Positions 1 through 45,001 of a stretch of DNA of 45,001 bases are shown here, piece by piece. The stretch is from Promethearchaeota archaeon. Its GTDB lineage: Archaea > Asgardarchaeota > Lokiarchaeia > Sigyniarchaeales > SOKP01. The notes below the pieces were generated by a model that saw nothing but the letters and a program-made list of their open reading frames with translations, had not been told where the DNA came from and searched no databases. The stretch is from assembly GCA_004524535.1 (NCBI GenBank), contig SDNY01000011.1, positions 1 to 45,001 on the forward strand, in the 5' to 3' direction. The position numbers and the translations under genes are program-made. Position 1 is the first letter of the stretch. Each line of letters opens with the position of its first letter.

Positions 1-857
1 AATATGAACTTGAATCCTCCTATACAGACAACATAGATTCGATAGGGCATAAGGAAGAAACTTTAAATAAAAAGATTGAATTAGATACTTCTTTAAATAA
101 GGAAGCCTTAGTTGATATTCCTATATCTGATCATATCGTGTTTGATGTAGATGATTTATTTTATTATGATACGAATAAAAAAGAAAGAAAAATAGCTGAG
201 CTAAGGGAAGCTGCTGAGGAATCAATTTATGAAGGCAATCTAGCATTTAAACAAAAAGATGCATTTATGGGTGTTCAAAAATATCGCGCAGGAATAGATA
301 AATATAAGAAACTCAACGATTACGATAGAATTCTTGAATTACTAAGAAATCTATCAGAAAATTGTATTGTAACAAATCATCAAATCTTAGCCGAAGAATT
401 TACTGAAGAATTATTTAAGATATCTGTTAAACAAGATCATTTATTTTATAGAGGTGAAGCAAATTATTTAATTGGATATTTGATGCTTAAGAAGGGAGAT
501 AATCAACTTCTTGAAGATGCATTAAAAAGAATCCAACAAGCTTCAATTGATTACGAAAAAGCGGGTGATTATGCTGGAGCAGGTGTTTGTTATAATAAAA
601 TCGGAACAATATATCAGTCAAGGTTAAATCAAATTTTTAATTCTGCTCTTTTTTATACACAAGCGATTAGAAGCCTTAATGAAGCAATCTTGAGAGGTCA
701 TCCTTTAAGAAAAGCTTTATGGGGTAAACCTGAATCGCTTTCTAAAAAAATTTTAGAAATAAAGGATATAGTAGAAGAATTAATTTCAAGAATTCAAAAT
801 CCAGATGATAGAGAAAAAATTAAAAATGACCTGAATTCCATAGAATTAAATTTTTAA
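1..857 (+). CDS. Helical-repeat (TPR/SNAP-like) protein, 5'-truncated
   Basis: The frame is open from the first full codon of the window (base 3) to the TAA at 855-857 with no stop, so the gene begins upstream. The GTG at 138 is only the first in-window start codon and is probably internal. The visible part starts with an acidic, low-complexity linker (bases 3-140). It continues as amphipathic helices typical of TPR or alpha-SNAP-like solenoids: a unit around NLAFKQKDAFMGVQKYRAGI, then paired helices with small residues at packing positions (for example YEKAGDYAGAGVCYNKIGTI). Such proteins are scaffolds for protein contacts. The helical character is seen; the partner is unknown. The cytosolic tail of the giant surface protein at 11230-17580 has a similar helical C-terminus, but I cannot show that the two are homologous. 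Confidence 0.8.
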   Translation, partial: YELESSYTDNIDSIGHKEETLNKKIELDTSLNKEALVDIPISDHIVFDVDDLFYYDTNKKERKIAELREAAEESIYEGNLAFKQKDAFMGVQKYRAGIDKYKKLNDYDRILELLRNLSENCIVTNHQILAEEFTEELFKISVKQDHLFYRGEANYLIGYLMLKKGDNQLLEDALKRIQQASIDYEKAGDYAGAGVCYNKIGTIYQSRLNQIFNSALFYTQAIRSLNEAILRGHPLRKALWGKPESLSKKILEIKDIVEELISRIQNPDDREKIKNDLNSIELNF

Positions 858-936
858 GTGATATCCTAATTTTTATTTGCTAAATCTCAATATCATAAAA
901 ATTAAATTTTAAGTTATATTATTTTAATTACTCTTT

Positions 937-1626
937 TTGGTGATAATTATTCCGCGAAGGAAACAAAAAATAAAATATTCTCGAAAAACAGCTTGTAAGC
1001 ATCTTGAGCCAAAAGGCGATATTTCTAATAGTCTTCAACCTTTATGTTATTGTCCTGAGAGAGAACTTATACTTGGGCCACGGGCTTATGTTTGTCAAGT
1101 ATGCTATTTATATGAACCTCATTCAAATGTAAATATGTCAGAAGTTTATGAAAAATCCAAAAAAATCGCAGAGAAAAAAATCAAGGAGGAATTAAAGGAA
1201 TTTGAGATTGAAGATGTGGAAATAGATGAGGATGTAGATTTATCCATTGACGAATTTGAAGAAGATGAAGATCAAATTCCTCTCAAATTTGAAAAAAGAA
1301 AAGCAGGAAAGGAAGCGTTAGAAGAAGGAGAAGATTTCGCAATTAGCTTGGAATGCCCTTTCTGTGGTGAACAATTCTCAAATCTCAGCAGCCACATCCA
1401 AGAATGCGAATTTGCCCCTGATGATGCAAGCTTAGAAGATATATTACCGTCTAAGCCTAAGAAGAAAAGAAAACGAGGTGTATCCAAAGCAAAAACCGGT
1501 AAAGCAAAAGAAGGAACTGAATCAACAGAAACAAAAAAATGTCCTTATTGTGGAAAGGAATTTATTAGGCTTGGTCGTCATTTAAATTCTTGCAAGAAAA
1601 AACCTAAAGACACTGAGAAAGAATAG
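937..1626 (+). CDS. Protein with two C2HC zinc fingers and an acidic linker
   Basis: A 229-residue protein of no named family that I recognise. Two C-terminal fingers have identical spacing, C-x2-C-x9-H-x3-C: C140/C143/H153/C157 and C202/C205/H215/C219. This is the C2HC form of classical small fingers. The N-terminus (residues 20-62) has further Cys and His residues around ACKHLEPKG, CYCPERE and CQVCYLYEP that could bind another zinc ion. Residues 70-125 are strongly acidic, and a Lys-rich stretch separates the fingers. This composition suggests a nucleic-acid or protein adaptor. The start is uncertain: TTG 937 and GTG 940 lie inside GGTGAT, which could instead be the ribosome-binding site for a start a few codons later. 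Confidence 0.8.
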   Translation: MVIIIPRRKQKIKYSRKTACKHLEPKGDISNSLQPLCYCPERELILGPRAYVCQVCYLYEPHSNVNMSEVYEKSKKIAEKKIKEELKEFEIEDVEIDEDVDLSIDEFEEDEDQIPLKFEKRKAGKEALEEGEDFAISLECPFCGEQFSNLSSHIQECEFAPDDASLEDILPSKPKKKRKRGVSKAKTGKAKEGTESTETKKCPYCGKEFIRLGRHLNSCKKKPKDTEKE

Positions 1627-1689
1627 AATGAGAATTAAATTAACTTAAGATTTTTTCTATCTAAGTCTACAATTTTTAAAATAAAAATT

Positions 1690-2613
1690 ATGCCTCTTAA
1701 TGAAAAAATATATTATTGTCAACCCGTCTTTAGACCTCCCAGTGAAGCGTATTCTCTATTAATTCAACTTACAGAAGGTTGTACATTTAAATGCGATTTT
1801 TGCGTGTCAAATCTTCGAAAAAAATTTATTGTAAGAAAAAGTGATGATGTCAAACATGATATAAACATAGCAAAAAAAATCTACGGGCCAAATATAAGAA
1901 GAATTTTCTTTTTAGACGGAAATGCAATGGTTACTCCTACAGAAAAACTTATGGAGGTTATTAAATACGCAAACAAAATATTTCCTCACCTTGAAAGGTG
2001 TAGTGTTTATGCTCATGCTAAAGATATTTTAAAAAAAACTGATGAACAATTGATGCAATTGTCAGAAGCAGGACTTAAATTGGCTTATGTTGGATTCGAA
2101 TCTGGGTACGACGAACTCCTTAAATCGATAAATAAACATGCATTAAAAAAGGATTACATTGAGGCCTCGAAAAAATTGTTTGCAGCAAACATAACTTTAT
2201 CCGCAACACTTATTAGCGGTTTAGCAGGCGCTGACAATCCAGAACTCTCCAAAAAGCACGCACTAGAATCTGCCGATTTAATAACTAAAATTTGCCCTGA
2301 AGATGATCGAATTTGGTATATAGCTTTTTTAACTCTTATGATACCCCAGGGGACTGAAATTTTTAAAAGAAAGTCGAAAGGTGAATTTAAAGAGATGAAT
2401 TCTATTGAAATTTTACAAGAATTAAAATTATTCATTGAAAATATAGAATTTCAAAATAATAAAGCTAATTGTGTATTCAGAAGTAATCATGCTAGTAATT
2501 ATCTGCCGATAAAAGGAATTTTAGCTCGTGATAAGGATAAAATCATCTCAACAATAAATTATGGTTTAAAAAACCCTGAAATATTAAGACCCGCCTTTTA
2601 TAGAGGATTGTAG
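1690..2613 (+). CDS. Radical SAM domain protein
   Basis: A 307-residue radical SAM enzyme. The [4Fe-4S] ligands C31, C35 and C38 form the CxxxCxxC motif in EGCTFKCDFC. Core-barrel signatures follow: a FLDGNAM strand and the GFESGYDELLKSINKH segment, which is typical of the Elp3/HemN/B12-type subclass. The family cleaves S-adenosylmethionine reductively to a 5'-deoxyadenosyl radical. I see no N-terminal B12 domain and no extra C-terminal cluster domain, so the substrate cannot be read from the sequence. It lies upstream of an iron-sulfur flavoprotein on the same strand with a 104-base gap; an electron-donor partnership is possible but is inference. Confidence 0.88.
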   Translation: MPLNEKIYYCQPVFRPPSEAYSLLIQLTEGCTFKCDFCVSNLRKKFIVRKSDDVKHDINIAKKIYGPNIRRIFFLDGNAMVTPTEKLMEVIKYANKIFPHLERCSVYAHAKDILKKTDEQLMQLSEAGLKLAYVGFESGYDELLKSINKHALKKDYIEASKKLFAANITLSATLISGLAGADNPELSKKHALESADLITKICPEDDRIWYIAFLTLMIPQGTEIFKRKSKGEFKEMNSIEILQELKLFIENIEFQNNKANCVFRSNHASNYLPIKGILARDKDKIISTINYGLKNPEILRPAFYRGL

Positions 2614-2717
2614 ACTCAAATATTTATCGAGTAATAATCATATCACACCTATGATGAAGGGAGTACAAATTATAAAAATCTGGTACATTTTTAAAAATTT
2701 AAAAATTATTATTCTTT

Positions 2718-3344
2718 ATGAGTTCTAAAATAACTTTAATTGTTGGTTCACCAAGAAAAAAGAGAAGCTGTAATTTTTTAATCGATAACGCAATAGAAGG
2801 AATAAAATCTGTATCTAATGAAATTACAATCAATAAAATTTTTATTACTGATTTTAAAATAACTCCATGTAATGGGTGTGATCAATGTTTAAGACCTCCT
2901 AACGATTGTCCTCTTGCAGAAAACGACGATACTAAAAAACTGGAAAATTCAATCTTGGATTCTGATGCTATTATAATAGCGGCACCTAATTATTTCGGTA
3001 GTGTATCCTCTCAAATAAAAGTTTTCATAGATCGTTCTAGACCGTGGAAGATGAAAAATTATTTATTAAAAGATATAATTTTAGCTCCAATGGCTTCAAC
3101 AGGTTTGCGAAATGCTGGTGAGGGGGTAATTTCAGATCTAATAAATTTTGCCCTTATTCAGGGTATGATCTGTGTTGGTAGTTTAGGAAATCCTGTTATT
3201 GAAGAAAATATAGCAATTACTACTCTCCAAAAATATAATTTAAAAGAATTTATAGGCAAAGAAGAAGTTGACTCGTTAGCTGGAAAAATCGCTTATAATC
3301 AAGGAAAAAGAGTAGCAGAATTACTTTTTAAAATAAAAAAATAG
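2718..3344 (+). CDS. Iron-sulfur flavoprotein (NADPH-dependent FMN reductase family)
   Basis: A 208-residue flavodoxin-fold protein. The N-terminal LIVGSPRKKRSCNF is the FMN phosphate-binding loop of the family. A compact cluster-binding motif, C51-x2-C54-x2-C57-x6-C64, is the signature of archaeal iron-sulfur flavoproteins. The APNYFGSVSSQIKVFIDR segment is the conserved flavin-contact and dimer region. These proteins pass electrons between ferredoxin-like donors and small acceptors. The length is normal and the ATG start at 2718 gives the canonical beta-1 strand. It follows the radical SAM gene in the same direction, but the 104-base gap could hold its own promoter. Confidence 0.92.
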   Translation: MSSKITLIVGSPRKKRSCNFLIDNAIEGIKSVSNEITINKIFITDFKITPCNGCDQCLRPPNDCPLAENDDTKKLENSILDSDAIIIAAPNYFGSVSSQIKVFIDRSRPWKMKNYLLKDIILAPMASTGLRNAGEGVISDLINFALIQGMICVGSLGNPVIEENIAITTLQKYNLKEFIGKEEVDSLAGKIAYNQGKRVAELLFKIKK

Positions 3345-3410
3345 AAATTTAAAATAATATTTTTATTAACTATTTATTATATCGTTTAGGCATAACTCTT
3401 AAGATTCTTA

Positions 3411-4415
3411 TTATTTTAGCTCAATATCTTCTGGGATTTCTTCTTTTTCTTCTTTTTTGTCTATCTCTGGCTTAGGTTCTTCCGAGATTTCTTTTTTCTT
3501 TTTCTTTTTCTTTTTGGCTATCTTTAGCTTAGCTTCTTCCAAAACTTCTTCTTTCTTTTTATCTTTGTTGATTTCTCCTTCAAGCTCTTCCTTAATTTCT
3601 CCTATCTCTTTTTTTTTGGCGATCTTTGGTTTAGGTTCTTTCGAGATTTTCTTTTTCTTTTTATCGATCTTTGGCTCAGGCTCCTCTGAAATTTCTTCTT
3701 TCTTTTTCTTTTTGTCGCTCTTTGGTTTAGGTTCTTTCGAGATTTTTTTTTTCTTTTTCTTTTTTTCGATCTTTGGCTCAGGCTCCTCTGAAATTTCTTC
3801 TTTCTTTTTCTTTTTGTCGATTTTTGGTTTAGGTTCTTTCGAGATTTTCTTTTTCTTTTTATCGATCTTTGGTTTAGGTTTTTCCTTAATTATTTCTGGC
3901 TCTTTTTTTTTGTCGATCTTTGGTTTAGATTTTTCCGAAATTTTTTCTGACTCTTTTCTTTTGGAGATCTCTTGCTTAAGCTCATCCATCATTTCTTCTG
4001 AATCTGTTTTTTTTTCGATCTTTAGCTCAGGCTCCTCTGAAATTTCTTCTTTCTCTTTCTTTTTGTCGATTTTTGGTTTAGGTTCTTTCGAGATTTTCTT
4101 TTTCTTTTTATCAATCTTTGGTTTAGGTTTTTCCTTAATTATTACTGGCTCTTTTTCTTTGTCGATCTCTGAGATGTACTTTTCTCCAGGCCATTTACAA
4201 TTAATAATAACACCAGCTACAATTAAAGCAACAAAAATTATAATATATATCATCAAATTATCATTTGGAAAGAATTTCAGTAAAAAATCGATCCATATTA
4301 CCATAAACTGACCTATTGGATAAACAATTGGTTTAAAAACTGACAAGAGCCATGCCATTACATCAGCAATAAATTGCCAAATTGGGCTTCTTTCAAAAGT
4401 TTCTTGAAAAATCAT
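3411..4415 (-). CDS. Membrane-anchored Lys/Glu/Pro-repeat protein
   Basis: A 334-residue protein with no family that I recognise. The first 80 residues carry two hydrophobic segments (about 10-45 and 52-72). The rest, residues 85-334, is a highly charged repeat made of variants of KEPKPKIDKKKKKISKEP and EEPEPKIEKKKK, with no globular character. The DNA repeats with a period near 100 bp between about 3620 and 4140. Its start codon abuts the stop codon of the 172-residue membrane protein upstream (4416), so it is the last gene of a three-gene minus-strand operon. The tail may be a flexible spacer, or may bind nucleic acid, membrane or cytoskeleton through its charge; this is inference. The opposite frame (3457-4311) is a Phe/Ser-rich mirror of the repeat. 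Confidence 0.72.
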   Translation of the reverse strand: MIFQETFERSPIWQFIADVMAWLLSVFKPIVYPIGQFMVIWIDFLLKFFPNDNLMIYIIIFVALIVAGVIINCKWPGEKYISEIDKEKEPVIIKEKPKPKIDKKKKKISKEPKPKIDKKKEKEEISEEPELKIEKKTDSEEMMDELKQEISKRKESEKISEKSKPKIDKKKEPEIIKEKPKPKIDKKKKKISKEPKPKIDKKKKKEEISEEPEPKIEKKKKKKKISKEPKPKSDKKKKKEEISEEPEPKIDKKKKKISKEPKPKIAKKKEIGEIKEELEGEINKDKKKEEVLEEAKLKIAKKKKKKKKEISEEPKPEIDKKEEKEEIPEDIELK

Positions 4416-4934
4416 CTATTTTTGACCTCTCTCAAATTTAATTTTATCTCTATTGATAATAAAATCAATTAAATCATATGCCTTCAGGATCACAGTTAGA
4501 AAATAAATCCCTATATATGTTAGAATCAGTTGTTGTAAATTGATTTCTACAATTCCGAGATCTACTATTATTACTTCGATTTCAAGGGCTCCAGAAAATT
4601 TATATGACCATAAATAAAATAAATTTAAAATTATCTGTATCAGAGAAAAAATCCCTCTCCTTATTGATTGAGCTGGTGCAGAATATCCAAAAAATGCGGT
4701 TCCACTAATAAGTAAACCAAATGCGATTACAAAGAACAATATCTGAGCATACTGTTCTTCATACAATTCCAAGTCTAAACCCTCAACCTCTAACCTCATT
4801 ATCCAACTAAATGTCATAAAGGGAATTATAATTGTTATAAGAATGTATATCCCTGCGAATATTGCGCCACGAACCATGTTTTTAATACGCGCATTTTCCA
4901 TTTTCTTTTTAATTTTTTCTTTCATCACACTCAT
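4416..4934 (-). CDS. Four-helix membrane protein, middle gene of operon
   Basis: A 172-residue integral membrane protein with about four hydrophobic helices (roughly 22-48, 62-88, 94-116 and 130-155) and a basic N-terminus (KEKIKKKMENARIKN). I recognise no family. Its ATG (4932-4934) overlaps the stop of the upstream gene as ATGA. Its own stop is immediately followed by the start of the Lys/Glu/Pro-repeat gene, so the three are almost certainly translated from one message and may form one membrane complex. No catalytic motif is visible. Confidence 0.8.
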   Translation of the reverse strand: MSVMKEKIKKKMENARIKNMVRGAIFAGIYILITIIIPFMTFSWIMRLEVEGLDLELYEEQYAQILFFVIAFGLLISGTAFFGYSAPAQSIRRGIFSLIQIILNLFYLWSYKFSGALEIEVIIVDLGIVEINLQQLILTYIGIYFLTVILKAYDLIDFIINRDKIKFERGQK

Positions 4935-5515
4935 TCAAGTTCACCTTGTTCTAGTTTGGCTACTGAATATTTTTCAATCTCTACTCTAAATTCAATTAAA
5001 CTTAAAGAATACTTTCCAGTAATTATGATATCTCTAGCAATAATTTCCACAATTGGTTCATTGTCAGGAGGATTTTTATCATAATTATAACGAATATCTG
5101 TTACATTACATAGTACATCGCTTCTTACTATCTTAAAGTTGTCTCGTAATGTTAGACCGCTCTCACAATCTCCAAAATCTTCCTCTCCTTCGTAGGCCTT
5201 TATCTCGCGGCGAACGCTTTTCCCTGGGAGATAATCCTCATGATAATATCTGACATATACTTCTAACTCAAGTTCAAGATCTTCTAGGTCAAAATATCCT
5301 ACATTTTTAAATTTAAATTCAACCCTAAACTCCAGGGTTGTATCATTTACATCTAATATACGCCCCTTATAACTGTAATCAAAATCTATGTTGTCCTCAT
5401 CAGATAATATTAATACAGCTGAATATCCCCCAAGAAACGAAACTAACGACATTGTTGATGCTAATATCAAAAGCAATAATCTTGCAATCGACCTAATCAA
5501 TCGCGCTGTTCTCAT
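4931..5515 (-). CDS. Single-pass membrane protein with extracytoplasmic beta domain
   Basis: A 194-residue protein and the first gene of the three-gene minus-strand operon. A basic N-terminus (RTARLIRSIAR) is followed by a hydrophobic stretch of about 25 residues, a signal anchor or signal peptide. The rest is acidic and rich in alternating beta-strand patterns (TLEFRVEFKFKNVGYFDL, LELELEVYVRYYHEDY), as in immunoglobulin-like or CARDB-like surface domains. Two Cys (in GDCESG and VLCNVT) could form a disulfide outside the cell. No family is identified. The gene overlaps the next one by four bases (ATGA), which points to translational coupling. Confidence 0.78.
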   Translation of the reverse strand: MRTARLIRSIARLLLLILASTMSLVSFLGGYSAVLILSDEDNIDFDYSYKGRILDVNDTTLEFRVEFKFKNVGYFDLEDLELELEVYVRYYHEDYLPGKSVRREIKAYEGEEDFGDCESGLTLRDNFKIVRSDVLCNVTDIRYNYDKNPPDNEPIVEIIARDIIITGKYSLSLIEFRVEIEKYSVAKLEQGELE

Positions 5516-5656
5516 ATAATTTCGACCTTCTTCAACGTAATTATTTTTTTTCGTTTAGATTTTTAGATAAATAAGTTTTACTTTAATATCTTCAAAATTA
5601 TTTATAAAACTTTTGCAAATTTTTTAAAAACAAATCATCTTTTTAGTATATTTTAA

Positions 5657-5733
5657 GTATATGGGACGGCCACATCCGTAAATCACTTATCTTCGATCAT
5701 TTTTAAGATAAGTTCATTTTTTTAACCATATAC
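5657..5733 (-). promoter_or_regulatory. Eukaryote-type SECIS element in the 3' UTR
   Basis: Read on the minus strand. Basal helix: 5726-5733 pairs perfectly with 5657-5664 over 8 bp (GTATATGG with CCATATAC) and overlaps the last codons of the selenoprotein. Core: AUGA at 5714-5717 faces UGAU at 5682-5685, giving U-U, G-A, A-G and A-U, the classic SECIS quartet. Upper helix: 5705-5712 (CUUAUCUU) pairs perfectly with 5686-5693 (AAGAUAAG). The apical loop 5694-5704 begins with a run of A, matching the AA/AAR loop motif. The 3' internal side carries a small extra hairpin, 5676-5679 with 5666-5669. Such elements recruit the Sec-insertion machinery to UGA codons. The pairing is seen in the sequence; the function is inferred from it. 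Confidence 0.8.
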
Positions 5734-6109
5734 ATTGTTTTCTTTTTTAATAAACAATAATCCGATTTTTTCACTAGTTTTAGTCTCAGCAATATATGCA
5801 TCAATTACAATACGATTCTTCTTTTTCAATTCATTTATCTCATTTTTTTCAATGTATACTTGCAAATTAGCACCGACAGATGAAATACTATCAAATTCTG
5901 TCCATTTAATAAATTCCTCTTTATCATCGAGAATTTTATGCAATTCTACCAATTCAATAGCATTGCCACAAAAAGCCATAGTTCATGAATCTGATGAATA
6001 ATAAAATATAGCAACAACAAGCTTATCTAAATCAGATTTAATGTTTTCATTTTTTTCGGAGATATAATCTAATGCAGTTTGAGTGAATGATACTTTAAAA
6101 TTTTATCAC
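5722..6109 (-). CDS. Putative selenoprotein, HesB/IscA-like, with in-frame TGA as selenocysteine
   Basis: Conventional calling gives only 85 codons (ATG 5977-5979 to TAA 5722-5724). The same frame stays protein-like upstream across a single TGA (5983-5985) for another 39 codons, reading FKVSFTQTALDYISEKNEN and then LVVAIFYYSSDS before the TGA and TMAFCGNAIELVEL after it. A eukaryote-type SECIS lies directly downstream (5657-5733), so the TGA is best read as selenocysteine. The full product would be about 128 residues with Sec near position 42. The N-terminal helix and strand pattern resembles HesB/IscA iron-sulfur carriers, and Sec falls where the first conserved Cys of that fold sits; HesB-like selenoproteins are known in archaea. 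The family call is tentative. The start is a problem: no in-frame ATG, GTG or TTG precedes the TGA. If one T of the TTTT at 6097-6100 is extra, GTG 6107-6109 starts the frame cleanly, so there is either a sequence error or a real frameshift. A pseudogene is the alternative. Confidence 0.72.
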
Positions 6110-6317
6110 CTATTTTATTTTTTTTGATTTTCTATAATAAATAAGAGTAATATATTAAACTAAAATATTTAGGTTCTATTTTTAAATTGCTAATTTTTAA
6201 GAATCTTAATAAAATTAAGGGAAATTATGACGTACATAAAAATATTTAAGAAATAAATTTTTATTGAACTTATATTTTTTCTGACTAACAGAAAATGTTA
6301 ATATTTTTTTAAAAAAT

Positions 6318-6327
6318 CTATATAAAA
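6318..6327 (+). promoter_or_regulatory. TATA box for the P-type ATPase gene
   Basis: The sequence ctatataaaa lies 15-24 bases before ATG 6342 and 21-30 bases before ATG 6348. Archaeal transcription starts about 25 bases after a TATA box, so the transcript would begin at or next to the second ATG. This suggests a leaderless mRNA and favours the start MEEINAHA at 6348. Confidence 0.45.
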
Positions 6328-6341
6328 AAAAAGATAATTGA

Positions 6342-9179
6342 ATGATTATGGAAGAAATCAATGCACACGCGATTAATGTCGAGGAAGTAATAAAAAAATT
6401 AGCTACTTCAATTGAAACTGGTTTAACCGAGAAAGAGGCTTTAAAAAGAATCGAGATTTATGGAAAAAATGAAATTATTAAAGAAAAAGGGAAAACAGCT
6501 TTACAAATCTTCATTGGTCAATTTAAAGATTTCCTTATATACCTTTTATTTTTAGCAATTGCAATATCTATTATTATTGGATTATATGAAGCATCAAGAC
6601 CTGGTGCTGAACCTTGGTCTACTGAATATACAGATGCGATTGTAATTGCAGCAATTTTGATAATCAATGCAATACTAGGGTTCTATCAAGAATATTCAGC
6701 TGAGAAATCCTTAGAGAGTCTTATGAAAATGGCTCCTCATTTCGCAAGAGTAAGAAGAGAGGGAAAAGTTGAACAAATTGGAGCAGAAAACCTTGTTCCA
6801 GGAGATATTATTTTAGTAGAAGAAGGTGATAAATTTCCCGCAGATATAAGATTTTATAAAGAGTTTTCATTATATGCTGATGAGGCACTATTAACAGGAG
6901 AGTCTAAACCGGTTAAGAAAACATTAAAACCCGTTGATTTAGAATTAATATTAGCAGATAGAACCAATCTAGGGTACATGGATACAATTATAACGAGAGG
7001 AAATGGAGAGGGAATAGTAATAGGGACGGGTATGAACACTGAAATCGGAAAAATTGCCGGAAGCTTACAATCAGAAGAACTTGAGCCAAGCCCATTTCAA
7101 AAGGAAGTAGATCGATTTGGAAAATTACTTGGAATCCTAATAATGATAATTTGTATCGCTGTTTTTGCTATTGAATTAGTATTAGTTATTTTTTTTGGAG
7201 AATTTGGGATTCAAGAGGATGATTTAGATGAAATTATTCATGCATTTGAAATTTCAATAAGCTTGGCAGTTTCTGCTGTGCCTGAAGGACTTGTTGTCGT
7301 TATTACGGTAGTGATGAGCATAGGAATGCGAAAAATGGCAGATCGAAATGCGTTAGTAAGAAAATTAACTGCCGTAGAAACGTTAGGAAGAGTAAATGTA
7401 ATTTGCTCAGATAAAACGGGAACATTAACAAAGAACGAAATGACTGTAGTTAAGATGTTCTTAAATAATAAGGTTCTAGATGTAGAAGGTGTTGGATACA
7501 ATATAAAAGGAAATATTCTGGAAGAGGGAAAAACAATGGCTTTGAATCCAGATCTCAAAAAATTTTTAGAGATCTGCCTTCTTTGTAATAATTCTAACGT
7601 AAACATCTTAAATCAAGAAACTGGAGAAACATCAGTAGTTGGTGATCCAACGGAAATTTCCATGAAAGTATTGGCTTTAAAAGGTAAAATTGATCCAACA
7701 TTTGATAAAACCGATGAAATTCCTTTCAATTCTGACAGAAAAATGATGACATCAATTGGAAAACGCGAGGGAAAAATAATTGCCTATATTAAAGGTGCTC
7801 CAGATGTTATCATGAGGAAAGCATCTAAAGTATTATTAAATGGTCAAGAGAAGCCAATGGGCGAGATGAAGGATAAAATCTTAAAACAGAATGATGAGTT
7901 TGCCGCAAATGCATTACGAGTTTTAGGCGTTGCGTATAAAGAACTACAAACAGGATTTAATATTGATACGGTTGAACAAGATTACACATATGTAGGTTTA
8001 GTCGGAATAATAGATCCTGCTCGAGATGAAGTAAAAGATGCTATTGCAGAAGCAAAAATGGCGGGTATCAGAACAATTATGATTACAGGTGATCATAAAG
8101 TTACAGCTTTAGCGATTGGGAAACAAATCGGTCTAACAGAATCAGATGAAGTTATTACTGGAATAGATTTGGAGAAAATGACAGACGAAGAGTTGCGGGA
8201 AAAAGTTCAAACAGTAGATATTTACGCTCGTGTTACTTCCGAACATAAACAGCGAATATTAAAACGTTTGAAAGACTTAGATAAAATCGTTGCTATGACA
8301 GGAGATGGCGTAAACGATGCTCCCGCAGTAAAACGCGCTCATGTTGGTATTGCTATGGGCATAACAGGCACAGAAGTCACTCAAGAAGCATCAGAAATGA
8401 TTTTGATTGATGATAATTATTCCACCATTGTAAATGCGGTAGAAGAAGGGAGAGGTATATTTGAAACAACTAAAGGTTTTTTTCGATTCATGCTTAGCAC
8501 AAATTTCGACGAAATTTTTATGATTTTAGTAGCATATATCGTAATGAAGTTCTTTGTTAATGTCTTTCTAGCCTTACCAGTAACACCTATACAAATACTA
8601 TGGCTTAACATTGCAACAGACGGCATACCCGCTATGGTCCTTGGTTTAACACCCACAGATCCAGATGTTATGAAAGATAAACCTCGTGAGGGATTTACGC
8701 TTTTACCAGAGATAAAAGGACCTGTGTTGTTCCTTGGAATTTATACATCTATAACAGATATCCTTCTTTATTTAGCTCTCTGGACATGGCTAATCCCTCT
8801 ATGGAGCACAACTAATCCAATGTTAGCTGGATATACAACTGTTGGTTCGGATGCCCGCTTATATGCTATTAAACTGACACAGACAATTATTTTTACCAAT
8901 CTAGTTATTTGCGAGTTGATGTTCGTTTTCACCTGCACTAGTAACATTAAACCATTCTGGTTATTTCCAAATAAGCATTTATTTTGGGCTACTGGGTTAT
9001 CTTTTGCGCTCCAACTTTTAATCCTTTACACTCCATTAGGATTAGTTTTTGGAGTCGTACCCCTAACTCAATGGTATCACTGGTTTGTAGTGTTTCTGGG
9101 AGCATTCAGCGTCTCGTTATTTGATGAGATTAGAAAATATTTACTTAGAAGAAAAAGAAGATTAGGATTAGAAACTTGA
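6342..9179 (+). CDS. P-type Ca2+-transporting ATPase (type II)
   Basis: A 945-residue P-type ATPase of SERCA/PMR1 length. In order it has the N-terminal cation-ATPase domain (about 1-75), M1-M2, the actuator with LLTGESKPV, M4 with AVPEGL, the phosphorylated D357 in CSDKTGTLT, the nucleotide domain with IKGAPDVIM, the hinge TGDGVNDAPA, and M5-M10. Ion-site residues match Ca2+ pumps: PEGL in M4, a Glu in M5 (TNFDEIF) and NxxTD in M6 (LNIATDGIPAM). It should export Ca2+ from the cytosol at the cost of ATP; a Na+ or mixed specificity cannot be excluded. The region upstream is long and AT-rich, with a TATA box placed for a leaderless transcript. No partner gene is evident. Confidence 0.93.
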   Translation: MIMEEINAHAINVEEVIKKLATSIETGLTEKEALKRIEIYGKNEIIKEKGKTALQIFIGQFKDFLIYLLFLAIAISIIIGLYEASRPGAEPWSTEYTDAIVIAAILIINAILGFYQEYSAEKSLESLMKMAPHFARVRREGKVEQIGAENLVPGDIILVEEGDKFPADIRFYKEFSLYADEALLTGESKPVKKTLKPVDLELILADRTNLGYMDTIITRGNGEGIVIGTGMNTEIGKIAGSLQSEELEPSPFQKEVDRFGKLLGILIMIICIAVFAIELVLVIFFGEFGIQEDDLDEIIHAFEISISLAVSAVPEGLVVVITVVMSIGMRKMADRNALVRKLTAVETLGRVNVICSDKTGTLTKNEMTVVKMFLNNKVLDVEGVGYNIKGNILEEGKTMALNPDLKKFLEICLLCNNSNVNILNQETGETSVVGDPTEISMKVLALKGKIDPTFDKTDEIPFNSDRKMMTSIGKREGKIIAYIKGAPDVIMRKASKVLLNGQEKPMGEMKDKILKQNDEFAANALRVLGVAYKELQTGFNIDTVEQDYTYVGLVGIIDPARDEVKDAIAEAKMAGIRTIMITGDHKVTALAIGKQIGLTESDEVITGIDLEKMTDEELREKVQTVDIYARVTSEHKQRILKRLKDLDKIVAMTGDGVNDAPAVKRAHVGIAMGITGTEVTQEASEMILIDDNYSTIVNAVEEGRGIFETTKGFFRFMLSTNFDEIFMILVAYIVMKFFVNVFLALPVTPIQILWLNIATDGIPAMVLGLTPTDPDVMKDKPREGFTLLPEIKGPVLFLGIYTSITDILLYLALWTWLIPLWSTTNPMLAGYTTVGSDARLYAIKLTQTIIFTNLVICELMFVFTCTSNIKPFWLFPNKHLFWATGLSFALQLLILYTPLGLVFGVVPLTQWYHWFVVFLGAFSVSLFDEIRKYLLRRKRRLGLET

Positions 9180-9180
9180 T

Positions 9181-9234
9181 TTTTTTAGTAAATCTCCTTT
9201 TTTCTTATTTTTTATTTTAATTTTTCATTCTGTT
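9181..9234 (+). terminator. T-rich termination region after the ATPase gene
   Basis: Directly after the stop codon come several T runs (T7, T6, T6) separated by a few bases. Archaeal RNA polymerase terminates on such runs without needing a stable hairpin. The call rests on composition only. Confidence 0.35.
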
Positions 9235-9310
9235 ATTCATTAATTTTAAATTTTTTTTATTATTAGTCTTATTACATTTAATATTTTAAGATTAAATTGG
9301 TATAATTTAA

Positions 9311-10003
9311 ATGAATATTGCTGAACTTTTAACTAAAAAAATTGATTCTAATCAGCTTGTATTAACTGAGTTTGAATCAAAAGAATTGCTTCAAGAGATT
9401 GGGATAGAAATACCCCCTCAGAGCTTAACTTCTACTAAAGAAGAAACTATATCTACCGCTGAAAGAATTGGACTTCCCGTAGTTCTAAAACTTATGGCAG
9501 AAGATATAGTCCACAAATCTGACACTGGAGCCGTTAAATTAAACTTAAAAAGTAAGGATGAAGTCGAAAAAGCTTTTGAAGAGTTAATGAATATCCCATC
9601 TAAAAGTGAGAAAAAGATTTCTGTTCAGAAGATGGCAGACGAGCCAATTACGGAGCTCATCATTGGGATGACTACCGACCAGCAATTTGGCCCAGCTCTC
9701 ATGTTCGGAATCGGAGGCATCCTAGTTGAGCTATTAGAAGACGTTAGTTTTAGAATTGCTCCAATCGAAAGATATGATGCTCTAGAGATGATTCATGAAA
9801 TTAAAGGATTTCCGATTTTAGACGGATATCGAGGAAAACCCAAGGCAGATATTGACGCAATTGTCGATACATTATTAAAAATCTCTGATCTTGTCGTGAA
9901 ACACGAAGAAATTCACGAAATGGATTTAAATCCCGTGTTTATTTATGATAAAGGGTTAATTTGTGTTGACGCAAGAATTATCTTAAAAAATAAGGAAGAG
10001 TAA
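9311..10003 (+). CDS. Acyl-CoA synthetase (ADP-forming) beta subunit, ATP-grasp
   Basis: A 230-residue ATP-grasp protein matching the beta subunit of archaeal ADP-forming acetyl-/acyl-CoA synthetase. It has the start-helix motif LLQEIGIEIPP, the VLKLMAEDIVHKSDTGAVKLNL loop where ATP and the phosphohistidine of the alpha subunit meet, GPALMFGIGGILVELLEDVSFR, and the metal-binding end HEMDLNPVFIYD. The full enzyme makes ATP from acyl-CoA, ADP and phosphate. The alpha (CoA-binding) subunit is not in the window, so it must be encoded elsewhere, as in many archaea. The length is normal. The gene converges on the TFB gene with only 11 bases between stop codons. Confidence 0.92.
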   Translation: MNIAELLTKKIDSNQLVLTEFESKELLQEIGIEIPPQSLTSTKEETISTAERIGLPVVLKLMAEDIVHKSDTGAVKLNLKSKDEVEKAFEELMNIPSKSEKKISVQKMADEPITELIIGMTTDQQFGPALMFGIGGILVELLEDVSFRIAPIERYDALEMIHEIKGFPILDGYRGKPKADIDAIVDTLLKISDLVVKHEEIHEMDLNPVFIYDKGLICVDARIILKNKEE

Positions 10004-10014
10004 TATTAATTTCC

Positions 10015-10914
10015 CTATATTTTTATTTTCTTAATAAATAAATTATCTAAAATTTCTTTATAACGTTTACAAAGAGTTATATTGGTAATTTTTGCTATTT
10101 TTGCTATTTTTTTTTGACTAACCCTTATATTAATCATTTTACAAACTAAATATAACGCACCAGCAGCAATACCTCTTGGATCCCTTCCTGCTGAACATCC
10201 TCTTGATGTAAATGCTCTTATAACTTTAATTGTTGGTGATTCTACTTTAGGATGTAAATCTAACTCCGCAATTAATCGAGGTACATACGAGACCGGATCA
10301 GGTGGTGGAGGTTTTAAATTCAATTCTTTAATTAATGCCTTATAACAACTATATACTTCTTTAGTAGTTTCTTGGTTTAGTGAAGATTTATTTGAAATTT
10401 CTTTAAGAGCCCTTGAAATTTTATTTTTCCTGCAAGCATAATATAAACAAGCAGTAGCCATCCCACTTATAGATCTTCCACTAAGTATATTTCCTTTTAG
10501 ATATTTCTTATACAACAACATAGACATATCTTTAACATAATCCGGCAATCTCAAAGTTGCTGCAATTCTTTTTATTTCATTAGCAGCATTTATTAAATTT
10601 TTTTGATGCCAATCTAACCAATTATTTTGTTTAACAGCTCTCTTTAAATCAGGATTTTCTTGAAAATCTTCCTTTAAAAATGTGCTATGATGAATATCTA
10701 ATAAGATTTTCTGTGGTGGACATATTCTACTTTTCATTACCATCTCTTCTGTGTTAAAATACCTTTCTCCTTCATCTATTATTTCTATATTACTCTCACT
10801 TAATATTAATCCACAATTATTGCATATTAAATCCCCTCTTTCTTGAATTAGAGTAATATTGCCACCGCATTCTAGACATGCATTTATCTTATTAACAGGA
10901 TATTCGATTTCCAC
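10015..10914 (-). CDS. tfb: Transcription initiation factor B (TFB/TFIIB)
   Basis: A 299-residue archaeal TFIIB. The N-terminal zinc ribbon uses C13, C16, C31 and C34 (CLECGG, CNNCGL) and docks on RNA polymerase. Residues about 45-80 are the B-reader/linker region (SRICPPQKILLDIHHS). Two cyclin folds follow, about 95-190 and 195-290, with GRSISGMATACLYYACR and DPRGIAAGALYLVCK as the repeat signatures. The C-terminal helix-turn-helix (AKITNITLCKRYKEIL) reads the BRE. It recruits polymerase to TATA-bound TBP. Asgard genomes usually carry several TFBs, so this may be a specialised copy. The start is GTG at 10912-10914. Two tandem 10-bp repeats lie just upstream, a possible operator. Confidence 0.95.
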   Translation of the reverse strand: MEIEYPVNKINACLECGGNITLIQERGDLICNNCGLILSESNIEIIDEGERYFNTEEMVMKSRICPPQKILLDIHHSTFLKEDFQENPDLKRAVKQNNWLDWHQKNLINAANEIKRIAATLRLPDYVKDMSMLLYKKYLKGNILSGRSISGMATACLYYACRKNKISRALKEISNKSSLNQETTKEVYSCYKALIKELNLKPPPPDPVSYVPRLIAELDLHPKVESPTIKVIRAFTSRGCSAGRDPRGIAAGALYLVCKMINIRVSQKKIAKIAKITNITLCKRYKEILDNLFIKKIKI

Positions 10915-10923
10915 TATAAAACC

Positions 10924-10943
10924 TTTTATGCAATTTTATGCAA
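10924..10943. repeat. Tandem 10-bp direct repeat just upstream of tfb
   Basis: Two perfect copies of ttttatgcaa (10924-10933 and 10934-10943; TTGCATAAAA on the coding strand) lie head to tail 10-29 bases before the GTG start. A 10-bp period puts both copies on the same face of the helix, as for a dimeric regulator. The repeat is seen; a role as operator is inference. Confidence 0.55.
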
Positions 10944-11163
10944 TAAATCTATATTAAAAAAATAATCTTAATTTTTATAATACTAAGAAATTGTAATAAG
11001 TTTATCGAATAAATCCCCAATTTCAGAATTTAATCAACATATAAATGTAAGTAAAATTATTAATATTTTGTTATTATTACATGTTTCTAATTTAAATTCT
11101 TTCCTATTCTTTAATCTTTAATAGAGAGAGAATTTTTATGCTTCGTTAATATTTTTTTAAACA

Positions 11164-11172
11164 TTTATATAT
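11164..11172 (+). promoter_or_regulatory. TATA box for the giant surface-protein gene
   Basis: The element tttatatat lies about 60 bases before the ATG at 11230, implying a leader of roughly 30-40 bases. That leader contains aaaaggattt, a possible weak ribosome-binding site. Confidence 0.45.
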
Positions 11173-11229
11173 CAAACTTTTGAAATATAATGTAACCTTA
11201 ATTAATAAAAAAAAGGATTTTTTATTAAT

Positions 11230-14200
11230 ATGAATCAATCTACAAAAAAAAATAAAAAACGAATATTTATCTTTCTAATTATTTTCGTTGGATTAACCTT
11301 TACTAACATTGCTGCGATTAATCTACTTAGCTTTTCTGGTATACCATCAACCGAAGATGATACAAATGATAATATCATTCAAATAAATGATGATAAACCC
11401 AAATTGGCTGAGTATGAGAGAACGGTTGAAGATACTGGAAATGATATTAATATAACATTACACCAATCGATTAACAATATGGGTGATCCTCTATATGAAA
11501 TTGTCGATTTTAACAGTGTTGCTAACCGAAGCTTTGAAATTGATTCCCCTATAGATACTGATTTTAACTCATCATATACAGAAATAAAAGTTGAGGATAT
11601 TTATGCTCCAAATAAGACATTGGAACTTGAATCAGCTAATTCTGATACTTCTTCTAATCTGGGGTCAGGTAGATGGTTTGGTTCATTTGTAGCCCCTTCA
11701 AATTGCATAATGACAAATGCTTCTTTTTTAATTTCCAATGTATGGAACGGAATTACTATAACAATATATTTAATAAATTCAACAAATACAGGAGAACCGT
11801 ATAATCCATCAGATTTTACTCCTTTCGTAATAGGTAGTTTTAATCCTATTAACTTCGCTGGAAATAGATGGTATAGTGTCGATTTTACTGACCAATTTCT
11901 AAATAATACTTTAACATACGATAATAAGTGGTATATCGGATTAACTAAATCTGTGGGAGCTGGAGGTGAAGATCCATTTTGGATTGCAGGATGGGATTCT
12001 ACTGATAGTATCGATAATTCAGACTCTTACAGATATTCTAGTGGAACTTACACACCCTTCGCTATTGATTATCGTTGCGACATGAAGTTAGTTCCGACAA
12101 GTGAGACTGGATCAATTGATAATAAACCTGCACCTGTAGCAATAAATATGGAAATAAACGGAACTGGAGTTGTAAACGGGGATGAAAATGCTGGAACATG
12201 GTTTAACAATACAGCTTTACCAAGTTCAAATAACCAATTGAATTTTACTCTTGATGCGGGCTGGTGGGATGTGACTTGCAATATTACTATGATTCAAGTC
12301 AATTATACAAAAACCAGCATATGTGGGATTGCTAATTTTACAGTTACAGCAAATCAGCCCGTGGTTCGCTGGAATGTAACAATGAGCGAAGTTTTAGATG
12401 ATTTTGAAGATAAGTTTAAATGTTACTATATTAATTACACAATACCGTCTCATTGGGGTGATGTAGAAGTCTGGAACGGCACCACACAAATGACCAGAAA
12501 TGTAACGAGGTCGTTAGGCACGGGCTATGATGAATTACAGATATTTGAGGCCGGAAATGGTACTAACTGGTTCCTAACGGCAAACAATACGAATCTCCTT
12601 GCTGAATCCTTGGGAGGTATAGTCCATACATATGTTTCTAAAAATGATGTTAGTTTTATCAATTTTACAAATATTGTGGATATAAATATTACTTTAATAC
12701 AAAATATTACTCAAAATAATGGAGAAATTATTACAGATGTATTTGAAAATAATCCACCAGATTATGATGAGAATTATACAAGTGATCGTTCAACATTTGA
12801 AGGAACCAAAGAAATAAATGCGACAATATGGTATGTGAATAGCACGGTTGATGTATATGGACATTTTATCGTACAAGTAGGATGGCTTAACGGCACTGCC
12901 GTTGCTTTTGGAGAGAAGAATATAACAGTTTTAGGAGAGACTGAACTCACAATTGAACCTCTCGCTGTAGATATTTTCGATTCTAATGAAATATTTAATA
13001 TAACAATTAATTCTACTGATATTGGTAAAAAAGAAAAATTTGATCCTGATGAGATAATATATTCTCTTGATGATGGGGTCTCATGGAGTAGTAAAAATAT
13101 AACAGTATTTGCGATTGGACAAGCAAATATTACAATAAACTGTAGTGATGTTAATGGATATGGTCCTCAAACTATTATCATTAATATGAGTAGTCAATAC
13201 TACCATAATCAGTCCGAAACTGTCACTATTACAATTTTAGCCCTTACAGAATTGATTTTCATGGAACCTACTCAGTTTGAATATGATTCAAATGAAGAAT
13301 TCAAGATTTTGTTTGAATATAGAGATAAAATTCGAGATTCACCTGTTAACGCAGACCAAGTTAACTATAGTATTGAGAGTTATAATTGGCGCAATGATAA
13401 TATAGATAATTATGGAGTAGGGTTATATAATATATCGATACTTTGCAATGACTCTGAATTTGATGATTATGGAGAAAAAACTATTTTAGTTCATATAAAT
13501 AGGACTTATTACCATAATCAGACGGTGGAAATAAAAATTAATATTACAGGAGTGACTGATATGTATCTTGTAGGATTTGTACCTCCTTATGTGTATAATT
13601 CTGACGGAAGTTTCGATATTTTCCTCTACTTTAACGATACTTCAAGGAATACAGGAATAGAGGGTGCTACAATTGAATATCGTCTAAATAATACGGGGGC
13701 ACAATTTCGCACAGATAACTGGGTCGATCTTGGAGGGGGTAATTATAGAATAACCGTCTATTGTAATACAAGCGAATTTTATCCCTATGGAGAACCTATA
13801 ATCACTATTCATATCAACAAAACATTTTATATTAACCAGAGTCTTAGTACTTCACCCGGAGATATAACAATAAGAGGAGTGACTGATATGTATCTTGTAG
13901 GATTTGTACCTCCTTATGTGTATAATTCTGACGGAAGTTTCGATATTTTTCTCTACTTTAACGATACAGTAAGAAATACGGGAATAGAGGGTGCTACAAT
14001 TGAATATCGGCTAAATAATACGGGGGCACAATTTCGCACAGATAACTGGGTCGATCTTGGAGGGGGTAATTATAGAATAACCGTCTATTGTAATACAAGC
14101 GAATTTTATCCCTATGGAGAACCTATAATCACTATTCATATCAACAAAACATATTATATTAACCAGAGTCTTAGTACTTCACCCGGTGAAATAACAATAA

Positions 14201-17200
14201 TAGGAGTCACTGAAGCATCGGCTGTTGCAGATCCTTTCAAGCTAGGTTATGAATCAAATGAACTATTCAATGTTACAATCTACTTTAATGATAAAGTGAG
14301 AGATGAGGGTATAACTGATGCCGATCTCGTCGTAGATGTGAATGGAACCCAATATTATCCTTATATTTTTGATAATGGGGATGGATATTACAATATAACA
14401 GTAAATTGTAGCGATCCAATCTTTAGCGGTATGGGATATGGAAACTTTATCTACCGAGTCAATATAAGCAAGCACTATTATGAGAACAAAACGAGAGAAG
14501 TGGAAGTTTATATTGGAGCTGCGACTAATCTTACGTTAGATATATTTCCAATTAAGGCTTCATATGATTCTGGTGAAACATTTAATATTACTGCTTTTTA
14601 TCAAGATGTGGGAACTGGGGATGGGGTTGATGGCGCGGCGATTACGGTCAGAATAAATAATCAAATATATGCACCATTAGACTTCCAAGACTTTCTTGAT
14701 GGATATTACAATATAACTATAGAGTGTAATGCACCCCAGTTTGGTAATTATGGCACTGCAACTGTTAAAATAACAGCCTCCAAGACCAACTACAACCCAT
14801 CAGAAAATATAACAAGTGTCGATGTAATTGGCGAGACCTCCTTTTCTATACAAAAAGTGCCTGATGATCTTTACTATTCCTCAAGTAATACTTTCAATAT
14901 TACAGCATATTTCTATGACATTACTCGGAATCAAGGCATTAACGGCTCATCCATTAGTTTGTATGTAGAGGGAACTGAGTATGATCCACTCGAAATTTTT
15001 GATAATGGAGATGGATATTATTACATAAAAATTAATTGTAGTGCTGATGTATTTAATCCCTATGATAATTTGACAATAAGGGTAAATGCGAGTAAAATAT
15101 ATTATTATAATAAAACAGACACATTAAAAGCGTTTATTGTTGGCAATACTACATTGACTGTGCTTAGCCCATCTGAATATGTTCAAATCGTTCAAGGGAC
15201 AACTTTTAACATAACAGTTAATTTTGAGGATGTTGAGTTAATTACAGGGGTAGCCGGAGCATTTATTAATTATACTCTTAATGGAACAGGTTATCGAATT
15301 GACAAGTGTAACGATAATGGAGATGGAACATATAATATAACAATTGATATAGATGATCCGGATTTTGGAATTTATGGAATTATTAACATAACTATAATTG
15401 CTTCCAAGTATGCATATATAAATCGTTCAATAAACTTTACCATTCATAGGCAAATTCAAACATCGCTAAACCCTCCTGGGACTATCGTGGATTTAGGTAG
15501 TATCTTTAGAAGTCAGCATGTTAATTTTACATTTAACTATTCAGACACTAACTTTAAGCCAATACGTGGTGCTCTTTGGGATATAGTTGAGAATGATGCG
15601 GGATTTACCCCTAATTGGGTAGAACTCGGAGATGGAGAATATAATTTGACCTTAGATTCGACTGGTGTTTTTGCACAAGTAGCTTCTTATAATTTTATTT
15701 TTAATATCTCCGCTATAGGTAATGAAACCCAAGAAATAACATTGATAATAAGGGTTCTCTTACCGAAAACAAGAATAGATTTGGACAACAATATTATTGG
15801 CTTAATAGTTCCTATACGCACGAATATTACTTTAAAGTTCAATTTTACTGATGATCTTAGGAACGAGAGAATTGAATCAATTACAACCGAAAACGTTTCC
15901 ATTGAAATTCTTTCTGGAGCCATATGGAATGATTATAATGAGTCACGTGGAGGCGATCCTAATTTTGCTAATGGAGCATGGGAGTTATTTAATCTCACTA
16001 AAGGACAGTATATTTTAAGAATTTCAACTCTGAACTTAGATAAATTTCAAAGTTATACCATACGAATTACAATTTCATATACTTCAACGAATCCAGGACC
16101 ATATAATGATAGTATAATCGAAATAACCAACTTTTTATATGGCGAACCGATAGATATATCTTCTGATGGAGGCGGTGATGATGGCGGCGTTACGACTGGA
16201 ATTGCGTTCGAAGACCTTTTGCTTTGGATTATAATAATTGCCGCCGCGGTTGGAGGAATAATTGCGATAGTAGGAATCCAAAAAGGCATAATTGCACCTA
16301 AGAAACGAGAAAAGGAAAGAGTTTTACGCGAAGTTACTACGATTTTTGACGATGCTGTTAATTTAGAGCATCTCTTAGTCATTTTCAAGGGAACTGGGAC
16401 TTGCGTTTTCTTTAAGTCATACGGCATGGAGGAAATTGATCCTGAATTAATTAGTGGCTTTCTAACTGCTGTATCTTCCTTTGGACGAGAGATGGATTCA
16501 CAGCAGGCGTTAAACGAAATTCAATACGGAGATAAAATGCTATTATTAGCTGACGGGGAACATGTAAGAGTTGCGCTTGTATTAGATAAACAGGCATCTG
16601 TATTTTTACGTCAACATTTAAAAGAGTTCATAGAAAATTTTGAAGCAATTTACGCAAATAGTTTAATAAATTTTAGAGGTCAAATAGATGTTTTCAGTAA
16701 TGCAGGAGAACATGTTGACAATGTTTTTCAGACTTCAATTATCTTACCTCACGAGATTAGTCCCGATATAGGAAAAATAAAATCTTTGAAAGGCCCCCAT
16801 TCCAAGGATGTACTTAAAATTGCGCGGAGATTGATAAAAGGTTCAGAGAGGAAGTTCTTCTTTATCGCAACGCTTTTAACTGAAGCGATTGAAAGAACAG
16901 ACAAAGATAAAGCGGAAGTTTTTATGGGTATTAAAGAGCTGAGAGACAAGAAAGTTTTATCCCCAATTCAAATTTCAGCCATCGAAGGAAAGGAAGTCTC
17001 ACAGCAAGAATTAAACATGATTCGACAACAGGTTTGTACTTTACCGGGATTATCTGAAGAGGAAATAAATAGACTTGTAAATGACTTAGCCAGAAAGACT
17101 CCCGCAGAAAGAGAAGCTTATCTTGTAAGCTGTAGAGAAAAAGAAGAAATCGTTTCAGCTCCTATTAAAACTACAACAATCGGTGAAAAAGTTATTGATT

Positions 17201-17580
17201 CCCCTAAATCTGCGAAAAAAGAAATTAAAAATTTGAAAAAAGCCGCAAGTGTAAAATTAAAAGAAGGGGATCTTAAAACTACTCTTGAAATTTATAGAAG
17301 CGCAGCTGTAATCGCAACTGATTGGGGTTTACAAAAAGAGGCTGAAAATTTGGAGAACACGACCAGAGTTACGCAAATTAACGGTTTAAATCAATTAAAA
17401 AATATTTTAGAGAAAGAAGCTAAAAAAGCGGAAAAAAACAAGGATTATGCTACCGCAGCTGAGAAGTACAAGAAAGCTTCCAAAACAGCTTCGGAGATTT
17501 TTAAGTTGGGTGTTACTGAAATGTATTCAGAAGTTAAAAAACTGACGAAAAAATCGAATGAATTAGAAAAATTAATTTAA
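11230..17580 (+). CDS. Giant single-pass surface protein with Ig-like repeats and cytosolic longin-like domain
   Basis: A 2116-residue protein. Residues 9-32 form a signal anchor. An N-terminal beta domain (about 130-290) with a jelly-roll-like pattern follows. From about residue 570 to 1640 there are around ten beta-sandwich repeats of about 105 residues, each with a YxSxxxFNIT start, a DNGDGYYNITVNC-like middle and a YGxxxIxI end. They are rich in N-x-S/T sequons, so heavy glycosylation is likely. A transmembrane helix (about 1664-1686) is followed by a basic stop-transfer KKREKER. The cytosolic part has a longin/Roadblock-like domain (about 1700-1820; EIDPELISGFLTAVSSF), also seen in the 150-residue protein at 37204, then a helical region and a TPR/SNAP-like coiled C-terminus. 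The architecture suggests an adhesin or receptor that signals to trafficking or GTPase machinery inside; this is inference. Two repeats (13552-14205) are nearly identical in DNA. Confidence 0.85.
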   Translation: MNQSTKKNKKRIFIFLIIFVGLTFTNIAAINLLSFSGIPSTEDDTNDNIIQINDDKPKLAEYERTVEDTGNDINITLHQSINNMGDPLYEIVDFNSVANRSFEIDSPIDTDFNSSYTEIKVEDIYAPNKTLELESANSDTSSNLGSGRWFGSFVAPSNCIMTNASFLISNVWNGITITIYLINSTNTGEPYNPSDFTPFVIGSFNPINFAGNRWYSVDFTDQFLNNTLTYDNKWYIGLTKSVGAGGEDPFWIAGWDSTDSIDNSDSYRYSSGTYTPFAIDYRCDMKLVPTSETGSIDNKPAPVAINMEINGTGVVNGDENAGTWFNNTALPSSNNQLNFTLDAGWWDVTCNITMIQVNYTKTSICGIANFTVTANQPVVRWNVTMSEVLDDFEDKFKCYYINYTIPSHWGDVEVWNGTTQMTRNVTRSLGTGYDELQIFEAGNGTNWFLTANNTNLLAESLGGIVHTYVSKNDVSFINFTNIVDINITLIQNITQNNGEIITDVFENNPPDYDENYTSDRSTFEGTKEINATIWYVNSTVDVYGHFIVQVGWLNGTAVAFGEKNITVLGETELTIEPLAVDIFDSNEIFNITINSTDIGKKEKFDPDEIIYSLDDGVSWSSKNITVFAIGQANITINCSDVNGYGPQTIIINMSSQYYHNQSETVTITILALTELIFMEPTQFEYDSNEEFKILFEYRDKIRDSPVNADQVNYSIESYNWRNDNIDNYGVGLYNISILCNDSEFDDYGEKTILVHINRTYYHNQTVEIKINITGVTDMYLVGFVPPYVYNSDGSFDIFLYFNDTSRNTGIEGATIEYRLNNTGAQFRTDNWVDLGGGNYRITVYCNTSEFYPYGEPIITIHINKTFYINQSLSTSPGDITIRGVTDMYLVGFVPPYVYNSDGSFDIFLYFNDTVRNTGIEGATIEYRLNNTGAQFRTDNWVDLGGGNYRITVYCNTSEFYPYGEPIITIHINKTYYINQSLSTSPGEITIIGVTEASAVADPFKLGYESNELFNVTIYFNDKVRDEGITDADLVVDVNGTQYYPYIFDNGDGYYNITVNCSDPIFSGMGYGNFIYRVNISKHYYENKTREVEVYIGAATNLTLDIFPIKASYDSGETFNITAFYQDVGTGDGVDGAAITVRINNQIYAPLDFQDFLDGYYNITIECNAPQFGNYGTATVKITASKTNYNPSENITSVDVIGETSFSIQKVPDDLYYSSSNTFNITAYFYDITRNQGINGSSISLYVEGTEYDPLEIFDNGDGYYYIKINCSADVFNPYDNLTIRVNASKIYYYNKTDTLKAFIVGNTTLTVLSPSEYVQIVQGTTFNITVNFEDVELITGVAGAFINYTLNGTGYRIDKCNDNGDGTYNITIDIDDPDFGIYGIINITIIASKYAYINRSINFTIHRQIQTSLNPPGTIVDLGSIFRSQHVNFTFNYSDTNFKPIRGALWDIVENDAGFTPNWVELGDGEYNLTLDSTGVFAQVASYNFIFNISAIGNETQEITLIIRVLLPKTRIDLDNNIIGLIVPIRTNITLKFNFTDDLRNERIESITTENVSIEILSGAIWNDYNESRGGDPNFANGAWELFNLTKGQYILRISTLNLDKFQSYTIRITISYTSTNPGPYNDSIIEITNFLYGEPIDISSDGGGDDGGVTTGIAFEDLLLWIIIIAAAVGGIIAIVGIQKGIIAPKKREKERVLREVTTIFDDAVNLEHLLVIFKGTGTCVFFKSYGMEEIDPELISGFLTAVSSFGREMDSQQALNEIQYGDKMLLLADGEHVRVALVLDKQASVFLRQHLKEFIENFEAIYANSLINFRGQIDVFSNAGEHVDNVFQTSIILPHEISPDIGKIKSLKGPHSKDVLKIARRLIKGSERKFFFIATLLTEAIERTDKDKAEVFMGIKELRDKKVLSPIQISAIEGKEVSQQELNMIRQQVCTLPGLSEEEINRLVNDLARKTPAEREAYLVSCREKEEIVSAPIKTTTIGEKVIDSPKSAKKEIKNLKKAASVKLKEGDLKTTLEIYRSAAVIATDWGLQKEAENLENTTRVTQINGLNQLKNILEKEAKKAEKNKDYATAAEKYKKASKTASEIFKLGVTEMYSEVKKLTKKSNELEKLI
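13552..14205 (+). repeat. Recent 327-bp tandem duplication inside the giant gene
   Basis: Two in-frame copies, 13552-13878 and 13879-14205, each encode a 109-residue Ig-like unit starting VTDMYLVGFVPPYV. They differ at only about a dozen bases, such as cgtctaaat/cggctaaat and acattttat/acatattat. The other repeats of the protein are diverged, so this duplication is recent. Confidence 0.9.
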
Positions 17581-17584
17581 AATA

Positions 17585-17596
17585 TTTTTTTTTTTT
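17585..17596 (+). terminator. T12 run after the giant gene
   Basis: An uninterrupted run of twelve T lies five bases after the stop codon, followed by further T-rich sequence. This is the expected archaeal intrinsic termination signal. Confidence 0.5.
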
Positions 17597-17683
17597 CACT
17601 TTTTATTTTATTCCTTTTTCATTTATTTTAGAGAAGAAATATAAATCATTCTGTATATAAAAGCCATATTCTTTTAGTTTATT

Positions 17684-18919
17684 TTATCCATCTTTTATTC
17701 CGTCTTCCGTTATAGCGAATACTGCTTCGCTCTCTGGGAGCGATGGCGAATCAACAATCTTAGCAACTCTCTGTTCTCCTTTTCCTTTTCTAAGATAGAC
17801 TCTAATAGTGCTGCCGTGAGCCACTACATTACCACCAGCTGCCCGTAAGGGATTTCCATAAAAAACATCTGGCTTCGATTGTACCTGATTAGTGACAACT
17901 ATTGCCAATTCAGGATAAATATCGCATAATCGGAGTAAGTCATGGAGATGTTGATTTATTAGCTGCTGCCGATTTGCTAACGTTCCCCGTCCTATGTATT
18001 CACTTCTAAAATGACCAATTAAGCTGTCAACAATAATCAGTTTAATATTCTTCTCTTTAATGATATTTGCAGCCTCTTTAATTAGTAGAATCTGATGATC
18101 TGAGTTATAAGCACGCCCAAAAACGATATTTTTTAACACTTTTTGATAATCCAAATCCTTTGCTTCTGACATTTGAATTATTCTTTCGGGTCTAAATGTT
18201 CCTTCTGTATCAATATATAAAGCATTGCCTTCAAGTCCTCCTTGTTCTTTAGGTAATTGAACATTCACACATAATTGATGACAAATCTGAGTTTTTCCTG
18301 TCCTAAATTCTCCAAAAAACTCGATTACACTACCTGTTTCGATTCCAGATCCTAATAAATCATCTAATTCTTGACTAGTTGTAGTAATTCGAGCGATATT
18401 CTTTCTGCGCTCCCATATATCCTCAGCAGATTTGAATCCAATTCCTAAACGTTCCATTGAAGCCTTGATAAGTTTCGCCGTAGTTTTCTCTCCAAGCCCT
18501 GAATCGTTAATTATAATATTTGGAGGAGTGTAAGCTATTGATTCAAGGCTATTAAATCCAGATTTTATAAGCTTATTAAGAGTAGCTTCTCCGACTCCTG
18601 GAAGGCTCTTTACTGCTTTTATGCACTCTTCTCTGTCTTTTGAAGCATAAATTTCCTCTTCAAGATCCTCCTCCTCGTTAAGTTGTTCCAATTCATCGAA
18701 GGCTTCAATTAATTCTTGGTCGTCATCATAATCTTCAATATAATCTTCTATATTTTCTTCCTCGACCTCATCATCATCTTTTTCTTCTATGTTTGCATCT
18801 TCAGCATCGTCGTCTTGAGCATATTTTAAATGATCTTTGTAGATCTTCCCTTTTATATGCGTTCTATTACATTCAGCGCAAAAATAGCCCCCATTTTTTA
18901 TTTCTACTGCTTTTGCCAT
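17684..18919 (-). CDS. radA: DNA repair and recombination protein RadA
   Basis: Archaeal Rad51/RecA-family recombinase, which forms filaments on single-stranded DNA and exchanges strands. The core is complete: a helix-hairpin-helix domain (about 98-155; SLPGVGEATLNKLIKSGF), Walker A GEFRTGKTQ at about 203-211, Walker B KLIIVDSLIG, L1 FRSEYIGRGTLANRQQ, and L2 to the ATP cap around NQVQSKPDVFYGNPLRAAGG. At 411 residues it is about 70-90 longer than usual RadA. The extra part is an N-terminal piece with possible zinc ligands C14, C17, H21 and H30, followed by a very acidic linker of about 50 residues (36-88). The ATG start is supported by a GTGAT just upstream. A Roadblock gene lies upstream in the same orientation, 218 bases away. 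Confidence 0.95.
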   Translation of the reverse strand: MAKAVEIKNGGYFCAECNRTHIKGKIYKDHLKYAQDDDAEDANIEEKDDDEVEEENIEDYIEDYDDDQELIEAFDELEQLNEEEDLEEEIYASKDREECIKAVKSLPGVGEATLNKLIKSGFNSLESIAYTPPNIIINDSGLGEKTTAKLIKASMERLGIGFKSAEDIWERRKNIARITTTSQELDDLLGSGIETGSVIEFFGEFRTGKTQICHQLCVNVQLPKEQGGLEGNALYIDTEGTFRPERIIQMSEAKDLDYQKVLKNIVFGRAYNSDHQILLIKEAANIIKEKNIKLIIVDSLIGHFRSEYIGRGTLANRQQLINQHLHDLLRLCDIYPELAIVVTNQVQSKPDVFYGNPLRAAGGNVVAHGSTIRVYLRKGKGEQRVAKIVDSPSLPESEAVFAITEDGIKDG

Positions 18920-19137
18920 AATTAATCACATCATAAATTTTTAATTTCATTTCTAATTATGTTATATGTATAAAACCGCTTATTTTAAAAGCAATAGACT
19001 TAAAAATTTCTAATTTCTAATTTATTTTTTTACAGAATAATTAAAAAAGAGATTATTTCAATATTCATTGAATTTTTTTTTAATACTGGTTTGTTGGGTA
19101 AACAAGTCTTGAACTTAGAAAGAATTCAAATAAGCTC

Positions 19138-19500
19138 TTAAGTTATATTTTTTATCTGTTCGCTAACTTTTCTTAATTCTATAAAACATGTATCCATACG
19201 AGCCTCAACATCTAGACACACACATATAATGAGCTCTTCACCCGCTTCCATGATTGCGAAATTTCCTTCGTTGCCTTGAAGGATACACACATCCAACGTT
19301 CCTGATTTCAATTCGAGGAGTACTCGTTCAGACACACTTAAAATTGTCGCGGTCATGGCTGCTAATCTAATATCTGAGATACCTTCTTCTAGTATAGCTT
19401 GTATAATAAGACCTTCTGCTGACACTACTGCAGAACTCTTTACGCCTTCAATATTATCATGGAGAGTTTGCAAGAGATACAAGAGTTGCTGATCAGACAT
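19138..19500 (-). CDS. Roadblock/LC7 domain protein
   Basis: A 120-residue single-domain Roadblock/LC7 protein. The pattern fits from end to end: an N-terminal helix (QLLYLLQTLHDNIEGV), strand pair KSSAVVSAEGLIIQAIL, the long helix RLAAMTATILSVSERVLLEL, strands SGTLDVCILQGNEGNFAIMEAG and EELIICVCLDV, and a C-terminal helix. In eukaryotes these proteins bind dynein or scaffold Rag/Ragulator GTPases; in prokaryotes (MglB) they act as GTPase-activating partners. Asgard archaea have many of them together with small GTPases, but no Ras-like GTPase is adjacent here. The family call is firm; the partner is unknown. Confidence 0.92.
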   Translation of the reverse strand: MSDQQLLYLLQTLHDNIEGVKSSAVVSAEGLIIQAILEEGISDIRLAAMTATILSVSERVLLELKSGTLDVCILQGNEGNFAIMEAGEELIICVCLDVEARMDTCFIELRKVSEQIKNIT

Positions 19501-19645
19501 TATTTACTTATTTTAAAGTTCAATTAATTATTTATAAAATAATCATTATCTAATTTAAAACTATAGATAATCATTTATATGAATATAATTATTAAAATAT
19601 AGCCTTGTAAAAAAAATTATTAATTTTATGATCGGTGAGATTTAA

Positions 19646-20881
19646 TTGAGTTTAAGATTAAAATTTGAATATTATCCAAAAATAGAGAGTGCTCTACTTA
19701 AAGATGCAAATAAAGTCATCCAACAAAATAAAGAAAAATGGGATCCTCCTTTCTTTACTGATACAAAATCTCATATAGACATAGAAAAAATCCAAAAGAC
19801 AACCAAACATGTTATAAATAAAGATTTAAGAAATGTTATTGTTTTAGGAACGGGGGGATCAATTCAAACTTTGTTGGCACTAAAACATTTAGCTATGAAA
19901 AAAATTTATCCTATAACGAGTTCACGGGCAGTTGAGTTAAATAAATGTCTGAACGAGACAAATCCGGAAGATTCTATTGTGATTCCTATTTCTCGAGGTG
20001 GGGAAACACTAGATGTAAATTCTACTATAGGAACTTTTCTTAAGGAGGATTATAAATTTATTGGTCTTTCTTCAATGGGTACTATGAATGAAATATTAAA
20101 AAAAATAAACTGTCCTATTTTAGATGTTCCTGATTTGTCAGGTCGGTATGCTGGTTCCATTTCCAACGTAGGAATTGTTCCTGCGTATCTCTCAGGGATT
20201 AATATTGAAGATTTTATAAGAGGATTAGAAGAAGGATATAAATTATATATGAACTCTGAGAACAACATTGCTATAGAATTTTCATGTTATCTTTTTAATT
20301 TATATAAAAAAGGGTATAAATTAGTATTTTCTATGCCATATTCAAAGAACCTTGAAGGAAGTGTGGGATTATTTGTTCAATGTATATCAGAAAGTACAGG
20401 TAAAGATGGGAAAGGTTTGATGGGTACATTCCAATCTGCCCCTATATGTCAACATTCTGTATTGGAGTATCTCTTAGGAGGCACTAAAGGCGCTACAATT
20501 CCTATCTTATGGACCATTAACAACGAAAATTCAGATTTAACGCTAGAATCTTCTATTAACTACATCCATGGTCAAACAGCACAGAGAATTATAAATTACC
20601 AGGCAGATGCAACATTCCAAGCGTTAATCGAGCAAAGTGTGCCTTCTGTTAAAATCTCAATCGATACTCCTAAAGAAATTGTCATTGGGCATCTAATCTC
20701 TTTTATCCTATCCACGATATACTATCTATGTATATTTTTAGATGTAAATTGGGCTAATAATCCAAAAGTTGTTATTGGAAAGAAAATCTGCAATAAAGCT
20801 TTAAAGGATAAAGTTTCGTCTGAAGAAAGAGAAAAAATAAGAGAAAAAATAGCTGACGATATTTTTAGAAATTTTTTCTAA
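19646..20881 (+). CDS. pgi: Glucose-6-phosphate isomerase (PGI superfamily)
   Basis: A 411-residue SIS-domain sugar isomerase of the PGI family, interconverting glucose-6-phosphate and fructose-6-phosphate. Seen motifs are VIVLGTGGSIQTLLALKHL (first SIS domain), PISRGGETLDVNST (phosphate loop), and the QCISESTGKDGKGL segment where PGI places its Glu base. Later regions include SAPICQHSVLEYLLGG and a C-terminal helical segment. It is shorter than classical bacterial or eukaryotic PGI (about 450-550 residues) and nearer to the compact type. The TTG start at 19646 is chosen because GGTGAG lies seven bases before it and no ATG fits. It converges with the aspartate kinase gene, 34 bases apart. Confidence 0.85.
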   Translation: MSLRLKFEYYPKIESALLKDANKVIQQNKEKWDPPFFTDTKSHIDIEKIQKTTKHVINKDLRNVIVLGTGGSIQTLLALKHLAMKKIYPITSSRAVELNKCLNETNPEDSIVIPISRGGETLDVNSTIGTFLKEDYKFIGLSSMGTMNEILKKINCPILDVPDLSGRYAGSISNVGIVPAYLSGINIEDFIRGLEEGYKLYMNSENNIAIEFSCYLFNLYKKGYKLVFSMPYSKNLEGSVGLFVQCISESTGKDGKGLMGTFQSAPICQHSVLEYLLGGTKGATIPILWTINNENSDLTLESSINYIHGQTAQRIINYQADATFQALIEQSVPSVKISIDTPKEIVIGHLISFILSTIYYLCIFLDVNWANNPKVVIGKKICNKALKDKVSSEEREKIREKIADDIFRNFF

Positions 20882-20915
20882 TCTTTTTTTGTTATAAAAT
20901 TTTATTTTATTAATT

Positions 20916-22355
20916 CTAATTTTGGTTTATGAAAGCAGTGTATAAAACATTTACCGCTTTTTTACAATCTTTCCTTTCAATTATGAAAGTTATATTTAAT
21001 TCCGATGATCCTTGAGCAATTGCTCTTACGTTTATATTATTATTACCCATTGTAGTAAAAACTTTTCCAGCAATACCAGGAGTTTGAAGCATTCCCGCAC
21101 CAATTACAGCAATTAAAGAAATGTCATTATCAATTTTTATGGAAAACCACTGCTTACCAAAAAATTCAGAATTTCTTAATAAAAAGCTTACTCTCATTGA
21201 ATCTTCTAAATCAATTCCAAATGTAATATTATTTTCCGAAGAACTTTGCGATATAAATTTAATATTTACATTATTATCCCCAAGAAGAGAAAATAATTTT
21301 GATACTGTACCATGTAAAGATATCATAGTTCCACTTTCAATTGTTACCATTGTCAGTCTTTCGATTGAGGTTATAGCTTTAATTTTTTTATCGTCCTTAA
21401 CAATTTCTTTAGTAATAATGGTAAATTCGTTTGTTTCTGGATCATTAAAATCTCTAATTTCTGATGGAATATCTCTTTTTTCGTTAACATCAAGACATAC
21501 AGGATGTAGTACTTTTGAACCAAAAAAAGCTAATTCCTTTGCTTCAATGTAAGATATTTGCCTTAATAGATCTGTTTTATCTGAAATTTTTGGATCAGCA
21601 TTTAAAAATCCTTTAACATCTTTCCAGTAAATGACCTTAGTGTTATATTTTGGCATTAAACAAAAAGCCAAAATTGCTGCTGTTAGATCAGTTCCTCCAC
21701 GACCTAAAGTTGTAATTTTTTTATTTTTAGTTGCCCCATAATACCCAGTCACACAAATTAGATCAATTAAATCTGATTCTAATATTGGAACTATTTTTTT
21801 CTCAACTAATTCTTGACACTCGTCTAAGATTGGGAGGGCATTACCAAAGTTTTCGTCAGTAATGATAATCTCTTCAGATGATATAAATTGAGATTTAAGA
21901 TCTTTATCAATTGAATTAAAATATTGAGAGAAAATAAAAGTGCTTAGTCGTTCTCCATAAGATACTATTATATCTTGAATATCCATACTCGGTCTCAATA
22001 AACGAACAATTCGTCCTAATTGACTTAATTCTTCAATATTATCGTCTAAGAAATCCAATGTATCATTATATTCAAGTTTAGTTTCATCAATGATCTCATC
22101 GATTATTTTTTTATGAATATTGTAAATATTTTCTATGATAAAATCACATTCAGTAGCTTCCTCACACGATTTTGTATAAAAATCTATAAGTTTATCGGTT
22201 ATCCCTTTTATAGCGGATGTAACTATTATTAATTTTTGATTCAAGTATTTTTTTATAATTTGAGTTGTTTTTTCAAATGATTTTGTATCTTGTAAGCACG
22301 AACCACCAAATTTCATTACAATAAGGTCTTTTTTTTTAATCGTCAATTTAAACAC
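20916..22355 (-). CDS. lysC: Aspartate kinase with ACT domains
   Basis: A 479-residue aspartokinase catalysing ATP-dependent phosphorylation of aspartate, the first step to lysine, threonine and methionine. The amino-acid kinase domain (about 10-310) has the start motif VMKFGGSCLQD, a LIIVTSAIKGITDKL strand and GRGGTDLTAAILA at the substrate site. Two ACT domains follow (about 330-400 and 410-479; for example GDNNVNIKFISQSSSE and GNNNINVRAIAQGSSE), the usual sites of feedback inhibition. Length and order are those of ThrA/LysC-type kinases. The annotated start is GTG (22353-22355); the ATG 13 codons in, just before KFGGS, is an alternative. Confidence 0.93.
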   Translation of the reverse strand: MFKLTIKKKDLIVMKFGGSCLQDTKSFEKTTQIIKKYLNQKLIIVTSAIKGITDKLIDFYTKSCEEATECDFIIENIYNIHKKIIDEIIDETKLEYNDTLDFLDDNIEELSQLGRIVRLLRPSMDIQDIIVSYGERLSTFIFSQYFNSIDKDLKSQFISSEEIIITDENFGNALPILDECQELVEKKIVPILESDLIDLICVTGYYGATKNKKITTLGRGGTDLTAAILAFCLMPKYNTKVIYWKDVKGFLNADPKISDKTDLLRQISYIEAKELAFFGSKVLHPVCLDVNEKRDIPSEIRDFNDPETNEFTIITKEIVKDDKKIKAITSIERLTMVTIESGTMISLHGTVSKLFSLLGDNNVNIKFISQSSSENNITFGIDLEDSMRVSFLLRNSEFFGKQWFSIKIDNDISLIAVIGAGMLQTPGIAGKVFTTMGNNNINVRAIAQGSSELNITFIIERKDCKKAVNVLYTAFINQN

Positions 22356-22498
22356 CAGTTAAGTATCTTATAATAATAATCAATAAGAAACAAAGTAAAT
22401 AGATTTTTTTATAAATCATTAAAAAAGAATGGAAAAAATTAAAGAATTTAGAAATTAATTCTTTTTTATAATAAATAGGAAAAAAAAAAATATTTTCG

Positions 22499-23290
22499 AT
22501 GAAGTTAAGTATAATTATTCCTTGCTATAATGAAGAATCTACTCTTAAAAAATTATTAGAGCATCTATTTAAGGTTCAATTTCCTATAGAAAGAGAGATT
22601 ATTGTTATTGATGATGGATCTGCAAGAAATCATAAAGAATTTATTAAAGAAGAGATAAATTCAAATAAAATTTCATTCATAAGGTTACCTCAAAATCAAG
22701 GAAAAGGATTTGCAATTAGAGTTGGATTAAAATATGCTTCTGGTGATGTTTTTATAAATCAAGATGCTGATTTTGAATATATTCCTTCCGATATACCTAA
22801 GCTATTAAATCCAATATTAAAAAATAAAGCTAATGTAGTTTATGGCACAAGATTTGCTACAAGACCAAAATTTATGTCTAAGTCCCATTATTTAGCGAAT
22901 ATAGTTCTAACAAAAATAGCCAATTTCATATATCATACTAATTTAACAGATATGGAAACAGGGTACAAATTATTTACTAAGAAAGTCTTAAGTAAAATTA
23001 AACTTAACGCTCGACAATTTGAATTTGACCCAGAAATTACATCTAAAATAATTTTAAGTGGCTTTAAAATTCATGAAATACCGATTCAATATAAATATCG
23101 TGATTTTAGTGACTCTAAAATCAATTGGCTTGATGGAGTTGAATGTTTATTTATTCTTCTTCAACAAAGATTTTGTCCAAAATCAAATTTATATCAATTT
23201 ATATATGAAATCTTTAAATATCACTTTAAAAAAATCATTCTTAAATTAACAAAATTTATAGCTAAATTTGTTTATATGCGTCGAGTTTAA
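22499..23290 (+). CDS. Family 2 glycosyltransferase (dolichol-phosphate sugar synthase-like)
   Basis: A 263-residue GT-A fold transferase. It begins with the GT2 signature KLSIIIPCYNEESTLKKLLE, followed by IVIDDGSARNHKEF (nucleotide-sugar binding), NQGKGFAIRVGLKYASGD, the metal-binding DAD in NQDADFEY, and TDMETGYKLFTKKVL, which is typical of dolichol-phosphate mannose or glucose synthases. There is no C-terminal membrane domain, so it is a soluble or peripheral type that would make a polyprenyl-phosphate sugar at the inner face. That product could feed the possible GT-C proteins at 26160-28451. The end of the gene is followed after one base by the stop of the convergent radical SAM gene. Confidence 0.9.
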   Translation: MKLSIIIPCYNEESTLKKLLEHLFKVQFPIEREIIVIDDGSARNHKEFIKEEINSNKISFIRLPQNQGKGFAIRVGLKYASGDVFINQDADFEYIPSDIPKLLNPILKNKANVVYGTRFATRPKFMSKSHYLANIVLTKIANFIYHTNLTDMETGYKLFTKKVLSKIKLNARQFEFDPEITSKIILSGFKIHEIPIQYKYRDFSDSKINWLDGVECLFILLQQRFCPKSNLYQFIYEIFKYHFKKIILKLTKFIAKFVYMRRV

Positions 23291-23291
23291 T

Positions 23292-24668
23292 TCATTTTAA
23301 ACTATCAATAAATCTATTCAAAAGAGCCCAAAAATGCTTAAGTGATTGAATTTCTTTAAGAATTCCAATAATAATTTTAGGTCTAAGATAGAACTCAAGA
23401 TAGGCTCTTCTTTGCATATTTTTCATCATCTTTCGAGTCATACCATCTGGGACATATCCCACATCATGCACAAAAAAGTGGTCATAGTTGATTTTTTTCA
23501 TTCCCTTATCCATTATTTCCTTATAAAGCTCGGATCCAGGCAACGGCATAAAATTATTAAATTGAGCTCTATTAATGTTTACTAATTTTGATAATCCAAT
23601 AGTTTGAAGCATTTCATATTTAGTTTCTCCAGGTATTCCAAACATAAAAAAGCCTGTAGTTTTTATATTGATATTATTAAAAATTTTCATTTTTTCTATA
23701 ATTTTCTTAATTGAAAGATGTTTTTTTGTAATATTATGTATACGCTGAGAGCCAAATTCAAGGCCTAATGCCAAAGAATGGCACCCTGATCTCTCCATAA
23801 GTTTTAACCCATCTTCATCTAGGGTATCAATCCTCACGCCTGAAGGACAACTCCATGTGATATTCATCTTTAATTTTATTAGAGTTTCACAAAATTCCGT
23901 TAAAAGTTTCTTGAATAAAGTGAAGTTTTCGTCTTCTATTAAAAAATCTCTTACTCCATAATTTTTTTTCAAAAACTTCATCTCCTTAATCACATTTTCT
24001 ATAGATCTTTTTCTAATTCGACGTGTGGTAACTGCTTTACCAGCACAAAAAGTACATTCCATTGGACAACCTCTTGTTATAATTATCGGAGCTGTGGGGA
24101 AGCTTTTGAAGAATCCACCATGGGGCATTGGGGGGTAATTTCTTGGATCCATTAAATCCCAAGCTGGAAATGGAATAGTATCGAGATCTTCAACTATTTC
24201 TATTGGATTAATTATTATTTTGTTTCCTTTCCGCCATATTAGATTTGGTACTTCTTGGAAATTTGGATTATTTGATTGAAGCTGAGACAAGAGCTCAGGA
24301 AAAGCAATTTCTGCCTCACATATTAAAGCAAAATCCGCTCTTGGAAAATCTTTTAATATTTCTTCATGAACTCCTGAGGGATGATAACCACCAAGAACTA
24401 TAATCGTATCCGGTTGAAATTTTCTTATGATATTTATATGCTTTCTTGTAGGAGTTACATCAAAGGTAAACATTTGAATGCCAATAACATCAAAATCATT
24501 GTTTTTAATGTAATTTTGAAAATCACCAAATGTAAAATTTTTTTGAAGACAATGCAGTATTGTAACATCATGTCCAGACTCTCTTAAAACAGATGCAATA
24601 TAACCAATGCCGAGACTTGGCATTATAACATAGCTTCTGTTTATTGGCATCATCAGCAAGATTTTCAT
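23292..24668 (-). CDS. B12-binding radical SAM protein
   Basis: A 458-residue cobalamin-dependent radical SAM enzyme. Residues 1-140 form the B12-binding Rossmann-like domain (SLGIGYIASVLRESGHDV, VIGIQMFTFD, IVLGGYHPSGVHEEIL). The radical SAM barrel follows with CxxxCxxC in RGCPMECTFCAG and SLALGLEFGSQRIHNITKKH. The C-terminal 90 residues are helical and basic. Members of this class methylate or join unactivated carbons in lipids, cofactors and antibiotics. Its place beside glycosyltransferases and a YbhN-like membrane protein suggests a role in lipid or glycan modification. The substrate is unknown. Confidence 0.9.
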   Translation of the reverse strand: MKILLMMPINRSYVIMPSLGIGYIASVLRESGHDVTILHCLQKNFTFGDFQNYIKNNDFDVIGIQMFTFDVTPTRKHINIIRKFQPDTIIVLGGYHPSGVHEEILKDFPRADFALICEAEIAFPELLSQLQSNNPNFQEVPNLIWRKGNKIIINPIEIVEDLDTIPFPAWDLMDPRNYPPMPHGGFFKSFPTAPIIITRGCPMECTFCAGKAVTTRRIRKRSIENVIKEMKFLKKNYGVRDFLIEDENFTLFKKLLTEFCETLIKLKMNITWSCPSGVRIDTLDEDGLKLMERSGCHSLALGLEFGSQRIHNITKKHLSIKKIIEKMKIFNNINIKTTGFFMFGIPGETKYEMLQTIGLSKLVNINRAQFNNFMPLPGSELYKEIMDKGMKKINYDHFFVHDVGYVPDGMTRKMMKNMQRRAYLEFYLRPKIIIGILKEIQSLKHFWALLNRFIDSLK

Positions 24669-24889
24669 TTTAGTGATCCAGTGGCAATTTTATTTCCTAG
24701 TAAAATTTGGTAATCTTGTTTAAATTTAAAAATATAGGTTTTTAAATTAAGTTTCTGTGACTATTTGATTTTCTATTAAAAAACAGATTAAAATCAATTG
24801 GTAAAATTCAATAAATATAAATATTAAATATATTTTGATATTTCAACTTAGAAATTATTGCAATATAAATAATAAAGAACTAAGAGAAA

Positions 24890-25888
24890 ATGAAAGAAAT
24901 AACAAAGAGAATTTTGATTGGAATCTCTACAATCATGTTAATTATTGTCATGATTCTCTATGTTGATATAAAGGAAATTCTAAATAATTTAAATAAAATT
25001 TCAGTATTAGGAATATTCTTATTTATACTGATTTATACAACCACATTTATTTTACGTTCATTTAAACTAAAACAAGTATTTCATGGTTTAAATCTTAAAT
25101 CTTCACTCTTAATATTATATTGTTCCTATGGTGTTGGATTTGCCATTAATGAATTAACACCAGGTAAATTTGGGGACCTAGCAAGAATTGAATTTATACA
25201 ACAAAAGGAAAAAAATATATCATTATCTAAGAGTCTTTGTGGTGTATCAATCGAGAGATTTATAGATTTACTAGTACTGTTTTCATTTATTAGTTTAGTT
25301 ACTATTTATTTATATTTAAATAATTTCAAGGGAACCTCCAATCTAAACTTACATATTTATTTAGGTATTGGTGCACTTCTCCTATGTGGAGCCATAGTGG
25401 TGTTAATTTTACTTTTTTTCACATCTAATTGGATCTTAAATATTATTGGTAAGATTTCTTCAAAGTTTAAGCATAGATTGGAGCTTTTTCTTGAGAATTT
25501 TTTGAACGGAGTGAATGAATTTAGAAAAAATAAGAAAAGTTTAATTAAAGTTATTATCCTGAGTTTTCCAACATGGTTTTTGGATACGCTTACTCTCGTG
25601 CTTCTTTTTTATTTACTTGGATATGAAATTCACATATTCATAATTATAATGGCTCAAATAATAGTATTCTTTACAAAAGCATTTCCTATTACCCCTGGTG
25701 GATGGGTTATTTCGGAAAATGTAGGTTCCTTATTAATTTTTTTATTTTATCCATCAATTCCTTATAATATTATATTATCTATTTTTATTTTGGATCATTT
25801 AATAAGATCTGCCTATATATTTGTTTATGGAGTATTTTCTTCTGTTGGTTTTAATTTTAAATTTGAAAAAATGATAAAACAGATTTAA
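24890..25888 (+). CDS. YbhN/AglD-family integral membrane protein (LPG synthase/flippase-like)
   Basis: A 332-residue polytopic protein with about eight hydrophobic helices. It has the family signatures FILRSFKLKQVFHGL after the second helix, NELTPGKFGDLARIEFI, GVSIERFIDLLVLF, and a C-terminal AFPITPGGWVISENVGSLL. This family (UPF0104, including AglD of haloarchaea) handles polyprenyl- or lipid-linked sugars or amino acids; AglD acts in S-layer N-glycosylation. It lacks the soluble N-terminal transferase domain of some relatives. It lies in a run of glycan/lipid genes and is co-oriented with the GT2 gene but separated from it by the opposite-strand radical SAM gene. Confidence 0.88.
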   Translation: MKEITKRILIGISTIMLIIVMILYVDIKEILNNLNKISVLGIFLFILIYTTTFILRSFKLKQVFHGLNLKSSLLILYCSYGVGFAINELTPGKFGDLARIEFIQQKEKNISLSKSLCGVSIERFIDLLVLFSFISLVTIYLYLNNFKGTSNLNLHIYLGIGALLLCGAIVVLILLFFTSNWILNIIGKISSKFKHRLELFLENFLNGVNEFRKNKKSLIKVIILSFPTWFLDTLTLVLLFYLLGYEIHIFIIIMAQIIVFFTKAFPITPGGWVISENVGSLLIFLFYPSIPYNIILSIFILDHLIRSAYIFVYGVFSSVGFNFKFEKMIKQI

Positions 25889-25946
25889 AGGAACCAAATG
25901 AGAATTTATATGATGGAATAAAGAGATTTTAAGACTTAAATTCAAA

Positions 25947-26063
25947 TTAATACAATAGAATAATTATTAAAATTAATATAAATACTCCAATTAAAGAAAA
26001 AAATAATGCCATAAGATGATTATCTACTTTTATCTCCCTTTTTATCAATTCTAAATTTAAATT
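25947..26063 (-). pseudogene. Remnant of a third tandem membrane-protein copy (C-terminal 38 codons)
   Basis: On the minus strand this stretch reads IKREIKVDNHLMALFFSLIG and continues into an Ile/Leu-rich end with a TAA at 25947-25949. It aligns with the last residues of the two complete paralogues (IIVNNHLLTFYLSFIGVF). The spacer that follows (26074-26160) also matches the spacer between those paralogues (27301-27400). The rest of the gene is gone, so this is the end of a deleted third unit. Confidence 0.8.
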
Positions 26064-26159
26064 GCTTAGGAGATTTATGTACTTATTTTAACAAGTTTAA
26101 GTTATTGATTACAATGAAAAAAACTCTGAATTAGTATGATAAAAAATATTTTTATTAAA

Positions 26160-27221
26160 TTAATAGATTGGAGTTTTAAAAATAAAAATAATTATAATAT
26201 ATGATAAAAATACTCCAATAAATGACAAATAAAACGTCAGCAGATGATTATTTACTATTATTTTTTTTTTTAAAAATTTTAAATTCAATTTAAACCTAAA
26301 AAATTCTCTCTCCTTTAAAATTCCATAAAAAATTATAGATTGAAACCATCTTAAATATGGCCAGCTGAAAAATAAATAAGTACCGAGCGCAATCATTGAA
26401 ATTATGATTATTTCAAAAATATCAGAATTTTTTAATCTAAATAAAAGAAATAAAATAAATATACATATAAAAGGAATTAATCTTATATATATAGGCACAT
26501 AAGAACCTCTCTCATTCCACTCTGCTAATGATTGATAATAGTAAGGTAAGTAAAAAAGGGGTAAAACTATAAAAATGAAAATTAATAACGGGATAATGGT
26601 AAGAGAGATTTTTAAATCTTTCCAGTCTTTTTCATATAGAAATTTAATAAATAGAAATCCTATTGCTGGTATGGTATAAAACTTAATACACATTGATAAA
26701 CCTAAAAAGAGATAAAATAGATATCTCGCATAGATCTCTTTTTTTGGGTAAAATATCAATGCTAATAATAAAAAGAAGAAGAAGAAAGAATCTGTAATAT
26801 GATATCCGCAATTTTCTAAGCTAAAGGAATTATTTAGAAACCAAAACGGATTTAGCAAAAATAAAGCAAATGCATATTTTGTATTATTAATGTTAAAACT
26901 CTTTAAAACGAAATAAAACATCAAACATATCAATAGATCCCAAAAAAAAGCCCAAAAAGCAAAAATTTCAATACTTCTAAAAGATAAAAACACAAATACC
27001 AAAATAAAAATTTGAGTCAGTATCGGATAACCTCCCCATTGCTTAGAATAATTTAATTGAACATCTCCCCAAGATTTTTGAGGATTTAACATATGGATAT
27101 AATAATAATAAAATAACATAATTATTCTTGCCATAATACCTAAAAAAATAAAGATTAAAGCCTTTTTGGCAAAAATTTTATCCAAAATTCTTTTTTCTTC
27201 TATAACAACTTCATTTTCCAT
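26160..27221 (-). CDS. Multi-pass membrane protein, possible GT-C glycosyltransferase, copy A
   Basis: A 353-residue protein of about nine to ten hydrophobic helices, very rich in Phe, Ile and Tyr. The topology (cytosolic N-terminus, first helix, then a polar loop with SWGDVQLNYSKQWGGYP) resembles polyprenyl-phosphate-sugar-dependent GT-C transferases such as PIG-M or GT87 types. The acidic residues of that loop could be catalytic. I cannot name a family firmly. It is a tandem paralogue of the 349-residue protein at 27402, with a repeat unit of about 1242 bp including the upstream spacer with its cttataaag TATA-like box. A likely job is sugar addition outside the cell, fed by the GT2 enzyme at 22499; this is inference. 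Confidence 0.75.
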   Translation of the reverse strand: MENEVVIEEKRILDKIFAKKALIFIFLGIMARIIMLFYYYYIHMLNPQKSWGDVQLNYSKQWGGYPILTQIFILVFVFLSFRSIEIFAFWAFFWDLLICLMFYFVLKSFNINNTKYAFALFLLNPFWFLNNSFSLENCGYHITDSFFFFFLLLALIFYPKKEIYARYLFYLFLGLSMCIKFYTIPAIGFLFIKFLYEKDWKDLKISLTIIPLLIFIFIVLPLFYLPYYYQSLAEWNERGSYVPIYIRLIPFICIFILFLLFRLKNSDIFEIIIISMIALGTYLFFSWPYLRWFQSIIFYGILKEREFFRFKLNLKFLKKKIIVNNHLLTFYLSFIGVFLSYIIIIFIFKTPIY

Positions 27222-27401
27222 AAATATTCACCATAAAGAACATCTTATAAAGTTTTTTTTAATTGAGAATTTATCCTAAATTAAATTTACTAAAGAAAAT
27301 TCTGTATTTATTTTAACAAATTTAATTTATTAAATCTAATGAAAAAAATTCTGAATTAGAAGTATAAAAAAAAAATCTCATTAAATTAATAGCTTGAAGT
27401 T

Positions 27402-28451
27402 TTATAAATAAAAAATAATAATTAAAATTGAGTAAAAGACTCCAATAAATGACAAGTAAAAAGTCAATAGATGATTATTTACAATTATTTCTCTCTTTAT
27501 AACTCCTAAATTCAATTTAAACCTAAAAAATTCTCTCTCCTTTAAAATTCCGTAAAATATTATAGATTGAAACCATCTTAAAAATGGCCAACTAAAAAAG
27601 AGGTAAGTACCGAACGCAACCATTGAAATTATTATTGTTTCAAAAACATCAGACTTTTCTAATCTATATACAATAAATAAAGTAAATATACATATAAAAG
27701 GAAATGCTCTTATAAATCTTGGCACATAAGAACCTTTTAAATTCCATATTGCTAATGCTACATAATGATAAGGTAAGTAAAAAAGTGGTAAAACTATCAA
27801 TACTATCAATAGTGGGACGATGAGAATTCCCATTATTTTTAATTCTTCCCAGTTTTTTTCATATAGAAATTTAATAAATAGAAATCCTATTGCTGGGATA
27901 GTGTAGTATTTTATACACATTGATAATCCTAAAAAGATGTAAAACAAATATCTAGCATAACGCTCTTTTCTTGGATAATATATCAATGCCAGGAAAAAAA
28001 AGAACAAAAAGAATGATTCTGTAATATGATATCCACAACCCTCTAAGCTAAAAATATTGATAAAAAATAATAATGGATTGATTAAAAAAAACCCAAAAGC
28101 ATAACCTTTATTTTTAATATTAAAACTTCTTATAACAAAATAGAACATCAAACATGTCAACAATTCCCAAAAAAAAGCCCAAAAAACAAAAACTTCAAAC
28201 CTTCTAAAAGATAAAAACACAAATACATCAATAAAAATTTTACTCACCAAAGGATAATGCTCACTGGATTCATGATGATAATTTCTATAAACATCTCCCC
28301 AAGATATATAAGGATTTAACAGATGAATGTAATAATAAAAAAAAAGAATGAATACTCTTGCTGTAATACCTAGAAAAATGAAGATTAAAGCCTTTATGGC
28401 ATAAATTTTATCCAAACCTTTTTTTTCTTCTATACTAACCTCATTTTCCAT
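27402..28451 (-). CDS. Multi-pass membrane protein, possible GT-C glycosyltransferase, copy B
   Basis: A 349-residue paralogue of the preceding protein with the same start (MENEV, IEEK, LDKI), the same first-loop motif SWGDVYRNYHHES, and long matching blocks such as LYEKNWEELK and FLRWFQSIIFYGILKEREFF. The copies differ most in the first polar loop (QWGGYPILTQ against SSEHYPLVSK), where acceptor recognition would be expected, so they may have diverged in specificity. Each has its own almost identical upstream region (cataaatattcacca then cttataaag), so they are probably transcribed separately from duplicated promoters. The GT-C assignment is by topology only. Confidence 0.75.
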   Translation of the reverse strand: MENEVSIEEKKGLDKIYAIKALIFIFLGITARVFILFFYYYIHLLNPYISWGDVYRNYHHESSEHYPLVSKIFIDVFVFLSFRRFEVFVFWAFFWELLTCLMFYFVIRSFNIKNKGYAFGFFLINPLLFFINIFSLEGCGYHITESFFLFFFFLALIYYPRKERYARYLFYIFLGLSMCIKYYTIPAIGFLFIKFLYEKNWEELKIMGILIVPLLIVLIVLPLFYLPYHYVALAIWNLKGSYVPRFIRAFPFICIFTLFIVYRLEKSDVFETIIISMVAFGTYLFFSWPFLRWFQSIIFYGILKEREFFRFKLNLGVIKREIIVNNHLLTFYLSFIGVFYSILIIIFYL

Positions 28452-28576
28452 AAATATTCACCATATAAAACATCTTATAAAGTTTTTTCTTTATTGACAT
28501 ATTTATCCTAAATTTAATTTACATGGATACATAAATATTTATGGAAAGAATATTAACAATTGGTATTTATATTAAA

Positions 28577-29839
28577 ATGAAAAAAGTTGAACTGTTAGCC
28601 CCCGCAAAAAATTTCAAGGCAATAAAAGCAGCTTTAAAATATGCGGATTCTATTTATTTTGGAGTTAAAAAGCTTAATATGAGAATGCGGTCAGAGAATA
28701 TAGCTTTAGAAGATCTAAATAAAATAGTAGATTATTGTGAGAAAAATAATTTAAAAACAATATTAGCAACAAACGTTCTCGTATACGATAACGATTTGGA
28801 ATTACTTCGTGAAATATTAGAGAAAGCTAAAGATGCAGGAGTCAATGCGGTGATTGTTCATGATTTAGCAGCAATACAAATATCTAGAGAAATTAAATTA
28901 CCCTTTCATATATCCACACAATGTAATGTATCTAATTCAATATCTGCTGAATTTTACGAACAATTAGGTGCTGAACGTATTATTTTAGCTCGCGAATTAT
29001 CACTAGAAAAGATTAAAGAAATTAAAAGAAATATGACAAAAGCAGAAATCGAAGTGTTCATTCATGGTGCAATGTGTACATCAATAAGTGGTAGATGCTA
29101 TTTTTCGCAAGATATTTGTGGTACAGAAGAAAAATCAGCAAATAGAGGTAGTTGTATTCAACCTTGCAGAAGAAGATGGTGGTTGAAGGGTGAATCCGGA
29201 GAAGAATACATTTATGATGGAGTTCGATTCTTGAACTCAAGAGATTTATGTACTATAGCTTACATACCGCAATTAATCGAGGCTAACATTGATGCGTTTA
29301 AGATCGAAGGGCGAATGAGACACCCTCATTATGTTGAAATTGTGAGTAAAACATATCGAGAGGCAATTGAAGCTTATTATAGTGGAACATTTACGGAAAA
29401 AAAAGTGGGTAGATGGATTACAGATTTAAAAAAAGTTTATAATAGAGGTTTTACGCCTGGTTTTTATTTCAAAAGGATGACTGAAGATGACCATCAACAT
29501 AAATCACCTGCAAATTTATCTCACTTTAGATATATCAAAGTTGGATGGGTTGAAAAATATAATCAAAAAACCCAAACCGCACTTATTTTCTTAAATAATG
29601 GATATTTAACTAAAAACGATGATTTAATTATAATGGGTAAAAATACTGACACATATATTCATCAAAGAGCTAAATCAATAAAATACAAAGGAAAAAATGT
29701 CATCAAAACACCTCGAGGAAAACTAAATAATATTATTAAAGTTGAATTAAAACTCGATGATAATGCGGTTGGTAATGTGGAAGATCGGATTTATATATTT
29801 ACAGATAAAACATACGGAAAAAAAAAATATTCTTTATAA
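28577..29839 (+). CDS. Peptidase U32 family protein
   Basis: A 420-residue U32 protein counted from the ATG at 28577, which gives the conserved start KKVELLAPAKNFKAIKAA; the longer frame from 28541 adds 12 residues not seen in the family. The barrel domain has DSIYFGVKKLNMRMR, LATNVLVYD, PFHISTQCNVSN and the hallmark EVFIHGAMCTSISGRCYFS. A Cys cluster (in MCTS, GRCYF, DICG, GSCIQPCR) binds an iron-sulfur cluster in relatives. The C-terminal domain is the U32 beta-barrel. Although named peptidases, characterised members (TrhP, RlhA, UbiU/V) hydroxylate RNA bases or quinone precursors, so RNA modification is more likely. It is divergent from the tandem membrane-protein genes. Confidence 0.9.
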   Translation: MKKVELLAPAKNFKAIKAALKYADSIYFGVKKLNMRMRSENIALEDLNKIVDYCEKNNLKTILATNVLVYDNDLELLREILEKAKDAGVNAVIVHDLAAIQISREIKLPFHISTQCNVSNSISAEFYEQLGAERIILARELSLEKIKEIKRNMTKAEIEVFIHGAMCTSISGRCYFSQDICGTEEKSANRGSCIQPCRRRWWLKGESGEEYIYDGVRFLNSRDLCTIAYIPQLIEANIDAFKIEGRMRHPHYVEIVSKTYREAIEAYYSGTFTEKKVGRWITDLKKVYNRGFTPGFYFKRMTEDDHQHKSPANLSHFRYIKVGWVEKYNQKTQTALIFLNNGYLTKNDDLIIMGKNTDTYIHQRAKSIKYKGKNVIKTPRGKLNNIIKVELKLDDNAVGNVEDRIYIFTDKTYGKKKYSL

Positions 29840-29891
29840 GCACTGGAAAACAAAACAATGGAGGTACTTAATGATATTTTCGTCAAAATTA

Positions 29892-31649
29892 TTATTTAAA
29901 GATTTTCACTCCACGTTTTTCTAATTTATCTAATGAGTCTGGGATTTTAATTATGTTATTTTTTTCTAAATTAAGATATTTAAGTGATGAAAGCGACTTT
30001 ATCGACTCTGGCAAGGTTTTCAAGGTGTTAGCTCTTAAAAATAAATATTTGAGAGACGAGAGAGAACCAATAGTCTTTGGAAGTTCCATTAAATTATTAT
30101 TACCTAAATATAAATATTTTAAAGATTGGAGTGACCCTATTGAGTCTGGGATTTTTTCTAATTTATTATAATAACAGTATAAATATTTCAGTGCAGTAAG
30201 GGATCCAATTGAATCAGGAATCTTTATTAGATGGTTCTTTCCTAAATCTAATATTTCAAGTGTAAAGAGAGAACCCATTGAATCAGGTATAGTTTCTAAT
30301 TTATTAAATCCTAAGATTAAAGTTTTTAATTTATGAAGAGATCCTAATGATGCTGTTAGAGTGGTTAATCTATTACTTGATAAATCTAGTTCTTTTAAAG
30401 AAGATAACTGTCCGATTGATTCTGGGAGCATTGTAATATTGTTTTTACTCAAATCTAAGATTTCTAAGGAAGATAGTGATCCTATCGATTTCGGTAACTC
30501 CTTTAACAAATTATCATATAAATCAAGTTCTCTGAGTGAAGTAAGCAACCCAATTGATTCAGGAAGCGTTTCCAGATGATTAAGACCAAGTTTTAATTCT
30601 TCAAGTGAAATCATTTTTCCTATTGACTCTGGAAGATTCTTTAAATCATTTCTCTGCAAATTTAATCGCTTCAGGGAATCTAATCCTCCTATTGTTTCTG
30701 GAAGTGATCTTAATTTATTATTATGGATGTCTAATCTCACTAATGATTTTAAATTGCCTATGGATTCAGGTAATTCAGTTAAATAATTAGATGATAAACT
30801 TATATTCTCTATAGATGAAAGTGAACCTATAGTCTTTGGAATAGATTTTAGCTTATTTTCCATCAAACCTAAATATTTAAGGTTGCTAAGAGCTCCTATT
30901 GATTCTGGTAAAGTTTCTATATTATTTCCTTTTAAAAACAAAGCCGTTAAAGAGGTTAATGAACCTATCGATTTAAAAATAGATTTTAAATTATTATTTC
31001 TAATATTGAGTCTTTTTAGTGATTTTAATGAACCAATAGATTCAGGTAAAGTTGATAATTCATTATTTCCTAAATACAATATTTCTAATGAAAAAAGAGC
31101 ATTGATGGATGTTTTAAAAATTTCAAGTTTATTTCCACTTAAATCTAGTGTTTTTAAATTTGATAAATTGTTTAGAGATGAGGGAATATCTTTTAATTTA
31201 TTCTCACTTAAATCCAAGAATTCTAAAGAAGAGATAGATCCTAAAGATTCTGGTAAACATACTAAATTATTCGATTCAAGGTGTAATTCCTTTAAGGAAG
31301 AAAGATTACCTATTGATTCAGTCAATTCTGATAATTGATTCTCACTAAAATCTAAAATTTCAAGAGAATCGAATGAAAAAAATTCATCAGGGACATTCTC
31401 TAAATTATTTCCTCTTAAATATAACTCTTTAAGAAAACTCAAAGAAAATATTGATTTTGGAATAGATGTTAACCCACAAGAAAAAAGTCCTAATCCAGAG
31501 ATATGACCTTCATGAGTAAAAAAACCAATATTATAATATTGTAGTTCAGTAAGTTCAGGTAAAGGTGATCCAATTATTTTTTCTAAAACTCCAATTACTT
31601 CTTTTTCTTCCACTGGAATTAAATCTTCAGAACTTCTTTCTTCTGGCAT
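29892..31649 (-). CDS. Leucine-rich-repeat protein with about 23 repeats
   Basis: A 585-residue protein made almost wholly of 23-residue leucine-rich repeats with the consensus LKxLxLxxNxLxxLPESIGSLSS. I count about 23 units from residue 52 to the C-terminus. A short N-terminal cap precedes them (residues 1-50, acidic, with VIGVLEKIIGSPLPELTELQ). There is no signal peptide and no membrane segment, so it is cytosolic. The LPxSIGxLxxL type is the SHOC2/Ras-group class, common in eukaryotes, where it binds Ras-like GTPases. In Asgard genomes LRR proteins are often found with small GTPases, but none is adjacent here. The regularity (IGSLSS recurring many times) points to growth by internal duplication. 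Confidence 0.93.
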   Translation of the reverse strand: MPEERSSEDLIPVEEKEVIGVLEKIIGSPLPELTELQYYNIGFFTHEGHISGLGLFSCGLTSIPKSIFSLSFLKELYLRGNNLENVPDEFFSFDSLEILDFSENQLSELTESIGNLSSLKELHLESNNLVCLPESLGSISSLEFLDLSENKLKDIPSSLNNLSNLKTLDLSGNKLEIFKTSINALFSLEILYLGNNELSTLPESIGSLKSLKRLNIRNNNLKSIFKSIGSLTSLTALFLKGNNIETLPESIGALSNLKYLGLMENKLKSIPKTIGSLSSIENISLSSNYLTELPESIGNLKSLVRLDIHNNKLRSLPETIGGLDSLKRLNLQRNDLKNLPESIGKMISLEELKLGLNHLETLPESIGLLTSLRELDLYDNLLKELPKSIGSLSSLEILDLSKNNITMLPESIGQLSSLKELDLSSNRLTTLTASLGSLHKLKTLILGFNKLETIPDSMGSLFTLEILDLGKNHLIKIPDSIGSLTALKYLYCYYNKLEKIPDSIGSLQSLKYLYLGNNNLMELPKTIGSLSSLKYLFLRANTLKTLPESIKSLSSLKYLNLEKNNIIKIPDSLDKLEKRGVKIFK

Positions 31650-31810
31650 TATTACTTTCTATAAAAATTTTTTATATATTTTTCTCAAAAAAAAAATATT
31701 CATTTCTTGTATATGTAATATAATAATAAAATTATTTCATAAATTAGATTGATAAAATTTTAACTTTAATTATGAAATAGAAGAAAATATATTCAAAAAA
31801 TAAAATTCAA

Positions 31811-32563
31811 TTAAAAATAAAGATCCATTGATTGAGCATATTTATAAGACATTTGTATATTTTTATTTCCTTCGTCAGAGATATTCATATGGCCAGGTAA
31901 TAAATATTTCACGTCTAAATGATTCGCTATAAATTTAATTGAGTTTTGAAGATCTTTTAAAGAACTTCCTGGGAAGTCGAACCTGCCTATGCTACCGCCT
32001 GTAAATACTAAATCCCCAGGAATTAATATCTTTTTGGAGGGTTCGTAGTAAGAGATCGACCCTAAAGAATGTCCAGGCGTATAATGAATTTGAAAAATGA
32101 ACTCAGAATTAATACTAATTTCTTTTAGATTGGTTAAATCTTTGATTTTAAGTGGTATTATCTTAGCTCCAAACATTTTAGGAGTTATTCCAAGAGCCCC
32201 AGGACAAATTTTTGATTCATCCCCTTCAGATAAGATTTGAACAGTTTCTCCATACGCAAAAATTTCAGGAGGATTATCTTTCATCTTCTCCATTAGAGGA
32301 TAAAGTCCAATAACATGGTCAATATGCTCATGAGTTAGAAAGATTTTCTTTATGTTATTATGATCAAGACCACAATTTTCCATTCCTTTCAATAGCCCAG
32401 ATACAGCTAAACTATTCCCAGCATCAAATAAAGCGATTTCTTTAGTATCGCTGTCGATTATACAATACTGATTACAATCTAACATTTGATTTTCTGAAAA
32501 ATAATACAAATTTTTTAAGATTTCTTTACCTCTTTTTTCAGAACTACTGCTTTTAAAAAACAT
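31811..32563 (-). CDS. MBL-fold metallo-hydrolase (glyoxalase II-like)
   Basis: A 250-residue metallo-beta-lactamase-fold hydrolase. Metal ligands are seen as THEHIDH (HxHxDH), the His of YTPGHSLGSISYY, the Asp of LIPGDLVF and the terminal His of LLPGHMN. The order and spacing fit glyoxalase II-like enzymes, which hydrolyse thioesters or other esters at a dinuclear zinc or iron site. The first 35 residues are basic and less conserved. It is divergent from the ModE-like regulator with 78 bases between starts, so the regulator may control it; that is inference. Confidence 0.92.
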   Translation of the reverse strand: MFFKSSSSEKRGKEILKNLYYFSENQMLDCNQYCIIDSDTKEIALFDAGNSLAVSGLLKGMENCGLDHNNIKKIFLTHEHIDHVIGLYPLMEKMKDNPPEIFAYGETVQILSEGDESKICPGALGITPKMFGAKIIPLKIKDLTNLKEISINSEFIFQIHYTPGHSLGSISYYEPSKKILIPGDLVFTGGSIGRFDFPGSSLKDLQNSIKFIANHLDVKYLLPGHMNISDEGNKNIQMSYKYAQSMDLYF

Positions 32564-32641
32564 TTTATTGAAAGAAGTTAGCTTAACTTTAATGTTTTTT
32601 CTTTATAAAGTTTAATAAATTCTGCAAAATAATTATATATT

Positions 32642-33037
32642 ATGTCTAAAGAGCCCAATATTGATGATTTAAAATCCAAAATAGATTTCGGAATAAAAAT
32701 ATGGTTAGAATTTAAGGAAGGTGATAAAAAAAAGAATATCTTGGGCTCTGGATGGGCAAAACTTTTAGAAAGTTTAGATAAAACCGTGAGCGGATCATTA
32801 ATTCAAGCTGCTGAAGAGTGTGGATATTCGTATAAATATGCTTGGAATATTTTAAAGCGCATTGAAAAAAGAACAGGATTCTCACCCGTAGAGACACGCA
32901 AAGGAGGTCGTGGAGGAGGGGGTTATGTCGAATTAAATGAATGGGGGAAATATCTTTTAAAAACTTACAATAATTTACTATTTGAACTTGAAAAAATAGA
33001 AAAAAAACTTGGAGAAACTTTTAAAATTAATGAATAA
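32642..33037 (+). CDS. ModE-like winged-helix transcriptional regulator
   Basis: A 131-residue DNA-binding protein matching the N-terminal domain of the molybdate regulator ModE (LysR-type winged helix). The helix-turn-helix lies in SLIQAAEECGYSYKYAWNIL, followed by KRIEKRTGFSPVETRKGGRG (wing) and GYVELNEWGKYLLKTYN. The molybdate-binding MOP domain is absent, as in many archaeal homologues, so the ligand is unknown. The stand-alone form is usually a molybdate- or tungstate-linked regulator. No transport genes are adjacent. It is divergent from the MBL hydrolase gene. Confidence 0.88.
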   Translation: MSKEPNIDDLKSKIDFGIKIWLEFKEGDKKKNILGSGWAKLLESLDKTVSGSLIQAAEECGYSYKYAWNILKRIEKRTGFSPVETRKGGRGGGGYVELNEWGKYLLKTYNNLLFELEKIEKKLGETFKINE

Positions 33038-33332
33038 ATACATTTTAATATAAAATAGCATTTCCGCACAATAATTAATTTAATTTGAAACAATCATGGG
33101 AGGTAATCTTAAGCAATTTGGCGAAATATATTGGTTTATCTTATAAAAGGATATTTTTATGAAACTGCTAGAACTTTTAAATTAATAATTTATTAATTAA
33201 TCAGATTAAATGAATTTAAAATGGGTTGAAAATGTTATAAGTAAAATTAAGAATAATTTTAATAATTAAGTGATTATAAGATCTAATAATAATAATTATA
33301 AATATAAAAAAAATTGAGGCTATAACCGTAGA
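33038..33332. other. Intergenic region upstream of the actin-like gene
   Basis: An AT-rich spacer of 295 bases. I see only a 16-codon frame opening at the ATG near 33095, which I do not support as a gene, and TATA-like AT stretches before 33333. No RNA gene or strong hairpin is visible. Confidence 0.5.
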
Positions 33333-34817
33333 ATGGCTTTACCGCTTCCAGGAACACCAGTTATAATTGATATCGGTAGTGCTTATGTTAAATTAGGTTT
33401 TGCTGGTGAACCTACACCTCGTTTTGTTTTTCCTTGTATTGTTGGTACCGAAAAATATAGAGCAGTAATGGTTGATGTTGGTGGTCAAAGGAATTATTAC
33501 GTTGGAAATGATGCTATGAAAATGAGAGGCGTCCTTAAAGTAAAATATCCTATACAGAGAGGCGCTATTATGGATTGGGAAGCGTACTACGAGATTTTAA
33601 ACTATATTTTTTATACTTTACTTAGAATAGAAAATCTTTCAAATTATCCCATAATTTATGCTGAGCATCCTTTTGTACCAAAAGAAACTAAAGAATTTAT
33701 AGCAAGAGTTTTGTTCGAAACGCATAAAATTAATTCTTTAATAATGTTGCAATCCCCATTTTTATCATTGTTTTCCGTTGGATTGACAACAGGATTGGTA
33801 ATTGAGAGTGGTGACGGGCTAACTTGGATTGTTCCAATCGTCAATGGGGTGATCCAACATCAAGCAATCCAAAAGTTAAATCTTGCTGGAATAGATGTAA
33901 ATCACAATTTAAGAACATTAATGATGAGAGAAGGAATTAATATTGAATCTTCAGCAGCAGAAGAAATATTAAAAGAGATAAAAGAAAAAAACTGCTATTT
34001 TGTATTAGATCCTAATAAGCCTCCAAGTTCGCAAGGTTCCTACAGTTTTCCAATGCCTGATGGCTCAGTTAAACAAATTCCAAGTAATGTTTTGCATGAA
34101 GCTCCTGAGGTGATGTTTCAACCTGGTATGTTAGGTTATAATATAATGAATATCCCCCAAGCGATAATATATTGTTTACAGATGATGGATAAAGCCTATT
34201 GGAATGATTTATTATCACACATTGTACTTTCAGGTGGAAACCTGTCTTATAGCGGATTTGAAGAACGATTAAAACAAGAATTAGGAGCACTTTTACCTCA
34301 ATTAGGCCCTATTCCTAAACCTCAAGTTCAGCAAACTCCTATTAGTAGCCAAGAAACTAAACTTGAAGCAATTAAAGTAAGAGAAAAAACAAAGGACACA
34401 TGTCCTGAATGTGGAGAATTAGTGGACTTATCTGATGGAAAAGAATCCTGTCCTAATTGTGGAGCGAGTATGAAATTGCCACAAGTATCCATAGATATAG
34501 GAAAGTCAGTTGATAAGAAATCGAAGAAATGTCCCCATTGTAATAAGAAAATTATTGATTCAACATCCGTCTTTTGCCCATTCTGTGGAAAAGGAATTGC
34601 TGATAACTTTACTAGTGTGAAGGAGTTTACAGATGTCTCAGATTCAGATGAGATAATTAAATTTTTTATTCCTGATAATCTTCAATATTCTATTTTTAAT
34701 GGATCCGCAATACTTGGAAGCCTTCCTAGCTTTCAGAATCTATTCGTTACATACGACGAATTTCAAGGTAATCCAAATGCCTTATACAGAGAGATTTCTG
34801 ATGTTTTTAAGTTATAA
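33333..34817 (+). CDS. Actin-family protein with a double zinc-ribbon insertion
   Basis: A 494-residue actin superfamily protein. Phosphate-1 is VIIDIGSAYVKLGFAGEP, phosphate-2 VIESGDGLTWIVPIVNG, the adenosine motif IVLSGGNLSYSGFEERL, and the C-terminus YSIFNGSAILGSLPSFQNLF matches actin's Y-S-V-W-I-G-G-S-I-L-A-S-L. Asgard actins assemble into filaments, and this may be a related Arp-type protein. Between the adenosine motif and the last motif, where actin has about 30 residues, there are about 100 extra with two zinc ribbons: C357/C360/C373/C376 and C400/C403/C415/C418. The actin His in SGDGVTH is Trp here, while the active-site Gln (LIMLQSPFLSLF) is kept with one extra residue after it, so nucleotide hydrolysis may differ. 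There is no signal or membrane segment, so it is cytosolic. Confidence 0.93.
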   Translation: MALPLPGTPVIIDIGSAYVKLGFAGEPTPRFVFPCIVGTEKYRAVMVDVGGQRNYYVGNDAMKMRGVLKVKYPIQRGAIMDWEAYYEILNYIFYTLLRIENLSNYPIIYAEHPFVPKETKEFIARVLFETHKINSLIMLQSPFLSLFSVGLTTGLVIESGDGLTWIVPIVNGVIQHQAIQKLNLAGIDVNHNLRTLMMREGINIESSAAEEILKEIKEKNCYFVLDPNKPPSSQGSYSFPMPDGSVKQIPSNVLHEAPEVMFQPGMLGYNIMNIPQAIIYCLQMMDKAYWNDLLSHIVLSGGNLSYSGFEERLKQELGALLPQLGPIPKPQVQQTPISSQETKLEAIKVREKTKDTCPECGELVDLSDGKESCPNCGASMKLPQVSIDIGKSVDKKSKKCPHCNKKIIDSTSVFCPFCGKGIADNFTSVKEFTDVSDSDEIIKFFIPDNLQYSIFNGSAILGSLPSFQNLFVTYDEFQGNPNALYREISDVFKL

Positions 34818-34948
34818 CTAAAACTAATTGTTTTTCATCAAGAATCATAAAAAAATCTACTTAAATTGTTTTAAATTTCGATAATTTTTAATTTCAAGTT
34901 GAATTTAGAAATTTAAGTTTAAAAGATTAATCTAAGGTAATTACTTAA

Positions 34949-36106
34949 TTGAAAATATCGAAAATTCGATTATTAACAATTTTTATGTTATTCCTTGTGA
35001 TCTCTTTGAGTTTATCACCATTCGCATTAGCAAAAACACGAAAAACGTATTTATCTGATTTTCTCTTAGATAATTTTATCGATGATGAAGGTTTTTCAAA
35101 CTGCAATAGAGAAGATTATCGTGATGATAGTAATGAGGTCTCATACGAAGCAACCGCTTATGCTTTAGAAATTCTTGGAAAATATAATATGTTAGAAGAA
35201 AAAGATCTGTTTGGAAAAGTTGAAAAGAGATATAATTCTTCAGATCTTCAAGACGATTTAGAAGAACACCTTAACTCCATGTATACGTCTGGTATTAAAG
35301 ATATATATGATACATATTATATCTTAAAATCTTTAGAAGAAATGGACGAAGAAATAGATTCAACTTTGGCCCTTCGAATTAAATTATATCTCGATGGTGC
35401 TGCCCAGAGTAATGGAGGTTTTGCTGCTACAGATACTTCTACATCAGCTACTCTAATTTCAACCTATTTTGCGTTACAAATTTATGACTTAATAGATCAA
35501 CCTCTCCCAGATCCAAGGGGTTTTGTCTTGTCGTGTGGTAATCCTGATGATCCTGATGGGGGATATGGAGGTGAACCTGAATCTTCCTCAACTATCGCCA
35601 ATACTTTTTATGCTATTTTAATCATGGATTTCTTAGATGATTTCGATGCTTTAATCTCAGAAAGTTTGACGATTAGTTATCTTAATTCGTTTTATATAGA
35701 TGATGAGGAAGATGAAGATAATTACGGGGGATATTTACCTGATCAAAATGCTAAATATGCATTAATTAGTAGTACTTACTATTGTCTAAAAGCCATTTCT
35801 TTACTCGATAAAGATGAAATAGAAGATGAAGATGCTACTTCAGAATGGCTTTTAGATCGACAGAATTTCCAAGACGGAGGTTTTGTTGATCAAAGTGAAG
35901 GATACGAACAAAAATATTCTTCAGTAATTAGTACTTATTTTGCCCAAGAAGCGTTAGATTTACTAGGTAAGGAAGATTTATTAGAAGAGAAGGTGTTCAT
36001 GCTGGAGTGGGAATGGTACGATTTTTTAATATTCTTTATTATCTTGATTGCTCTTATCACATTGGGAATAATAGGTCTTTATATTAGGCGAAAGAGAAGA
36101 CTATAA
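34949..36106 (+). CDS. Secreted membrane-anchored alpha/alpha-toroid (prenyltransferase-like) protein
   Basis: A 385-residue protein. A signal peptide (about 1-29, ending SPFALA) is followed by an alpha/alpha toroid of the prenyltransferase/squalene-cyclase/TED superfamily, with repeated Gly-rich turns each followed by a Ser/Thr-rich helix: NGGFAATDTSTSATLISTYF, GGYGGEPESSSTIANTFYAI, YGGYLPD and QDGGFVDQSEGYEQKYSSVI. A C-terminal helix (about 355-378) and a basic RRKRRL end anchor it, with the toroid outside. It lacks the Asp/Cys/His zinc site of protein prenyltransferase beta subunits and no thioester CGEQ is seen, so it is probably a binding domain. The TTG start at 34949 gives the best signal peptide. 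Its last codons are repeated just downstream. Confidence 0.83.
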   Translation: MKISKIRLLTIFMLFLVISLSLSPFALAKTRKTYLSDFLLDNFIDDEGFSNCNREDYRDDSNEVSYEATAYALEILGKYNMLEEKDLFGKVEKRYNSSDLQDDLEEHLNSMYTSGIKDIYDTYYILKSLEEMDEEIDSTLALRIKLYLDGAAQSNGGFAATDTSTSATLISTYFALQIYDLIDQPLPDPRGFVLSCGNPDDPDGGYGGEPESSSTIANTFYAILIMDFLDDFDALISESLTISYLNSFYIDDEEDEDNYGGYLPDQNAKYALISSTYYCLKAISLLDKDEIEDEDATSEWLLDRQNFQDGGFVDQSEGYEQKYSSVISTYFAQEALDLLGKEDLLEEKVFMLEWEWYDFLIFFIILIALITLGIIGLYIRRKRRL

Positions 36107-36213
36107 AGCATTTTTATATCTGGCGAAGGAGGAAATTATAAAATAACATAATATTTATAATTATTACTAGTTAATTTATTTATATTAGGCGAAAAAGAAG
36201 ATTATAAAACATT
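36077..36213 (+). repeat. Pair of about 36-bp direct repeats at the end of the toroid gene
   Basis: The stretch 36077-36113, which encodes the last codons YIRRKRRL and the stop, recurs at 36178-36213 with three or four changes (tttatattaggcgaaa, then agaaga, then tataaa). The copies are about 101 bp apart in the spacer before folD. This is a small local duplication with no gene between the copies. Confidence 0.75.
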
Positions 36214-36231
36214 CATAGCGATTTGGTAATA

Positions 36232-37092
36232 ATGGGAAAAATTCTCGATGGAAGGAAACTGGCAAATCAATTGAATTTAAAATTAAAAAATGAAATTCTT
36301 GGAGTCATAAAAAGGACAAAGATTAAGCCAAAATTAGCCACAATCTTGGTTGGAGAAGATCCAGCATCAAAAATATATGTGAATATTAAACATAAAACAT
36401 GTACTCAAGTTGGGATTGACTCATCTCAAGTTAATCTGAGTGGAGATATAAACAAGACAGAATTATTTAATGAAATAGAAAAATTAAATCAAGATGCAAC
36501 TATTCATGGGATATTATTACAATTGCCTCTCCCCTTGAAAATTCGAGACTTTACCCCTCAATTTCTTGAAAAAATTTCACCAATTAAAGATGTAGATGGT
36601 TTTCATCCTATAAATAGAGGTAAACTCTTTGATTATAACGAAGAATTAGCCCCGTGTACCCCTAAAGGCATAATCGCACTATTAGAACATTATAATGTCG
36701 AAATAAAAGGAAAAGATGTAACCATAATTAATCGGTCCAATCTTGTAGGGAAACCATTGATTTTTATGCTTTTAAAAAGAAATGCTACACCGACTATATG
36801 CCATACATCTACTAAAGACTTAGACCGCTGTATAAAACAGGCGGATATTTTAGTAGTCGCTGTAAGCCGGCCAAACTTTATTACTAAAGAAAAGATTAAA
36901 GAGGGTGTAATAATAATTGATGTCGGAACCAATAGGGTAGAAGGTAAATTATGTGGAGATGTAGATTTTGAAGATGTATTAGAAAAAGTTAGTATGATTA
37001 CGCCAGTTCCAGGTGGTGTTGGTCCGATGACTGTAAGTTATTTGCTTCGAAATACTTTCAATGCGTTTAAAAAACAAATAAATATAAATTAA
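36232..37092 (+). CDS. folD: Bifunctional methylenetetrahydrofolate dehydrogenase/cyclohydrolase FolD
   Basis: A 286-residue FolD from the ATG at 36232 (the TTG at 36223 would add three residues). It interconverts methylene-, methenyl- and formyl-tetrahydrofolate. The catalytic domain has LATILVGEDPASKIYVNIKH with the conserved Lys that follows the Tyr, ILLQLPLP, and KDVDGFHPINRGKL. The Rossmann domain has VTIINRSNLVGKPL, ATPTICHTST, and the end VDFEDVLEKVSMITPVPGGVGPMT. The length is normal. In Lokiarchaeia this enzyme belongs to the folate-dependent methyl branch and to purine synthesis; most methanogens use methanopterin instead. It has no evident operon partner. Confidence 0.95.
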   Translation: MGKILDGRKLANQLNLKLKNEILGVIKRTKIKPKLATILVGEDPASKIYVNIKHKTCTQVGIDSSQVNLSGDINKTELFNEIEKLNQDATIHGILLQLPLPLKIRDFTPQFLEKISPIKDVDGFHPINRGKLFDYNEELAPCTPKGIIALLEHYNVEIKGKDVTIINRSNLVGKPLIFMLLKRNATPTICHTSTKDLDRCIKQADILVVAVSRPNFITKEKIKEGVIIIDVGTNRVEGKLCGDVDFEDVLEKVSMITPVPGGVGPMTVSYLLRNTFNAFKKQININ

Positions 37093-37203
37093 ATAAAAAT
37101 CGAAGAAAAAAAATAAATTAATAAATTATTATTTTAACATTATAAAATAAACAATTAAAGAATATTCCAAAATTTAATTAAATATGTTTGTATAATTTGG
37201 GTT

Positions 37204-37656
37204 ATGGCTGTTCTTGAATGCGGAATTAATATAGGTAATAGGAATCTAATAGAGGTTCGATACTACGCATCATCAGATGTTTTAGATCCAAATCTCCGTG
37301 CAGGATTTCTATCTGCTTTAGAAAGTTTTACTACTGAAGTATTCTCTGACAGCATCAATGTGGTCTCCCTTGCTTCTTTTAAATTAGTTTGTTTCTGTGA
37401 GATGGTAGCATTACCCGGCGAAGACAAAGATAATACTCAACCTTTATTAGCATATGCCATAATAGAAAAAGAAACAGAGTCAGAAGTAGTTAAACGTCTT
37501 TTAAATAAAATTATTATGACCTTCCAGAATCGCTATTCTGTGTTAGATATTTTCGAAAAAAAACCTAAATATTTCAAAAAATTTGATATAAGGATTAGCG
37601 ACATTCTCGGTGATTTAAAAATGAAGACAGAAGACCGGTTCAAATCTCTCTTCTGA
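37204..37656 (+). CDS. Small longin-like domain protein
   Basis: A 150-residue single-domain protein. Its centre (VLDPNLRAGFLSALESFTTE) closely matches the cytosolic domain of the giant surface protein (EIDPELISGFLTAVSSFGRE), and the strand-helix order (two strands, helix, three strands, C-terminal helix) fits longin or Roadblock-like folds. Such domains in Asgard archaea are counterparts of eukaryotic trafficking and GTPase-regulating modules. It lies 37 bases before a TGS-domain GTPase on the same strand, a likely operon, which suggests it may regulate or scaffold that GTPase. The resemblance between the two proteins is seen; the fold call is inference. Confidence 0.75.
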   Translation: MAVLECGINIGNRNLIEVRYYASSDVLDPNLRAGFLSALESFTTEVFSDSINVVSLASFKLVCFCEMVALPGEDKDNTQPLLAYAIIEKETESEVVKRLLNKIIMTFQNRYSVLDIFEKKPKYFKKFDIRISDILGDLKMKTEDRFKSLF

Positions 37657-37693
37657 AGTAATGATTTAATTTATTTTTTAGTTGTGATATAAT

Positions 37694-38887
37694 TTGAGTT
37701 CGAATATTGGACCTGAAGCGCAAGCTGCTTACCAGAAGTATCTTGATGCTGGTTCTTTAGATGAAAAAATTAAGAGATTAGAAGAATTTCTATCTCTAGT
37801 TCCTAAACATAAGGCAACCGAGAAAATTGTAGCTCTCAATAGATCTCGTCTTGCTAAATTAAAGCGCCAACAAGAAGAACATAAACAGAGATTGAAATCC
37901 TTAGGTAAAAAAAGCCCATTTTCAATCAAAAAAGAAGGTATTCAAGTAATTCTGATAAGTGATTATTATAATCCCGGTGTTGGAAAGAGTTCAATTTTAA
38001 ATTACTTAACCGGGGCAGCTAAAAAGAAAATTGGTAAATTTACATCAATTCCTGAAATAGGTATATATAAATTTAAAAAAATAAAATTTCAAATAGTTGA
38101 TATGCCCTCTATAATGGAAGGTGCGTCAAAAGGAGTAGGCAATGGTAAAGAAATTCTCGCACAAATTAGATCCTCAGATTTAATATGTTTTTGTATTGAT
38201 TTATCACGAAATTTTGAAAATCAGATGAATTTAATACTAACCGAACTTTCTAACGCAGATATTAAAATAAATATTCCGCCTCCCCCTATAACTATTGAAA
38301 AAACGGGTTCCAACAAAATCCAAATATTTTATTTATCAAGTGAAGCTCAAAATATGGAAAACATGGAGGATTTAAACGAACAAATAATTGAAGTTGTCCA
38401 AGAAGCTGGAATCCGAAATGGTATTGTAAAAATTTATGGTGAAATCACTCTTGCTCAAGTTGTCGACGCTTTAACTCCTTCAGTAGTATATAAAGACGGA
38501 ATAATTTTAGCAACTAAAGGAGATCTCCCTCACACTGAAACTGCTTATCTTAATTTAAAAAATCATTATTCTTCTCAATTTCCGCTAATTATTGGTACAA
38601 GCATTAAGAAAAACAACTTTCCTAACAAATTTGGAGAAATTATTTTAGAGTATTTAGATAAGATAAAGATTTATACTATGAACATTTCTGGAAAGGTTGC
38701 TGAGAAACCTCTTATAATGGATAAGGGTTCTACTGTAAAAGATGTAGCATTTCGGATTCATAAAAGTTTCAAAGAATTATTTGATTATGCTGTCGTTATT
38801 AGAGAAGGAGCTCGTCAAAAAAAGAAAAGAGTGGGTATAGATTATAAATTAAAAGATAATGATATTATAGAGATTCATACTGTTTAA
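37694..38887 (+). CDS. DRG/Obg-like GTPase with C-terminal TGS domain
   Basis: A 397-residue TRAFAC GTPase. The N-terminal helix with VPKHKATEKIVALNRSRLAK is the DRG-type leader. The G domain begins at about residue 85 with VILISDYYNPGVGKSSILNY as G1, two residues longer than usual and without the first Gly. IVDMPSIMEG stands for G3 (the DTPG/DTPP position), and ILATKGDLPH probably for G4 (NKxD-like TKGD). The TGS domain covers about 325-397 (LIMDKGSTVKDVAFRIHKSF, then KLKDNDIIEIHTV). DRG proteins bind ribosomes with a partner protein. TTG at 37694 is used as start. The altered G1 and G4 suggest modified nucleotide binding. It is probably co-transcribed with the longin-like gene. Confidence 0.85.
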   Translation: MSSNIGPEAQAAYQKYLDAGSLDEKIKRLEEFLSLVPKHKATEKIVALNRSRLAKLKRQQEEHKQRLKSLGKKSPFSIKKEGIQVILISDYYNPGVGKSSILNYLTGAAKKKIGKFTSIPEIGIYKFKKIKFQIVDMPSIMEGASKGVGNGKEILAQIRSSDLICFCIDLSRNFENQMNLILTELSNADIKINIPPPPITIEKTGSNKIQIFYLSSEAQNMENMEDLNEQIIEVVQEAGIRNGIVKIYGEITLAQVVDALTPSVVYKDGIILATKGDLPHTETAYLNLKNHYSSQFPLIIGTSIKKNNFPNKFGEIILEYLDKIKIYTMNISGKVAEKPLIMDKGSTVKDVAFRIHKSFKELFDYAVVIREGARQKKKRVGIDYKLKDNDIIEIHTV

Positions 38888-38948
38888 AATAAAAAATAGC
38901 TATTTTAATTTAAAACTAGAAGAATAAAATAATTTAATTTTTATTATT

Positions 38949-39092
38949 TCAATGCGACGTTATAAGTTCAATTATTTGAGGAATTTTAGAGATTTGATCT
39001 ATATAAAGTTGATTTAATTTAGAAATTCCTCCTGAAATATTTTTAATACTTTCAAACGAGTAAATTAAATTCTCTAGATAATCAATTATACT
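38949..39092 (-). pseudogene. Detached copy of the helicase 3' end
   Basis: On the minus strand this reads IDYLENLIYSFESIKNIS and then QISKIPQIIE up to a TGA at 38949-38951. It matches the C-terminal end of the helicase at 41528 (IDYLENLIYSLESIKNIS, then QISQIPEIIE), with loss of similarity upstream of the IDYLEN block. No start codon precedes it. It is a remnant of a duplicated helicase tail on the far side of the HNH gene. Confidence 0.82.
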
Positions 39093-39115
39093 AAAGAAAA
39101 AGATAAAAAGAATTT

Positions 39116-39445
39116 TTATATTGATTGATAGTGATCTCTAAAATGAAAAATTAGACTAACGATTTCTTTTCCTCTGTTATTCAAGATAAACTTAGTAGGA
39201 TTATAAGCTCTTCCACCAATAATATCTACATATTGTTTGATAAATTTACTATTTCTCTCAAAGAAATTAAGTATAGTTGAGTTGTCTTTTATTCCTATAT
39301 AGTTCATTAAAGAGGTTGTTGTGGCGACATTTCCCTGTTTTGAAATTTCATAAATCGCTGTTAGATATCTCTCAAAACTCCCATGAATTCGATAAGATTT
39401 CTTTAAAGGATTAATAATTGAAATTGTACTACTGATAGAGTATAT
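39116..39445 (-). pseudogene. Winged-helix fragment, probably the frameshifted C-terminus of the HNH protein
   Basis: A conventional call gives 63 codons from ATG 39305, but the frame is coherent upstream to about 39445, overlapping the end of the HNH gene. It reads SYRIHGSFERYLTAIYEISK, then NVATTTSLMNYIGIKDNS and RAYNPTKFILNNRGKEIVSL. This looks like a DtxR/MarR-type winged helix: a YLTAIYEI opening helix, a recognition helix, and a wing ending in NNRGKEIV. No start codon exists before 39305, while the HNH protein ends abruptly in a short hydrophobic tail (SVVQFQLLIL) in another frame at the same place. The simplest reading is one protein split by a frameshift near 39430-39445. Confidence 0.6.
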
Positions 39446-41382
39446 CTACTATTGGTATTATTATAATCGTCAATTATTTTCTTAGCAATATTTTTATCTT
39501 CATAGATTCTATGCGATAGATGAATGAATTTATTGTGAATAACTTTATGACAATTCGCACAAATATATCCGACTTTTTCTTGTTCTAAAATCTTAACAAT
39601 CTCAGAGCAAGAAAGATCATATAGTTTAGAAGCATTTATTGTCTTAGTCTTTTTATCAGCATGATGACCGACAATAGCTGGTAGGTGTTTTACTACACTA
39701 AATTCCTTACAAGCTGAACAATATTTCCCATAAAAAGTCTCTATTATATGCTTTCGCTTTAGTTTTCTTTTAATATATTTTCTTATCTCTCTTTTATCTT
39801 CTAAGGATTTATTCTTTGTCTTACGAAAGTTGTTTATTGATGTCCTAATAAGTATGTGAATCAATTCTGCGGGTAAGGAAAAAATATTTTCCCAGTTGAT
39901 AAGATATTGAAAATAACGATAATATTTATTGTGATATTTAACTTTATGATGGTTTCTACATACAAGCTTCACATTTTCTGATTCCATCAATTTTATCATA
40001 TAATCTAAAAAATTTGGATTAGCTCTATTCTCAGAAAACAAATGGTATAGGTAGCTTTCATTAAATTCAATCTTTTTCTCTTTTTTATGATGGAATTCCA
40101 AAGCACTTAATCTAGAAATATCTGTATTAATTACCAAACCTTCTTTCGAACATTCAAGACATTTTCCTTTTCCATCTTTAAAATACTTCCCTCCATAAAT
40201 GTTTTTAATTGCGTAAAGCAATAATTTACTTCCGATAATCTTTCTATACTCACGAGAAATTATCCGATTTGCTTTCAATTGATCCTTAGGCTGATCTTTT
40301 GAAGCGGTAGAACGATTTGGAAAAAAATCGGAATGTCTGGATTTCTTCAAAAAATCAACAATGTCGATAACATTCTTGTGAAAATTGGCAGATGTCGATA
40401 ATAAGTTTATACCTTTTTCTTCCAAAAAATCTGTTAATGGTTTAATTACGAGAGTAGCACCAATCTTTTTGTGAATATTGCTTGTAATAATCAAAAGTTT
40501 TATTAGCTTACCTAAATCAGTAAAGTATTTAATAAATTTGTCTTTATCTTGATTAACCATCTGTTGAAGTACTTTAATGTCTTTTTGTGTTAGTTGCTGT
40601 GGAAGCTCAATGTTTTTTTGGACATTATCTTTTAAACGCATAACTAATTTGGATATTTTAATCTCGTTACTCATTATTTCTTCAAAAAAAAATAGTGAAA
40701 TGATTTTTTTAATATTATCAAATCCCCATGTAGTATAAGATAATCCAATTCTCGGATATAGATGTTTAAAGTATTTATTATAATATCTAGCAATATTATC
40801 TGAACTTATACCACTTATATTAGACATATATGACGTGGTAATTTTAGGCATGTTTTCGTTTGAAGAAGCAACAGTATAAATAATATTAGCAGCAATATTC
40901 TTAAGATTTGCGGTTATACGGATTGTAAATCCGCCTTTTTCTGCTCTTGAAATATGGCTATCTAATATCTTTTCAGATTTCAATAAAAGATTCTTCTTCT
41001 GTTCCGCCGTACATTCAATTAAATCAATAAATTTTTTAAGATATTCTAATACAATTTCTCGAAAATTAAGAATATGAATGGCTAAAGAATCGGTTATATC
41101 ATCTTCAATAGGTTCTTCAGAGATAAATCTCTTTTCATTTGTCAGAAGGGGGATACTACATTCTTCATTTGGACAACATATAGGTTCTTCATTCCAGTTT
41201 AAATCTTCTGTAGAATCTTCAATAGTCAATTTTTTCATGGGGAGGTCAATATTTGTATTCATGTTATTATTAGGTAAATCATCCCTTCTCTTAGCTGGAG
41301 TTTGAAGAGATTTATTTTCGCCGATACAAAATGGATCATCATCATGATATTCTCCAAACTCATCATCTTTATCTTCGGGCAC
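39403..41382 (-). CDS. TFB-like cyclin-fold protein with two HNH-type zinc/nuclease modules
   Basis: A 659-residue protein of no named family. Residues 1-80 are polar and acidic, with one CxxxxC pair (CCPNEECS). Residues about 150-215 resemble a TFIIB cyclin repeat with its helix-turn-helix: KNIAANIIYTVAS, ISGISSDNIARYYNKYFKHL, comparable with AAGALYLVCK and ITNITLCKRYKEIL in the TFB at 10015. A helical middle follows. Then come two HNH-like modules: C408/C411 with LEFHHKKEK and LVCRNHHKVKYH, and CSACKE with IVGHHADKK and YICANCHKVIH. HNH modules cut DNA in homing and restriction enzymes. The C-terminus is probably cut by a frameshift into the winged-helix frame (39116-39445). It lies between the helicase gene and a copy of the helicase tail, suggesting a decaying inserted element. 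Confidence 0.7.
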   Translation of the reverse strand: MPEDKDDEFGEYHDDDPFCIGENKSLQTPAKRRDDLPNNNMNTNIDLPMKKLTIEDSTEDLNWNEEPICCPNEECSIPLLTNEKRFISEEPIEDDITDSLAIHILNFREIVLEYLKKFIDLIECTAEQKKNLLLKSEKILDSHISRAEKGGFTIRITANLKNIAANIIYTVASSNENMPKITTSYMSNISGISSDNIARYYNKYFKHLYPRIGLSYTTWGFDNIKKIISLFFFEEIMSNEIKISKLVMRLKDNVQKNIELPQQLTQKDIKVLQQMVNQDKDKFIKYFTDLGKLIKLLIITSNIHKKIGATLVIKPLTDFLEEKGINLLSTSANFHKNVIDIVDFLKKSRHSDFFPNRSTASKDQPKDQLKANRIISREYRKIIGSKLLLYAIKNIYGGKYFKDGKGKCLECSKEGLVINTDISRLSALEFHHKKEKKIEFNESYLYHLFSENRANPNFLDYMIKLMESENVKLVCRNHHKVKYHNKYYRYFQYLINWENIFSLPAELIHILIRTSINNFRKTKNKSLEDKREIRKYIKRKLKRKHIIETFYGKYCSACKEFSVVKHLPAIVGHHADKKTKTINASKLYDLSCSEIVKILEQEKVGYICANCHKVIHNKFIHLSHRIYEDKNIAKKIIDDYNNTNSRYTLSVVQFQLLIL

Positions 41383-41527
41383 TATAAAACCTCAAGTCAG
41401 TTTCTAATAAATATATTCTTTTAATCATTTAAATATGTTTTATCTTAATAAAATAAAACAAAAAGTTATTATAAATAAAAAGAGTTAACAGATTTTCAAA
41501 AATCGAAAATTAGAATCTTACTTCTAA

Positions 41528-44197
41528 TTAATCTTTTATTTTTTCAATAATTTCTGGAATCTGAGATATTTGAATTTTATACTTTTGATCTAAGTTGTTG
41601 AGACCTTCTGAGATATTTTTAATGCTTTCTAAACTATAAATTAGATTCTCTAGGTAATCGATCGTATCTCCTCGATAAATTTTTATTTTATATTCTTCTT
41701 CTAAGTATTGAATTATTTGTTCTATTGAAAATCCTTCAGTTCTTAAATTAAGGATTAAATTTTCAAGATTCAATCTTCCACAATCGCAATACGGATTATC
41801 TTTACATTTACAATTAAAAATATCTTGGATAATTTTCATAATGAAATCAATGAATTCTTGCGAGAATTTTTTTCTCTTTTTAATGTTCTCAGCTGAGAAT
41901 AATGATAACACTGATGCACTAAATAAATTGTTAGAAAAATATTTCATACTTACATTTTTAGATAAATCTGCTACGATCTTTTTAGAGATATATACATTCT
42001 TTAACGGTTTTAAGTCAAGTGCCAAATCTAATACGCTTTCAATTTTATTTAATTTTAATTTTTCTATAATATCTAAACTCTGATCAACTGTAAGAAAAGA
42101 TTTCGATACAGATTGTCCTAAATTAGTTGGTTTATGAATGAAATTTTCTTTTATTTTTATCAATTTCAAAGAATTTAATTTTTTTAATATTTGGTCGAGA
42201 TTATAATCTTGATTAATTAATAAATCGTAGAACGCATAAATTTGATCTAATTCAATTCCTTGATTAAACATTGAGATAAACGCGAGCAATTCCGTAATTG
42301 ATTTATCTTCGTCGGGAATTAATTCGAAATCTTTAATTTTTCCATTTAATAATTTAATTGCTATATTTTCTTCTGTAATTTTCATTTTTGGCGAATAAAT
42401 TTTCCCAGGCTCAACAAGTAAATATGTCAACCCCAAATCATGCTTTCCTAATCTACCAGCTCTTCCTAACATTTGCTCAAATTCGGCTACTGTTAACCAT
42501 TTTATTCCCATCGCTAAAGATTCGAATATTACTTGTCGTGCTGGAAGATCTACACCTGCTGCTAAAGCTGCCGTTGCCACCACTCCAGCTATTTCCTGTT
42601 TTTGAAATTCTAACTCAATTGCTTTTCTTTCTTCACTTGTTAGACCACTATGGTATGATCTAACGTAAATATTCCTATTCTGAAGATATGCTGTTAAGGC
42701 TTCGCATTTTTTCCGTGTATTTGTAAATATGATTGATTGTCCTTTAAAACCATAGTTTGATTTTCTTTTAAAAGCCGCTCGCACAATTTTCGAAATTAAT
42801 TGATGTTTTCTTTGTTCATTTAAAGCTAATATTAGATGCCGCTCAATTGGAACAGGCCTATTATTATATTGAATTAAAGAAGCATTTAATTTTTGTGCAA
42901 GTGTTTTTGGTTCTCCAATAGTAGCACTAAGATATAAATATTGAGAATTTCTATACAGCGACTTTAACCGAGCGATAAAACCGTCTAATAAAAAACCTCG
43001 GTCAGGATCGATCAAGGTTTGAATTTCATCAATAATAATTGTACCAATATTTCCTAATCGCTCTTTGTTTCCACTTCTTAAGATATAATCGATTGCTTCA
43101 TAAGTAGCTATAATGATGTCGGCATTTATTAAATCCTCTAAATTATCCTCTTCTTCCTTTTTATCAAGCAAAGATTCTCCTACTCTTTTAATAATTCTCA
43201 GATTAAGAGGCTTATACTTTTTCTTGAACTCTTCTGTTCTTATATTAGCTAACGCAACAATGGGAACCAAATATAACATTTTCTTTTTATCATTTAATAT
43301 CTTTGAAACTCCTGCCAATTCTCCAACTAAAGTTTTGCCTCCTGAAGTTGGCGCCATTATTAATTGATCCATACGGTCTGAAAGCAGACCATTATCTATA
43401 GAAATCGCTTGAATTGGTAAAAGCGTAGATATCTTTAAATCTTCTATAACTCTTTTTAAGGATTCTGGCACATTAAGATTTTTTACTTTATAATTAAGAT
43501 ATTTTTGGCTTACAGCTGGATTCTTTTCGACGTCATATAGTGTAATTTCTCTATTGCCAACAGGATTAAAATCAGATTTAAAAGCGCTTAAAACTTTCTT
43601 AACATCTTTAAATTTCAAAATCATGTGATTAAAGAAATTTTTCAATTTAGGATTAATACGCTGATCCATGGTTAACAGACCAATAAGCTGTGCTTCTCTT
43701 ATAATGATATCCATAGCACACTTAGAACAAATTATATCATTTTTATACGATTTTATCTGAATATTTTTATCCAATATCGTAAATTTTCCATCATCTAAAC
43801 ATAATTTACAAAATGTTAATTGAGTTATCTTATCTTTATCTAATTGAAGATTTTTAAGCATCTCTATTATAGGTGCAAATTCTTTTGATTCTGTTAGACT
43901 CGAAAACGCTATAAATTTATTTTCCTCAGCAACCAAGAATTTTTTAAAAAGACGAGGATCTATAGGTATTTGATTTTGTTTTCCCTCCTCCTGAGTTTTT
44001 GTAAATTTTAAGGGGCGCATTTTATTTTTAATATCTAAACCGAATGTAACTACTCCTCTAAAGAATGGCTCATTCACATAAGACATGGTTTTCGAGCGCG
44101 ATTTTAAATAGAAAAAATTAACATTAAAAATTAACTCGATTTTTTGCTTCTGTATTTTATCAATAACTATAAAGTAATTCTTTAAAGGAATAGTCAA
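41528..44197 (-). CDS. Ski2-like superfamily 2 helicase (DUF5814-type)
   Basis: An 889-residue SF2 helicase. An N-terminal zinc-binding region (CKLCLDDG and CSKCAMD, about 128-160) precedes the motor. Motifs are Q-like LPIQAISIDNGLL, I MAPTSGGKTLVGELAG, Ia LVPIVALANIR, II IIIDEIQTLID, III LYLSATIGEP, IV IIFTNTRKKCEALTAYL, V VVATAALAAGVDLPAR and VI EQMLGRAGRLGKHDLG. A winged-helix/ratchet region follows, with a Cys cluster (CKCKDNPYCDCG) near residue 790. The layout matches the archaeal Hel308/Ski2-like helicases annotated with an N-terminal DUF5814 domain, thought to act in DNA repair or RNA handling. The end of the gene (DYLENLIYSLESIKNIS) is present again at 38949-39092. Confidence 0.9.
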   Translation of the reverse strand: MTIPLKNYFIVIDKIQKQKIELIFNVNFFYLKSRSKTMSYVNEPFFRGVVTFGLDIKNKMRPLKFTKTQEEGKQNQIPIDPRLFKKFLVAEENKFIAFSSLTESKEFAPIIEMLKNLQLDKDKITQLTFCKLCLDDGKFTILDKNIQIKSYKNDIICSKCAMDIIIREAQLIGLLTMDQRINPKLKNFFNHMILKFKDVKKVLSAFKSDFNPVGNREITLYDVEKNPAVSQKYLNYKVKNLNVPESLKRVIEDLKISTLLPIQAISIDNGLLSDRMDQLIMAPTSGGKTLVGELAGVSKILNDKKKMLYLVPIVALANIRTEEFKKKYKPLNLRIIKRVGESLLDKKEEEDNLEDLINADIIIATYEAIDYILRSGNKERLGNIGTIIIDEIQTLIDPDRGFLLDGFIARLKSLYRNSQYLYLSATIGEPKTLAQKLNASLIQYNNRPVPIERHLILALNEQRKHQLISKIVRAAFKRKSNYGFKGQSIIFTNTRKKCEALTAYLQNRNIYVRSYHSGLTSEERKAIELEFQKQEIAGVVATAALAAGVDLPARQVIFESLAMGIKWLTVAEFEQMLGRAGRLGKHDLGLTYLLVEPGKIYSPKMKITEENIAIKLLNGKIKDFELIPDEDKSITELLAFISMFNQGIELDQIYAFYDLLINQDYNLDQILKKLNSLKLIKIKENFIHKPTNLGQSVSKSFLTVDQSLDIIEKLKLNKIESVLDLALDLKPLKNVYISKKIVADLSKNVSMKYFSNNLFSASVLSLFSAENIKKRKKFSQEFIDFIMKIIQDIFNCKCKDNPYCDCGRLNLENLILNLRTEGFSIEQIIQYLEEEYKIKIYRGDTIDYLENLIYSLESIKNISEGLNNLDQKYKIQISQIPEIIEKIKD

Positions 44198-44395
44198 GTG
44201 GTAACACAGCTATAAGTTTTCTAAATTTAAATCAGTATATAATGCTATAAGGATTTATCGAATGTTAATTTTATTATTTCTTAATAATAAATTCTTTTTT
44301 TAAAATTATTTTAACAAGATACAAAAAGTTGAAAAACAAACAGTTTTAAAGGTCAAAAGTGAACACAATAAGAAATATAAGTTAAAATATAAAGG
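44198..44395. other. Intergenic region upstream of the helicase
   Basis: About 200 bases of AT-rich spacer between the 53-codon gene and the helicase start, on whose strand both genes lie. I see no reading frame or stable hairpin; a TATA-like tatataatg-rich stretch near 44236 may serve the helicase. Confidence 0.4.
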
Positions 44396-44557
44396 TTAAA
44401 AGCCAAATATTTGTTTAATTTTATCATAAACTGCTTTTATTTGTCTAAGTTTAGTCTCATCACCCAAGTTTAAAAAATGCTCAATCCATTCGGCAAAGCT
44501 TCCACCTTTAATCCAATCCACAAAATACTGTACAGCTAATTTTTCCTCGTCCGACAT
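44396..44557 (-). CDS. Small 53-residue hypothetical protein
   Basis: A short frame from ATG 44555-44557 to TAA 44396-44398. The product begins MSDEEKLAVQYFVDWIKGGS and continues FAEWIEHFLNLGDETKLRQI to an end in KIKQIFGF. It is acidic at the start, then amphipathic and helical with several Trp, and has normal coding composition. GTAAC rather than a clear ribosome-binding site lies upstream, so it may be leaderless. It has no recognised family. It lies between the helicase and the divergent truncated gene at 44696 with its own spacers. The regular helical pattern and good codon use make it more likely real than not. Confidence 0.6.
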   Translation of the reverse strand: MSDEEKLAVQYFVDWIKGGSFAEWIEHFLNLGDETKLRQIKAVYDKIKQIFGF

Positions 44558-44695
44558 TGTTACTCAAAGATAATTTTAATTTTCTTATATTATTTATTAA
44601 TTAAAAGTTCTTATTATAAAAAAAATAACATATTATACTTATAATTTTTTATAAAAAAGAAATTGATAATTTTGAAATAATGGAGAAAATAAAAT

Positions 44696-45001
44696 ATGCC
44701 AGATGTACGTATTAAGACCCCAAACCTCGATGATATCTTCGAGAGATGGAAAGATAAAGCAGGGAGGACGCAACGTAAACAAATGGAAAAACAGTTTGGG
44801 ACAAAAGGCTCTGTGTTTACATTAGATGCGATCTCTGCCGCTGAATATGTCATCCCGCCTGCCCTTAAAGGAGCAGCTATTTATTTTTCAATAAAAAAAA
44901 CTGTTGCGGCTTCTTCGGTTAAAGAAGAAAAAATAGTCCTCGCACCAAGATTAGGTCGTGAAACTTTTTATTCTTTCAAAGGAAGCAGGGATATTGATAA
45001 G
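44696..45001 (+). CDS. Unidentified protein, 3'-truncated by the window end
   Basis: A frame of 102 codons from ATG 44696-44698 to the window edge with no stop. GGAG lies ten bases upstream as a ribosome-binding site. The product starts PDVRIKTPNLDDIFERWKDK, continues AGRTQRKQMEKQFGTKGSVF and then has AAEYVIPPALKGAAIYFSIK. Codon use is less AT-biased than its neighbours (gcc, ggg, ctc), which can mark a highly expressed or transferred gene. I do not recognise the family and see no motif of known function in this part. Confidence 0.72.
   Translation, partial: MPDVRIKTPNLDDIFERWKDKAGRTQRKQMEKQFGTKGSVFTLDAISAAEYVIPPALKGAAIYFSIKKTVAASSVKEEKIVLAPRLGRETFYSFKGSRDIDK

Follow-up and report, generated by a model that had tools for sequence, protein, structure and literature searches.

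The window analyzed here, a stretch of 45,001 nucleotides from a Lokiarchaeia genome, most probably (about 0.88) carries the gene of a small selenoprotein with the fold of A-type carriers, whose internal UGA is decoded as selenocysteine (Sec) by means of a SECIS element located just past the stop codon. That the gene reads this UGA as Sec is confirmed at the level of sequence, and Sec in the protein is predicted. EFsec and tRNA-Sec would decode the UGA as Sec, and decoding would be directed by the eukaryote-like SECIS just 3' of the stop, whose lower stem would extend into the last codons. We could not find a description of such proteins in the literature, and they appear to form a previously undescribed family of Sec-only selenoproteins.

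Reading frame, relatives and selection

On the minus strand of the window the frame is open from 6102 to 5722 apart from a single TGA at 5983-5985, and it closes with a TAA at 5722-5724. Counted from an invariant TTT codon (6097-6099), the coding sequence (5722..6099, minus) comprises 125 residues plus the TAA stop, with the UGA codon as residue 39. The translation, NFKVSFTQTALDYISEKNENIKSDLDKLVVAIFYYSSDS-Sec-TMAFCGNAIELVELHKILDDKEEFIKWTEFDSISSVGANLQVYIEKNEINELKKKNRIVIDAYIAETKTSEKIGLLFIKKENNVYG, begins with FKVSFTQTALDYI, runs through ...YYSSDS-Sec-TMAFCGNAIEL... and ends with NVYG; around Sec the peptide reads YYSSDS-Sec-TMAFCGNAIELVELHK. The sequence-only reading had proposed a frame ending at 5722 that remains protein-like across this TGA, with the context SSDS-Sec-TMAFCGNA. 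Coordinates and codon usage agree with this proposal, and the context is present in the read-through translation. The codon-usage score is above zero on either side of the TGA, and this frame scores highest. Of the proposed size of about 128 residues with Sec near position 42, the frame of Sec stood and the start and length did not. The start had been placed at 6109, where the GTG (6107-6109) is one base out of frame and overlaps a Shine-Dalgarno-like GGTGAT.

A first search covering 58 related genomes found the selenoprotein gene in 14 of them, with the TGA within every copy. In a profile search through 228 genomes of the phylum (Asgard), homologues were detected in 26 genomes of 8 genera. 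All of them belong to the window's own family and all carry the TGA, as do the second, divergent copies present in five of these genomes. Four aligned divergent paralogues share 25-34% identity with the relative L004, and the TGA column is shared in all four examined. Hence the relatives align across the TGA, which occupies the same column in every family copy examined (26 genomes plus divergent paralogues), and this bears out the earlier view that the pattern exceeds chance. No version with Cys or another residue at the Sec column occurred among the homologues in the 228 Asgard genomes. A scan of genome contigs with a pattern spelling Cys at this column found no Cys relative. A second scan, with the C-terminal half, gave four records that carry names, all of them MAGs labelled Candidatus Lokiarchaeota or Lokiarchaeia. 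No relative turned up when viral contigs, phages and plasmids were scanned. A hit in G073 (E 6.5e-4, with two TAA) was treated as chance. At seven syntenic loci without the gene (G018, G033, G031, G027, G007, G015 and G008) the downstream neighbors are in place with no gene remnant alongside; judging from synteny, the gene has been lost cleanly there.

Random decay on both sides of the TGA, named beforehand as the finding that would speak against a selenoprotein, was not seen. In 13 pairs of relatives pooled pN/pS was 0.30 for the part ahead of the UGA and 0.23 for the part following it, and pairwise dN/dS was mostly between 0.1 and 0.3. Because purifying selection acts on either side of the UGA, the two parts represent a maintained protein rather than two chance frames. 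Standard gene calling, as anticipated, yields only the 85 codons after the UGA, from the ATG at 5979. An ordinary gene of this extent, preceded by a chance frame or a decayed 5'-end, would also agree with the window copy having no standard start in frame ahead of the TGA. However, the residues encoded ahead of the TGA are conserved and evolve under purifying selection, the TGA is invariant, the ATG following it is not conserved (e.g. in L010, L013 and L014), and the SECIS shows compensatory changes. The probability of this explanation is negligible.

The SECIS element and the Sec machinery

The SECIS element (5657..5733, minus) is supported by covariation, by comparison with shuffled sequences and by a covariance model match. 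Its core consists of AUGA (5714-5717) and GA (5683-5684), separated by a 9-bp helix (5705-5713 with 5685-5693) that carries an A-rich apical loop of 11 nt (5694-5704). A second hairpin follows (5676-5679 with 5666-5669), and an 8-bp lower stem, GUAUAUGG (5726-5733) with CCAUAUAC (5657-5664), encloses the element. All complete copies in the family share AUGA, a helix of 8-9 bp, an A-rich apical loop, GA and then a small hairpin within approximately 40 nt of the stop; the paralogue L016 has ACGA instead of AUGA. In 22 aligned copies 93% of the cells are paired, and each of the 13 tested pairs shows changes on both sides, so that the earlier claim of a SECIS directly downstream of the gene is substantiated by an eukaryote-like element with compensatory change throughout. 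On none of five measures did any of 500 shuffles come up to these copies, and with the partner shifted by one base the pairing fell to about 50%. For the window copy including the lower stem the MFE z-score is -3.63 (0/200 shuffles). The covariance model matches the window at 5663-5721 with 75 bits, a score for one of its own training sequences.

In 25 copies matching 5'- and 3'-flanks pair better than swapped ones (154/20,000 permutations, a figure in which kinship is not controlled), which concerns the lower stem. Its 5'-strand coincides with the last codons (V-Y-G), and conservation of the VYG tail may partly reflect an RNA constraint. In one copy (L005) the tail sequence persists past an earlier TAA, and in two others (L058 and L059) a different, non-coding sequence pairs in place of the tail.

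A search with Rfam at gathering and at relaxed thresholds revealed no SECIS or other RNA in the window. We ran the covariance model built from the family's SECIS elements over 436 kb of the same genome. The best match after its own site lies 10 nt past the stop of SelD (E 3e-4), and the next one is located where a short VhuU-like selenoprotein gene ends, with its AUGA overlapping the stop codon; here the E-value is weak (0.058) and the position is right. SelD and VhuU-like proteins are families known among Asgard selenoproteins, and overlap of AUGA with the stop codon has been reported for Lokiarchaeia (PMC11227280). The VhuU-like gene (L090:12965-13113, plus strand; SECIS at 13106-13164) encodes ...CYDCULSCAAH... 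and is situated in a hydrogenase cluster.

The Sec genes that the sequence-only reading had listed for a check are present in the genome. SepSecS (C188:20404-21705) and EFsec (C188:25057-25968) lie on one contig, SelD on C64 is of the Sec type and contains a TGA of its own (FGUSCKLG), and a PSTK-like gene on C148 falls short of the curated cut-off (144 against 290 bits). The tRNA-Sec was read by eye beside SepSecS (L025:1880-2032, minus strand, i.e. on C188). It has an anticodon loop CTTCAAA with anticodon UCA and a 9-bp acceptor stem, GGCCCTTGA/TCGAGGGCC, and it was aligned with the tRNA-Sec genes of relatives that Rfam recognizes. In this genome tRNA-Sec was called neither by Rfam nor by ARAGORN, which is probably explained by insertions, probable introns, that it has in its D and T loops. 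The tRNA-Sec genes of G004 and G020 also have an insertion in the D loop and that of G011 has insertions in both loops; those of G019 and G009 have none.

It is the frame alone that is observed, and the amino acid is predicted. The UGA might thus be read as something other than Sec, such as Trp, or be passed by general readthrough or under a variant code. Against this, TGA is otherwise an ordinary terminator, closing 28 of 211 long ORFs, each gene of the family holds one TGA in a single column near an invariant Cys, and the SECIS is accompanied by a full set of Sec genes. We regard a reading other than Sec as very improbable.

Start of translation

From an in-frame TAA at 6103-6105 down to the Sec codon, the frame of the window copy contains no ATG, GTG or TTG. 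The TTT codon is preceded by AAT (6100-6102) and this in turn by that TAA. A Shine-Dalgarno-like GGTGAT (6105..6110, minus) contains the out-of-frame GTG mentioned above, and the distance from its GGTG to the TTT codon is 7 nt. Comparison of the copies L001-L014 and L045-L059 indicates that approximately half of the family, including the window copy, is devoid of a standard start codon. In the main group the codon ahead of the invariant TTT-A[AG][AG] is TTG, ATG or GTG in 13 copies, and in the remaining ones it is AAT (window), TTT, CTG, TAG, ATA, GTA, TCG or CAT. Since selection on the protein is evident, the missing start codons were not taken as a sign of pseudogenes.

Translation may begin at a conserved non-AUG codon, UUU or, in two copies, the AUU replacing it, 7 nt past GGTG. 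The GGTG stands at this distance in most copies. For 28 genes of this genome that are led by GGTG, the most frequent distance to the start is 7 nt, and a distance of 4 nt occurs in none. Of the four divergent paralogues examined, three (L015, L016 and L018) have an ATG or TTG start in the column of the TTT, and in one copy (L006) an in-frame stop immediately precedes UUU. All 24 copies having Phe at this position use TTT for it, a figure that overstates the evidence as the copies are related; the other Phe codons of these genes are 109 TTT versus 78 TTC. Initiation at UUU nevertheless seems rather doubtful to us. The frequent TTG and ATG one codon upstream speak for a start at that codon in some members at least.

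Two frameshift routes were also considered. A +1 shift from the GTG at 6109 (GTG ATA AAA TTT TAA) would agree with most copies, in which a GTG stands 3 codons ahead of xTT TAA, but it is not general: L045 lacks such a GTG, and it is spaced otherwise in L009 and L013. A -1 slip on U UUA AAA was rejected since the frame it needs has no start codon. The absent start codons pose a separate and testable question on initiation in Lokiarchaeia. If UUU does serve as the start, one short gene breaks two decoding rules, at its start codon and at its UGA.

Fold, possible role and known families

The sequence-only reading had suggested a HesB/IscA-like protein, and this applies to the fold and not to family membership. 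Two AlphaFold models were computed, of the window protein (pLDDT 80.5) and of L004 (pLDDT 85.9), and in both of them the order of strands and helices is that of IscA. The best Foldseek match in the PDB was SufA for both models, with a probability of 0.95 for the window protein and 1.00 for L004. For L004, IscA ranked second (0.99) and nothing else exceeded 0.21, with TM-scores to SufA and IscA of only about 0.5. In the models Sec is located in the loop between strands 2 and 3, at the position of the first conserved Cys of IscA. The models thus support an A-type-carrier (HesB/IscA/SufA) fold for the predicted protein. Sequence searches against Pfam, NCBIfam and the PDB assigned no family at cut-off. 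No member reaches the gathering score of PF01521, to which a single member gives a match at all (E 0.16), and profile comparison with E. coli IscA, SufA and ErpA by hhalign was not significant. The C-terminal CxC of the A-type carriers is absent in all members, which possess instead an additional invariant Cys five residues past Sec. Because neither the sequence match nor the three-Cys feature of A-type carriers was found, we do not file the protein among them, and its biochemical role, including that of a carrier, is predicted.

A Cys-containing Asgard family (L121-L136) weakly matches both PF01521 (9.5e-6) and NF041239 (1.4e-5). It is possibly a Cys relative of the selenoprotein: hhalign placed Sec on its invariant Cys, with a single-comparison E-value of 5.5e-4 and a probability of only 30%. 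In this family the invariant Cys is mostly found within EEPC, the C-terminus carries CK, and the copy in G029 is encoded about 3 kb from SepSecS.

The selenolate and the Cys five residues on might work together: they could serve as ligands for a metal ion or an Fe-S cluster, or they could make up a redox pair of the selenenylsulfide type. A role in Fe-S or metal handling is conceivable at somewhat under even odds. Slightly less credence is given to a redox enzyme without any role in Fe-S handling, whose IscA-like scaffold would carry Sec and Cys (U-x4-C) as a selenenylsulfide pair. U-x4-C is the sole invariant Sec/Cys pair, a C-terminal Cys that could complete an A-type cluster site is lacking, and a redox function is assumed for most selenoproteins that are still uncharacterised (PMC13188914). 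On the other hand, Sec sits in the loop where A-type carriers hold a cluster ligand, the UxxC or CxxU spacing of Trx-like proteins is missing, and no redox partner is an immediate constant neighbor, a flavodoxin-like gene being found further away. A role that is neither Fe-S or metal handling nor purely redox appears distinctly unlikely.

The locus usually consists of a divergent gene for a P-type cation (Ca2+-type) ATPase, which is a conserved neighbor (6342..9179, plus), followed by the selenoprotein gene and by c1-c3 on the strand of the latter. The downstream neighbor c1 (4931..5515, minus), present at 19 of 24 loci compared, encodes an N-terminal hydrophobic segment and a probable extracytoplasmic beta domain. 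The product of c2 (4416..4934, minus) is a small protein with several hydrophobic stretches, and that of c3 (3411..4415, minus) has N-terminal hydrophobic stretches followed by a Lys/Glu-rich tail. None of the three matches a Pfam family, and all look like membrane-associated proteins. Their functional tie to the selenoprotein is uncertain, since the 206-bp gap ahead of c1 contains the SECIS, and c1-c3 persist where the selenoprotein is missing. The ATPase and the membrane proteins do not point to Fe-S assembly. At five loci of two genera (L083, L084, L029, L068 and L078) a convergent gene for aconitase, an Fe-S enzyme, adjoins on the opposite strand; as a hint to Fe-S this is suggestive only. 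TFIIB, radical SAM and flavodoxin-like neighbors were not accepted as functional links.

TIGR01911 (HesB_rel_seleno), described for Methanococcales, is likewise a family of small HesB/IscA-related archaeal proteins with a SECIS in the 3'-UTR, and its Sec occupies the first conserved Cys of the domain. Our family could represent an Asgard branch of TIGR01911 or of NF041239 (CC/Se motif family (seleno)protein) too divergent for these models. It is predicted to share the fold class, with Sec probably at the corresponding Cys, weak matches occur among its members (best E-values of 0.053 for TIGR01911, in one of 27 members, and 0.16 for NF041239), and the relation to NF041239 would run via the Cys-containing family L121-L136. 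However, no member reaches the cut-off of either model, and TIGR01911 exceeds its cut-off in none of the Asgard genomes searched. The Sec motif is U-T-x-x-F-C-G-N instead of the UxGP listed for TIGR01911 (PMC13188914). The SECIS elements differ as well, being of the methanogen GAA_A type in TIGR01911 and of the eukaryote-like AUGA/GA type in the Asgard family. Altogether, membership in either family is unlikely.

Among known prokaryotes, Asgard archaea stand closest to the eukaryotes, and the origin of eukaryotic Sec decoding is judged mainly from the eukaryote-like SECIS elements they possess. The family described here has the type I eukaryote-like SECIS (AUGA...GA, A-rich apical loop) and the decoding machinery in common with the known Asgard selenoproteins, whereas their protein families are unrelated to it. 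These comprise SelD, FrhA/VhuU, HdrA, FrhD, Prx-like, AhpF-N and DsbA-like proteins (Huang et al. 2024, PMC11227280). The survey in question used previously reported families only, with HesB absent from its main text (PMC11227280); searching in this way, it could not have detected a family that lacks characterised Cys homologues. Our case shows that such selenoprotein families exist. The 22 SECIS sequences it provides covary strongly, and its placement of Sec on an IscA-like fold allows the idea of selenium acting in Fe-S or metal handling to be put to the test.

Follow-up and report, generated by a model that had tools for sequence, protein, structure and literature searches.

Asgard archaea are the archaea closest to eukaryotes, and in cultured Lokiarchaea the protrusions are filled with lokiactin filaments. 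Apart from profilins and gelsolins, the factors that start, stop or anchor these filaments are, to our knowledge, poorly known. The stretch of DNA analysed here (45,001 nucleotides from a Promethearchaeota archaeon, hereafter the window) encodes an actin-family protein that, according to an earlier note on the sequence, carries two zinc ribbons before its last actin motif. This raises the question of what such a protein, hereafter ZR-actin (zinc-ribbon actin-related protein), may do in a cell that also possesses lokiactin. The gene, its parts and its neighbours are as follows.

32642-33037, + strand: ModE-like winged-helix regulator lacking the molybdate-binding domain, first gene of the cluster (TIGR00637, 9e-15, below its cut-off)
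33333-34817, + strand: ZR-actin, 494 aa (ORF; Pfam Actin, 2e-70; 58 distinct orthologues)
33333-34301, + strand: ZR-actin core part 1, residues 1-323, with subdomains 1, 2 and 4, most of 3 and the nucleotide site (PDB sequence and fold match to actin; alignment to actin numbering)
33753-33755, + strand: Ser141 at the position of actin Gln137 (Thr, Ser or Ala in 58/58 orthologues)
33804-33827, + strand: P2 loop with Glu158 (actin Asp154) and Trp165 (actin His161) (residue comparison)
34302-34652, + strand: insert, residues 324-440, interrupting subdomain 3 between actin 323 and 327 (alignment; model pLDDT)
34398-34466, + strand: zinc ribbon 1, residues 356-378, with C357, C360, C373 and C376 (Pfam; invariant in 30 representatives)
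34524-34592, + strand: zinc ribbon 2, residues 398-420, with C400, C403, C415 and C418 (Pfam; absent only in family f4)
34653-34814, + strand: ZR-actin core part 2, residues 441-494, with the last strand and helices and the barbed cleft (second actin match; model)
34949-36106, + strand: toroid protein with signal peptide, extracellular alpha/alpha toroid, C-terminal TM and short basic tail (PF00432; model)
36223-37092, + strand: FolD, methylene-THF dehydrogenase/cyclohydrolase (PF02882, 7e-66)

The ZR-actin reading frame (33333-34817, + strand) starts with ATG and contains no internal stop. Pfam recognizes Actin over residues 9-322 (2e-70), and the closest sequence match among solved structures is the HC1 actin 9wc4 (E 3.9e-72). 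The C-terminus of actin aligns separately to a second stretch, residues 442-480, indicating that ZR-actin is a single protein with an insert and not an end fusion. In actin numbering, residue 323 of ZR-actin corresponds to actin 323 and residue 442 to actin 327, which leaves an insert of approximately 117 residues (324-440), slightly more than the roughly 100 extra residues given in the earlier note. Positions 34401-34586 run from codon 357 (Cys) to codon 418 (Cys) and hold four CxxC motifs (at 357, 373, 400 and 415), two knuckles per ribbon. Three Pfam ribbon models, Zn_ribbon_3, Zn_Ribbon_1 and Double zinc ribbon, match residues 356-378 and 398-420, with 34.4 bits for PF13248 (cut-off 27) and 29.1 bits for PF12773 (cut-off 27.3), and the ribbons probably bind zinc. 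PF12773, the Double zinc ribbon domain, likewise consists of two C-x2-C...C-x2-C ribbons, which in ZR-actin are placed inside an actin fold on flexible linkers.

The structure of the ZR-actin polypeptide by itself was predicted with AlphaFold2 from a shallow alignment of 30 orthologues (mean pLDDT 75). The model superimposes on G-actin with a Z score of 40.5 (349 residues, 2.5 Å), in agreement with Foldseek, and its residues 7-488 span actin 5-374, so that both halves of actin are present in one continuous core rather than an unrelated fused product. The pLDDT is mostly 85-94 in subdomains 1 and 3, 57-70 in subdomain 4 and about 70-76 in the ribbons, and falls below 50 in the linkers 333-350, 383-396 and 425-437. 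In F-actin, residues 322-325 of subdomain 3 touch residues 243-245 of the adjacent subunit (PMC7247010). This contact loop, uninterrupted in conventional actin, is broken by the insert in ZR-actin, so that the ribbons, held by flexible arms, project from a longitudinal contact of the filament. Thus, the predicted metal-binding module is located on subdomain 3 at the barbed side, where the earlier note had placed it.

Because the window derives from one draft MAG (198 contigs, contamination 4.4%), an artefact, either an unrelated fused gene or a mis-assembly, was considered. This explanation is refuted on two counts: 58 distinct proteins share the architecture, their source MAGs being numerous and independent, with the single-contig genomes G037, G039 and G066 among them, and the C-terminal actin part continues in frame after the insert. 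Its probability is practically nil. In a profile search against 227 Asgard genomes, all high scores (at least 512 bits) came from one Lokiarchaeal order, families f1-f4, and the next-ranked scores (at most 370 bits) belong to plain actins. No orthologue was found outside this order among the 227 genomes, and the named records with ZR-actin are Candidatus Lokiarchaeota. Within the order, ZR-actin is present in 69 of 79 genomes, and one more (G072, L154) has its C-terminal part, including a ribbon, at the edge of a contig. The CxxC spacing is preserved across all 58 proteins. In a set of 30 diverse orthologues, ribbon 1 has its four Cys in every sequence and the Cys of ribbon 2 show a conservation of at least 90%, more than chance would give; ribbon 2 is absent only from family f4 (L055-L058). 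In most pairs purifying selection is stronger on the ribbons than on the linkers, a comparison of few pairs with some saturated synonymous counts. When about 85,000 genomes of bacteria and archaea were scanned, within the limits of what six peptide patterns can detect, the architecture was found in Lokiarchaeota only, the one further match being an unrelated zinc ribbon from a Bacillota contig. Long actin homologues of other Asgard classes (open frames of 484-861 aa) are extended in other ways and lack a double zinc ribbon. A viral origin was rejected, as no relative was present among the viral contigs searched.

Several other unusual actin-family genes were seen during these searches. Two proteins of 775 and 853 aa from other families of the same class (L138:2580-4907 and L139:1452-4013) are distinct from ZR-actin and have long C-terminal extensions with repeated F-x-K/R-I/L-D-like motifs. 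An actin-family protein from another Asgard class (L143:1730-3181) has a CxxC motif in an N-terminal extension, and genome G163 contains a tandem pair of short, diverged actin-family genes (L144:1471-3630).

ZR-actin resembles lokiactin (UYP47028.1 of Ca. Lokiarchaeum ossiferum) in its actin fold and in having a similar D-loop and PDG loop, and is about 38% identical over residues 9-323 to the lokiactin of its own genome. Lokiactin differs in that it has no insert, keeps Gln137, Asp154 and His161, is found in every Asgard class and forms filaments. A tree built from 71 core sequences, with actin and HC1 actin but no eukaryotic Arps among them, splits the ZR-actins from all other actins, lokiactin included, with a support of 100. 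Besides ZR-actin, the source genome encodes three further actin-family genes, one of which is a separate lokiactin.

The earlier note had described all actin nucleotide motifs as present, which holds for ATP binding and fails for catalysis. The actin core does possess a nucleotide site: D11, G13, K18, G156, G158, G182, E214, G301 and G302 of the P1, P2 and adenosine loops (actin numbering) are retained in 58/58 ZR-actins. At the catalytic positions, Gln137 is replaced by Thr, Ser or Ala in 58/58 and Asp154 by Glu in 55/58, and His161 is absent in 56/58, Trp being its usual replacement in f1. All 58 have Arg in place of His73. In the window, the three catalytic positions are Ser141, Glu158 and Trp165. 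The Trp at the catalytic-site His had thus been recognized correctly, while the losses of Gln137 and Asp154 had gone unnoticed. All of these nucleotide-site residues, including Gln137, Asp154, His161 and His73, are retained in the sampled lokiactins. ATP hydrolysis by actin is driven by Gln137 and His161 (PMC10062479). With the binding residues kept and Gln137, Asp154 and His161 lost, ZR-actin is predicted to bind ATP with little or no hydrolysis.

By its sequence, ZR-actin belongs to the Actin superfamily (PF00022) and, within it, to the ARP class, having an actin fold with altered catalysis and altered filament interfaces. Judged by analogy, its nearest functional parallel is the eukaryotic nuclear pair Arp4 and Arp8, which bind ATP with altered catalytic residues, carry insertions on filament faces and cap the barbed end of actin (PMC3510490, PMC6167448). 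Arp8 has Glu for Gln137, Ser for His161 and Arg for His73, the last shared with ZR-actin (58/58). The insertions of Arp4 and Arp8 are elsewhere (D-loop, hydrophobic plug, small subdomain-3 helix), and no zinc ribbon is described in them. Taken with the insertion point and the order-wide conservation, the loss of the hydrolysis residues supports the view of the earlier note that ZR-actin has a specialised role rather than that of a plain filament actin; among the roles it had listed, adaptor, cap or nucleator, the first two fit best and the third is disfavoured, as judged from the filament faces.

These faces were defined as residue sets from PMC7247010 and general knowledge of F-actin contacts, and their similarity to lokiactin was ranked against shifted residue sets of the same shape. 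The pointed face of f1 ZR-actins is more similar to lokiactin than 96% of the shifted sets (62% in f2-4), whereas the subdomain-3 barbed face exceeds only 8% (f1) and 4% (f2-4), all of these being ranks among overlapping sets and not p-values. The controls are reversed, for it is the pointed face that ranks with the most diverged sets in other Asgard ARPs, in the second paralogue and in eukaryotic actin. Within the ZR-actin family, the variability of the subdomain-3 barbed face is above that of 98% of the shifted sets, whereas in lokiactin it is ordinary, and the barbed cleft between subdomains 1 and 3 is among the most conserved surfaces. The D-loop and the PDG loop (subdomain 4) resemble those of lokiactin. 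The subdomain-3 contact residues 166-173 and 283-294 are degenerate, Tyr169 and Asp288 being lost and Arg290 replaced by Trp in all f1 ZR-actins.

A lokiactin-like pointed face combined with a variable barbed face favours docking on the barbed end of a filament with no successor subunit. We therefore tentatively prefer, at somewhat less than even probability, a reading in which ZR-actin, holding ATP without hydrolysing it, acts on lokiactin as a barbed-end cap or adaptor and recruits a partner through its ribbons. The Lokiarchaeales-specific ZR-actin would bind ATP, most likely without hydrolysing it at the rate of actin, and would stay in one nucleotide state. Through its lokiactin-like pointed face (D-loop and PDG loop) it would attach to a lokiactin filament at the barbed end, and the degenerate subdomain-3 barbed face, with linkers and ribbons emerging at the 322-325 loop, would block the next lokiactin from adding. 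Through the one or two ribbons, acting as a docking module, a partner would be connected to the capped end or to a sequestered lokiactin. Three points speak against a cap: the pointed-face signal is weaker in f2-4 (62nd percentile), the conserved cleft between subdomains 1 and 3 may still accept a D-loop or another protein, and blocking is not obligatory for an insert on flexible linkers.

The same surfaces bear on other roles within or near the filament. ZR-actin might co-polymerise with lokiactin as an alternative subunit and decorate the filament with ribbons on flexible arms, as the conserved D-loop, PDG loop and barbed cleft would allow, the linkers having sufficient length to bulge away from the contact, but the degenerate residues 166-173 and 283-294, with the changes at Tyr169, Asp288 and Arg290, and the position of the insert at a longitudinal contact make this a rather improbable reading. 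Nucleation in the manner of Arp2/3, with a new filament templated on the barbed face, would be in keeping with the conserved barbed cleft; it is disfavoured because the would-be template, the subdomain-3 barbed face, varies more than any other surface and bears the insert, and no Arp2/Arp3-like pairing was seen, so that we regard it as very improbable. Away from filament ends, ZR-actin may be a monomeric adaptor, an ATP-stabilised actin-fold scaffold within a complex, similar to nuclear Arps, with ribbons that bind protein or nucleic acid. Retention of ATP binding despite the lost hydrolysis residues, the flexible insert and the fact that nuclear Arps with similar losses are complex subunits all suit this role, yet it leaves unexplained why a lokiactin-like pointed face and D-loop were retained when other Asgard ARPs lost them. 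It is a possibility worth keeping, at perhaps one chance in a few. The cap or adaptor of lokiactin thus remains favoured over a filament subunit or a nucleator, with the reserve expressed above.

What the ribbons might recruit is suggested by the gene neighbourhood. ZR-actin lies in a conserved gene cluster, reported here as new, in the order ModE-like regulator, ZR-actin, single-pass membrane toroid protein and FolD. The ModE-like gene is found upstream of ZR-actin at the same place and on the same strand in f1 and f2 (genome G009 lacks both), and FolD lies downstream of the toroid gene in f1, f2 and f3. The toroid gene directly follows ZR-actin on the same strand, mostly at a distance of 74-440 nt and at 2.2 kb in one case; 38 distinct proteins of 360-395 aa were collected. 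Between f1 and f2 or f4, two to four genes of the cluster remain in order at 24-52% identity, while neither lokiactin, the protein of which is 90% identical in f2, nor the second paralogue has a syntenic neighbour in these comparisons.

PF00432 was detected in 27/27 toroid partners, and the toroid model (pLDDT 87) matches RabGGTase beta with a Z score of 28. The alpha/alpha toroid is shared with the beta subunit of protein prenyltransferases, whereas the partner is secreted and membrane-anchored and lacks the zinc triad. Across the 27 sequences no Cys or His column reaches 90%, and the conserved Asp-Cys-His zinc ligands are thus missing; a prenyltransferase activity is therefore unlikely. The cytoplasmic tail comprises about 6-8 residues. 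With toroid matches stronger than 1e-60, both genes are present in 68 of the 79 genomes (the G072 edge fragment counted) and neither in 8, while ZR-actin occurs alone in 2 and a toroid fragment alone, at a contig edge, in 1. This co-occurrence is supportive only, because adjacent genes share assembly gaps. Among the loci read in other Asgard classes (L155-L163), toroid membrane proteins are mostly beside a thioredoxin-reductase-like gene and not beside actin, suggesting that the actin link is specific to the order with ZR-actin.

Other features were observed at these loci. Several other Asgard classes also have toroid proteins with the topology of the partner, and 3 of the 27 toroid partners show a weak match to the Pfam Ribophorin_II N-terminal domain (E at most 0.01). 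In genome G020 (L064:7231-8733), ZR-actin is present and a multi-pass membrane protein replaces the toroid gene. Elsewhere in the window are a 585-residue leucine-rich-repeat protein (29892-31649), which has a counterpart near ZR-actin in the closest relative alone (L035, L080); a pair of neighbouring multi-pass membrane proteins of 353 and 349 aa (26160-28451), very similar to each other, without Pfam match and apparently a tandem duplication; and a 2116-residue ORF (11230-17580), also without Pfam match, with hydrophobic segments at the N-terminus and at 1653-1690.

The cluster can be read without actin filaments, ZR-actin being a cytoplasmic ATP-switch or partner of the toroid protein in surface sensing or secretion. 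The order of regulator, ZR-actin and toroid gene, held at low identity while lokiactin neighbours are not, and the joint loss and gain of ZR-actin and toroid gene are consistent with this, but a pointed face like that of lokiactin suggests an actin partner, the cytoplasmic tail of the toroid protein is very short and two genomes have ZR-actin without a toroid match, and we consider such a role unlikely. If ZR-actin is instead a cap or adaptor of lokiactin, the genetic linkage would make the toroid membrane protein the first candidate for the membrane end of the link. Against this connection stand the short cytoplasmic tail and the homologues beside thioredoxin reductase in other Asgard classes. 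A complete transmembrane actin link, with the toroid outside, ZR-actin capping lokiactin ends inside and the ribbons coupling the two, is accordingly a speculative proposal to which we give a small probability. If true, contact at the surface would set where actin filaments end in Lokiarchaeal cells.

A cultured relative offers a point of comparison. Ca. L. ossiferum has four actin homologues, lokiactin and three ARPs (UYP44711.1, UYP44126.1 and UYP47647.1), all of which were tested for transcription by RT-qPCR, with lokiactin the highest (PMC9834061). In the parts of that paper drawn on here, the ARPs are treated by a tree and RT-qPCR, and zinc ribbons, catalytic residues and gene neighbours are not mentioned. 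No description of the zinc ribbons of ZR-actin was found in the open literature on Asgard actin. The published qPCR primers (PMC9834061) were matched approximately to actin genes. The lokiactin primers fit lokiactin, the UYP44126.1 primers fit the second paralogue, and the UYP44711.1 primers fit best on the ZR-actin of G066, with 12 mismatches over 40 bases, an amplicon of 359 against 371 and the primer peptides LPDIAQ and DSVDPA. On this best fit, UYP44711.1 is tentatively taken as the likely orthologue of ZR-actin.

ZR-actin looks like a specialised end-piece or adaptor of the archaeal actin skeleton, and as a cap or adaptor it would be an archaeal counterpart of the capping or adaptor Arps. 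Together, ZR-actin and the toroid gene make actin-membrane attachment in Asgard archaea testable in a cultured strain. Moreover, the family suggests that the diversification of ARPs through loss of hydrolysis and insertion into a filament face is not only a eukaryotic invention.
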